Below are positions 1-64,000 of a stretch of DNA of 64,000 nt, piece after piece (within the stretch, counting starts at the first letter, position 1; the number at the start of each line of letters is the position of its first letter). Origin of the DNA: Atopsyche davidsoni. Its lineage: Eukaryota > Arthropoda > Insecta > Trichoptera > Hydrobiosidae. A program made the translations under genes and the position numbers. The stretch is from the NCBI GenBank assembly GCA_022113835.1, contig JAILWY010000006.1, positions 7,936,001-8,000,000 of the forward strand, written 5' to 3'. The notes under the pieces were generated by a model. It had not been told where the DNA came from and searched no databases. It saw only the letters and a list, made by a program, of their open reading frames with translations.

Positions 1-840
1 TGCGCATCAGGAATGACTCTCATGTAGCATCTGGTGAAAAACCAGGCTTGCTCTTCGGAGGCCCTGGCTATGCTGGCCTTTTGAGAGCAATCGTCAAAGA
101 CCTTTTGCATTCCGTAATTCATGGTCTTGTTGGTCGCTTTCTGGAATTTGGCCTTCACGAAGTGGCCCACGTTGGACATGATCCCCAGCTTCCTCATCAT
201 ACAGTAAACGAAGAACTTCTCTTCCTTTGCCGGGGTGAAGAAGTTTCCCGTCTGCAGCTTCTTGACATTGGGTAAGGGGATGTTGGTGTGTTCGATGCAT
301 TTTCGGAGGATTTCGCTGTGCACTTGATCGTTTTGACTTTTGACATGGCTATCAGTGAGCTAAACAACAGAAAATTTATTAAAGAATGGGATGAATGAAT
401 GCATTTAATTTTAGAATTTTTTTAGTAAAATAATTGTAATGTATTTATGAGTAAATTTCTGATGCAAACAATATATAGCATATTGTGACGTCAAGTCCTT
501 GTGGGAAATATTCCCATATGCCTTGTGTTATAGACAAGCAAGTATCGGCCTGGCTGATAGACCACACATATGACTAATACAGATTTACATAAATTAAAAT
601 AAATTTTAAATATATACTACAATAATTAATACCGAAATTCGGGGTGAACTTACATCATGCGTTTGATCAATGTCTGTGTACTTGTGGCTTGAAACTACGC
701 TGGAAATCACACCCTGTAAATATTTTATAATCATATAAAATAGCTACAATGTTGTATTTTTGTATAACAAAATGGTTTTAAAAATATTATTTATTTTATG
801 TAAATATTACCAAAACAAGAAGTTCAATCAATAAATTCAT
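1..840 (-). CDS. Minus-C odorant-binding protein, OBP gene 1 (3' end cut by window edge)
   Basis: Predicted secreted carrier of small hydrophobic ligands (PBP/GOBP family). Three coding exons on the minus strand: 811-840 (start codon 838-840), 654-713, and 359 down to the window edge. Borders are canonical (donor gtaagt below 654, acceptors ttacag and gtttag). The signal peptide, starting MNLLIELLVL, spans the first junction. Exon 2 is a 20-codon phase-0 linker. Exon 3 carries the OBP domain with four cysteines: C1 in RKCIEH, C3 in VYCMMRK, C4 in DDCSQK, C6 in TRCYMR. C2 and C5 are absent, the Minus-C pattern. The frame is still open at base 1 after VIPDA; paralogues stop within about five residues of this point, so very little is missing. 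First of ten head-to-tail OBP genes on this strand. Confidence 0.85.
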
Positions 841-911
841 TATTGTAGTAATTAAGATGATTTGTCAGGCTGTCTGCACCGTGACTACCGTGTAAATTAA
901 AAAACGTTGCT

Positions 912-920
912 TTATATATA
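912..920 (-). promoter_or_regulatory. TATA box of OBP gene 1
   Basis: TATATATAA-like element about 75 bases upstream of the start codon, at the same relative place as in the neighbouring OBP genes. Confidence 0.45.
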
Positions 921-1161
921 AATGTTCACTCATTGTTTAAGGAATTGAATTGCTTACAAAAACACCTCGAAAATGCTTTATTCATTTGGAACAATAATGT
1001 TGTGAGTAAAACATTATTTGTACCAATTCATACAATAAATTGAACAAAATATTTTCAATCCGATGCAATAAATTCAGTAGACCTTTATAAATATAACAAA
1101 ACTTATAATGATAAAAGTACCTTCGTATTTTGTCTTCATTATGAGTTTATTAAAACTATTT

Positions 1162-1205
1162 GCATTACTAGTTTCGACCAAATACACTGGGTCATCATCA
1201 GATGG
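1162..1205 (-). ncRNA. Hammerhead-ribozyme-like motif in a Penelope-type remnant (copy A)
   Basis: Read on the minus strand: CTGATGA, an extra T, a stem GACC...GGTC with a 10-base loop, GAAA, the palindrome CTAG, TA, then ATGC. This is the hammerhead core order, with a palindromic helix III that would favour dimers. Helix I has only three pairs (CCAT with ATGC). Copy B at 13,365-13,408 shares the flanks, so both belong to one dispersed repeat. Hammerheads are known from Penelope-like elements. The extra base before helix II makes activity uncertain. Confidence 0.5.
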
Positions 1206-1238
1206 TTAGCTAAAATGTTTAGTTAAGCATCGCAAAAT

Positions 1239-1284
1239 ATATCATCGTGATTTGTGTGGGATCCCACACAAATCACGATGATAT
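1239..1284. repeat. 46-bp perfect palindrome, no spacer
   Basis: Arms 1,239-1,261 and 1,262-1,284 are exact reverse complements, centred on GGGATCCC. The palindrome lies 34 bases from the Penelope-like remnant, so it may be a transposon end or a scar of rearrangement. Confidence 0.9.
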
Positions 1285-1936
1285 TTTTCTGAGAGTTTCT
1301 TTAAATCATCTTCTATGTGTGAACTAATGTGCCTAATCATATTAGTAATAATATAATAAACCCGTAATGGGTAATAAATACGCATCTGATTGACGTTAAT
1401 CAAAAAATAGACATATGTTACAGAGATGTCTTATTTTTTAACCACATTTAAATATCTCGTTGCATATTACTTATTAAAAAAAGGTTTATATACTTTAAGT
1501 TCAAAATCTGTGAAACTGTTCAATTTAGATACAGTTATTTGTTACTACCATAATGTATTAATAAGAGTGTCTCATGATATTGATAATATTTTTTATACTT
1601 TTGTATCTTATTTATATTGTATGGTTATGAGACATTTCACAAACAACCAAATGAAAGATCATATTTATTTTACCAAAATTTTATTGTTGCATATATATAT
1701 AATTTTAATAAGAACAGTCCTATAAAAATAAAAATAATTAATTACTAAATTAATAAACCATACAAACGATATTCATTATAGCACGTCCAAAGAAAAAGTC
1801 AGTTTTATTCTACGGATAGTATTTGTAAAATTTTCAGTATGCCAACTTGAGATTTATTACAAGCCAATATTAATGCATTATCCTAACCACTTGGCTGTTT
1901 ATATTTGTTGCCTTGGTTTATAAGAACGTAGAAAGC

Positions 1937-4900
1937 TTACAGGATCACCGCTTTCGGGATAGCCCGCATGTAGCACACGACGAAGTCCCATGCGGCAAGA
2001 TCGTCGATGTTGAAAGCGTCGAGGTTCTTCATGCAAACCCTGAAAGCGAAGTACTTGTCGGCGTTTAGGGGTGAGTTAGGGTTGTCTATGAGTCCACTTG
2101 AGATGAATTGGCCACCCGATAGAATCTTACTGATTTTCAGCATACAGAGGACGTAATTCCTCTTGACCGTGTCGGACACGGAGAAGTCTCTCTCTCGAAG
2201 CTTGTCGGCATCTTCTTCACTAATTCCAGTCTGGTCAATGCAATTTTTTACTCTGCTGCTGTGCATTGATTTAAAATTTTCATTAGAAGACGCGATCTGA
2301 ATATGAAATAACAAAAATGTTTTATTTGCATATTATTTTGAATAAATTATTGGCTCGCTAGCTCAGTGGTAATAACGCTAACTTTTTATAGAGTGCGTAA
2401 CCAGTTCTGACATGTGAATTCCAAACTGATTTAATCTAACTCACACCTTTTTCGGTTAAGTCAGAGAAGATTTGTATTTACGTTGCATATTTTTTATAAC
2501 ATTCAATAAATTAATGTATGTGGGTTAATAGTGTTCAAATCACTGAAAATTAATATGACGTCTTTTTGCAATAGCTTTATTCAATTTATGTTAAGAAAAA
2601 AATAATAATTCATCCCAAAAATATTTGCATTGAAATGGTAGTGTAGATAAACTCAGGTGAAGCTTTGAAGGTTAAAAATAACTCTATAGGTTTTGTCGTT
2701 TTTCTTATTCATTTAATATTGCTCTTGGAATTTTTGGAGTTGAATTTTTTTTATTATTTATCAAATTTTAACTTTTTTTTGCAGTGTATTTATAATAATA
2801 AAGAATAAATTACCGTTGGAAGCTTATCTGGTTCTTGCGGCTTTGTATAAGAAACATTGTTAGCAGGCATATCCTGGTAATTATATTTAAATTAACAAAA
2901 TTGAATTAGCATATATTTTCTATGAATAATTGGTATATACATGTATGTATACAATATGTTAATAATTTCCATTTAAAAAATATATACCTTTTGAGGTGTG
3001 TTTAAGTCTTGTGACTTTGTATCCGTTGCTTTCTGAGACGAAAAATCCTGTAAATTATATTTTTGTTAAAATATATTTTAAAAATAAATATTAAAGTGAA
3101 AAAAAATTACTTAATAGTTATTTACAAATGTACAAATGTACTTTTTTACCTTTGGTATAATATCTGCTCCTTGTGGCTTTGTATTCGAAACATTAGACGT
3201 GCCCTGTGAAAAATTCAACATTTTGTAGCAAATATTTTTCATCACCTATTAGTGATAATACAAACGTGATAAATGTTAAAAAAATTATTTTGAGATGATT
3301 TGATATTTATGGCTATATATTTGATGCACTGTGAATGAAATCATTCTGTTAATTTAATGTATTTGATCTTACAAGAGGCGTATCTGGTTTTTGTGATTCG
3401 GAATTTTTATTTTTCTGGGCAGACGTATCCTGTAAATTATATTTGATTATTAAAACATTTAATGAATATATCAGAAAACTATAAAAAATTATCGCTCTGA
3501 AGCTTTTTAAAATATATAATATATTCATAAATCTCCAATAAAAATGATCAAACTTTTTACCTTTGGAATCATATCTGATTCTTTTGGCTTTGTATTTGAA
3601 GACTTGTTACTGGACAAATCCTGTAATTTACATTAAAGTTCATTAATCATGAGTATTTATTGCTTGGAGCGTACTTTTTATTTTGAAAAACTGTAAAACT
3701 CTTATTTGTAAAAATACATTACAAAAAACTTAAGCTGATGGTGAAAAAATTGTGAAAAATTATATTTTTAGAAATAAATCATATTTAATGATTTATATTG
3801 CTTAGAGGTGGTTTATAATTGTAGAAACTGGTAATTGTGCCTACCTTTGGAGATGTATCGACCTTTTGTAGCTATGTATTTGTAGCAGTAGGAGCGGACG
3901 TATCATGAATATTGTATTCAATTCGTCAAAAAATACTTTTTAATAAATAATCTTGCATATTTTTACAGAGGTTTAAAAATAATTGGTGATTTAAGAAGTT
4001 GTTTATTATCCTTACCTTTCTAGACAGATCTGCTTCTTGTTGCTTTGTATTTGTAGCATTATGTGTGGACGTAACCTATATGATAATAAATTTGTTAAAA
4101 ATTAGTACTTTTTTTGTAAATATTCTTACAAATGTTCACTAATGCGTAAAAGTAATTCGTAATTGTAAAATCTTTCAAATGTGCCTACCTTTGGAGACGG
4201 ATCTGCTTCTTGTGGATTTGTATTTGTAGCAGTGTGAGCGGACGATTCCTGTTCATTATATTTAACCATTTTTTATTAAAAAATAAATTATAAAAATATA
4301 TTTTTCAATTGTTAACGCATATACATTTTTTTAAATATTTTTTAAATTATTGTAGCTTTGTATTTGGAGCTTTATGAGAGAATGTTTCTTGTAAATGATA
4401 TTAAGGTTAAAATAAAACTTAAGATAGTTAATGATTTAGTGGATGCTGTTAATAATTGTTTAAGTTTAAAAAAAATCCATAATATTACCTTTGGAACCAT
4501 ATCTGTTCCTTGTGGATCCGTATTATTATTAGCGAACGTTTTCTGTAAATTTTATAAAAAATTAAGCAATATGTTAATTTCCTTGAGATTTTATATAATT
4601 AGATATTGCCATAGAAGGCAAGCTACACTTCATTACAAGTAAAAATAATAATAATATATATTCTAACAATAACTTACCCCTGGTTTGGACTCTGATTCTT
4701 TTGGCATCATATGCGTTGATTTTTTTATAAGGGTAACCTGTTAATATTGTTATTATTAAAGTTTACGCATGCTACATAAAAGTATTTAAAAACTATCAAA
4801 TTAGGGAAAGCCAATCTTTTTATTTACTAAAAATATTTTTTAAAACTACAATTATTTTTTATCATTCATCTATCTAAATTTGCCATAATTACCGAGACTT

Positions 4901-5705
4901 AAACGTCTCTACTTACTAAAATTATAAGAACTTTATTAAGATTTTCTGTTAAATTATTTATAGCCCATCTTACGCCGTTACAAATAAATAATAATGGGAT
5001 TTGTGCCGTAAAAATTAGGTTTTAAATTGTCAATGTCAGCAAAAAATATTAGGGGGCATGAGACACAAATGAAAATCTACTCTTACGAGACCTATTTTGC
5101 CAGGTCATCATCAAAATTCAGGAGTTCGAAAATATATCATATTATACCATAAATTAATTTTAAAAAGTTGGTCGTAAGTACAGTTGGTTTTTTTTTAATC
5201 AATTTGATTAATGCAACAAATCAGGGATTACCTCTGGAGATGGAAGTGGTTTTATGCCCAATGAAATACTTGATGATACACTCTGCAAAAAACGTTTAAA
5301 TTATTTGTAGGTAATTACCTAAATCAATCAATCAATCAATTGTTTCATAATTATGAAACAATTGATTTGATAATCTTTTATAAAAACCTGACATATTTTA
5401 TGATTAAATTTATTTGTTTCGCTGTAGATGTTGTATTAAATACATCACGTTTAAACATAAGATATTTATTCACTTACTGCTGTTTCCTTGTTGCAGTAAA
5501 ATATATATTTAATCTATAATAAAAGTTAAATAAATATTTTAAACCACTGGGCAAGATTTAAAGCTGTTTACAGAAGAAACATATACGACGCTCTTGAATT
5601 ATATCTAACCAATAACTAGTTATTATATAAAAAGGTAGCATGTAACTTTATTCTGACAAGGTATTTTTGTTTTAAGCATTAGGAATAAAAAAACCTTGAA
5701 AAGTA

Positions 5706-5779
<74 letters not shown>

Positions 5780-6444
5780 CATGCTATAGGTAACTATAAC
5801 ATACCCTTGGTTTCTTGTTTGATTCTTGGGGCTTCTTATCCAAAGGATTTGTTGTAGAAATTCCCTGCAATTTTCGTTAATACTTATAAAAAATAAAATA
5901 GAAATAATTTATTATGACGACAAGAATATTTTTTAAAAAAAATTTGATAAACATTTTTATGAATAAAATTTCAATTAATTTTATTAATAAAAATAACTTC
6001 TGAAAATCGATGAAATTCTAATATTTTATAGTTTATTACAAAAATAATTGACATGGAGCTATTTTTCTCTTGATTAAATAACAGCAGTCAACGAACAAAT
6101 AATATGTACTTATAAGTCATAATTTTTTTTTTAATTCAAACACTTTGAATAATATTTGTTGTATACAAAGGACCAAAAATGTCAATAAACTGTTATAAGA
6201 TATTATATGATTTCATATTTAATTATTAAATAATTGAGTATTCTGGCTGACAACTTACCACAGAAGATGTATCATTTTCTTTTGGTTTGGTATTTAACAT
6301 AATGTTTACTGCCATTCCCTGCAAAATCATAGAAAAATATAAAATACTTTTTTTTTATTTACATCGATTGCGTTGTCAATCAAATCAATTATTGTATACC
6401 TGAATGATAAAAACTGAAACAAAAACTACAATAAAAAACTTCAT
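1937..6444 (-). CDS. Minus-C OBP with amplified linker micro-exons, OBP gene 2
   Basis: Predicted secreted protein of 366 residues. The signal exon is 6400-6444 (MKFFIVVFVSVFIIQ). Twelve linker exons follow: 6259-6318, 5805-5864, 5232-5282, 4678-4737, 4489-4542, 4189-4248, 4016-4075, 3561-3620, 3373-3429, 3150-3203, 2988-3047, 2814-2873. Each has 17-20 codons, is phase 0 at both ends, and has AG acceptors and mostly gtaa/gtat donors. Many share the pattern S-x(4)-NTKPQE-x-D-x(2)-PK. The last exon, 1937-2296, holds the OBP domain with C1 (NCIDQ), C3 (VLCMLK), C4 (RVCMKN) and C6 (VVCYMR). Paralogues have one linker, so this ~230-residue Ser/Thr/Asn/Lys-rich stalk is unusual. Because every linker exon is symmetric, skipping any of them would keep the frame. 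Exon calls come from splice signals and mutual similarity; transcripts are needed to confirm which are used. Confidence 0.75.
2352..2425 (+). repeat. tRNA-like A-box sequence, possible SINE head or tRNA relic
   Basis: Contains TAGCTCAGTGGT, a good tRNA box A, and about 50 bases later a weak box B resemblance (GTGAATTCC). The arms do not fold into a convincing cloverleaf. It lies inside the last intron of OBP gene 2. Confidence 0.3.
3845..3904 (-). pseudogene. Decayed linker exon of OBP gene 2
   Basis: Aligns with the neighbouring linker exons over 60 bases but has an in-frame TAG in place of the lysine codon of the NTKP motif. Its acceptor reads TG where siblings have AG. The donor is intact. 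Skipping it would not disturb the frame. Confidence 0.65.
4346..4393 (-). pseudogene. Second decayed linker exon of OBP gene 2
   Basis: Retains the NTKxQ portion of the linker motif, followed at once by TAA. No donor is present and the 3' third is gone. Confidence 0.5.
5334..5367. repeat. 34-bp perfect palindrome
   Basis: Arms 5,334-5,350 and 5,351-5,367 are exact reverse complements centred on CATAATTATG, next to a short (ATCA)n run. It lies in an intron of OBP gene 2. Confidence 0.85.
5710..5776. repeat. (TA)n microsatellite
   Basis: Uninterrupted TA dinucleotide run of about 65 bases inside an intron of OBP gene 2. Confidence 0.95.
6001..6135 (+). mobile_element. Fragment of the MITE-like element at 6,867-7,403
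   Basis: About 130 bases match the interior of the nearby element (7,105-7,235) at high identity, including TATAGTTTATTA and CAACGAACAAATAATATG. Neither terminal inverted repeat is present. It sits in intron DNA of OBP gene 2. Confidence 0.6.
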
Positions 6445-6528
6445 CGTATTGAGGGTGTATTATTTAACACACGTCTTTAACTGATTTACTTACAAAAGTG
6501 AACTACCTTAATTCAATAGAAGATTGGC

Positions 6529-6537
6529 TTTTATATA
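6529..6537 (-). promoter_or_regulatory. TATA box of OBP gene 2
   Basis: TATATAAAA on the minus strand, about 85 bases upstream of the start codon. Confidence 0.65.
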
Positions 6538-6866
6538 TTTTTCCGCTTGTTGCTTGGTTGTGGTCATCTAAAAATATTATGTAAAACACACGTTGTTTAA
6601 AAAACATTGTTAGGATGTTTAGTATGTCAAAACAAGTACTTCGCTGAATTCGTCACTGATTTGTTTTACCACTATTACACTTCCATATAATAACAAAATA
6701 ATATTATAATTAGTTCTCTGATCCAATGAACACAAAAGACTCATTGGAATTTGTTATTTTTATAGCTGTCGTGTTTTGATCCATCGCACCCTACACGATC
6801 ACCAAAAAATAAAATAAAATTTACTAAATATATATATATATATATATATATTATTATATATATATA

Positions 6867-7403
6867 CAGGCTGTCCAAACAGGGCATCGGGTATTTGTTA
6901 GTTCAGTAAAACAAAAACTACTAGTAATCAAGTTTTTTTTTATTGTTGATTATAAGAATACAAAATGGAAAATTATTTTAAAAAGATGATTTTATTCAAA
7001 TAGTGACTTATTCAAATAGTAATTTCAAAATTCAAGCGATTTGCGTAGTCCGTATCCATAAATTCTTGCATTCATTGAATTGTATACGCTTTAAATGCAA
7101 ATCTTTCTTTAAAATCGTTGAATTTCTGATACTTTATAGTTTATTATAAAAATTATTGACACGGGGTTATTTTTCTCTTGATTATATAACAGCAATCAAC
7201 GAACAAATAATATGTACTTATAAGTCGTCAATTTTTTTTTTTGAAGAGTGCCAGCAGAGTAATGGTCATTATTTGGATATCATCTTTACAAAATAATTTT
7301 ACATTTTTTATTCTTATAATCAACAATTAAAAAAAATAAAATTATTATTAGTAGTTTTTGTTTTACTGAACTAACAAATACCTGATACTCTGTTTGGACA
7401 CAC
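6867..7403. mobile_element. MITE-like element with ~110-bp terminal inverted repeats
   Basis: The left end begins CAGGCTGTCCAAACAG and the right end, read in reverse, begins GTGTGTCCAAACAG. Homology continues through TATTTGTTAGTTCAGTAAAA and beyond for about 110 bases on each side. There is no coding capacity. A TA-rich flank and the CAGGCTGTCC start fit Tc1/mariner-type MITEs, but the family call is an inference. Most of the gap between OBP genes 2 and 3 is this element. Confidence 0.65.
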
Positions 7404-7927
7404 AATCAAGTTTGTTTTCTTGGCATACCTATGTAATATATACCTATAAATTTGCTTGAGCTATAAAATACCAGCTACAATGCATCGCGTATTGTTTAAA
7501 GCACTAAATAAATTAGTTTTTTTTAAATAATAATAATAATGTCGTTAAGAAATAAGCTTAGTTTCGCGTTTCCGTTTATATGTTTTTAAAAAAAGTTAAT
7601 TGTTAAAATCTTATCTGTATTTTATTGTTATTATTTACTTTACTTTAAATTTTAATCTTCAAACCAATATCATGATTATCAATATTTAATACATATTTTT
7701 AAAAAAAGGTGGCTGTTAATAACTAAAATACCATTATTTTGATACAATGTATAAAAATGTTATGTTTATAATTGTACATAAAAAAACATTGCTTTGTATA
7801 ACTAAATCATGTTTTTATTTCATCTAAACAATCTTATTTGAACTTAAAAATAATAAGAGTATTTAAAAAAGGGCAGTTTAGTTTAAATACAAATTTTAAT
7901 GATTTTATAAAAAGGCATTTTCAAAAT

Positions 7928-8762
7928 TTATATAATCCTTGTTTCAGGAATGGCCTTCATATAGCGCGTTACGAAATTCCACCCTTTGTAGTATAGATTG
8001 TTGGTCATGTTTGCAAATTTCGTGCATTCGTCGAAGGCCTTGTCCTCCCGCAGGCTCGAGGCTTCATAGAAAGTCGAAATCCCTGCCTTGTAGAAGCCTC
8101 CCTCGTCCGACAGGATGTCTCCCCTTTTCAGCATGCATCTCACAGAATCCTTCTTGAACTGGTTCGGCTCGGAATAGTCTCCTTTCCGCAACCTCTTGAG
8201 GGTGTTCAGAGGAATCCCGCTAAGGCTTCTGCAACTACCGACGTTATTTTCATACTTTATCATGTAATTAATTTTCGTAGAATTATCCTGAAATAATAAA
8301 AATAAAATACAAAAGCGTGTTTTACAATTATATAGTTTTTATGTAAATTAAATCCTCTTTATAAATTTGATATTAGTAGAGTGTATCGAAAAAAAATTGA
8401 GATATTCACTTACCACTGTTTTTCGTAGTTTTTTCTTCGTGGTCTTAACGGAATTAATCTGAAAATATATTAAATTTAATGAAATATGCAAGCGTATAAA
8501 AGATTAATAATCGCTTGTGTAGATTTTTTATCCGTCAACTTTATAAAATTAATAAATTAAATAAGATTCTAATATAATACTGTACATTATGAAACAACGT
8601 TTTTTAAACAGCCTATAAATACAATATATTAAAACCTAGTTCATGCCGATTTAGCTTATTTTTAATACAGTGATGAAATATATATATTAATTTAAGCATA
8701 AACAAAATAGTTACCTGATTGAGCAAACATACAGTAAAAAGTATGAAAACAAAGATCTTCAT
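7928..8762 (-). CDS. Minus-C OBP lacking the sixth cysteine, OBP gene 3
   Basis: Three exons: 8715-8762 (signal peptide MKIFVFILFTVCLLNQ), 8414-8458 (15-codon linker rich in Lys) and 7928-8287 (OBP domain). All junctions are phase 0 with canonical borders. The domain has C1 (GSCRS), C3 (VRCMLK) and C4 (DECTKF). At the C6 place, FVTRYMKA replaces the family pattern FxxCYMKA: the codon is CGC where paralogues have TGC. C4 would then lack its usual C6 partner. The reading frame and splice sites are otherwise intact, so this is a derived gene or an early pseudogene. Confidence 0.82.
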
Positions 8763-8833
8763 TATTGTAGTATTATACTATTTATTGGTTCTTTCTGAAT
8801 CGAAATACCGCATTTACGGAATTAATTCTTGTC

Positions 8834-8841
8834 TTTTATAT
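8834..8841 (-). promoter_or_regulatory. TATA box of OBP gene 3
   Basis: ATATAAAA on the minus strand, about 72 bases upstream of the start codon. Confidence 0.65.
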
Positions 8842-8991
8842 GCATGTCCCCTCTTCGTTTTGGAGTATTTGATTTATTGAATTTTTGGAACAATTGTTGT
8901 TATTAAAACATCGTAAAATTAAAAAAAAAAATTACAAACAATAAATCGTTTAATTATAAAAAAAACCAATCGATATAATTACATATAATCA

Positions 8992-9095
8992 CCTTCTTCA
9001 GGTGCTCCTATTTTCAGAGGTGGTTGGTGATCATTTCACTGAACATCTGTTCATAGTTTTCTTAGAGAAAATGGTGTAGTGGGTCTTTACATTTA
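8992..9095 (-). repeat. Dispersed repeat family, copy 1
   Basis: In reverse it contains GACCCACTACAC, CTAAGAAAACTATGAACAG and TTCAGTGAAATGATCACC, shared with copies near 36,765, 49,600 and 60,815. A short non-coding transposon or SINE family is likely. Confidence 0.6.
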
Positions 9096-9206
9096 AAAAA
9101 TACTTGCACATATTTCAAATACTCTGTACAATAACTATAATCATATTAAAATGGTTATATCTTAAAATATTAATTTTTATAAGTAATATTGAAGGATTTA
9201 TTGTGT

Positions 9207-10240
9207 TTAGAAAATTTTTGCGCCAGGGAAATTCTTACAAAAGCATCTGGCAAAAATCACAGCTGCAGCTAGAACAGTTTCAAGTTTGCTGGCATTCCTT
9301 GCACATTTCTCAAAGACGCTTTCCGACTTGCTCCCCATGGCTGCTAAAATGGAATTCTTCATTCCATTTGTGAAGAACACAGCGTTGTCCGACATGATGC
9401 CCAGTTTTTGCAGCATACAGGAAATATACGTCATGTCTTCGCGTTTGATGTTGGTCAATTCGCCTCTCTGAATCATTTCAATATTTGCCAGCGAAATTTT
9501 GCTCTGTTTGCTACAAATAACCACAGCCATGTTATATTCCAAGCTGCTGTCATTTCTTGTTAGATCGTACTGTTAAAATAAAAATATGTCATTTTTCCCT
9601 ATCGATAGACTCAGAAGCGATTACCATCACACATCCATATGACCAAAAACTTGCAAGGGATAAGACATATTATATAAGCAAGCAATAAGTAATATTTAAA
9701 ATTTATTTATATATCACCAGTTACACTGCCTTGTTGTATACAGAGTGACTGGAAAAGAGTTTTTCTTGGCAGAATTGATAAAACTTTTAAAATTGTTACT
9801 CCATCAAAGTTCGAGGAAAAACCACAAATAGACACTGTACAAATAGAAAACGTTATTGCACTAGATATTTGATGCTAATATAAGCAGCTAGAAAATAACT
9901 AGCCAAACCATTGTTTTCCTGGTTAACAGAAAACACCGTATGGGTATCATCATGGCTCTTTCTAGTATTCCAGGGTTAATAGTTCACAGGTTGTAATTAT
10001 TATTATAGCGACTCCTTCTGAAAAGGTTAGGTTCAATCCAAGGCAAATCACTTACCGGTGAAATAAATTTATTTTTCGCTTTGGCATCAGAAGAAGTGGC
10101 GTATACAGACAAATCCTATAAAAATAACATTTAACTCAATATGCATAAAAATATGGAGTCTTTCTTCTTAAATAACAAAAATATATTTACGCCAAATTAT
10201 TTACCGCAGCCACAAAAAAGAGAATATACAAGATTTTCAT
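9207..10240 (-). CDS. Minus-C OBP, OBP gene 4
   Basis: Three exons: 10205-10240 (MKILYILFFVAA), 10056-10115 (20-codon linker) and 9207-9569 (OBP domain). Phase is 0 throughout, with donors gtaaat and gtaagt. The signal peptide runs into the linker exon (VYA-type cleavage site a few residues in). Cysteines are C1 (ICSKQ), C3 (ISCMLQ), C4 (EKCARN) and C6 (ARCFCK). One extra Cys lies two residues after C6, which could give a free thiol. C2 and C5 are missing as in the whole array. Stop TAA. Confidence 0.85.
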
Positions 10241-11805
10241 TGTTTTTTGGGGCAAATTATAAATTGCAAGACTTGCTCGGATTCCATTAAAAGACTGAAT
10301 TATAATTTGACCTAGCTTGTGTCTTTTGTATGATTATATTTGTTATATAAAAATTGCAATGAGTTTATTTATAAAAATAAAAGTGATTATAATAATACAA
10401 AATAATGGTACCATTCGTTCGAACCATTATCTTCCGACAAATACCTCTGAGCATCTAAAACAGGTGATTTTTTTCTGGTTTCATCAAACGATCAGAATCG
10501 ACAGAACTCAAAATAAATTTCATGTTTTTAAATTTTAAAGTAATAAAACGACTATTTTTTTGTAATTATACTTTTTAAAATATTTTTATTATACGTTATA
10601 ACAAATAGACCTAGGTGAATTAATAAATTAACGTAATTTGACTTTCTTTAATATTTATCTATTCTAAATTATTATGAGCTCTGTAACTATATCGAAAATA
10701 TAAAATATGTACACTATTTCGATAGTATAAATGTATTTCCCTACCGTTTTATGTAGAAAACGGTTATTACCTAAAAATATATCACATACACAATAAACCT
10801 TACGGATGAAAACTGGGAAGTTAATTAGTATAATTAACCTCGAGTAAATAGGAGAGTCGTGTCGTTTTATTAAACTTATATATTATATAGTAAGTGTAAC
10901 AACAAAAAATTAAAATACAGAGAAAATAAAATTAAACTAACCCAAAAAATATTTATAATAACCATACAAATTAATAATTATGAATGATGTAAAAAATATT
11001 TGATACATTTTTTCATAATATCAGGGGTTTTTTTAATTAATGTGAAAAATGCAGATTACTAAAAATATCTTATAAGAATCATTGATGAGGTGGTTGCTTC
11101 TTTAATTATATTGTTAATTTCGGTGAGCTATTGTTAATTTATAAATAAAAATATCTCGTAAATATTGAAACAAATAAAGCTTAAATTATGTCTATACCGG
11201 GTTTAAGTTATATTTATTGAACACTATTTTCTATTTAAAAAGCAGTTATTTGTAAAATTTTACACAATGTTAAAATTTACTGCTACATGTTAATTTTTTT
11301 AATGTTTTAAGTTCACATTTACTAATTCGTCGAAATAATTTATATTTTTAAAAAAGTTATGATTTAATAAAAAAAAAAAACACTGATTTCAAACTGCCAA
11401 TTCTGATGAATTTGTTTTTTTTTTAATATACGATTAATATCATTACCTACATACAATGGTGTCATTGTTTTTTTTATTGGATTATTTATAAATAGTTTAT
11501 ATAATAAATGTTTCATAGGTGACAAGTAAATGTTTAAATAAATATTAATAATAGAGATCGTTGAAAATAACAAAGCATTTTTTGAATAGTTATTTTTAAA
11601 GAAAATGTGCAAATAAAATTACAAAACTATTTTTAAACAAAATATTGAACAACTCACACACGATTACAATTGATACAAGTTTAATTGTATTGATAAGAAC
11701 TTATAGATTATTTATATAATTATAATTTATTATTTATATACATAAAAAAAAAGCTTGAAAAAATAGTCAAAGTCGGGGGTCTTGGAGTCTTCCAACGTCC
11801 GAAGG
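10241..11805. other. AT-rich intergenic DNA, no gene seen
   Basis: No coding exon or repeat family was recognised on either strand; open frames here are low-complexity and lysine/isoleucine-rich. Confidence 0.6.
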
Positions 11806-13535
11806 CTAAGTAATCTGGGCTTCAGGCACAGCCTTCATGAGGCAGTTTGCAAATATGACCGCTCTCTTTATAGTGGGATCGATCGATTCGGTGATCCTCG
11901 AGCACCTGTTGAAGCCTTCCTCAGCCTTGGCGTTCAACGGTTGACTGACGAGGGCCAGGAATCCACTCAGGGAGAATTGGCCATCCCATGACATGACCCC
12001 CAGTTTCTTTAGCATGCATTTGACGTACATCTTCTCTGCTTTCTGCGTGATGGCGAGATCTCCTCTCTGACACTTCTTCAGGCCGTATATTGTGATACTG
12101 CTATCTACGCTGCAAATTTTCACCGAATTGGAATACTTCAGTTCATCATAGGTGGGATTAATCTAAAAGTAAGTCATCAAATTTAATGATTATTATTTTA
12201 AGAAATTCAATATTTTTGACAGAGAGTACTTGGTGGAATTCCATTTTAATATTTTTAAGTAAAATACTTAGTAAAATACTCCACCTACGACTTTAACCAG
12301 AACTCCAATCTCAAAATGTTGCATAAAGGCACAAAACTCGATCGCCAAGAGATTTTAGAAATCAATCGCATAAAAGATAACACACCGGAGCACCAGCTTA
12401 ATGACCAGGTTATTTTCAATAAGTCTCCGCTATTATTCCCTATTGCTAAATCACATCTTTAAAAAACCACTAACTGCGCAAAAACCTACTATTTACAGAT
12501 AAACACACTACAGGACAAACCCCAACACAGGATAACTGCTGCTACACCTCAAAGCCACTACTTTGGACAATTACCCCATTTTTTAAAAACAATTGTTCAC
12601 AAAAATTTGCAATCAAATAGAATCCTCCACTTGTCAGGTGCATTAAAATCACATTACCCCTTACCACCTGACAATCACTCTCTCTCTAACAATTGCTTAT
12701 TATTATATAAAATATCACTTAGTTTGATAATGCCAACGTGAGAGGTTGGCGAAACCGGTCACAAATAAGAACAAACATGTGGAAAATCACTCAAGTATTT
12801 TACTCAAAAAGATTATTATTTTGACGCTTTTAAATAGGTTAAAAATGCCACTTGATTTCAACACGTATTTTATTGCATATACTAAAATATATATACATCT
12901 GCTATAATCTTATATATTGAAACTGGTGAATTAACCATGTATTTCAGTGATACATTCTTCATACATAAAAACTAGTCGATTATTGAATCGCATACCGCAT
13001 ATACCAATTTAACTAGTTGATTCAATGCCACACACTTCATTCACTTAAACTGTTATCAATGCAATATTCTCGTACATTAAAACTTATTGTTTCAATGCTT
13101 CAAGAAAATAAAATAAATTATCGTTACACACGTGCGTTGATTTTAACGATCCACCTACCGCCGAATATGCTGCTAGCTGATCTGGTTGCTTTCCATTATA
13201 CTCGGTGGCAGCCACACTTGCTGGAAAACCCTATAAATATTACCAATGGTCATTATTAAATTTTTCATACCCGTGTATCTACATTTGGGTATAATAAAAC
13301 TAATTTGACTATTTATTAACAAATCGATTACCGATTACCGATTATCGAAACTAAGTTTAGCTAAGCATCTGATGATGACCCGGTGTATTGGGTCGAAACT
13401 AGTAATGCAAATAATTTCAATAAACTCAAAGTGAAGACAAAATACAAAGGTATTTTTATCATTATATATATTATAACAAATCGATGTTACCTGGTCGACA
13501 ATTGCCATTACAAGAATGATGACCAAGAACTTCAT
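11806..13535 (-). CDS. Minus-C OBP, OBP gene 5
   Basis: Three exons: 13491-13535 (MKFLVIILVMAIVDQ), 13159-13230 (24-codon linker) and 11806-12162 (OBP domain). All are phase 0. The domain has C1 (KICSVD), an additional Cys in LKKCQRG about 15 residues later, then C3 (VKCMLK), C4 (NRCSRI) and C6 (ANCLMK). The extra Cys is not at the C2 position, which would sit four residues before C3. Both introns are swollen by retroelement debris: a Penelope-like fragment in intron 2 and a hammerhead-bearing remnant that ends about 10 bases from the first donor in intron 1. Confidence 0.85.
12283..12462 (+). pseudogene. Fragment of a Penelope-like protein, GIY-YIG endonuclease tail
   Basis: Sixty codons open to TAA, including YDFNQNSNLKMLHKGTKLD followed by EILEINRI and LNDQVIFNKSPLL. 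This resembles the C-terminal end of Penelope-type reverse transcriptase-endonucleases, where a G-x-K-L-D-x(2)-E-x-L-E-I core is usual. No start codon context or upstream RT domain is present, so it is a truncated relic. Confidence 0.45.
12720..12765 (+). ncRNA. Degenerate hammerhead-ribozyme-like motif (copy C)
   Basis: TTGATAA (core consensus CTGATGA, two changes), one extra T, stem GCCAAC...GTTGGC with a 7-base loop, GAAA, palindrome CCGG, then TC giving a GTC cleavage triplet. The core changes at C3 and G8 predict loss of activity. The layout equals copies A and B although the sequence differs, which supports an inherited structure. Confidence 0.4.
13365..13408 (+). ncRNA. Hammerhead-ribozyme-like motif (copy B, most intact)
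   Basis: GCAT, CTGATGA, extra T, stem GACCC...GGGTC with an 8-base loop, GAAA, palindrome CTAG, TA, ATGC. Helix I (GCAT/ATGC) and helix II (five pairs) are perfect, and helix III is a four-base palindrome suited to dimer formation. Predicted cleavage follows the GTA triplet at 13,402-13,404. It lies in intron 1 of OBP gene 5, opposite to the gene's direction. Confidence 0.55.
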
Positions 13536-13614
13536 GTTTGTATTTTTAAGGGACTGTCGTGGACTTGTGTGATCTTTCCAAGGATCTAACTATATTTCTT
13601 GGTTGACGTTCTTC

Positions 13615-13623
13615 TTTTATATA
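13615..13623 (-). promoter_or_regulatory. TATA box of OBP gene 5
   Basis: TATATAAAA on the minus strand, about 80 bases upstream of the start codon. Confidence 0.65.
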
Positions 13624-14298
13624 GTTGTTTACTCGGTACTTGTTATAGTACACATAATTTATTTTGTAAAGCAAATTTGTTTTATAAAAATATATGTAAT
13701 GTTTAACAAGTCTTCATTAAACATATCAATGATTCATCAATTAAATATGTAACGACATCACATACGTACTCTTCACTAGAATAATTAAAATAGTGTATGC
13801 AAGAGAATAACAGTAATCCACGACCGGTTAACTTTACTTGTATTATATATACTATACTTGTAAAAATGTACTTAATAAAGAATCGCACCGTCTATATTCA
13901 TGGCAATTTGTATTTTTATAATTTTCTCTGGAATTGTTGTTATTTTAATATTTATAAACGCCGCATTAAGTACAATCATTTTCGTAATATATGAATTTAA
14001 CAATAAAATTAGAAAAGCATTGATTAAAAAAATGTTCCTGATAATTCTTATGGGATTTTTATTAAGGCAGATTATACAGTTCAAGTTTAGATTCCAATAT
14101 ATTTTATTCATTAAATATATTTTTAAAAATCATTGTATAATAATTTGATTTGTACATTGTTATTATTTTTCAAATCTTTAGGCAGTTAAATAATATATAC
14201 TAATACCACCGAATACCTAATCAATATTAGTTTTTCACATTAAAATATTCAAGTTTAAATATAATATATTGATAATTAAGTGTAGTTATGTTGGATGA

Positions 14299-14987
14299 TT
14301 ATATTATCTTTGACTTGGTGTCTGTCGATTTGTAGCACAATAAAAAGTTCCATGCTCTCTCTTTAGCGGTTCTGAACCAGCGAGCCATTTTGGAGCAATC
14401 AAGTATGAAGTAGCTGGTCATCGAATCCATGGGGAAATTGATTACGCTCCCGATACCCCCTGGCAACAGCACACCTTCTTCTGTTATGATCTTCCAATTC
14501 CTCAGCATGCAGGTGACGTACAGCTTCTCCTCTTCAGTTGGATTTTGAAATATCCCTGCCTGCAGCCTGGCGAGCCTTAAGCTACCCACCCTGCTCTCGG
14601 CCGAGCAGATTTTTATGGAATTATAGTACCTCATCTCTTCTTCGTATATCTTACCAGAACTCTAAAATATGAATTAATACATTTACCAAAAATATGATAC
14701 TGGAAAAGTGTTAAATATTAATGAAATTTATAAATCTTTCAAATATATCCAACACAAATTCATTGTGTCTATGTCTATTGTGTTTATTTAATGAGTCATA
14801 CATATGAATACTCTCCGGGTACTTCCATTCTATGAGCGGATGTAATTGTATTTGCCGATGTAATCTGTAAAAAATATTATCTATCAATGTATATTTATAT
14901 GTATGAAACTATATTTGATTTATAATTTTGACGTTACATTACCTGTATATATAAAATAATAACTAAACATTTGTTCAATAATTTCAT
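14299..14987 (-). CDS. Minus-C OBP, OBP gene 6
   Basis: Three exons: 14943-14987 (MKLLNKCLVIILYIQ), 14802-14864 (21-codon linker ending GEYSY) and 14299-14661 (OBP domain). All junctions are phase 0. Cysteines: C1 (KICSAES), C3 (VTCMLR), C4 (LDCSKM), C6 (LLCYKS). Exon layout, linker tail and the LARLQAG motif tie it closely to OBP gene 7, so the two are a recent tandem pair. The C-terminal helix differs from siblings (CYKSTDTK instead of CYMxAxP). Confidence 0.85.
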
Positions 14988-15060
14988 CGTTTCAACTCTA
15001 TCGACGATATATTCATGCAATCTTGAAGGAGAAACGACTCTCCTCTCAACCGATCATTGA

Positions 15061-15068
15061 TTTTATAT
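15061..15068 (-). promoter_or_regulatory. TATA box of OBP gene 6
   Basis: ATATAAAA on the minus strand, about 74 bases upstream of the start codon. Confidence 0.65.
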
Positions 15069-16408
15069 GATAATAATATGTTGTTTAATCAGTAGATTAT
15101 ATTTTTGATAACAAAATTTGTTTTAATAAATACGTAAATTACCTTCAACATCCATTTGTATATAGGAGGCTCTTTATTGTACCATGTTTAGTGTTATTGA
15201 TTTACATTGCATGTCAATATTCAAAACATAAATCCGTCTCTGCCAAAAATAATTTTAAACAATAATATTTAGTTTTGACTATTAAATGTAATGCGTTGGT
15301 TTGAATTCATAACAAGATCCAAAAAAGGAAAAAATTTCATTTCACGACTCTTAAACAATTTTTTTTTCGTTTTATTAAATTTCTATTTGGCTATTTGAAA
15401 AATGATTCAGTGTAATTTAGAAATTCTTCAGATAAAAGTATGGTCAAAAAATCAAAAATATGTATATTTATTATTATTGATTAAAATTTACAAAACGAAT
15501 AACCATGTTTGTGTAAAACGTAGAATTAACATTCTAAGCATGAAACTATTTTTTTAATGTCTTCTATAAGAAAAATGCACAGTTATTTTTCACATTTATT
15601 ACAAAAATATTCGTACCATCATAATATGTACTATCTTTTTACTTTAAGATGCCAAAGCTAGACATATTTAGCTCTGGAAGTATACTAATTATGTTTTTTT
15701 ATTTTTTAATTCACTTACCTTTTTAGACAATCTTTTCTTAAATTCTGTATACTATATATGTGTTTCCATCAAGTCTTGCTTTGTTTATTCTACGTAACCA
15801 TTTTGGAATACCGATTGATGAAGTTTTTTTACAAATACTCAGATAGTAGTTGGAAAACACAAATAGTAGTACAACTTGTATCATAATATATAATTAATTG
15901 CACATTTATATAGTATACTATATTAACATGCATTATTTTACAATGATTTTTTATCAACCCTTGCATCGCACTCAGACTTCAGCGCCTTAGAACTTGGACT
16001 AAATTGCATCCCTCGAGCAACACTTGAAAACAACAGTGACATTTATCCTTATCTGCCAGACCGGACAGTGTATATATTTGAATGTTATTATTTATATTTG
16101 AGTCGGGTAATAAAGCTTGAAATGTGGTTTCATAGGAGTGTCTTGTACAGAATACGCAAAGAAAGATAACTTCTAGCTATGGTAAAAAAGCGTAAGGTTT
16201 TTGGCCATATTTTTGGAAATAATAAAAATAACATACTGCTGCTGATTGTACAGAAAAAGTATTAAAAAAAGAGGCATTGGAAGGAGAAAACTGTCGTTGA
16301 TGCGGAATTTACGCCGGTGGCAGGAAGTTGGGAGTACAGCCGTATTAGTAAGACTGCCTCGGACAGGTTCTCTGAGGAAAACCGAGGTAAAAGAAGAATA
16401 TTGAAATT
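15069..16408. other. Intergenic DNA between OBP genes 6 and 7
   Basis: AT-rich; no coding exon or recognisable repeat seen. Confidence 0.5.
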
Positions 16409-17399
16409 TTATATAATTATTGACTCTGGGTTTGTCATCATGTAGCAGACCAAAAAATTCCATCCTATTTCAGTCACTGATTTGAACCAGTTAGTAACTT
16501 TTGCGCATCTATGAAAGGTAATAGCTGCGATCGCATCACGCTTAGAAGTGAACTTTTCGATTCCGCCAAGGAACAGTTCTCCTTTTGCTGACAGGATGTT
16601 ATAACTCCTCAGCATGCAGGCGACGTACAACTTCTCTTCAACAGTCGGCATAAGAAACTCTCCTGCCTGTAGCCTGGCTTTCTGTGCGCGGTTCACTCTG
16701 CTCTCGGTTGTGCAGATTCTTCTGTAGTTAAAATACGTCATCTCTTTATTGTATTTCACACCTTTACTCTAAAATAATTTTCAAAAAGATAGTATATAAA
16801 CTTAAGTCCATACATAATTTTTTTTAAATATTCACACTTCATTAGTTCACAGTTTATAATAATTCATACCACTGAATATTCTCCGTGTATTTTCTTACTC
16901 GTGGACGATGTTCTTATGTTTGCAGATGAATCCTGTAAATTATATTAAAAAAAACTTTTACATAGCTTTCACCTCACCAACATCTTCAAAGTGATTTCCA
17001 CAAAGCATTCACCTTACGTATATCAACCGAAAAATATAAGAGATACTTTAACATAGCTTTCGCCTCACATATATCAACTGGAAAAATATTAGAGAGACTT
17101 TCAAATAGCTTTCACCTCACGTACATTAACCAAAATATATTAGAGAAACTTTCACATAGTTTTGACTTAAAGAATATGAACTCAATAATATCAGAGTGAC
17201 TTTCAAATAGCTTTCACCCCACGTAGATCAACCCAAAAGTATCTGAAAGACTTTCACTTTAACGAATATCAACTCAAATATATCAGAGAGATTAATATAA
17301 ATATAACCTTATTCTCAACACTGATAAAATATTATTTTAAAGTTACACTACCTGAGTATATAACACAATAAAAATTAAATACTTGCACAAGAAATTCAT
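16409..17399 (-). CDS. Minus-C OBP, OBP gene 7
   Basis: Three exons: 17352-17399 (MNFLCKYLIFIVLYTQ), 16870-16932 (21-codon linker ending GEYSV) and 16409-16768 (OBP domain). Phase is 0 with canonical borders. Cysteines: C1 (RICTTES), C3 (VACMLR), C4 (HRCAKV), C6 (LVCYMM). Sister of gene 6: same exon sizes, the shared ARLQAG motif and the EEKLYVxCMLR block. Intron 1 holds a 51-52-bp tandem repeat absent from the gene 6 intron. Confidence 0.86.
16945..17300. repeat. Minisatellite, ~51-52-bp unit, about seven copies
   Basis: Imperfect repeats of the pattern ACTTTCAAATAGCTTTCACC followed by an AT-rich half ending ATATTAGAGAG; repeat starts are spaced 51-52 bases. It occupies intron 1 of OBP gene 7. 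Confidence 0.8.
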
Positions 17400-17456
17400 A
17401 ATTTCAGATTTTTAAAGACACAAAGTTAAAAAGCTGTTCTTTCGTCCGATTGCGGG

Positions 17457-17464
17457 TTTTATAT
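17457..17464 (-). promoter_or_regulatory. TATA box of OBP gene 7
   Basis: ATATAAAA on the minus strand, about 58 bases upstream of the start codon. Confidence 0.6.
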
Positions 17465-18316
17465 GATTAAAATACGTTATTACAATAATCTAAAGTGTTT
17501 ATTTATTTAACTAAATATATTATAATAAGTATACAAAATACTGCCAACACACGCGGTACAAATATGCATTGCGTTACGTGGGAATTTATGTTTAATATTA
17601 TTATCTTTATTACAATGCACATAAAAATCTCAAACAAATGACCCTGTCGAATTAAAAATTATAATTCATAAAATTGGATTCAACTATGAAAAAATGTAAA
17701 GTTTATATTTATATTTAAGGGTTTCAAGCAAATATATCTCCTTAGGTTTAAATAACATGTCTTGATCTATCTCATAACATTTCAAAATCATAAAGTTCAT
17801 TTAATTTATTGCGTATTTTATACAACCATCGTTAAAAAAAATATCTCTAGACTCTCAGAATATAAAACACTTTAGCAAAAAACCTCCCTTGTGCAAATTT
17901 TTTGTGTCTCCCTTGAATAAAACATTACAAATTACGGACAAAAATTGCTTCTGCATATTTATTATTTTATTCATACCTTGTGACATCCTTTTCATATACA
18001 TAAATGTGTTCAAAGCCTTCACATTATTAGCATATCTCCACTAAAATATCTCCTGGTTGTGAAATCACAATAAAAAATTCTTACATCTTTTCAAATCAAT
18101 TTATTTATATAATATCATGATAATTTTATTACATGAGAATAAATTAAAATATATTGAGTGCATTGAAATCGCTTTATTGTGCACGGCCGTTATAATGAAT
18201 TTCATGACTTCAGCGCTTTCAGGTTTTTCAGAAAAATCCTTGTAAACACTTACTGTATTTTTTGAAGTAGTATAGTGTTCATCAGTTGAATTTACCAAAT
18301 ATATTAACGCTACTTT

Positions 18317-18808
18317 CTAAACAAGATTTGCATCAGGTAAGGCTTTCAAATAGCACATGACGAAATCAAACGATTCAGTTTCTTTACCGTTGGATAAACC
18401 CGCACGTATCGTGCAGTCTTTGAAAACACTCTCGGTCCTAATGTTCAGTGGAATATCGGTCATCAGTTGAATTTGAGTACTGGAAAATTTTTCATCCTCC
18501 GTCAGGATTTTCATCTTCCTCAGCATGCAGGAGGCGTAAACCAAGTGTTCCCCATGCGGTTTAACCACCTCCCCTCTTCGGAGTTGGATGAGGTTTTTAG
18601 CGGAAATTCGGCTGCGTTGCTGGCAGGTTTTTATAAAATTTGAATGATTCATACTTTTTACATCAATATTCTGAAATTTCAATTAACGCAATAGTATTAA
18701 TTTACGGGTGAAACCGAATTTCAATTTTTTTTAGTTTAATTTTTACAATTTACTTACGTTTTCGTTTGACTTGTTGTCAGTTATGGTCTCTGTCGTGGAA
18801 TTATTAAT
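18317..18808 (-). CDS. Minus-C OBP without a recognisable signal exon, OBP gene 8
   Basis: Two exons seen: 18758-18808 (17-codon linker with several Asn/Thr) and 18317-18670 (OBP domain), both phase 0 with good borders (donor gtaagt, acceptors ttacag and tttcag). Domain cysteines: C1 (KTCQQR), C3 (ASCMLR), C4 (KDCTIR), C6 (VMCYLK). The domain itself is intact. I searched 18,809-19,730 for a short ATG exon with a hydrophobic peptide and a GT donor and found none, and no TATA box at the usual spacing. Either exon 1 is unusual or the gene has lost its 5' end. Confidence 0.72.
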
Positions 18809-19730
18809 CTGTAAATAAATATAAAATATATTGAATTTAATTAATATTATTATTTTTGTATTAATTTCTTCATACAACATGCTATATTTGTCTAGTTGAT
18901 CTTTGAACTTCCTTATATTTTAGAATACGTTGTGTATAAAAAATACTGAACAGCACCGAACACAGACACAATAACTTCTGATTGGTTCCAAATAGCAGCC
19001 GCCATTCAAGTAGATTTCTCGTTTAATTAACCTGAATTAGGGTGTCTGCTACTCATTAAAAAATATTTTTATTCCCAATTAAATTATAGGTCATATCAAT
19101 GATAAGATAACAAAACAGTATCTTATGATATCTTACGCATCATGCAATACGCTCGTTCCAAATATGGAGTAATACTAATCAAATCATTCCGTTTTAGATA
19201 AGTAATAACAAATAACTACTATTAGCTACGTATATTTCAATCAATAGACGTATGATTTTACCTTTGCCGAGAGAATAGTCACGTGTTTTCGGTCACGTTC
19301 CTGTACTATTAGTAGAAGCGCAAATAATATTTTTAGCTTTTAATAAATTTATATGTAAACTAAATTTTTATTATTTATAACCTTTTTGTCATATATATTT
19401 ATGTTGCATTATTTTATGTCACAAAATAATCGACAAGAAAAAACAGTAACAATTTTTTGTTGTTTGTACAAGTCTACCAAAAAGTAATCTTTATTAAAAA
19501 CATACGTGTAAAATAAAATAATTAAATATATTGCTCATTAATTTTTTACTACCTAATAAGTGTAATTTTACAAAATATCGAACTGCGGTTTACTTAGAAA
19601 AATCTATACCCATAATTCACTTCCGCTATTTAAAAACAAACACTGCTCTTAACTATTTATTTGTCGAATATACAATAATATGTTGAATAAGTATTAAAAA
19701 TTCTTGGGTTAGTCGATAATCTTGCAAATA

Positions 19731-20835
19731 TCAAATGATCTTCACTCCGGGCACAGCCTGACTGTAGCACTTGGAAAATATGAAAGCCCTCTCCTCGGTG
19801 GTTCTGGACGTCCTGGCGTTCTTCGAGCAGTCCTCCAAGGCCACCTCCATCTCCGGGGTCAGGATCCCATCGGACACAGCCTTGACTCCGGCCTTGTAGA
19901 AGTTATCGTCGTCTGACTGGATCACCAGCTTCTTGAGCATGCAGGCGATGTACCGCTTCTCCTCCTTCATCGGTGACGAGAAGTCTCCCTTTTGGATCTT
20001 CTTCAGTTTTTCTTGAGTAATGCTACTTTGGTTCACGCAGATTTTAACGAGTTGTAAATAATTTTTCATAGCAGGCTTTGTACCCTGGCTCTGGAAAAAT
20101 TATGAAGTGTATACTTTATATACACATACCTAAATTAATGCATGTGTATATGAAGGCTATCCATCAAAGTCTTATACAAGATACAACCAAATTGTCGAAT
20201 CGATAATTTTTTTTATTGAATCTGTGAATATCAAGTCTTCATTTTTTATTTAGATCATTAAACCTTACAATGCTAACTCCTCTGGCGATCTTAACGATAA
20301 GTCTACGGTTAACAACCAACCCTTCAAAATTTCAGCCCCCTGAGAGGAATCAATTGTTTGGTTTGGAAACACAAAATGATCCCCAAGATTCAAAGGAAAG
20401 GAAACTCTCTGATTAAAATATTCAGTTGTCTCTAAACTATTGAATCCTTTTGCCCGCCAAGATATTATCTGCAGGCAGCCTTTGGATTTTATAAAGAAGT
20501 TTTACACCAGACTTCTAAATTATATAATATGAGTCCGAAGCCTCAAATTTACACATTCACATTAAGCTTAAAAACAACATTTATTAATAAAATGTATATC
20601 TAAATAATTAAAGTAATTTTTTTATTAATACATATACTAAAAGTGACTTACAGGATTAGATGTTGTAGGTTGCACTTTTTCTTCTATTTTAACTTCAGGG
20701 GCTGTATTTGCGGACACAACCTAGAATTTGTTATTTAAATTACATTACATGGTTCAGCTTTTGGTTAATATTATTTTTGATATATTTTACCTGAGCAATC
20801 ACTGCAGTAACAAAAAAGATGGCCAAAAGCTTCAT
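19731..20835 (-). CDS. Minus-C OBP, OBP gene 9
   Basis: Three exons: 20791-20835 (MKLLAIFFVTAVIAQ), 20652-20720 (23-codon linker, Glu/Lys/Thr-rich) and 19731-20090 (OBP domain). Phase 0, donors gtaaaa and gtaagt. Cysteines: C1 (KICVNQ), C3 (IACMLK), C4 (EDCSKN), C6 (SKCYSQ). The domain exon opens SQGTKPAM, echoing the TKP motif of the amplified linkers of gene 2. Stop TGA. Confidence 0.87.
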
Positions 20836-20921
20836 TATTGCTTTTGTATATTTATGCGTAAAATCACTTGATCTTAATCCAAAAAAAATGATTTGAATGT
20901 CACTCTGAGTTGATCGGCGCC

Positions 20922-20930
20922 TTTTATATA
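20922..20930 (-). promoter_or_regulatory. TATA box of OBP gene 9
   Basis: TATATAAAA on the minus strand, about 87 bases upstream of the start codon. Confidence 0.65.
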
Positions 20931-22224
20931 GTTATTTGTGCTAATAAGTTCTTACGGCATTTATTTTGTTAAATCAGTTTGTGAAGGTTGTTCAATTTGC
21001 GTGATTATATACAATTATAAATTTATTTATATTCCTAATTTATAAATAAAAGTACTCTATATTTACTAGTGAAACTACTTTCCTGAACTTTCATCATTAA
21101 CTATAAATTACTTCTTTCTTTATAATATGTATTTTTATTTGTCTATCTGCCTACTAACAGCTTTCTACATCAATGAAAGTATGTTTTCAGTCTTCTCGCC
21201 TATTTGTCTGCCTACTATGAAAATTCATACAATTCATTAAAAATAACTTAAATTCGACAAAACATGATAAATGATGCATTAAAAATATATTTCTAAATTT
21301 TGACAATTTTTTTTAAGAATTTGATGAGTTTTATGAAATAAAATTCAATCATAATAAATGTGTGATACCCTTTATACTTTTTTTATTTTAACAATATAAA
21401 AATTTAATCTATTCAATTTCATAGATACGTTTAATTTTAAATATGCTTGTTCTCTTGAACGTCCCATTAGTATAACAATAACTCGGTAATATTGTTTTGA
21501 AAATATAAGTTACATTTATATATTTAATCGATCGTACAAAGGAGGGATATGTAAGCAATCAGACGTGAATTATTTATATAATTAATTAACAAATACTTTA
21601 TTATACAATTATCATTATTACGATCCCTATTATTGTTATTTTATCACTAATATTTTTTATTAGTTTCACTAAACAAATAAATTGTAAGATATGCAAAATA
21701 TAAAAATATATATTGTCTTTATATCCTATAGTAATTTATATGATAATTAGAATATATTTACACAATAGTATTGGTTTTATAACCATTGCTATTGTATATC
21801 TTTGTTTAAAATATAATGTTTTATCATTAAATTATTCAAATATTTTTACGTGATTAAAAATTACAAATGTTTTAATGTATTTTTTTTCATATGCAAAAGG
21901 ATCGTTCAGTTAAAAAAAGTATTTATAATTTTGTACAAAAAAGTTACAGTGTAAGAAGAAATATATAATTTAAAGTATAATATAAATGAAATGAAAGTTA
22001 TATTATTGAAAAAATAGACGAGTAATAAATAAAACGCATATTATTATGGGAAGGTAAAGCTTTAATTAATAGTAAAGAACCTATTTCACAAAAATAAAAA
22101 TCGAACTTTATACATATAATGCTAATTAATTTAGAATTAAAAAAGACGTGTTTAAGTGGGTAGTAAGGGTTTGATTGGTTACATAGTACAGAAAGATCAT
22201 GGCAGGTCGTTACATACACGTGGA
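20931..22224. other. AT-rich intergenic DNA
   Basis: No coding exon or repeat family recognised between OBP gene 9 and the inverted duplication. Confidence 0.55.
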
Positions 22225-22440
22225 CTCAGTGACGCCATTATGGGATAAAGCTTTTCTTATTTCTCCACATAGCATCTAAGCAATGAAGTACTTATACAGT
22301 TTTTAAGAAAAGCATCCACCTATAAAGTATATAGAGAAAGTGCTTGAAAGAGCAGATGTAATGGGAGAAGTGATGAAAAGCCTCGAATCCCGGATGGCAA
22401 CAGCGACGCTGGAGTTCTGGCGGGGCAAGCTCGGGGCAGC

Positions 22441-23121
22441 TCAGACGTAGGAGTGGTTGGGGTTCTTCTCGTGGTAGCACTTGGCCATCTTCCAGGCGGA
22501 GTTGTAAGGCTTCTCTCCTCTCTCCCCCATGCAGGCGTCGATGGCCTTCTCGACCTCCTCCCTGTTGGCGTCCTCGGGCAGCTTGGACATGGCGACGTCC
22601 TTCTGGAAGACTCCGTCCTCGGTGATCAGGTCGCTCTTGCGGAACATGCAGAACACGTACTGCTGGAGGTCGTCGTCGTCGTTGGAGAAGTCTCCCTTCC
22701 TCAGCTTCTGCACCTTCTCGTCGGCCACTCCCGTCTCCGCCTGACACTCCTGGTTGTTTTTCCTGAGCTTTGCCTTTTGCTCGTCGCTGAGTCCTCCCTG
22801 TAGATATAAAAGCGCGATCTTCATATTATAGTAAAAAATTTGAAAAGTTTAACTGAGACAATATTAGATATGAACAAAATGTCTTTTTGTGAGAACTCTC
22901 TCTGAGATTTCTTTGAAGGCACAGACACAAAAATATAGCCGCACCAATTTGCATGCTCACACTTGCTGTTCACATGATTTTATTCAGATTTCTCTCTCGG
23001 ATTATTTGAGTAAATTTTTCTCCAAGATTACAAAATTAAGAATATATTATTATAGTTCCATTCTTACCGAAACAGCAGCGACCAGGACGGCGAAAGCGAC
23101 GACTGCCAAGAAGGACTTCAT
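22441..23121 (-). CDS. Minus-C OBP of the two-exon type, OBP gene 10
   Basis: Two exons: 23068-23121 (start of the signal peptide, MKSFLAVVAFAVLVAAVS) and 22441-22797 (mature domain from GGLSDEQ to SYV). Total 136 residues. Cysteines: C1 (NQECQAE), C3 (VFCMFRK), C4 (DACMGER), C6 (AKCYHEK). There is no linker exon, unlike genes 1-9. Codons are strongly G/C-ending while the flanks are AT-rich, which suggests high expression. An ATG just before the exon 2 acceptor (MKIALLYLQ) is intronic and not the start. Mature protein is identical to gene 11; the signal peptide differs at one residue (V against I). Confidence 0.92.
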
Positions 23122-23152
23122 TGTTGAGGATTGCTCAGTTTTCCAAATGCTA

Positions 23153-23189
23153 ACTGACTGACGATCCTTCACATTTTCATCCTTATATA
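23153..23189 (-). promoter_or_regulatory. Core promoter of OBP gene 10: TATA and initiator
   Basis: TATATAA at 23,183-23,189 with overlapping TCAGT initiators about 28-32 bases downstream (CGTCAGTCAG). Conserved in the inverted copy, except TATATAA there is TATAAAA. Confidence 0.65.
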
Positions 23190-24031
23190 CAAAACATTCA
23201 AGTTAATCTATAGGTTTTTTAAAAATTAGAAACACGTTTTAATACATGTAATGTAACAAGTCTAACTGCCAGTCAAATGTCAAAAGTTAGATGTGTAAAC
23301 TATATACCATTCGGTATGTACTGATAGTCGGTTTATGATAAGTGGTAGATAATATTAACGTTAAAGTTTTATTAAATAAATAATTTCCACTTAACAAATT
23401 TTCTTTTCGAATTTGATAAGTTGTATTTAATATATTTTATGACAGTTAGTTATACAACGACGATCAACATACTTTCAAAGATATATTATTTCGAATTAAT
23501 GTTACTTTAATTAATTTCAATGATAAAGCAACGTCTCGTATTTTATATTTATTGATGTTCTTTTATATTTTTATTCTATAAAACCTTGCAATCATATAAG
23601 TACTTTAGTATAATATGGCGAATGCATTTTTTAGATAAGGATACGCATTTACAACTTTAACGTTCAATATATAATAAAAATTAAATTAAAAAATCGATAA
23701 TTCCTTCATGTGCTTATGAGAATCGTCTATTCATATTAATTTATACATTTCACATAAGTGAAATAATAAAATCTACAATATCAAAGAAATTTTATGGTTT
23801 AGATGTGCTTCTATATTTTTCATGGCACAAACGCTAAAAATCAACAGTTGTATTAGAAACCGAATTATGCTTCCAATGTTTTTATCTTACTCATCCACAA
23901 ATGTGACGTGACATACAGTTTAACAGCATTCCTAGTTCTTGACAAGTAACATACAATTATACTTATCATATATCAGTTAAAACTTGTTAATAGTTTTTAA
24001 AAAAAATATTGAAAATAAGCTTGAATGTTTG

Positions 24032-24068
24032 TATAAAAGCATGAAAATGTGTAGGATCGTCAGTCAGT
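24032..24068 (+). promoter_or_regulatory. Core promoter of OBP gene 11: TATA and initiator
   Basis: TATAAAAG at 24,032-24,039 and two overlapping TCAGT initiators at 24,060-24,068, the spacing typical of arthropod core promoters. Confidence 0.7.
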
Positions 24069-24099
24069 TAGCATTTGGAAAACTGAGCAATCCTCAACA

Positions 24100-24800
24100 A
24101 TGAAGTCCTTCTTGGCAATCGTCGCTTTCGCCGTCCTGGTCGCCGCTGTTTCGGTAAGAATGGAACTATAATAATATATTCTTAATTTTGTAATCTTAGT
24201 GAAAAATTTGCTCAAATAATCCGAGAGAGAAATCTGAACAAATCATGTGAACAGCAAGTGTGAGCATGCAAATTGGTGCGGCTATATTTTTGCGTCTGTG
24301 CCTTCAAATAAATCTCAGAGAGAGTTCTCACAAAAAGACATTTTGTTCATATCTAATACTGTCTCAGTTAAATTTTTTCCTGAGAATGCTTGCCATTGTT
24401 GCTTTTTATTATAATATTGAAGATCGCGCTTTTATATCTGCAGGGAGGACTCAGCGACGAGCAAAAGGCAAAGCTCAGGAAAAACAACCAGGAGTGTCAG
24501 GCGGAGACGGGAGTGGCCGACGAGAAGGTGCAGAAGCTGAGGAAGGGAGACTTCTCCAACGACGACGACGACCTCCAGCAGTACGTGTTCTGCATGTTCC
24601 GCAAGAGCGACCTGATCACCGAGGACGGAGTCTTCCAGAAGGACGTCGCCATGTCCAAGCTGCCCGAGGACGCCAACAGGGAGGAGGTCGAGAAGGCCAT
24701 CGACGCCTGCATGGGGGAGAGAGGAGAGAAGCCTTACAACTCCGCCTGGAAGATGGCCAAGTGCTACCACGAGAAGAACCCCAACCACTCCTACGTCTGA
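24100..24800 (+). CDS. Minus-C OBP of the two-exon type, OBP gene 11 (inverted copy of gene 10)
   Basis: Exons 24100-24153 and 24444-24800; donor gtaaga, acceptor ctgcag, phase 0. Encodes 136 residues: signal peptide (I at residue 7 where gene 10 has V) and a mature protein identical to gene 10, with the same four cysteines. I see no difference in the 357-base second exon and only two in the first ~130 bases after the stop. It is the only OBP on the plus strand and is divergent (head-to-head) with gene 10 across about 980 bases. Recent inverted duplication or ongoing gene conversion explains the identity. Confidence 0.92.
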
Positions 24801-25035
24801 GCTGCCCCGAGCTTGCCCCGCCAGAACTCCAGCGTCGCTGTTGCCATCCGGGATTCGAGGCTTTTCATCACTTCTCCCATTACATCTGCTCTTTCAAGCA
24901 CTTTCCCTATATACTTTATAGTTGGATGCTTTTCTTTTAAAAAAAATGTAAAAATACTACCTGACTCAGATGCTGCGTGGAGAGAAAATAATCTTTCATA
25001 AAAGCTTTATCTTAGTACAACAGCGTCACAAAATA

Positions 25036-28000
25036 CAACTGTATTAAACGACCTGCTATGATCTCTTAGTACTATCTATTCTTTCACACAATAATTTGCA
25101 CACTTATCTTACAACATCCTTGTTTAAATTCTAAATTTGTTGTTTACGTATACTGCATTTTTTTACTGTATGATTTATTTTGTTAATAAATTTTTTTTCC
25201 CAATGTACATTTTGTGTTCTTAACCTCTTATATAATTCTACTTACAATATTATTGATATAATAGTTTATACTCGTACATGTTTTTTGTAACAATCACAAT
25301 GCGTTTTCAGTTAAATAAATAGCCTGAATCTGAACCTTCCGTTACCTTGAAAGATAGAGTTAAATAGGACCAACCATATTTAGTTAGTGTTCTCAGTTAT
25401 TTAGAATACATGGCACGTATTTTTACATTTTTGTTATGACAATTCTACTTTCTAATCTACCTCAAAAATGATCATTTTTAAATTGTATTTACTGTTTAGC
25501 TAGCGATAATGTAGCAAAGAATTTTTTTTTGATTAGGTTCGAAAATACAACCTTTTGAATTATCTTTCTATACACCAATTGAATTAATTTAAAGAGCATC
25601 TTTATACAGTAATATTTCTGATGTACATGTCTCAATATACCTACACCCTACACACTTGTAACTATGCATCATTAATTTATGTTTATAAGTATTTATCTAA
25701 CATATTTGATAGTTAACTCAACTTTGACATAATTTAACCCGAAATGTGATTAGACTTGTTCCTATCGTCCAAGCCTAATTCCCAAAATTCTGATATAGTC
25801 CAATTAATTAATTCTCATGAATGCCGTGTTTATAAAATACGTCTTATTTATACTATGTAGGTAGGCTAATCATGTGGTAATGTTGTGCTGAGCAATGGAA
25901 GTGGATATGTTCACCAACTAGACGGTTCTAGGCTCAAATAAATAGAAAAGTACAACATAAAAATATTGTTTAATATGGATCCTTCGATACTGAGATCCTT
26001 CAGGCCAAATAATAATAAAATTGAAGTTTGCTAGCATTGTTATTATTGGGGTATTTTTGAAGATAAGGTAAGCGATGTGTTGAGTGAAATTACTTAGATT
26101 TTACTGGAGAGACGGCCGTCGTGGTTCTAAAAATATTCAGTACAGTACAAAAAAATATTCAAAAACTTTTTTTTCATCAAAAAAAATCAGCCTTTTCTCA
26201 AAGTCCATTTATTTCGTGGTTACCCTACGAAACGAAAATTAAGCCCCACTGTTATGCTTTCAACTATCACCGCCGCAATCGCCCGGAAGTATCTTGTGAA
26301 GTCGTGACGTCATGGTGTTGGAACATCAGGACACGACAACGCACAGCACAGACGCCATATTTTTTACTGAAACGATCACAAATTTATCCTGAGGAAGTGT
26401 ATGTTATTATTATTTTTTTTTGCTAAACATATCAATAAAAATGATTGGCTGAAAGATTACAAACTGATTTACAATCTTTATGTATAAGCTTACCTGTATT
26501 ATTCTGAAAAATTACAGTGATTCGTATTCCTGAAACATAACAGGTGTATTTTGCCGATAGACGTGAAAATTCGCAACGCGAGCGAAATCGCGATGCTCCA
26601 TGAAATATTTGAATTATCTATTGACCTTTCGATAAAAAAATAACGGTCTGGCAGTTTTGTATTATTCTAATGTGTAAGTATACATTGCACCAAGGGCAGG
26701 TTGTTTTTTTTCATTGACATTCAATTATTCATTCGGTCATGGTCCGCAATGGAACTACTCAATGCTTTGTGCAGATCACTTGACTCAAGTTCGCATAACA
26801 GGTTATGGCAGCACTATGGTGCTTGTCTTACGACACAGAAATAAACGGTAATTTTGTATTAATCGTAACAAAAAACATGTTATTGTGTACACAGATCACT
26901 CCCAAAGCATCGTACGTAGCAAAAAAAAAATCGATTTTAAAATTTAATAAAATGCATATTCAAGTATGTTTTTGCTCGGTAGATTTAGACACTTTCACGT
27001 TTCCTTATCAATTATTATAAAATTTGACGATTTTCAATATATTTTTAATATATTTTTGCTGCCAAATCTGCACTCTTTTAACAATTTGTTGAAACACTGA
27101 GAAAACAATCATTTGTATTTGCTATACTCTTTGTAAAACACTTACTAAAAAAATATTTATTGTAGTATGATAGCTTCGTCGTTTAATTTTATTAAAAAAT
27201 AAATTGGTATAAAAATGTCATGTACCATCTTTTGACGATAAAGTGTCAATTCGCCTACTCAACGACTTTTAGTTCTTTTGCTTTCAATTGTAATATATTT
27301 TTGAGTGATGGATGATTGTGTCAATTTTTTTGCTTACAGGCTGGGGATGTATAAAAAGTAGACTTTATCCTTGGTTTTTTTAAGTGAAATATGAATACTT
27401 AATTTAATTAATGTGTTAATTTAATTAAAATATACATGCTTACATACTTTAAAGATTCTCAAAATTATTTTTAAAAAATTCTAACAATTTAGTTGATTTC
27501 CTGGTTATTTTCTTACAAGGAAAAATACCTTCACAGTACCAAAGTCTGCATAATTTTTTTCAAGTATATTAAAGATAATTTTACCTGATAATAAGTGGTC
27601 TGATACTTAATAATTATATTCATAGTCTTGTAGGTCAAGGATAATGATAAACTATATCAACGTTTCTATAATTGTCATTTTGATATGACTATAATATTAT
27701 TACACTATCAATGTTTTCAAATTCGATATATTTTATTTAATCAAGACAAATAATCCTATACAATTCAAAAATGTAATTGCTGGGTTTAAAATAATAATCT
27801 TCTAAACTGGTCAATATCTAGTTGTTATTTTATTTTATCAATGACCGATACAGTCAATCTTCACTAATTGTTTTTATACTCAGTCATTGGATGCTGAGCA
27901 TATTGTCCAAGATGCGTCATAATTTACCTGTCACACCTCAATATTATATGTATTCAATATAAATTAATTAAATGAGAATTTCTTCAGATGTCAGAGCATT

Positions 28001-28786
28001 TAATTTTTTGTACATTATTAACAAATATTTAGTGCTGATACCATACAAATATTTTTTAATGGAGCATGATAAGTGCAAGAACGTGTCAACTTCCTACTGC
28101 AAGTCTTGATAAGAGTGTCACCTACAAATAAAAAAGTAAGCAAGTTACATTAAATTCACTAATGCAAATCAACAAAAATGTGCAATTTATTGACTATTAC
28201 TAAATAATATCAAATGATGTGCTATCAATATAATTTTTAATTTAAAGGCAACTTAATATTAATATACAAATCAAATAAAATGTTGACACGTTTTTTTTTT
28301 TTTACACTAAGCAATAAATTAAATAAAGGACTTAATTTGATGCTAAAAGTATTAATACTTTATTTTTAAAGATTGTGAAATATAAATTTACATTTAAATT
28401 AAATTTATATATATTTACTTTAATATTAGTATGTCGTTTTGATATTTTTTTAGCCTAGCTTTTATCATTTTCAATCATTGTCAGTTCATTAAATTTAAGT
28501 GTTTTTTTACTAGATTTATTTTTTAGCTTGTTGATTGGAAATTCAGAATAAACATTTAGAAAATATTAAAAACATAATTTGATTTTACGTTATGTACACT
28601 GGCTAGAAATGTAATTTAGAAATAGCAGCAAAGTAATATTATTACTCTGGCAACACTGCAATCGACGTACTCCATATCTGTCAAAATTTACATCTGTCAC
28701 ACGCTCTGTGCTTAATTTGTTTATATTTTTAATTATGATGGATTAAGTGTTAATACAGTTACATGACATAACTGTTAAAGTCCAAA
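25036..28786. other. Long intergenic region, no gene recognised
   Basis: AT-rich DNA separating the OBP array from SGSM3. A slightly less AT-rich patch around 26,100-26,620 has no readable gene. The last ~150 bases should hold the SGSM3 promoter; no TATA box is evident. Confidence 0.5.
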
Positions 28787-31700
28787 ATGGATTTAGGATC
28801 TTATTTTACATCCAGGGATCATGAAGGGTACGTCGGGAAAGTGGATCATGATGTGAGTTAAACAATATGGTTTTGTGTTGTGCTATTGTTTTTTTATTGA
28901 CTTCTCAGTGACCTGAATTTCTACACAGTTGAATAAATTTGTTCAATTGTTTGATCAAATTAAAAACGCGTGCTGATAGAGTTATTGATTATTGCATTCT
29001 TTTCAATTTGCAGCGAAAGATCAACGCGGCCCTCTCGGAAGACGATCCTGAGGATTTCGCTGACATGGTGGAAAACTTACAGCTGTCCGAGCAGGTTCAA
29101 CCTGCTCCTGGGGGACCTTTTTCTGCCTTGACGCCCAGCATGTGGCCACAAAATCTTTTGGCCAAACTTAGTCAACCTGAAGTAAATATATTATTTTCTA
29201 TCCAACTGTTCTAAAATAAATATCATGTGTAATATCAATATTATTAATGAGAATTTACTAAAAAAAAGTATTTCTTCTGCAATGTCATCAATTTTAGTTC
29301 ATACCACTATTTCAGTAATCGGTAAATTATTTTATATTATTTTTAAGTATTTACGCACAACCATAGAATTCAGTATCGTTATGCTTGAATCAGCGCATAT
29401 AAATGCTCATATTATGTTAAATTGGCACTTGTATAATAATTATCAAATATTTTGAAATAATCAAAAGAATTTCGATCGTTTCCTGTGTAATGTTTTATAC
29501 CTTGGTTAATTAATAATCAAAACAGGATGTATTTCATTTATAAGTCCATAGTTGATTGTACTTTATCACTTTGCGATAATGATTTTGCACTTTATTTTTT
29601 GATATCTAATTTTTTTTTCAAAATGCAGTCAGAGGGTGCAAGTGAACAGCCGGATTATCAGTTTGATGAATTCGGTTTTCGAGTGGAAGAAGAAGATGGA
29701 CCTGAACAGAGTTCTAGTAAACTTTTGGCTGGCACTTTTGAAGAAGATGACCAACATCGGTTTGTGCATTCATATTATTTTTTTAAATGACCCTAATATG
29801 TTGGGAAATCTTCAAGGTTTTTTAATTTACAATTTCGGTCCTTGGTGTTGTTCATCAACGCCATTATTGACCGCCTTTTACTGTAAAATTATGCTATTTT
29901 TGCAGAATAAAGTAGATAGAACCCTACAATGAAAAATGTGTAAAATATCCGCTTATAAATAGCTGAATCATTAATCATTTATGTTTTTTAAATATAATTG
30001 TTTGTATTTTATGTTACAGATTACAATGGTTAGCTCATATTGAGTTTTCTAATAAAGAAATGGATATTTCCTCTGAAAATACTGACGGACGACTGCCAAG
30101 AACAGAAAAACTAAGAAGTATGGTGAAGCAGGGAATTCCGCATTCGCTGCGTCCACAAATATGGATGAGACTTGCAGGTGCCTATGCCTGCATAATCTTT
30201 ACAACCAAAAACTATTTTTGTAGTTTTTGAATATGACTCATAATTTGTGACAATACCATTACCATACTCTTTTTGAGGTTTTCTTTACAAATTATATATT
30301 TTTGGTAGTATTTTAAAATAGTATTAACATATTTGTGTTATAAATTATTTATTTATTTTTCTTCTAACTTTTACAGTTTTCAATTCAAATATTTTTTTTC
30401 TATTCAATAGGTGCCCTACAAAAGAAGCATCAGTCAGATGTCACTTATAAGGACATAGAAAAGGCTTCAAGTGATGATGGCCTCATGACATCAAAGCATA
30501 TTGAAAAAGACCTTGTGCGGACATTGCCAAGTAATGCTTGCTTTTCCCACATCACAAGTACGGGTGTGCCAAGGCTGCGCAGAGTTCTGAGGGGCCTTGC
30601 GTGGCTTTATCCAGAAATTGGGTAAAATATTCGAATTGTCAAAGATTATCTCTTATCATGTTTGTATCGAAACATCCTTTGAAATATACACATTTTTAGG
30701 TATTGCCAAGGTACCGGAATGATAGCTGCTTCCTTGCTTCTACTTATGGAAGAAGAAGATGCCTTTTGGATGATGGCCACAATCGTAGAAGATCTACTAC
30801 CAGCATCCTACTACTCCTCTACTCTTATCGGTAAATTAATTTTATATTATACGTGCATGCATAAAGAACATAAAAACTAGTTAATTGGCAGTTAAAAATG
30901 TGAAAAGAGTATCATTTTCTAAGAGTACTTTAAATATTCCATAGAAAATCTCTTGTAGTGTCAAGCTTCAATATAGTCTTCAAAAGTCTTTATAGAAAAT
31001 GTATCTTGGTGACTAGCATTCCTAATTGCATTAAGAGACCAGGTTCATTACTGATGTAAGAGCCCAAGTGAAATCTTTTGAAAGCCATGTACAATTTCAA
31101 AATTAACCCCGTCAAACTTTGTGTGGGTTACAGCTATTTTTTTAAAATGTTCCACAACTTGGTAACTGACTTACAGGCAGATCACTGGCTATCATAATGA
31201 CTGCTGAATACTAAAGATCTAGTTCATGGCTATTATTAAATTGATTTCCCTTTATAGTAGTTATACTTGTAAATTTCAGGTATACAAGCCGATCAAAAAG
31301 TTCTCCGTTCTCTAATCACAAGCTACCTCCCGACTGTGGACCAGGTCCTCAGCAATCATGACATCGAGCTCTCTCTTATCACTCTGCATTGGTTTCTCAC
31401 TCTCTTTGCCAATGTTGTCCACATGAAAGTACTATTGAGGATTTGGGATCTGTTCTTCTTGGACGGGTCGATTGTGTTGTTTCAAATCACACTGGCTATG
31501 CTGAAAATAAAGGTAAGGTTTTTTCTGACCAAATCAATTAAAATATAGTAATGGTACAAAATTGCATGATTAATTTTGAAATATTCTGAAATAACCTGCT
31601 ACTAACTTCATTGCCTACTAGCATAATGTAAACATCATGTCCTAAATATAGCTTCTTTTCTGACAGTGTCAACATTTAATCTTAACTCTTAAATTTCTGA

Positions 31701-34700
31701 AACATTGTTTGTATGAAGAAAAAAAATTTAAGTTACAATAATTTCATATATTCTAGTATATATATAATACAATGAACATTTTTTTCAGGAGCCGAATCTT
31801 GTTGATCTATCCAACTCCGCCCAAATCTTCAATGCATTATCAGATCTGCCTGGCCGCCTCGACGATGTGGAACAGCTGATTGCTTCATCTGAAGAATCTG
31901 GAGGCGGAACTCTCACGCAAATTCTTATTGAGACACAACGTCGCAGACATCTGGCCTATCTGATGGCGGATCAGGGAGCGCTTCTCGGCGGAGACCCTTC
32001 AACTGCAGCTAATCTACCAAAACAACAACTTGCAAGGTAAATTAGACAGTGAAATCTGGACTTTGAGAATTGATTATTAATTTATAAGATTTATATTATA
32101 CGTGTACTCCAATTATAATACACGTTTTGATAGCTGTTTTTTTATTATTTATTTACTTAAAACTTATTTTAACCCGAGGAGCAAATTTTGACCATTTCAA
32201 AGGAATCACAAATTTGATGTTTACTACCATTTTGTATTTTTAATTAAGTAATTTATTACCCAAACATAATATGCTTGTTTTATTTTCGAATACACTTTTA
32301 TTTACTTTGAATTAAAAAAATAATTAGTTTCTTTTGCTGTTTAACATTTCAGGAGACAAGTTAAGAAAACCAAATCCATGATTCAGATGCTGCTATTCGG
32401 TGATGAAACCAGTGATGAAGATGTCAAGTGTAAAAATGTTAAACAAACTGAGGTCCTTGTGGATCTTCGAGAAGCCATATTGCAGGTTAACCATAGTTGT
32501 GCTTATTATTTTATATATTTCCATTAGGCATTTTCACGTTTATCAAAACATTAAAAAGAGTAGCCACATTAAATAGCTCTATCAATACTTTGATATATAA
32601 GAATCGGCACAATGACATTGTAATATGTCATCTTGGGTGTGTGCCAATCTAAGAATAGCTTCAAAATGATTGAAAGAATCTGAGGAACACAATATAGCAC
32701 AAATTCTTAAACCCAATTGTTGAGCATTCTACTACCGATTTGACAAATACTACCAATCAATCAGAATGTTAGTATTTATCAAAATATTTTTAACAAAAGA
32801 TACTTGTATACTATACAAAAAGATGTAAAAATAAGACATTTTAGATAATAATTTTAGTAGTGTTACTTAGTAAGGATTTTCCTGTGTTTAATTATGTTTT
32901 TAATATATTACAGGTTGCACGGCACTTCTTGACTGTGGAGCCGCAACTGACCAACCAAGTGTCATTAGTCGCCGACTATAATATGCAAAGTCACACAACT
33001 GATCATGACAATTTCATCAACGTGTCTCGTAACAGGAAAAGACGAGCTAAAGCACTATTAGGTATATTCAGTACTATACTTTACTTTTTAAAATTCTAAA
33101 ATGATCACATTGAATTTATTAAAGCTATTTGATAGTATGAACTTGTAAAAAAACTCTGCACCTCTCTTCTCACCATATTTCCCTATATATAAAATTTTCA
33201 CCATATATTATTGTCACACATATCCATAAAATCCAAAAGTATTAGAAATATCTAGTAGTTAAAATTTTATTTTTTATTACATACAAATCTGTAGTCTGAG
33301 ATTCTCAAGTTTTTATTTTGATTTTAAAAAAATTATTAACCAATATTTGAAAAATATCACCGTAAATTGGATCTTTTCGTATAAATCACAATATGAATAA
33401 AAATACATGCATACATTCCGATATTGGTGTCTTTCGTTAATAAGACACATCATTTCTATTTGAACTATTAATTTTATTTAATCTATATTACTATAGGAAA
33501 CATGTGCCGATTTATGTCCTCAAAACACTTCTTGTTTGATGAACCAATATTTTTACAGCAGCTGAAAAACATATTTGTATTTACTATATTTAATCAAGTT
33601 CTGCCAAAATGGCTGTCTATTGATGTTTAAAAAAATAAATTGTGTATTTTATAAATTAAAATTTTTAAATAATTGTTTTTTTTTAGATTTTGAGCGTCAC
33701 GATGACGATGAATTGGGTTTTCGCAAGAATGATGTGATAACGATTGTTTCGCACCGAGACGAACACTGCTGGGTAGGAGAGCTCAACGGCCTCCGAGGCT
33801 GGTTTCCGGCTCGCTTCGTGCAGCCGCTGGACGAACGAAGCAAACGATATTGCTCAGCCGGAGACGATGCTGTCTCACAAAGAGTTACGCACCTCGTCAG
33901 AGGGAGCTTGGCACCAGCTTTTCGAAAAGTTCTGTCACATGGCATACGAAGACCTAGCTTCTTAGGTATGCTTGTCACTTCATTAAAACATTGTTTCGAG
34001 ATTTTATTATATTATTGAAAGGTTCTTATTTTTATTTCGTATATTTTTTTAGGAGGACCATGCCATCCATGGCTATTCATAGAGGAAGCTGCATCTCGAG
34101 AAGTGGAGAAGGATTTCAATTCAGTATATAGCAGATTGGTTCTTTGTAAAACGTATCGATTGGACGAAGATGGAAAAGTTTTGACACCTGAAGAGGTTGG
34201 TAAATATATAATAATATTTTAACACTTGTAGCTGCGTAGCAAAGTCTTGTGTCCTACAATATCCTTAAAAATACTTTGAGTCTGAAGAAGTTATTTTTAA
34301 GCCTTTAAATAATAGTATTGTGGGTTTTGGTTTTTGTCTTATCATGAATGTTACAAGCATATTTTTATTAACGTTTATTTTTATTTTCTTCAGTTATTAT
34401 ATAGATGTGTGCAAGCTGTCAACCTCTCTCATGACAATGCTCACGCCCAGATGGATGTGAAATTGAGATCTCTGGTTTGTTTGGGACTCAACGAACAAGC
34501 CCTGCATCTTTGGTTGGAAGTCCTCTGCTCTTGTGTGGAGACCGTCCAGAAATGGTATATTCGATTATTTTATTATATAGATATTAATTTTGTAAAAAAT
34601 TGATTAACTGCTAGGCTCTTCACCTCTTACATTCTTTATAATAAACATACATCAACATCTGTATATGTAGAGAAGTAATCGATCGATTGATTCAAATTGA

Positions 34701-34935
34701 TTTAAGCTGCAATTAAGGCTCTTCTGTTTTTTTTACCAGGTATCATCCATGGTCCTTCATAAACTCCCCGGGATGGGTGCAAATAAAATGCGAATTGCGT
34801 ATTCTCTCCCAGTTTTCCTTCAACCTGAACCCTGACTGGGAGCTTCCTGCCAAGAAGGAAACCCAAAGTCAGCCTTTGAAGGACGGCGTCCGCGATATGC
34901 TTGTGAAGCATCACCTCTTCTCCTGGGACTTGTAG
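28787..34935 (+). CDS. SGSM3: Small G protein signaling modulator 3-like, TBC-SH3-RUN protein
   Basis: Complete gene of 14 exons: 28787-28852, 29014-29181, 29629-29759, 30020-30177, 30411-30621, 30700-30830, 31280-31512, 31789-32036, 32353-32485, 32914-33061, 33687-33965, 34053-34195, 34394-34554, 34740-34935. Phases join without conflict to give 801 residues. TBC Rab-GAP domain, about residues 155-400: [11 protein letters not shown] entry, arginine finger in IEKDLVRT (Arg211) and glutamine finger in GYCQG (Gln248), so it is predicted active. SH3 domain about 543-590 ([24 protein letters not shown]). RUN domain from about 610 to the end. Family members act on Rab and Rap small GTPases in endosomal traffic. 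Vertebrate SGSM3 is about 750 residues; the order TBC-SH3-RUN is diagnostic. Confidence 0.95.
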
Positions 34936-35189
34936 CCCTGTACTTGTCCAAACATGCTCTTTAGTTAGTCTAATCAATAATAATTAACGTAGCATTGTTA
35001 TTGTAGTACCAACCCACTGAAATGAATTGGAATAATAGTGTAAACCATTATGTATTTATTCATTATGTTTAACTTATATTTGCACATTTGCTGTATGTAA
35101 TTTTACGCATTTCAATTCTTCCTGTAATAATTTGTGTTTATTAATTTTATACTTGTGAATAATTTATCTGTAGATAGTCACAAATTAGT

Positions 35190-35195
35190 AATAAA
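35190..35195 (+). terminator. Polyadenylation signal of SGSM3
   Basis: AATAAA about 255 bases after the stop codon, followed by a GT/T-rich stretch; the first clear signal downstream. Confidence 0.55.
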
Positions 35196-35222
35196 GTCTG
35201 AATATAAAAATTGTATGCATTA

Positions 35223-35443
35223 GTGGGATGTGATCCATACAAACGTATATTGGCCTCTTAATGGCATTTGGTTCTTCGGGTGATTAGATGGAAATTGAGC
35301 TGTTGTGCCGGATCAACATGTCATTACAGCTCGCTATCATGATAATGTTTTAAAATATGCATGAAATTTAATTTTTTTAGATTTTAACTTAATATTTCTT
35401 CAGGGTGTTCATGGCATTTCTGCTTGTATGGACCACATGCCAC
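35223..35443. mobile_element. Small inverted-repeat element (MITE candidate, 221 bp)
   Basis: 20-bp terminal inverted repeats, GTGGGATGTGATCCATACAA on the left and, in reverse, GTGGCATGTGGTCCATACAA on the right (two mismatches). No coding capacity. Confidence 0.5.
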
Positions 35444-35575
35444 ATGGTGTTTGATGATGATTGTATTTCGCAATCATTCCATAAAAAATAAAAGTGTATT
35501 TTTCTCATTTATTAATATACTTCATTCCTGTAAAAATACAAAATTATTTAAAATGTACCTTCAGACTTGCTTCTA

Positions 35576-35628
35576 AGGTTTTATTATCTATTTTATATGG
35601 TTTAAGATAAAATAGATAATATAACCTT
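35576..35628. repeat. Imperfect hairpin, ~21-bp arms
   Basis: AAGGTT...TATTATCTATTTTAT pairs with ATAAAATAGATAATATAACCTT across a loop of about 10 bases. Confidence 0.75.
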
Positions 35629-36415
35629 TTATAAATAATACTCTCAACTTTCCATACCAATATTTAGTAAATATATCTGACAACTTTTGTTCAGTATATT
35701 AATTAATTGTTAAACTGATCTCAACTCCATATGTATTTTATAAGCTTTTCTCACTTGGTCTTGGTACAACGATTATTTTGATTTATATTTTAATAAAATT
35801 ATGAACTAAACTGACGTAGATATAAAAGTAATGTATGCATTTTAAAATTTATGATAGTTTCTTACATTGAATATTTGTCTTTTAATTGAATAATCAAAAC
35901 CCATATTTTGTAATATTAGAATAGATACACTACAATTTAATATTACTAATAAGTAGACCAATAATTAAAAACACTTGAAACCTGCCACTATTTTACTATC
36001 AAGAAGTTATACTTTGTAAATATAAGTAATAAATAAAAACCGAGTTTATTTATTTGCAATTTTTGTCCTTTAATAATAATATTATAGATTATTCAAATGT
36101 AAAAAAAATATGTTGTTTAATACATTATATTTACTTAAGCACTATTAATATATATTTCTCTTGACTTAATTTGCAAATCTGTAATTATATTTATTGTAAA
36201 ATATTATTGATATATGTTGTTATTTATTTATAATACCTTGCTTATACCGGCACTGCTTTTTAAACTTGTTTTAATAAAATCATTTCATCTCATTTTATTA
36301 TTTTTTTATGCTAATGCCACAACCATAATAAATACCAACAAATGAATTACCTATCAAAAAAATAGGTTTACATAATTATATAATTTGATGGACTCACTTC
36401 TTTTTCTTATTTAGA

Positions 36416-36419
<4 letters not shown>

Positions 36420-36464
<45 letters not shown>
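36420..36464. repeat. (TA)n microsatellite
   Basis: Pure TA run of about 45 bases between SGSM3 and jagunal. Confidence 0.95.
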
Positions 36465-36466
<2 letters not shown>

Positions 36467-36764
36467 TGCTACACTTACATACTTATTTACAGCATGTGTA
36501 CCGACCGCTACAACAGCATTCACTTATACAGACAGATATTTGTCCACATAAGTTTCAGTAAGAAATCTACGTTCAATATATCAACCTGATTAATGCCATA
36601 GCTGCCATTTTGCACCCTGAGCGTGTGTAAGAGATCGGTAATGGGAGTAGTGGACATGGAATGATGGTGGAGGGATGTGCTTTGTAAGTACCTTGTCGAG
36701 GTGGGGAGGGGGCGGCTCCTGCTATTGTTTATATAGCCCGCTGCAGAAGGAATATCAGATTATA

Positions 36765-36955
36765 TAATAATGTTATTGGGCAGCAGCAATATGCAGACTT
36801 TTCCTTCCAATATAAAACTGCAGTGTAGAAAAACCCGGTGACCCACTACACTATTTACACCTTAGAAAACCACGGCCACTGGCTCAGCATGAGCATATGC
36901 TCAGTGAAATGGTTGCCAACCTCCTCCGAGAAGAGGCACTTATTGAAGAAACAAT
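36765..36955 (+). repeat. Dispersed repeat family, copy 2 (longest)
   Basis: Starts near TTGGGCAGCAGCAATATGCA, includes GACCCACTACAC and TCAGTGAAATGGTTGCCAAC and ends near GAAGAGGCACTTATTGAAGA. The start matches copy 4 and the middle matches copies 1 and 3. Confidence 0.6.
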
Positions 36956-37149
36956 AAATTATATTTTTTATACTTTTATCTTGATTTTTTTTTAAATCAA
37001 ACTGCATTTCATATTATTTTATAAAATACTATCTAAAAAATAAGGCAATATTTTATGGACGTAACTTGAAAAATGAAAAATTAATTCTGGATTTTTATTT
37101 TCTGGGCTCACACATTACAGTAAAATATTGAATTCTTTTTAAGGTAGTA

Positions 37150-37265
37150 AATATATAGAATTTCAATATTTTTGACAGAGTAATTGATGGAAATACATTT
37201 TAATATTTTTGTGATTTTTCCACATATAGATTTTTATTGGTGACCGGTTGGCACTATCAAACGTT
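37150..37265 (-). mobile_element. Penelope-like terminal-repeat fragment
   Basis: Shares ATATTTTTGACAGAG and CATTTTAATATTTTT with 12,205-12,260, and in reverse TTTGATAGTGCCAAC and CGGTCACCAATAA with the hammerhead copy C region. The hammerhead loop and GAAA box are deleted here. Confidence 0.5.
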
Positions 37266-37551
37266 TGTAGTAAATATATATTTTTTTGATTGATTGACAA
37301 GTTTTATCGATTTAATTTTTTTACGGCACATTATATAAATACTGCGCCATAAAAATATTTAATACACCGCAGAAAAAAACGAGATGATCGATTGCTGAAG
37401 AGTATATTTTTCACGAGAGTGCCTCGGCTGGCAACACGCGCCGCGAAGGGTGTCGCTGAACAATAATTATGTAGCTGAAGCTGGGCTGGCGTTTTAAAAT
37501 AGTTTCAAATGCGTGCATACGGAGGCGGATTATAACTGAAATATCTTCGAA

Positions 37552-40075
37552 ATGGCTACACGAGGCGGACCCATGGTGCTGGGCACCGACGGGGCGGACT
37601 TCGAGCATCGCCAGAGGGTGGCCGCGCAGTACCAGGCCAGGTAAGGAGCCGCCGCCAGCCGCAGACACCAGACATGAAATATGGATTTTTGTTAACGCGT
37701 TTGACAGTTGTCATGAACACAAGACGCCCTCGAGACCGTTTCGCGTCGCACAGTAGTATGTACCCGAGTTGTTTTACTGTAGCCTCGTTTGATTTCGATC
37801 TTTTTTTACTTTTCGCCACATAGTCACTCCGTGGGCGATCGTTCTTATAAATGTCTACCTCCATGCGTTTGTGCGGTAATGGTGTTAATGTAATCTTGTT
37901 TCAGTGCACTCAACAAATCCCGACTGAAGTATTGTATATTTTATCACCATCTTCTATTTTTTGCTATGCTTGCAAAACTGTCTGCTGACATACTAGACAA
38001 ATTAGATATATTTGTGTTAGAAATTGAAGAACTGCAAGTTCCCCAGGTAAAAAAATAAGTTTTTTTTTTTAATGGTAGTGGCTGTGAGCGTTCTGTAGGC
38101 CGGATTTCTAAAATCTAACTATTCATCCGTGGGACAGTCTTATAAGCCACTTTTCCTAATAATTGCTAACTCTTGTATATTTATCACGGTCGCTTTAATA
38201 AAACCTTCCTGCTTGCAAAAAATAGGAATCTCCAAATAAATACTGATTTTTCATGAATATATCAACCGAACCCTGAAATAGGTAGCCGCTTTTGCTATTG
38301 CTTTGATAATTAACAAATAAACTTAGGATCAATGTTTGTTAATGCATGTTTTTGTGTTAGTTTGGTGTGTGCCTATTTTATTAATTATATTTTCAAATAT
38401 CAGTTGCATCATAAAACATTAATTAAATATATCTAATTACATTTTTAATTTTGCGACTGGACATGTGAAAATATAATTTATTACATGCTTTTGTAATAAC
38501 TCATTCAATGATTGATCATTATTTTTATTTTATGCAAAATTGATGTGCTAAGTTACTATGTAAAAATGCGATTATTAACCGATTTCGATGGAATATCTGG
38601 TTGTTTACCATTCTATAGTCAGCCCTGAATATTTATTATGCACTCATTGAATTCTAAATAAATACAGCAAGTGAAAATATAAAAAAATAGCTTTCAGTGT
38701 ATTCCATTTTTTTTCTTTTCTTTTTATATAATTAGGTAGTCATTGTCTTTACTTTATTCATTTTCAAAGTGTATTTTTTGGCAACAGTTTGTAATGAATT
38801 CTCAAATCAATGCTGTAACTATTTCTTGATTTTTCAATGCCGTGCTTACTGCTCTCCAAGCCATTTATTTAAAAACGTTACATCTATCTTGTTTTAGACT
38901 AAAACCAAACAGAAAATTCTTGCAATAGTTACGGCGTGGAGCCTTACTTGAAGTATTAATTTGTAACCCTCGAAAGATTTGATAACGTATTCAAATTTTC
39001 TCACATCAATTTTTTTTTCAGCCTCTATTATGGGAGTACATTTGGTGCTTGTCCATACTTTGCTCGTTTCTGGGATTGGCTGCCATAAAGCGCAATCGGA
39101 TGGTCATGATGAAGAGATACATTATGGGAATAGTCGTGCTCGGCTACCTCCCGCTTCTGTTCTGCTTGTGTTATTACTTCTCCGATTGTTGGCGCTACCT
39201 TACAGGAGATGTGGAAGAGGAGATTGTGGAGGTATCCGATGACGACGATGAGGGAGCTTTGGAATCTAACGCTATACATTTGTGGCAGGTTTGTATTTCA
39301 AATATTAATTCATATTAACGATATTAGAGAAGGTCTGAGCATCCACGACCGTACCAGTCCAATATAAATATTCAACACATAGACCTGTCGGAAATGTTAA
39401 GAAATGGATTTTCACAGGGGCTGCATTAAAAAATCTTTCCTGATGCTTCTGATTATTTTCATTCCTATTTTGTCATTTACGTGACAGTCATATTATAATC
39501 AAATAATAATAGTACTATAGTAAATAATGCTCTTGATATTAGACAAATGTTACAAATCAATACATTTAATATTAGTAACGACATATACTTGCATCTGCAT
39601 TTATTCTAAGAAAAATTATTAAAAATCAATTTCTGCCATTTTGCATACATATGTCTGCTTTTACAATTTTTACTACTTTATTCCAATAACTGAGTTTAAG
39701 GTTAGATATAAATATAAAATTCTGTGGTGTTTTTATCCTAGAACAAAGGTTGACTTTGAAAATCTACAAAGTTTGTTATATCACATGTTTATATAATGTA
39801 AAGGATTGTGGGCTCAGGCTAACTTATTCTAATATAGTTTAATTTAAAACTCACTAATCGTAAAAAAATCAGAAAGTCTATAAAGCTAGTAAGAAATGTT
39901 GAATATTCGTCAGTACATTTATTTAATGGTGTATAAATTTCAGGGCTACCCCTACGGTCTCCTTTGGTTTGGATTTGTGCTGCTAGCCTCCCAAGTACAC
40001 GCCTTTTCTATTTACTTTGCCTGGAACCTGATGAACGCCTGGGCAGCGAGAGGGGCCCTCAGGAAAATGCAGTAG
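37552..40075 (+). CDS. jagn: Jagunal, ER membrane protein
   Basis: Four exons: 37552-37640, 37905-38046, 39022-39288, 39944-40075, giving 209 residues; phases join cleanly. Jagunal proteins are polytopic ER membrane proteins needed for ER organisation and vesicle traffic (oocyte growth in flies, neutrophil function of JAGN1 in vertebrates). Seen here: N-terminus [14 protein letters not shown] and the [10 protein letters not shown] segment; four hydrophobic segments in [58 protein letters not shown] and [20 protein letters not shown]. An acidic loop ([14 protein letters not shown]) lies between the third and fourth. The C-terminus RGALRKMQ is lysine/arginine-rich, as expected of ER proteins. 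Slightly longer than vertebrate JAGN1 (183 residues). Confidence 0.95.
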
Positions 40076-43000
40076 ACAACACCGCCAATTATTATTAAGT
40101 TTTAAATTGTTTACCACATTCGAGCTTATTGCGAATCCTAAAAACTTAAACAGTAAGAGACCTACTTCACTATTTTCAGTTACGCTCTTTACATAATCAA
40201 ACAAATCTATATCAAAGGTTTTTTACCAAAACGATTCTAATCTGAAATTGTCAATTATCTTACAGTCCAAAACTATCCAAGTGACGTCGATACGAATTTT
40301 GAATTTATTTGGTAAAAAAAACAAACATTGAACACAGTTAGTTTCACAAATAATTAATGTTTGATATCCTACCTCATATATTTGATTTATTTCAACGCAT
40401 ATGTACTATCTTTTGTCGCTTTCACGTCACATCGAATAAGGACTGTAAAAATAACTTAGACAATATGAACGTACTGATATTCTTTGTAGCGTTAGAAGTA
40501 TGTTTGTATATTCTGTTAAGACAATAAGTTGCAACACGCGGTGGAAAATGTCTCACGCAGATCAGCTGTTTGCTCTAAATTCTATTTAATATTAAATTAT
40601 TCTCTATCAACTTGTTCCCATCGTTTATGTTCTATTTCATACTAAAGAACTTACGTCGGTGTATTAATGTTTCTTTTTCCCAAAGTAGCAAGCATGACAT
40701 AAAATTAAAGATATTTATTGTAACTGTGACTAAAATTTTGATATGTATACAATTTGTTTCAGAACCTCTGAATAATATTAAAGTTACTTATAAGAGTTGT
40801 CTGTTATCTATCCTGTTATATTTTTGTTCATACTAGTAAGGACAGCAATTTATTACTATGAAAATATTGAATTTGATTGTTATGTGCTCAATGTATAGAA
40901 ACCTTACAAAAAAATTATTTTTATTAAATTTTAGAGTGTTTGGTTGAATAATCTCTCTTCAGGGTTAGTGTATTCTCTTCTTGTTTGATCCGTGGATTCG
41001 TCGGCAGTTTATTGAAAGAACCGTTTTTTATCATGTTGACTTACTAACTTTGTGCAAAGATTTGTGATTATCAATTTTGCATTGAGTGATCTTAAAGTGT
41101 AAGGGGAAAGAATTTTTCCAATTGTGAATATCATAATAGATTTAAAGTAATGTAAGAAACATTGCGTTGGCTATTTTATCATAAATATGTAATTTTATAT
41201 ATACATGATCCCTTTTGTACAGATGAAAAAAAATATTTATTGATGTTTTTACTAAAATATGAATTTAATTTTGTACTTACTGGAGCTTGTTTATTTGTAA
41301 TTTGGATGAATTTTAAACACATTGGCCTTTTTTGGATTTAATGCTAGTGTGTATTATGATCATATACAATATAATTACGGAAAGACGTAACATTAATTAT
41401 TTCCAGTTTAATGGAATCGACTCTACAGTACGTCACTCGGACTTCCCTCGTAGCTCACTCCAACTGAAAAGCTCCAGGCTCCTTCCCTGTAATCCTATCT
41501 AGTACCTAGTTATAATAAATGTATTTCATAGTGGCAAAAGTACATACCATTACACTGTCTCCTTATGTCCATGTACCGGATTCATTTGAATTACTCTTTA
41601 TTCTCATATCTGTGTTATTCTCAGTAGGTCTACATACTTATTACGATGTTTGCTTTCATATAATGTATCAGCTTAGCAATAACTTCTGCATTGTGGAAAA
41701 TATAAAAATCTAAATGTATTTTTGCCACTTAGATGTTTGCTGTTGTGATTTCTTTCTCTTATCTTACTTCTCTCTCGTTACAAGGCGATGCCGTGCGTTG
41801 TCAAGAATTGTTGAAACAATCAGTTGAAAGTAGTTAAGCTCGTAGGCACATGTCTTAGAAAACCCTCCCGTTTTGCGGTTACCGGACTGTATAAAATACC
41901 GTATTCGCAAAATCGTCGGTTCTCTTTCTTGCGCATCTATATTTCTTCATCTCTGCCATACAATTGATACTAAAGTGTGATGCGACCCAGTCAATTGTAT
42001 GGAGTCATGATCTATAATAGTCTGTACTTCTTAGCTCTATCGTGTATCTATGTTGTGTCAATATCGGATAGTGAGTAGATGTATTTGGCATTAATGTAGA
42101 AGAAACACTAGGTTCGTGTCCTCCAACTAGTCAAGAATAGGAGTAACTACATCTGTCTATTGTTATATCATTGTTTTAGCTATATTGAGTAGAGAAATTA
42201 TTGTAATAATAGCCAAAATTATGATAATTAATATTATATATGTATAGCCTATTATATTGAATTTTGTTATTGCTAATTGCGGCCTACTCCTCGTAGCCTT
42301 CGGGAGTGATAGAATGTACTCGGGTTAACGTAGAAAACTTAATGCTCGTCTGTGTATCCTCGTTAGGGCCTCGCTTTTAAGTTTGGTTCTAGATTGTAAT
42401 TGTCTTTGCTCAATGTACATAGTAAGGGCTATCAGTGTCTATAATACAACGTAAAATTAATAATAGATCTTAGTAATTTCTCTACTCAAAAATAGGTCTA
42501 GTACTTATCAAACAAATGTGAATATTCTAACGCATAATTGGTTGTGAAAGATTTTCAAAGAGTTTTTAGAACTAACTGAATGGGCAAAGGGTAAATTTGT
42601 GTACCTTCAGATTATGCATGCTAGCCTTACTCGAAGGTCGGTGAAGATTCAATAGTAGAATTACGTGACCCACTGTAACCTGATGTTGATCCTGACATGG
42701 ATGTTGTGCCTCTGTCTACCGTGTAATAATGATTGTGGTTCTTATATTTATCACTGAAAAATTGCTGTATTTTTATCTAGAATGAAGACATTAAATGTTA
42801 CTATATAAACCCTACAAGTTTTTCTTATTATTATCACCCTATTTTGCATCACCTGTATTATTTGACTGCAGTACTGTTAATCTTTTTACGTTCATTAATA
42901 TTATTAATTTAATTTATATGCCATAGGATTAAATAAGGAAAGATCAGGTATATTATAAATCACTATTTATTTTAAATAAATGTGGTTTTAAAGAACAACG

Positions 43001-43460
43001 ATTGGTTATCTAAATTGTGTATCACAAAACTTCGTAGACCTATACTAGTTTTAACATAACTGCTTACAAAAAAACACTTAAGTATGATTTGTATTTAATA
43101 TTTTTAAAATTACACATGGATTATTACTATGTTGAATGGCAGCGCTTCCGGCAGTAGTATAGTACTAGATATAAAAGTGACAATATTGTAATATGCATCT
43201 GGATGATGCAATACTTTAAAAACCTCCTTTAGAGAGTATTAAGACATTTGTTTTCTCTGAGTATTGTTACGAAACTGTAACATTATCAAAGGAAAACTTT
43301 TAATATTATTGAAGAATCTATCGATTATAAATTTGTATAGATATGATATTAAAAATATGTACATGGTTTACGCGAATGAGAGAAATCAGGGTAATCATTA
43401 TTTTAGGAAGTTCAATATTAATCTAAGGATGTTATTTTTTTGCCGGAAACGCGCTTCTTT
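40076..43460. other. Downstream of jagunal: probable long 3' UTR and intergenic DNA
   Basis: No coding exon recognised. AATAAA-type signals occur near 41,515 and 42,975, so the jagunal transcript end is unclear. Between 42,187 and 42,487 a 14-bp inverted repeat (GAGTAGAGAAATTA) brackets 301 bases and may mark a small transposon. Confidence 0.4.
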
Positions 43461-47857
<4,397 letters not shown>

Positions 47858-49260
47858 CTGCAAAGCAAGAACCACCTTAGTAAGGGCTGTTTGGAAATCA
47901 CCTCCAAGAGTTGCTGAAACATACTTCAGATCAATTTTGAAAACTGGATATGTTTGATAATTTCTCTGTTAAATAATTATTACAGTATAAGTGGCGTATA
48001 CTTATACTATAGCATATTTAATGAAACCCTTGAAAGCATTGATTTTGCGAGTCTAATTCAAGCACAACGCTCTACCAAAATACTTTAGTTCATTCAAGTG
48101 TGTTTTGTCGTACTATACTACTTTTTTGTCAATCTCTAGCCTCGTATCGGTAAAATCAAATTTACAATTTCTGCATGTAAATCGTGAAAGTGTCACATCG
48201 ATAAAATAATAGTTGTCTGATTTTTATGGTGGAAAACCTCTTGCGGTATCTAAGACTTGGCAAAGCTTTGAGTTGAAGCATTCTGTACACTTGCCTCTAA
48301 GAAAAAAACTGATGAGATCGTTGATAAAATCACTCTCATTCAATCAACAATAAATTAAATGATTCCTAATATCGTAATCAATATAATAAAATCAATTCTC
48401 AACCCTTATGTTCTCCAACCATACGGTCAATATCATCAATAGCATTTTCTTTTGTGATACAGTGCGTAGACTGCTTTTGTCTAAATTTGTTAAAAAAAGT
48501 TTGTTTAAATTAGTTGTTTTTGTCAAAATTAATTTTATCCAAATCAATTAGACAAATATCCTTAATTGATTCATCAGTCTTAAAAAAAACTTTTAGAGGT
48601 AATATCCACTGTACATTGAACGATTGATAAAGTTTTCGCAACATTGACATATCGAAGTACCTCAAGCCAGATCGGTTCGCTCTTATTTATTCCCTGCATT
48701 TCAGGTAATAAATTTCAAATACCAGTTAATTACTTAAGAAGCTATAAAGCCCACCAGCCAAGTTAGTAAGAGTGAGGCACACGTGACTCGGCAGACAGGC
48801 TCTATTTCGGGAGTCCCGTGACCTTTTGATTTCCTTTGACCGTATAATGTATTCGCGGTCAAGCCTCGTACGAAGGCACTTATCAGACCAAGTTACTACA
48901 GATCAATATGAACCGACCCTAAACTATTGTTTTTATGTAAATTTGAGAGGAGGCTTCAGGGGGTGTTGTGCTCGTTTACTATACGTACTGAAAATTGCCG
49001 TTGTGTCGCACGTGCTTCCGTAAAACGTTATAGCCACAGGCTTCTAAATATATCACCATTTTTCTCTAATCTGAGCCTTTCACGCTTAACGACATTCTCT
49101 CGTATTCGTTATATCACCCTTCATAATAATACAATCACTAACCAATTCTAATAAATATATATTGAAAATGATTTTTTTTTCATCTTTTTAAACGGTTTTT
49201 TTTTTAAGTAATACGTTCACTCTTTACTGGCGATTTGAAAATTGTTTTACCCATTACATA
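47858..49260. other. Region upstream of the katanin exons
   Basis: Expected to be intron of katanin if the MIT exons lie further right. No exon could be supported. Confidence 0.35.
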
Positions 49261-49261
49261 C

Positions 49262-49465
49262 TGTGACGTTCTCAACCTTATAAGGCCTAGACCTAAGAAA
49301 CTAGAGATCACACTCAAGTCTTTGTCGATTCCCTAGTGAAGCTAAGAAATGACTCGGACTCTACCGGAACTTAAATGACTAAACCCCTTTGGGTAAAACA
49401 ATAACTGACGACTCCCTTGGAGGGGTCTCGTCTAACCTGACCTATCCCAAGGTTAGAACGTCACA
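49262..49465. mobile_element. Possible solo LTR, 204 bp
   Basis: Begins TGTGACGTTCTCAACCTT and ends AAGGTTAGAACGTCACA, so the ends are inverted repeats starting TG and ending CA, as in Gypsy-type LTRs. The adjacent bases (ATAC and ATAT) are a weak target duplication. A MITE is the alternative. Confidence 0.45.
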
Positions 49466-49599
49466 ATATCAGATCAAAAGTCATTAAAGAAAATTTAAAA
49501 CGACAACCTCGAAGCCTGTATCCATCAGCATGGTGCTTTTAAATGACGTCAAAATATTTAATGTTATTAGAAAACATATCAGAGTTTTGTAAGGAAATG

Positions 49600-49735
49600 C
49601 AGCAGCAAATGCAGCAAATACTAAAACTGCGGTTAGCGAAGATTCTTCTTAAGAAAACCACGAATAGACATGGAGACATGTTCAGTGAAATGATCACCGA
49701 CCCCCTCTGAGGAGAGGCATCTAAAGAAGAATAGT
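49600..49735 (+). repeat. Dispersed repeat family, copy 3
   Basis: Contains AAGAAAACCACGAATAGACA, TTCAGTGAAATGATCACCGA and GAGGAGAGGCATCTAAAGAA, matching the other three copies. Confidence 0.6.
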
Positions 49736-49743
49736 AAAAAATA

Positions 49744-50209
49744 TTAACACACTAAAGGCGCGGCGGGTACTAGTACCCGTTTCGCGGACTGCTGTCTAAA
49801 AGCGGGGCGCGTATTAATACCTTTTTGAATGTATTTACTCTTAAAGCGGCAGAAGGTCATTTTACTCTTTAGGTTTACAGCTCGTTATGTTTGTTTAGTC
49901 TCGTCAACGTTACTTCTACCAATACTGTCCAGTGATTCTGAACAAAGTGACAATGAAGAAGTGGAGTGGTGAGAGAATGACAATCCTCCAATTATTGAAC
50001 AATTTTTAGGACAAAGTGGTGTTGTTGTGATGCCAAGTAATCCGCAAAGTGTGTACGAAGTGGTTCAACTTTTTATATGAAACGATTTATTTGACCACAT
50101 GCAAATCAAAGAGTGTATAGACTAGATTTCACGCGTGCAATTTTACGCGAAATTTTCCCGCTACGCACATCAGTTTAGTCAATTTGGTTACCCGCTTAAA
50201 GTGTGTTAA
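49744..50209 (+). mobile_element. piggyBac-derived non-autonomous element with transposase remnant
   Basis: Bounded by TTAA on both sides (49,744-49,747 and 50,206-50,209). The inner ends CACACTAAAGGCGCGGCGGG and, in reverse, CACACTTTAAGCGGG are imperfect inverted repeats. The interior translates, with stops, to SSDSEQSDNEEVEW, PPIIEQFLGQSGVV and NPQSVYEVVQLFI, the style of the acidic N-terminus and first conserved block of piggyBac transposases. About 460 bases, so internally deleted; inactive. Confidence 0.6.
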
Positions 50210-50404
50210 TTCAATCAGGCAATCGCGTTACTGCAAAAACGACCCCCGCCGCTGCGAGTGGCGGAAGTAGTGGTCGGACTGCGGCTGAAAAGCGCCCCTC
50301 GGCTCCCGTTTCAGGGTTGTGTGAAAATATAAAAAATAATCACCCGAATCGCGAGGGCCACTCGCTGTCAAAGGAGGCGAGGAGTTTGTTGTGGATCTGT
50401 TGCC

Positions 50405-50554
50405 ATGGAGACCGCCGGCCCTCCGCCCGAGCCTCGGCGGTGGTCAATATTGTCAAAATTCAGCGACGGGCGAATCGGTCCGTATGGATTTTCATGGCCC
50501 AGATATATGATTGCAGGCATTTATTTGCTTTTGTCCGTTTTAACGTTAGTTTGA
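50405..50554 (+). CDS. Candidate first exon of an unknown membrane protein
   Basis: ATG in a good context (GCCATGG) opens 49 codons: METAGPPPEPRRWSILSKF, then a second part ending in a hydrophobic segment, MIAGIYLLLSVLTLV. A possible donor (gttagt) overlaps codons 47-49, just before the stop. It lies in a GC-rich island (50,220-50,500) that looks like a TATA-less promoter. A short basic N-terminus followed by one hydrophobic segment fits a type II membrane protein or signal anchor. No second exon was identified and I do not recognise the protein; chance is possible. Confidence 0.3.
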   Translation: METAGPPPEPRRWSILSKFSDGRIGPYGFSWPRYMIAGIYLLLSVLTLV

Positions 50555-50766
50555 AATTAGTCGTAGCATTATTGAGTACAGTTTGATTCTTCACACTTTA
50601 TATGTATAATATAAAAAAGGTGAGTAACAAACTATGTGGTAAAACTAGAAATACCATTGGCTGCTGAAAACGGGATATTGCTTTTCTTTCAGCGACAATG
50701 ACCTGCACATAAAAGTCTGTTTAATATTATATTATATATATGACGACTTTTGTATTTTGAATTATC

Positions 50767-50880
50767 TTAACCCTTTCTACTCCGTTGGCGACAATGTGTC
50801 GACATGGTAAATTCCTTTGTAATTCCGTTGGCGACTATAGGTCGTCATAGTGCACGTTTTATTGTTTACCCTATAAGAAG
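50767..50880 (+). mobile_element. Possible piggyBac-type terminus
   Basis: TTAACCCTTTCTACTCCGTT followed by GGCGACAATGTGTCGACATG, then a second near-copy of CCGTTGGCGAC with a GTCGTC half. TTAACCC plus subterminal GTCGAC hairpins are typical of piggyBac-like ends, but the other end was not found. Confidence 0.25.
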
Positions 50881-51479
50881 TCTAGGTGCGTATTAGAGCA
50901 GGTATAAACCCTTTTTGTCAGTTTTGCAAAGTAATTACTGGCATTCGGATATATTCACATTGTTAAATTTAAAAAAAAAACAAACCAAAAAATGTCCGGT
51001 TTTTTGATAAACAAAAGTCTTGAGATCCTTAGTCGTTAGTAATACATATGAATAGAAAGATAATCTTTAAATAACTAATATACAAGCGAACTGAATAGAT
51101 TCCTTTTTTATAGTAATAAAAAAATAAACCCTAAAATTGATCCTTAAAACGACTGATACGAAGTAATTTTTAATGAATACTCCAGCGACTATTATTTTTC
51201 AAAATTTTTATTGAACAAGTAATTTTATAAAAACACATTGATAATAAAGAAAAACAATTGCTTGAAAATTTTTACATGAATTGATTTTATACGCTGACGT
51301 ACGTACATGGAAATAAATTATTCCGTAAACTTTTACTAATATAAGGAATTACGTAATATACTATAAATATACGTAGAAATACTAAAAATCAATTGTTTTC
51401 GTGTGTAGTTTGATTTGAAGCGAAGATAACAATAATGCCTGAGTAGTTTTGTATTGTACACCATCGATTATATTACCAT

Positions 51480-51740
51480 GTATGGGGAACGGTTTCTCGA
51501 ATGCTAGGATAGAAAGTGCACCGGTACCGAGGCTGCAGGTGCCTCACATGTTGGCGGACTGTACTCCGGCGGCGAGCGGAGTCTTTAACCTCCGGGTACA
51601 GTCGGGGCATGTGGGAGCGAGGTCGCTCACCTCCACGGTCGATAGAAAAGCCGCCTCGGACTGGAGAATTACTTATGACGGATGACCACTCCATCGAAAA
51701 GGACGATGGAGTGGCGGAGAGCGCACAATGGAAAATCTAC
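51480..51740. other. GC-rich island without a recognised gene
   Basis: About 260 bases of clearly higher GC content in AT-rich surroundings, open on both strands for 70-97 codons without any motif I recognise. Could be a transposon fragment or an unannotated promoter. Confidence 0.35.
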
Positions 51741-52504
51741 GTTTTTCTACTTTATTTACATAAAATGGCTCCCACTAAGATTTATTTCGTTCCGGTAGCG
51801 ACAGGCTAAAAAGGTATAAACTTTCAAAGGCCGCATACAATAATTTCTTTGAATACAAAGTGGTACAAAATTTAAATAAAATATTTATTTTAGATACCAC
51901 TATGAGCACACATTTATTTTTCACGTCACTACTAGCAATGTGGTCATCATATAATATTGTTGTAACACGTGTAGCATCATATAACGTGAAATTTTTTTTA
52001 GATAACCGCATTAAAAAATAAAAAAGTATACCAGCCAATCAAAAGTCAAAGAATACTCCTATTCAACTTACTGCAATGCCTATTAAAAATAATTCTCGCA
52101 TTTCAATAGGGAAAAATGCTAATTTATACACGGCAGCATTCACTGAAAGTATTTTCCTTAGCGTATAATTGTTTTTTTCAATTTTATTAATTTTCTGTTC
52201 TTTCCGTGGTATTTGGGAAGATATATGATTTTCTTTACTTGATAAATAATTGTTTAATATATATGAGCCATCAGGGAATAACCCTGAGATTTTGGGCATG
52301 AGCATCCCTCATTGCATGAAATATTTTATTATAATTATATTGCCATGTATAAAATTACGTTTTCAAAAGAAAAAAATATGAATTCATTGTATACAATGCA
52401 ATCAATATATTTAATTTATGTTATAGAACAATTGAATGAATCATCTATGGAGTCTTTCGAGAGTTTTTTTTCATTCAGCTATGTCAGCAAAACAATAATA
52501 GACA

Positions 52505-53925
52505 AAATAATTGAATAATTGACCGATAAAATTGGTCAACAAAAGATTTAACGAAAAAAACATTAGTCATCAAAAAATTTCACCTAAATTGGTCGTCAAA
52601 AATACACCAAAAAAAAAATTGGTCATTAGAAAAATTTTCCGAAAATATGATGGGTTAAAAAAATTTTTTGAACAAAAAAATTCGGTCATTTAAAATATTC
52701 AACGAAAATATGATTGGTCAAAAATAAAATTCACCAAAAAAAGTGTTCAAAAACAAATTTTCCAAAAAAAAAAATTTTATCAACAAATTCACCGAAAAAA
52801 ATCAGTCATCAAAATTCAAACGACAATATTATCGGTTAACAAAATTCATCGAAAAAAAAAGTGGTCACAAAAAAATTAACTGAATAAATTATTTGCCTTC
52901 AAAAAATTTAACCGAAAAAAACTATATCATCAAAAATTCACCGACTAAAAATTGGTCATCTAAAAATTCAACGAAAAAAACATAGGCCATCAAAAAATAG
53001 ATCATCTAAAAATTAAGCGAAAATAAATTGATATTTAAAATTTACAAATAAAAAATATCGGTCATCAAAAAATTCACCGACAAAAAATTAATCATCTAAA
53101 AATTTACCGAAAAAAAGGTCATTTAAAATTTATTAACAAAAAAAATTCGGCCATCAAAAAATTCACAGAATAAAAATAGGTCATCAAAATTTCCCAGAAA
53201 TAAAAATGGTTACTACAAATTTACCGAAAAAATTATTTGTCATCAAAAAAATCACTGACAACAAAATTGGTCGTTAAAAAATTGACCGATAATTATTGGT
53301 CACAAAAAAGTTGATTAATTATTATAGGTCAAAAATAAATTTACCGATAATTATTGGTCAAAAAAAGGTGACTGATAATTATTGGTCAAAAAAAAATTGG
53401 CCTATAGTCCTGGTCAAAAAAATTGACCGATAATCACTGGTCACAATAAAATGACCGATAATTATTGGACAAAAAAAAATTACCGATAATTATTGGTCAA
53501 AAAAAATTTACCGGAAATTATAGGTCAAATAAAATTGAACGATGTAATTATTGGTCCGAAAAATTTGACCGATAATTATTGGTCATAAAAAAATTGACCG
53601 ATACTTATTGGGCACAAAAAAATTGACCGATAATCTTTGGTCACAAAAATTAGCCGATGAATATATGGTAAACAAAAAATTGACCGATAAATAATTGGTC
53701 GAAAAAATTGATTGGTCATTAAATAATTGGTCAGCAAAAAATTTTGTCATCCAAAATTCACCAGCCATAAAATTGGTCAAAAAATATTCTCCGAAAAAAT
53801 TATGGGTCAACGGAAAAATTCACCGAAAAAATGATAAGTCAACAACAAAAATTTTCCGAAAAAATTATTGATCAACAAAAAAATTCACCGAAAAAAATAT
53901 GGTCTTCAATAAATTCAACGTTCTC
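52505..53925. repeat. 1.4-kb degenerate minisatellite of A-rich units
   Basis: Dozens of units of roughly 25-30 bases built on TTGACCGATAATTATTGGTC plus A-runs; the left half is more diverged (TTCACCGAAAAAATTGGTCA-like), the right half more regular. The unit core TGACCGATAATTATTGGTCA is palindromic except for one pair. Confidence 0.9.
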
Positions 53926-56900
53926 TCCTCTGGGGAGAGGTACTTTTTTATTTAGATATTTAAGCATTTTTATAGTTATCGAAAAATTTGTAACTGCGAT
54001 TTTAGGTATTTTCTATTGTACTCTCTGAAAAAAGTGGTACATTAAGTCGTATATACTTTATTCTTCAGACGCCCAAGCTGGATAGATGAAAGTCTATCGA
54101 TTACGTCCACGGGGAGCATTCTCGAGTGCTAGAAGAGTTTTAGCAGTCGTTTCCCGTATAGTTTGAGTATGAAGCTCAAATTTTTGCCCAAGAATGTAAG
54201 CTACTAAAGCCTTAAATAGAAAATCGGATATTTTCTGATCGATTAATATTACCTTCTCATTCATAATTAACGTCGTATTAATAAACGGACGCTTATATAA
54301 TTATTTACAATAATTAAATGTTGCGTATTTTATTTCCATCTAGGCTGTGATTTTCTTTATTATTATTTAAATTAATTCGGACTTAATCATTATTAATTGT
54401 ATTAATTTCCAATTACTTCAGATGATGTTTCAACAAAGTATGGCACACTTCAACGAAGCTCTCAAAATTATTTATAAAATACTTTATTCACGTTGTATGC
54501 TTTATTTTGAAAAATTAAGCAGGGGTACTCTTTAAATATTTTGATGAAAACGTGCGGCCAATAGTTCTCATGTTGAATAAGAATAAGGGATGAACTAATT
54601 GTAGCTGACAGGGCGGAGGGGTGAAACGTTGAGCAAATCGGATTAGACTTGAAAAAAGTTTCGCTGCACGGAAAAATACACATGCAACAACAGAATCCTG
54701 AAAACCTGAAAATTTTGCACTCTAAAAGTATTGTTCTGGAAATAATAGTATTTGTTTTTGTAAATGATTTCACTGGTTTTTTTTATTAAACCGTAAATAC
54801 AAATGCGTTTATGATTATCAAATTCGCTATTCGATATTTTATAGAGAACCAATTACACAGAGATACCACCAATAACCGCATAATTTAACTAGTAAGAAAT
54901 AAATTAATTCATACATTTCATGTTCTGCATGAGAATTCCTTTCTACAATAGAATAAGAATTAATTTGCGTTATAAATTTGTACCCTTTTAGTTCGCTTGT
55001 GTAAATTTGCAAATCTAAGTATAATTGCAAATGTTGGAATGAGAATTTAACGGATTGTTTGTTATGATAAAATGAAGAAAAAATCGTATGAATATTTTTC
55101 AGTAGTAAAAACGAGAACAGTTTGGCAAAGTAATTTTTACTGCCTGAAAGTAATGGCCACGTGACGTGGTCAGCAAAAAGGCCATGCGAGACCTTTTATT
55201 AATAAATTGGCTTTTTAATGAATTTTGATTAAATAAATGCTGGCTTCATTGGGATAATAATTGATTTAAATAGACAAATGGAAGAAAATAACAAGTAATT
55301 TTCTAATTTATGAAAACTTTTCATTTATACTTGTTCCACTTATTTAATTGTTAACAGGTTGTACTATTATACAATAATTGTTGAATAAGATAAGTATTAA
55401 ATTTTTATAGGAAAAAAATATCATACTCGACAGTTATTTTATATTTCTGGATATGTTTTTTGTTTTATCAAAAAAGCGGTAGATTGTTTTTAAAGGGTAC
55501 AAATAAATCTCTAACTCAACTTTATAAATGTATAAGAATTCTTGGTTTTATTATTCAGTTTTTAAAGCAGTATAATAAGATTTTAAATGAAGTTTTATGT
55601 CCACTTTCTGTGTATATTCCATCTGCCCTACGTTCAATAAAGCTAAGTATGAACATAGGAAAAAAACTCGTGTTTATTTCCCAGCTGCTCAAATATTTAT
55701 ACGACCTCTGGGATAAATCTTGCAACCCCAAGCTATACATTTGGGCAGCGACCCTTAAGCTTTCTCTTACATTTTTATGTTACATTATAATAAATGTGTA
55801 TATCATGTATTTATATTAACGGAGATACGTCACAGACGTGAAAAAATCTCCTCTCAAACAATATATAAATTCAATTTATATATTTACAATTACGAATACC
55901 ATTTTTGACTTTTAAAAAGTCAACCCCTTGAATAAAATACAAAAATATTTTTCAGCTTTTTTTATCGCACACGAGAGTAATATTTTATATGAAATTAATT
56001 TATTTTTATTATATTTGAATTCAACGCAATTAAAATGATATAATCTTGTTTTTGTGTTTATTTAATTTTAATAAAAAAATATATATATATTAAAGGAAAT
56101 AGCTTAGAAAAATCTGTTTCCGTGTAACGCAATTACGGAACCGCTGACTCAGGATCTCCTGAAATAAATCACTTACGAGTTTCAGAGGGAAGCAAAACAC
56201 ACGTAGAGGCGTTCTCACCTTAATGAGTTTTATATTGCTCCAGCTTTATACTCAAAATAAAAGTTACTCATATTGAGGTAAAGGCGCTAATGCAGACAGT
56301 CAAGGCACTCCTCGTTCAATAAAGTTGTCTCAATTAAGACACCTTTTCAAGAGATACATTTGAATTGATATGTACTCGTGGGGTAATAAAAATAAAACTA
56401 GACAGAAACGATGCTAGATTCAGAAACTCCCAAGGTGTATTTATTTTAATGTGGTTACACTATATTTTCAGGCATAATTATAAAAAAGGGGGAAATTATA
56501 ATATTTCGAGTTGTGCGTCCCAACTTTGTTTGAAATGCGAAATACCTTGGTTTATTTTTTAAGAAATAACGACAAACCGATATTTGTTTTTATTTTAATA
56601 AATGAAGAACATTTTTTTCTTTATATGTATTACTGTAATTATTATATGCATTGATTTTTCCTTAATAATATTATATATTTTATTATATATTGAAGTCTGA
56701 AATATTCTGATACAATATTGTATCAAAACAGTGACGCTCTGCCAAAACCAGACTGAAAAACTTTTATACACAATTGTGAAATTATCAGTGTCTTTAAGCA
56801 TTGATTTTTTTAACGTTTTCACGAATACTTGCATGATTTCGTTGTCAACTTTTTTTAAATGTTTCTAGATATTTAAACCACGTTGAATCTTGTTTCTGAC

Positions 56901-59900
56901 CTTAGATATAATTCAGCGACATTTTACGCTTAGCAACTTTTCGTGTTAAAAATAATTGAGTTGGTTTAATATATGTAAGTAGTAATAGCGACTAGGGATT
57001 GCGTGCTAAAGCGAAATGCTAATTTCTCACATATATCTTAGAAAAAATCTACGAAATAGAAAAATCCAATAGATGACCAACTTACATTGGACTTGCGTGA
57101 GCGAAGAAAAACATACTATCAGGCATTATTCAGAGCGTTTTCTTTTTCGCAGAGGTAAAATTCCTTACGTGACTTAGAAAGTTTGGAGAGTTTCTTCGCA
57201 GTATTTTATAGGTAATCATTTTGCACGTGAAACGACGAACAGAATCTCATTCAAGCCCACATCTACTGAAACCTGAAACATCGCCAAAAAGATCCCCTAA
57301 CACGGGCGGGTTTCATTTTTATAAAAATATTATTTCTTATATTAAGTAATGTTCAATTTATCTCATGCTTTACACGGTCGTACTCAAAACTATCGGTAAC
57401 TTAATAATATTTCAGGTTACGAAACTGTTCATCCCTGGAAACTACCTACGTGTTTTAACACATATTATATGCGTGTCTCGTGCCAAGACCTTTGTAGGAT
57501 CAGGGATGCCAGTCAAAAGGGTAGTTTTCCCTCCCTAATGCTTCACCAGGCAGTGTGACTCAAATACATATTTTTGATATTTAAATAAAATACTATTGTG
57601 ATATTTTCTACATGTATCTTACAATTTTACAACGAGGTAGCTATAAATCAATATAAAATTCCATAAAAAAATAGTTTAGATTTTAGATTTTTTACTAATG
57701 ATTACTACAATGGTAAAATACACTTTGGTAACATGTAGAAACAATAATTCCAACAAAAAATAGATCAAAATTATTTGTTATTTTGTCCAATACTATGGTT
57801 GAAATCTGACAGCCTTAGAATCAATTTAAAGATATTGTTTCGCTTTTATTATTCATATCGAAGTACGGGTATACAGCACAGTGTGTATTTCCAATAATCG
57901 CGTATTTATTCGCGAGGCTATCGGTGAAAGCCAATTCGTCCATGTTACCCTCCTTGTGTGACCCTAATCACCCCGCGTCCCCTCTGTGTTCCCACTTTCA
58001 GTAAATAGGAAGTGCTTTTGGCTGGCGGAAACCACGCGCCGGCGAGGGAAATGCGGGTAAGGGAAGTAAACCGAGCTGAAATACTAACCAACCGAAAATT
58101 GAGAGTAACGTGAAAGTGTCCATGACACGCAACCCTCTCCGCCAGGGGTGGCGAATCATACTTACTCCACGCATATGCTCATGACAATAGATTATCATTT
58201 ACTTTTTTTCCACGTATCGATTTGGTTATGAACTTGTGTATTGGAAAGGACGACAGTCAACATTTACTGCGGAATCTAAAAACAATCAATTTTTTGTTGT
58301 ATATGTGATTCATATGCTTGATTATCGATTGTGAAAAGTTTTTTTTGGAGCAGATTTAATATGATTGAAATATATCGACCCGTGCCTACGCTGGGAATTT
58401 ATAAAAAAAAACTCATGTTTAACAGCATTTGTTATCAGTGATTGTTTAATTGTTTATCTTCGGACTTATTTTATTTGTCAACCCTACTCCGAACCGCGAA
58501 AGGGGACCAATTATGGCCAAACAAGTTTGGCAATATTTTTATAGGTAAGTGCCTACCCCTTGAGTATTTTAGTGTCACAGTATTTTTAGAAAAAAGGCAG
58601 AACTTTTCTTTTCAAATGATTGTTTCCGGATTTGTACCAAAAAGATTAATTGCCTCACGTAACACGTGACGTAGATAAAAAGCTGTTTTTCAAAAGATTT
58701 GAGGCAATTGTTGCAATTGAAAACCTTTTTTTTTTTTATTCTTTAGAAGATCAGATAGAAAGCCCTAACCGATAAAGATTTTATGTTTTTTCTCTGTACA
58801 CAACAAGGCTACTAGAAAAAATTCCTTACGAATTGGAGAATCAAAGTTAATTCCTATCAATTCTATCTTATTGCTCTTTTGCTTATCTTTTTTCAGCAGC
58901 TTCTAAATCTAGCAGAAAAGAAAAGTAGTCACAACAGACTTCTCATGAAACCTATCTATGTTGGTAAAAGTAAGAACTTTCCACTTATCTAATTTATAGT
59001 TTGTTTTATCTTAATTGAAATTGAGTTGAAGTTGTGCAAAAAATAATCCATTTTCAAACATAAAAAAAATAAAGTAAAAAAAATTGTTAAATTTTTATCA
59101 AAAATTTATCACATATTGATCTTAATCATGAAGGTGTGTATTGGACACTTACCTATTTAATAAACATTGATGTTCAAATATCGTTAAAGATTTATTTAAA
59201 AGGTTTAGCCTAAATAAATACTATTATATATTTTATTTCACAAGATCTACCAAACAAATATTTTTTTAACTGAAAGATAATTAATAACCGTATGTTAAAA
59301 ATATTAAGATCTGATGTTTTTTAAGAAATTTGAGTCTACTGGATAGAAGAGTGAAGTGTGCTATACCCAATCCTATTACGTCATTAAATTGTAACTAATG
59401 AGATCGAATATTTACTGACTTAAAAGACACTGATGATTGTCTCTGTGGATTCAACTCTCTAATAATTGACTGATTACTACCTTTGTACGTCCCAGCTGGC
59501 AATATTACCAGACATAAAATTTTATTTATATATGCAAAAAGGTTTTTGCGGTTTTTTAATAATTAAAATTGTTTTTTTATTTAACTCTCGCAATTCTTTG
59601 TTTAAAGTATTTTTTTTATCAACTTTTGTTGACAAAAATATACATATAAGTACATGCTTTCAGATGGACGTCCTTAATCAGCAGGTTTAAAAATATCGGT
59701 GATTGTGATTAATCGCGAGTAGGGAAGTGTTGAAATTCGGAAAAAGCATTAAAATTTAAAAGGTTTAGATCCGGGACTGACCCAATTTTGAACTCAACAA
59801 GATTAACTTGTTCCCGTGTGAGTTTATTGCTTAATGGACAAGTGTCTGGGTCGGTGGGACGAGCTCCCTTAACGAGATGAATTTTATATATTCGTTCGTA

Positions 59901-60814
59901 TTAATTGTGACACAAGAAATATATAATACGTATACTTACAATGCGTAAAGTCGAAGCTGCATTTTTGTTCGTTTTTATTTTTTTAACTTAAGTACTGCTG
60001 TATTCTTCTCCAATAAGATATAAAATATTTTCTATTGGTACATATCAAATCTTCAAAATCGTGCCCAAGTTTCACGCCTCAACAACTATAAGACTGTAAA
60101 ATAAAAAGCGATGTATTTTGAAGTCAGTACGTCGGAAAACCATAGCTTACTTAAATCTAGCTTAGCAAATAACAGTATATTTGCATTCCAAACATTATAA
60201 ATGGATTCAATGCGATGTTTCGTTTCCGTGATGTATATCTATAATTCAACAGAATCATTCGTGTCATTTTTTATTCACAATCCACAGAGTGTCTATATAC
60301 CCTTTTGCTTTGATAATAACCTTCGTGGTAATACGGATCGATGGTCAGTTTGGACTCGATTGAACCTCGAGTGTTTGTAATAACATCGTATTTAATATTT
60401 TAATGCGCTTGCAGGTGATCAGACTTAGCATGCGATGTGAAAAATAAAACAAAACTAATAGTATTAATTAATAATGCACCGTTGTAGACACCATCAGGTG
60501 TACGGTTACCTCCATAATTATAACGGGCGAGTAAAAACTTTGTTATACAGTAAATGCAGTAAACGCTTTCGATTATTTGTTTCCAATGAAATATCAATTT
60601 AAAAGTACCGTTTAAATAAATGTTCGTTAATTTTTAGAATTTTAGAATTTTTTTCACATAAGCTGAAGAATGTCTCAAATATTCATGTAAGAATAACCGT
60701 CGAAATTAGATTCATCAAACTTAAATACATATCAATTTAATTACTGTTTCGATTGTTTATATGATGATAAACGCTTGCTATAACAATATCGAAGATTTGT
60801 TAAGAAATTATTGT

Positions 60815-60955
60815 TTAGTATAATAATACTATTGAGCAGCAGCAATACGTAATCATCATTCACTGTTTACCCTAAGAAAACTATGAACAGACTTGTTCAT
60901 TGAGATGATCATCAAACTCTTCTGAGCGGCACCTAAAGAAGAATAGCAATACGGT
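60815..60955 (+). repeat. Dispersed repeat family, copy 4
   Basis: Contains TTGAGCAGCAGCAATACGTA, CTAAGAAAACTATGAACAGA and GCACCTAAAGAAGAATAGCA, matching the other copies. Confidence 0.55.
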
Positions 60956-61516
60956 TTCAGTAGTAAGAAAGTTAAGTAATCGTTTATTGTGGCCAGTATT
61001 TTGATTACCACATAACTAAATCAGTAAATGCTTTGTTGTATAAATAATTCATTTGGGTTATGGTTTCCATATTGCCGTGTCGCATAGCTTGAACAAAGCA
61101 CCGCGTTTAATTGGGGTTTTGCGAAAATTGATCCTGCGTCGTATAAATTTTATTGCCAAATATTACAAACTTCGTAGGACTTGTGGTATCGAAATGAAAA
61201 TATAAAAATATAATATTTCACTTAGTTTTCTGAAATCGGTAGTTTTATTGTTTTAATCTCAAAAATAATCTCCTGAGGTATATTCATTTATAACACAAAG
61301 AGTTCATTGTAATTTATATTTATATTTTAAAGAGACTTTTTTTTGTTTATGTAGAATTACTTGATATATAAATAATAATTATAATAAAATGTTGTTTAAA
61401 ATGATTCATAACCAATATGTATTTAATACATTAAATAAATATTAGCTGCAAAATAAATTAAGGAAAGAATCGCAATTATGCAGGGATTTTTTTAAGATTT
61501 CAACGTAGTTTTTAAC

Positions 61517-61517
<1 letters not shown>

Positions 61518-61578
<61 letters not shown>
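61518..61578. repeat. (TA)n microsatellite
   Basis: Pure AT dinucleotide run of about 60 bases. Confidence 0.95.
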
Positions 61579-61582
<4 letters not shown>

Positions 61583-62454
61583 TCACAATCGCAATACAAC
61601 AAAATAATGGACTAAAAAGGTAAAAATTGTTTACTAAGACCTCTTTTAATAACTAATAACGTAATGAAGTATAATACTTGTATGATTGTTTCACAACACC
61701 TTCATTATTTCTTGAAAATAAAGAAATTAAAGTAATAAAAAGTCTCGAATAGAATATGTTGATGGATTATGGTTTCCACGTACCCTGGGTTATGAATGAT
61801 GTTGCCAATTAGCTACTGTGCTTGCCAGACGGGCTGGTATAGAGGTGCCGGGGAAGATTCAACAAATTATACTTTTTTGTGCTCTGTTCGAGCATTAACA
61901 TTTGCTGCCTCTCTCAGATGAATTTATTTGATCTTTATAAAGGATTCTTAATGAAAACTGAAAAACCACCCGATAAAAAATACTCATAATTTATTTGGGT
62001 TTGTTATACATGTACATTAAGAAATATATAAATGTTAATGTAGTATTAAATCTTCTTAATCATAAGATATGCTTAGGAAATGTATAGTTCTATAAAAGCT
62101 GATTAAGGGTCTTGCTACCTAACCTTGCTAGGTGTCCATCCCCCGTCTGCCAAGTTGATTTTTTTACAGATTATTGAGGAAATTATGAATTATATTTATC
62201 TATTTTTTATTATTTAATTAACGTCCACTTTCAGGGTAAAATAAAATCTTGAAGATGTTGAAAAATTGGATAAAATGACGACTTTTCAAAACCAAAGTTT
62301 GTTAAAGATTTTTTTTTATCAATTTTTAAAATAATAAATCGCACAGGGTTTATATTTAATCTTTTAATTCCAATTGAAAAAAAGACTATTTAAATGTTTA
62401 GGACTCTTAGAACAGAGACATGACGAATCTCCATATTCCTACACTTCAATCGGT

Positions 62455-63145
62455 AAAACACATATTTATCATATTAAAAGTAAATTCACAAGAAATAAAA
62501 ATATATTATGTTCGGAAGAAGGGATGTATCTAACTTTTTGCATTTATTTTTTTATGATTGGTGCAGTCAATTTTTCCCAAAACGGACAAGAAGATGATAA
62601 AAAAAAACTCGAGTATGGGACTTGGGCCCTTAACGGTCTGTCAGGACTCACCATGACAGATCCCACAAGGAATGGAACGGAGTCGCGGCCCCCAAAAACA
62701 CATATTTATCATATTAAAAGTAAATTTACAAGAAATAAAAATATATTCTGTTCGGAAGAAGAGATGTATCTAACCTTTTGCATTTAATTTTTTTTGATTG
62801 GTGCCGTCGATTTTTCGCAAAACGGACCAGAAAATGTACATAAAAAATAATGGCCCTTAACGGTCTGTCAGGACTCACCATGACAGATCCCACAAGGAAT
62901 AGAACGGAGTCGCGGCCCCCAAAAACACATATTTATCATATTAAAAGTAAATTTACAAGAAATAAAAAAATATTCTGTTCGGAAGAAGGGATGTATCTAA
63001 CCTTTTGCATTAAATTTTTTTTTATTGGTGCAGTCGATTTTTCGCAAAACGGACCAGAAAATGATCAAAAAAAATAATGGCCCTTAATGGTCTGTCAGGA
63101 CTCACCATGACAGATCCCACAAGGAATGGAAGGGAGTCGCGGCCC
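62455..63145 (+). repeat. Satellite-like tandem repeat, ~227-240-bp unit, three copies
   Basis: The landmark ACACATATTTATCATATTAA recurs at about 62,459, 62,699 and 62,926 (spacing 240 and 227). Each unit ends in a GC-rich block with GGTCTGTCAGGACTCACCAT and GGAACGGAGTCGCGGCCCCC. The hairpin TCTGTCA...TGACAGA is inside that block. A fourth GC block at 63,079-63,140 begins a new, different GC-rich sequence. The frames open through the repeat are not convincing genes. Confidence 0.85.
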
Positions 63146-63370
63146 CCAAGGTCAGCGGAACTCTCAGCTGGAACTCCAGCTGCAGGGCCCCAGCTTCCGG
63201 GGGGGCTTCTTGCGTGTCCTTGGGAGGGCCCATGGCTGGCGTGTGGTGAGGGGGGGGGGGGGAGGAGGATGCGTGGCTCAGACGACCGACCGGGACGAGA
63301 GCTCGGACGCTACTGAGGGCAGCCAGGCCGGCCAATGGCGAGCGGAGCCGACAGGGGCGTGCGCCAAGGC
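63146..63370. other. GC-rich island with a 12-base G run
   Basis: Follows the satellite directly. Contains GAGGGGGGGGGGGGAGGAGG near 63,249, a potential G-quadruplex, and several CpG sites. An open frame runs through it without recognisable domains. Could be a promoter island or the body of the element whose end makes the satellite. Confidence 0.4.
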
Positions 63371-64000
63371 ATTATTATTTTTTAAATTCAGAATGAAAAG
63401 TGTCGCTCGTTTGTTTGACTACCCCTGGCGGGTGGACTGGAAGGAATTGGTACGAATAAAGAAAAACCTCATAAGATTACGAACAGCAAAAAAAACTTTT
63501 TCTTAAAGTCGTGTAAGGAATGAAAATTGCTCAAAAGTTTTGCTCTCATTTACTTTGTACGTACTTTTAAAATAATCAGCAAAATTGTGTTCTAGTTAAA
63601 AATCAAAAACTTTGTATAAATAAATTATCTCATTTTTTGAATTCAAAGTGTTTATTTATTTATAAAAATGACTACATGAGATAAATGGGGTCGTGTTTTT
63701 TTTGCTACAAGAGCAAAATATCAACAAAAACCCCTGGAATGAACCGCAGTTTTCTTTGAGGTAAGTCGATACTTTAACCTCTGAGCTTTCAACTAATGAG
63801 TGTAAATAATGAAGGCCGTTTGTTATTTTACCACCAGTATGTACTGGTCTTAGTCAAAAAAGAGTTCTTTAATACTAAGCAAACAATTTTTTTTATGTAT
63901 TAAGTTAAATACTAAACTCTTTAAACCTAAATATTTAACATCAATAACATTTTAAAAAATACTAAGTCTTAATATATAGGCAACGGTTAACTTTTAAAAA

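Follow-up and report, generated by a model that had tools for sequence, protein, structure and literature searches.

The locus at 1937-6444 of the window (the whole stretch of 64,000 nt of Atopsyche davidsoni DNA that was analysed) raises the question of why an OBP gene should carry a row of short exons of one kind between its signal-peptide exon and its domain exon, and whether these exons are used together, used in turn or for the most part no longer used. We consider it probable, judging from the genomic DNA, that a minus-C-like OBP gene has lengthened the N-terminal tail of its product via repeated duplication of a linker exon, that most of the copies enter one mRNA, and that the reading frame rather than the sequence is under selection.

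On the minus strand, which carries all features of the gene given here, positions 6444-1937 can be read as one gene composed of a signal exon, twelve open micro-exons and one domain exon, with 13 introns and a product of 366 residues before cleavage. Exon 1 (6400-6444) is the signal-peptide exon MKFFIVVFVSVFIIQ, and a TATA-like box (TATATAA, 6531-6537) appeared in a pattern listing 93 nt upstream of its ATG; the boxes nearest to seven sister genes in such a listing are at -64 to -109. The last exon (1937-2296) encodes a four-cysteine PBP/GOBP domain and the stop codon, and a possible poly(A) signal, AATAAA, was read by eye at 1853-1858. The original prediction of an OBP gene with twelve intact linker exons of 51-60 nt in phase 0-0 was borne out, all twelve lying within this span and on this strand; the length of each is a multiple of 3, the borders are AG/GT and the frames are free of stops.

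The individual exons were examined with a profile of the array, which re-found 11 of the 12 when each was left out in turn. A scan for open phase-0 micro-exons, with splice matrices trained on the seven sisters, gave 10 hits, of which 8 belong to the twelve array exons; the mean was 0.78 and the maximum 4 in 18 control stretches of equal length, the thresholds having been set by hand after viewing scores that included array sites. Both approaches recovered E2 (6259-6318, 60 nt, leave-one-out E 1.4e-06), which would also encode the signal-cleavage region, E5 (4678-4737, 60 nt, E 9.3e-05), E6 (4489-4542, 54 nt, E 3.7e-10), E8 (4016-4075, 60 nt, E 1e-09), E9 (3561-3620, 60 nt, E 1e-14), E10 (3373-3429, 57 nt, E 7e-05), E11 (3150-3203, 54 nt, E 4.9e-11) and E13 (2814-2873, 60 nt, E 5.4e-14). 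The profile also re-found E3 (5805-5864, 60 nt, E 9.6e-09), E7 (4189-4248, 60 nt, E 1.4e-14) and E12 (2988-3047, 60 nt, E 2.7e-08), which fell under the splice thresholds through generally weak scores, the acceptor and the donor, respectively. E4 (5232-5282, 51 nt), with a weak acceptor (0.2), was missed by both and is the least certain. The other two candidates of the splice scan, 5513-5478 (36 nt) and 6413-6363 (overlapping exon 1), are outside the array and within the control range.

Zero stops occur in the 232 codons of the twelve exons; base-shuffled exons had a mean of 14.6 stops and never reached zero in 2000 trials. The GC content is 38.5% in the intact exons, 22.2% in the introns and 33-51% in the sister linkers. 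A motif like NTKPQE-x-D had been expected in all copies; a loose consensus, DMSTNNATNTKPQESDTTPK, does unite them, but NTKPQE itself is missing from some and E4 keeps little of it. Automatic annotation might well miss exons of this kind.

That a linker exon has multiplied into a tandem array is supported by the surrounding DNA, since the exons are tandem copies that brought intron sequence along and the exon-plus-intron blocks can be aligned with one another (best E 1.7e-44). Both dead copies announced in the original prediction were seen, and with a likely further one there are probably three. Dead copy A (4346-4398, borders approximate; profile E 0.0083) has an in-register stop, and neither its acceptor AG nor its donor was found in place; dead copy B (3839-3913; profile E 6e-08) has an in-register stop and has lost the acceptor AG and kept the donor. 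The probable dead copy C (3288-3355, borders approximate; profile E 0.11) is truncated, contains in-register stops and lies within an aligned duplicate block (3923-3573 vs 3639-3298). The GC content of copy B is exon-like (43%), that of A and C, within their approximate borders, 23% and 21%.

The gene sits in a tandem OBP cluster with 11 domain exons. As expected, the sister genes have a single linker exon: all seven sister models, drawn by eye with their phases and splice sites verified afterwards, follow the plan of signal exon, linker and domain exon, the model at 0.8 kb being truncated by the window edge. In an eighth gene (18.3-18.9 kb) the linker is present and the signal exon is not clear. 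Besides the intact copies and dead copy B, the array profile gave five hits, namely dead copies A and C and three of the seven sister linkers. The latter matches are weak (E 0.004, 0.027 and 0.18), with the right place and strand, and two of them are about half splice acceptor, because the profile spans 14 nt of acceptor intron; the other four sister linkers were without a match. The array exons probably descend from the same linker as that of the sisters.

The domain is a four-cysteine OBP domain, as predicted, with Cys at 19, 51, 88 and 108 and a match to PF01395 (PBP/GOBP) of 33.7 bits against a curated cut-off of 22 (E 4.4e-08); this cut-off was passed by all ten domain exons tested. The predicted domain model has the all-alpha OBP fold with six helices (mean pLDDT 88.6), and OBPs are nine of its best ten Foldseek matches (TM 0.67-0.78), the best E being 3.2e-03, so that none passes 0.001. 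In an alignment with the sisters, assigned by eye, C2 and C5 are missing and C1, C3, C4 and C6 are kept, which is the minus-C pattern. The anticipated stalk of about 230 residues is present as a hydrophilic tail of 228, assuming cleavage after residue 19; it contains 32 S, 26 T, 25 P, 30 K and 21 N, has six N-x-S/T sites and a pI of 9.2. We infer that the product is secreted and consists of a disordered tail of some 228 residues, rich in S, T, P, N and K, and of a minus-C-like OBP domain at the C-terminus that is presumably ligand-binding. When all 366 residues of the product were searched against a protein collection, none of 2023 candidates passed, and with the OBP at 22.4 kb as query one of six did, a single insect-like protein being returned; the collection seems poor in insect proteins, so that a missing orthologue means little. 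The viral contigs searched with the OBP at 22.4 kb gave no match.

How the copies have evolved bears on whether they are used. In 18 alignments of duplicate blocks, which overlap and in which AT-rich introns raise chance identity and gaps, identity is 68.7% in exons vs 68.8% in introns, and indels per 100 columns are about sevenfold fewer in exons (0.8 vs 5.9); of the ten gap events in exons, four have a length that is not divisible by 3. Amino-acid change between copies fits neutrality without stops and is near neutral, not clearly diversifying: in the six youngest copies, positive selection was not detected at a ratio of 1.17 vs simulated 0.97 or 0.89 (1.17 was not exceeded in 85.5% and 93.8% of the simulations). 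The 11 exons after E2 contain 3 aromatic or Cys residues, where 7.5 (sd 2.4) were simulated. Given the equal identity of exons and introns, the fewer exon indels, the lack of stops and the neutral amino-acid change, frame and splice sites look under selection and the sequence hardly so. A neutral pN/pS would also be expected of unused exons; it is the stops, indels and splice sites that argue to the contrary. Hence we regard it as unlikely that the first copy or a few are still used and the remaining ones are decaying duplicates, a reading favoured by three clearly or probably dead copies, by substitutions in exons at the intron rate and by the poor support for E4. Simulated neutral decay, in a model that presumes a star tree from the consensus, left all 12 exons open in 1 of 2000 runs with exon composition and 0 of 2000 with intron composition, and in every run at most 7 of the 12 copies retained an open frame together with AG/GT; the stop-free codons, the scarcity of exon indels and the coding-like GC of the intact copies likewise speak against decay.

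If the copies are used, they may be used selectively. It is a tentative possibility that many skipping combinations allow one gene to supply a pool of tail lengths, as in schistosome micro-exon genes (MEGs), where small symmetrical exons are said, in the part of the source available to us, to permit combinatorial skipping (PMC4350168). All twelve exons are indeed short and symmetric, and several splice sites are weak; however, copies of a single symmetric exon are bound to be symmetric themselves, and their symmetry is therefore no evidence for skipping. This reading overlaps with that of an expressed stalk, and each can hold in part. We are rather inclined to doubt that the OBP gene has turned into a micro-exon gene with exons freely gained, lost and skipped, tail lengths variable in the population, and selection that acts on frame and length and scarcely on the sequence itself. 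The presence of just one linker in the sister proteins would suit mutually exclusive use, one linker per mRNA giving many OBPs that differ at the N-terminus, but copies in phase 0-0 and 3n long keep the frame without exclusivity, and we find this improbable. Very improbable is a series of collapsed OBP genes, each leaving its linker exon after the loss of signal and domain exons: the location in a tandem OBP cluster would fit, but the duplicate blocks that align within the stretch from exon 1 to exon 14 contain linker exons and introns. No OBP-domain remnant was found at 2297-6444 (best of five hits E 5.6), which disfavours such a collapse.

For the preferred reading, lengthening of the tail by linker duplication, the sequence shows that a phase-0 linker exon was duplicated repeatedly with flanking intron DNA, and we propose unequal crossing-over as the means. 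With every copy in phase 0-0, the array could grow or shrink and leave the downstream frame intact. The kept splice sites, open frames and few indels make it probable that most of the copies are joined, in their genomic order, within a single mRNA. The product would be a secreted protein with a flexible basic S/T/P/N/K-rich tail followed by the OBP domain, and selection would maintain frame, splice sites and a low content of aromatic residues and Cys, with no particular sequence. The tail would most likely work by bulk properties (length, charge, glycans) and could, for example, retain the binding domain within a secretion or extracellular matrix. If this is true, a micro-exon gene would have arisen inside an ordinary single-linker family and the known range of OBP forms would be widened. 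Sisters resembling the ancestor would then stand beside both intact and dead copies, and the origin of micro-exon genes and disordered secreted tails would become testable in one locus.

The mechanism itself, tandem duplication of symmetric exons, is already known. To our knowledge, the C-terminal part of the Drosophila salivary glue proteins Sgs1/3/4 is no OBP. As far as the available parts of the sources go, these glue proteins share with our product a signal peptide, a repetitive disordered P/T/S-rich region and a conserved C-terminal part, and their repeat number varies, the likeness resting on their description as protein repeats (PMC6352337). The same qualification applies to the OBP clusters of Bombyx mori, which have in common with this locus the tandem arrangement, a phase-0 first intron near the signal cleavage site and minus-C OBPs without C2 and C5 (here assigned by eye from the alignment); introns number 0-4 in the majority of silkworm OBP genes and 13 in this gene, whose twelve internal exons are of one repeated kind (PMC2722677). 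Double-domain OBPs of Nasonia and mosquitoes, as partly available to us, also result from remodelling of OBP clusters by duplication or fusion, but there the whole domain is doubled and here the linker exon alone has multiplied (PMC3428353). In the literature searched, as far as its text was available, we found no OBP precedent for a micro-exon array.

The suggested likeness to micro-exon and bicycle genes stands for the schistosome architecture and is less apt for the aphid genes. Bicycle genes, in the accessible text, are putative secreted effectors in insects with many small same-phase internal exons and fast sequence divergence, but their internal exons are in phase 2, they have about 17 exons on average and they encode other proteins (PMC9168663). 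All internal exons of the present OBP gene start in phase 0, and the likeness is therefore limited to many small same-phase exons. Schistosome MEGs, according to the part of the source at hand, likewise encode secreted proteins mostly in very small symmetrical exons (PMC4350168); here, symmetrical exons of 51-60 nt make up 12 of the 14 exons and 696 of the 1101 coding nt, the majority of the coding region by which micro-exon genes are defined. The host protein and phylum are unrelated, and alternative splicing is documented there, whereas for our gene it is hypothetical. In contrast to MEGs, the copies look like paralogues of one exon in the host gene's own family, and their likely OBP origin makes homology to a MEG family improbable. 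The nearest architectural parallel that we found is VAL-6, in which, in the portion of the source seen, a micro-exon portion is joined to a conserved secreted domain (PMC10526429).

The OBP gene with the multiplied linker exon (the array gene) is read from 6444 to 1937 on the minus strand, as 14 exons with 1101 coding nt for 366 residues. Exon 1, the signal-peptide exon, yields MKFFIVVFVSVFIIQ, the last exon supplies 119 residues and the stop codon, and the introns are 81-522 nt long. The linker exons E2-E13, twelve in number and 51-60 nt each, are all phase 0-0, stop-free and bordered by AG/GT. This array and the gene structure built on it are real, as the original prediction had claimed. A TATA-like box lies 93 nt upstream of the ATG (the nearest such boxes in the seven neighbouring sister OBP genes lie at -64 to -109), and an AATAAA downstream of the stop was read by eye. 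Two further elements were noted: a 147-nt repeat, 85% identical, at 5986-6132 within an array intron and at 7094-7240 upstream of the gene, and a 36-nt phase-0 open candidate exon at 5513-5478 (-), IKYIFYCNKETA, with good splice scores, about one match of this kind being expected by chance.

Leave-one-out profiles recovered 11 of the 12 array exons; E4 (5282-5232) was not recovered by the profile of the remaining ones. Moreover, 18 pairs of duplicate blocks of exons and introns align at E < 1e-3, the best with 67% identity over 405 columns at an offset of 177 nt, others at larger offsets spanning several exons. The array exons are paralogous copies that bring intron DNA along. Divergence from the consensus is smallest in E7-E9 (0.15-0.18) and largest in E4 (0.49) and E2 (0.40), approximately as would be expected if unequal exchange homogenises the array interior; E10 (0.37) is a misfit. 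Two dead copies had been predicted. An in-register stop is present in copy A (~4398-4346, minus strand), whose splice borders are not in place, and in copy B (3913-3839, minus strand), which retains the donor and has lost the acceptor AG. A third, C (~3355-3288, minus strand), is truncated and contains stops, and is termed only probable because its profile E is 0.11.

By five lines of evidence, the array exons are very probably used. Their 232 codons contain no stop (shuffled mean 14.6, zero in 0 of 2000 shuffles). Under a neutral decay model all 12 exons stayed open in 1/2000 and 0/2000 runs, and at most seven were both open and flanked by AG/GT. Splice matrices trained on the sisters, with thresholds set by hand after viewing scores that included array sites, returned 10 open phase-0 candidates in the array gene, 8 of them array exons (four of the twelve fell under the thresholds), as against means of 0.78 in 18 control stretches and 0.66 in 100 base shuffles (maximum 4 in each) and one on the opposite strand. 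In the 18 block alignments identity is 0.687 in exons versus 0.688 in introns, with gap events in 10/1203 exon versus 154/2632 intron columns, a contrast rather than a test since the alignments overlap. Finally, GC is 38.5% in array exons versus 22.2% in introns; with approximate borders, it is 23% in dead copy A, 21% in C and 43% in the still exon-like B.

Frame and splice sites thus look conserved while the sequence drifts: pN/pS (0.88 across the 12 exons, 1.17 in six young copies) lies inside neutral simulations barring stops only, mismatch per codon position is near flat (0.465, 0.412, 0.472) and aromatic and Cys residues are depleted (3 versus 7.5 simulated, sd 2.4). Some third positions of the ACAAAGCCACAAGAA core are strongly conserved, which could reflect a splicing signal or recency. 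Six of the 12 linker units end in Lys; coinciding with the AAG|GT donor context, this may reflect splicing, not protein function. Assuming cleavage after residue 19, the tail has 228 residues (S+T 58, P 25, K 30, N 21; pI 9.2) with six N-x-S/T sites. Its composition suggests disorder, O-glycosylation is possible, and most likely it forms a disordered stalk with most array exons spliced in.

The domain of the array gene matches PBP/GOBP (PF01395) at E 4.4e-08, and its cysteines at 19, 51, 88 and 108 all have sister counterparts; four sisters have four domain cysteines, two have five and one has three. In this last (7928-8287, minus strand), R replaces the last Cys of most others in the domain exon. 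A model built from 11 sequences has six helices (mean pLDDT 88.6). OBPs make up nine of its ten best PDB structure matches, led by Chrysopa pallens OBP4, none attaining E 0.001; the best PDB sequence match, to odorant binding protein ASP5, is weak (E 0.026).

OBP-domain queries matched 12 half-kilobase bins, which we read as 11 domain exons, one across two bins. In each of the seven sisters, with exons placed by eye, a signal exon is followed by a single 45-72-nt linker and a domain exon, making three exons, phase 0 throughout; the one at 0.8 kb ends at the window edge before its stop. An eighth gene (18320-18950, minus strand) has linker and domain exons and no clear signal exon. The array-exon profile matches three of the seven sister linkers (E 0.004, 0.027 and 0.18), pointing to an origin from a linker of the sister kind. 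These matches score weakly, and 14 nt of acceptor intron included in the profile account for roughly half of two of them. Near-identical OBP-domain reading frames lie in inverted orientation at 22444-22848 (-) and 24384-24797 (+), the former being the best PF01395 match among ten tested (5e-27). Tandem repeats occur at 17004-17256 (51 bp, about five copies, in intron 1 of the 17.4-kb sister, without linker likeness by eye) and 62625-63149 (227 bp, 2.3 copies, 95% matches).

A literature search combining OBP with micro-exon or exon duplication showed no such paper among the matches listed; it covered only a minority of subscription papers, so that novelty in print is unproven. Tandem-duplicated symmetric exons are known; a precedent in the OBP family was not found in the literature searched. 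In the silkworm, OBP genes for the most part contain 0-4 introns, of which the first is phase 0 and lies close to the signal cleavage site (PMC2722677). Small symmetrical exons make up most of schistosome micro-exon genes, and in VAL-6 a micro-exon part is joined to a conserved domain (PMC4350168). The array exons are phase 0-0, whereas the internal exons of aphid bicycle genes are phase 2 (PMC9168663).
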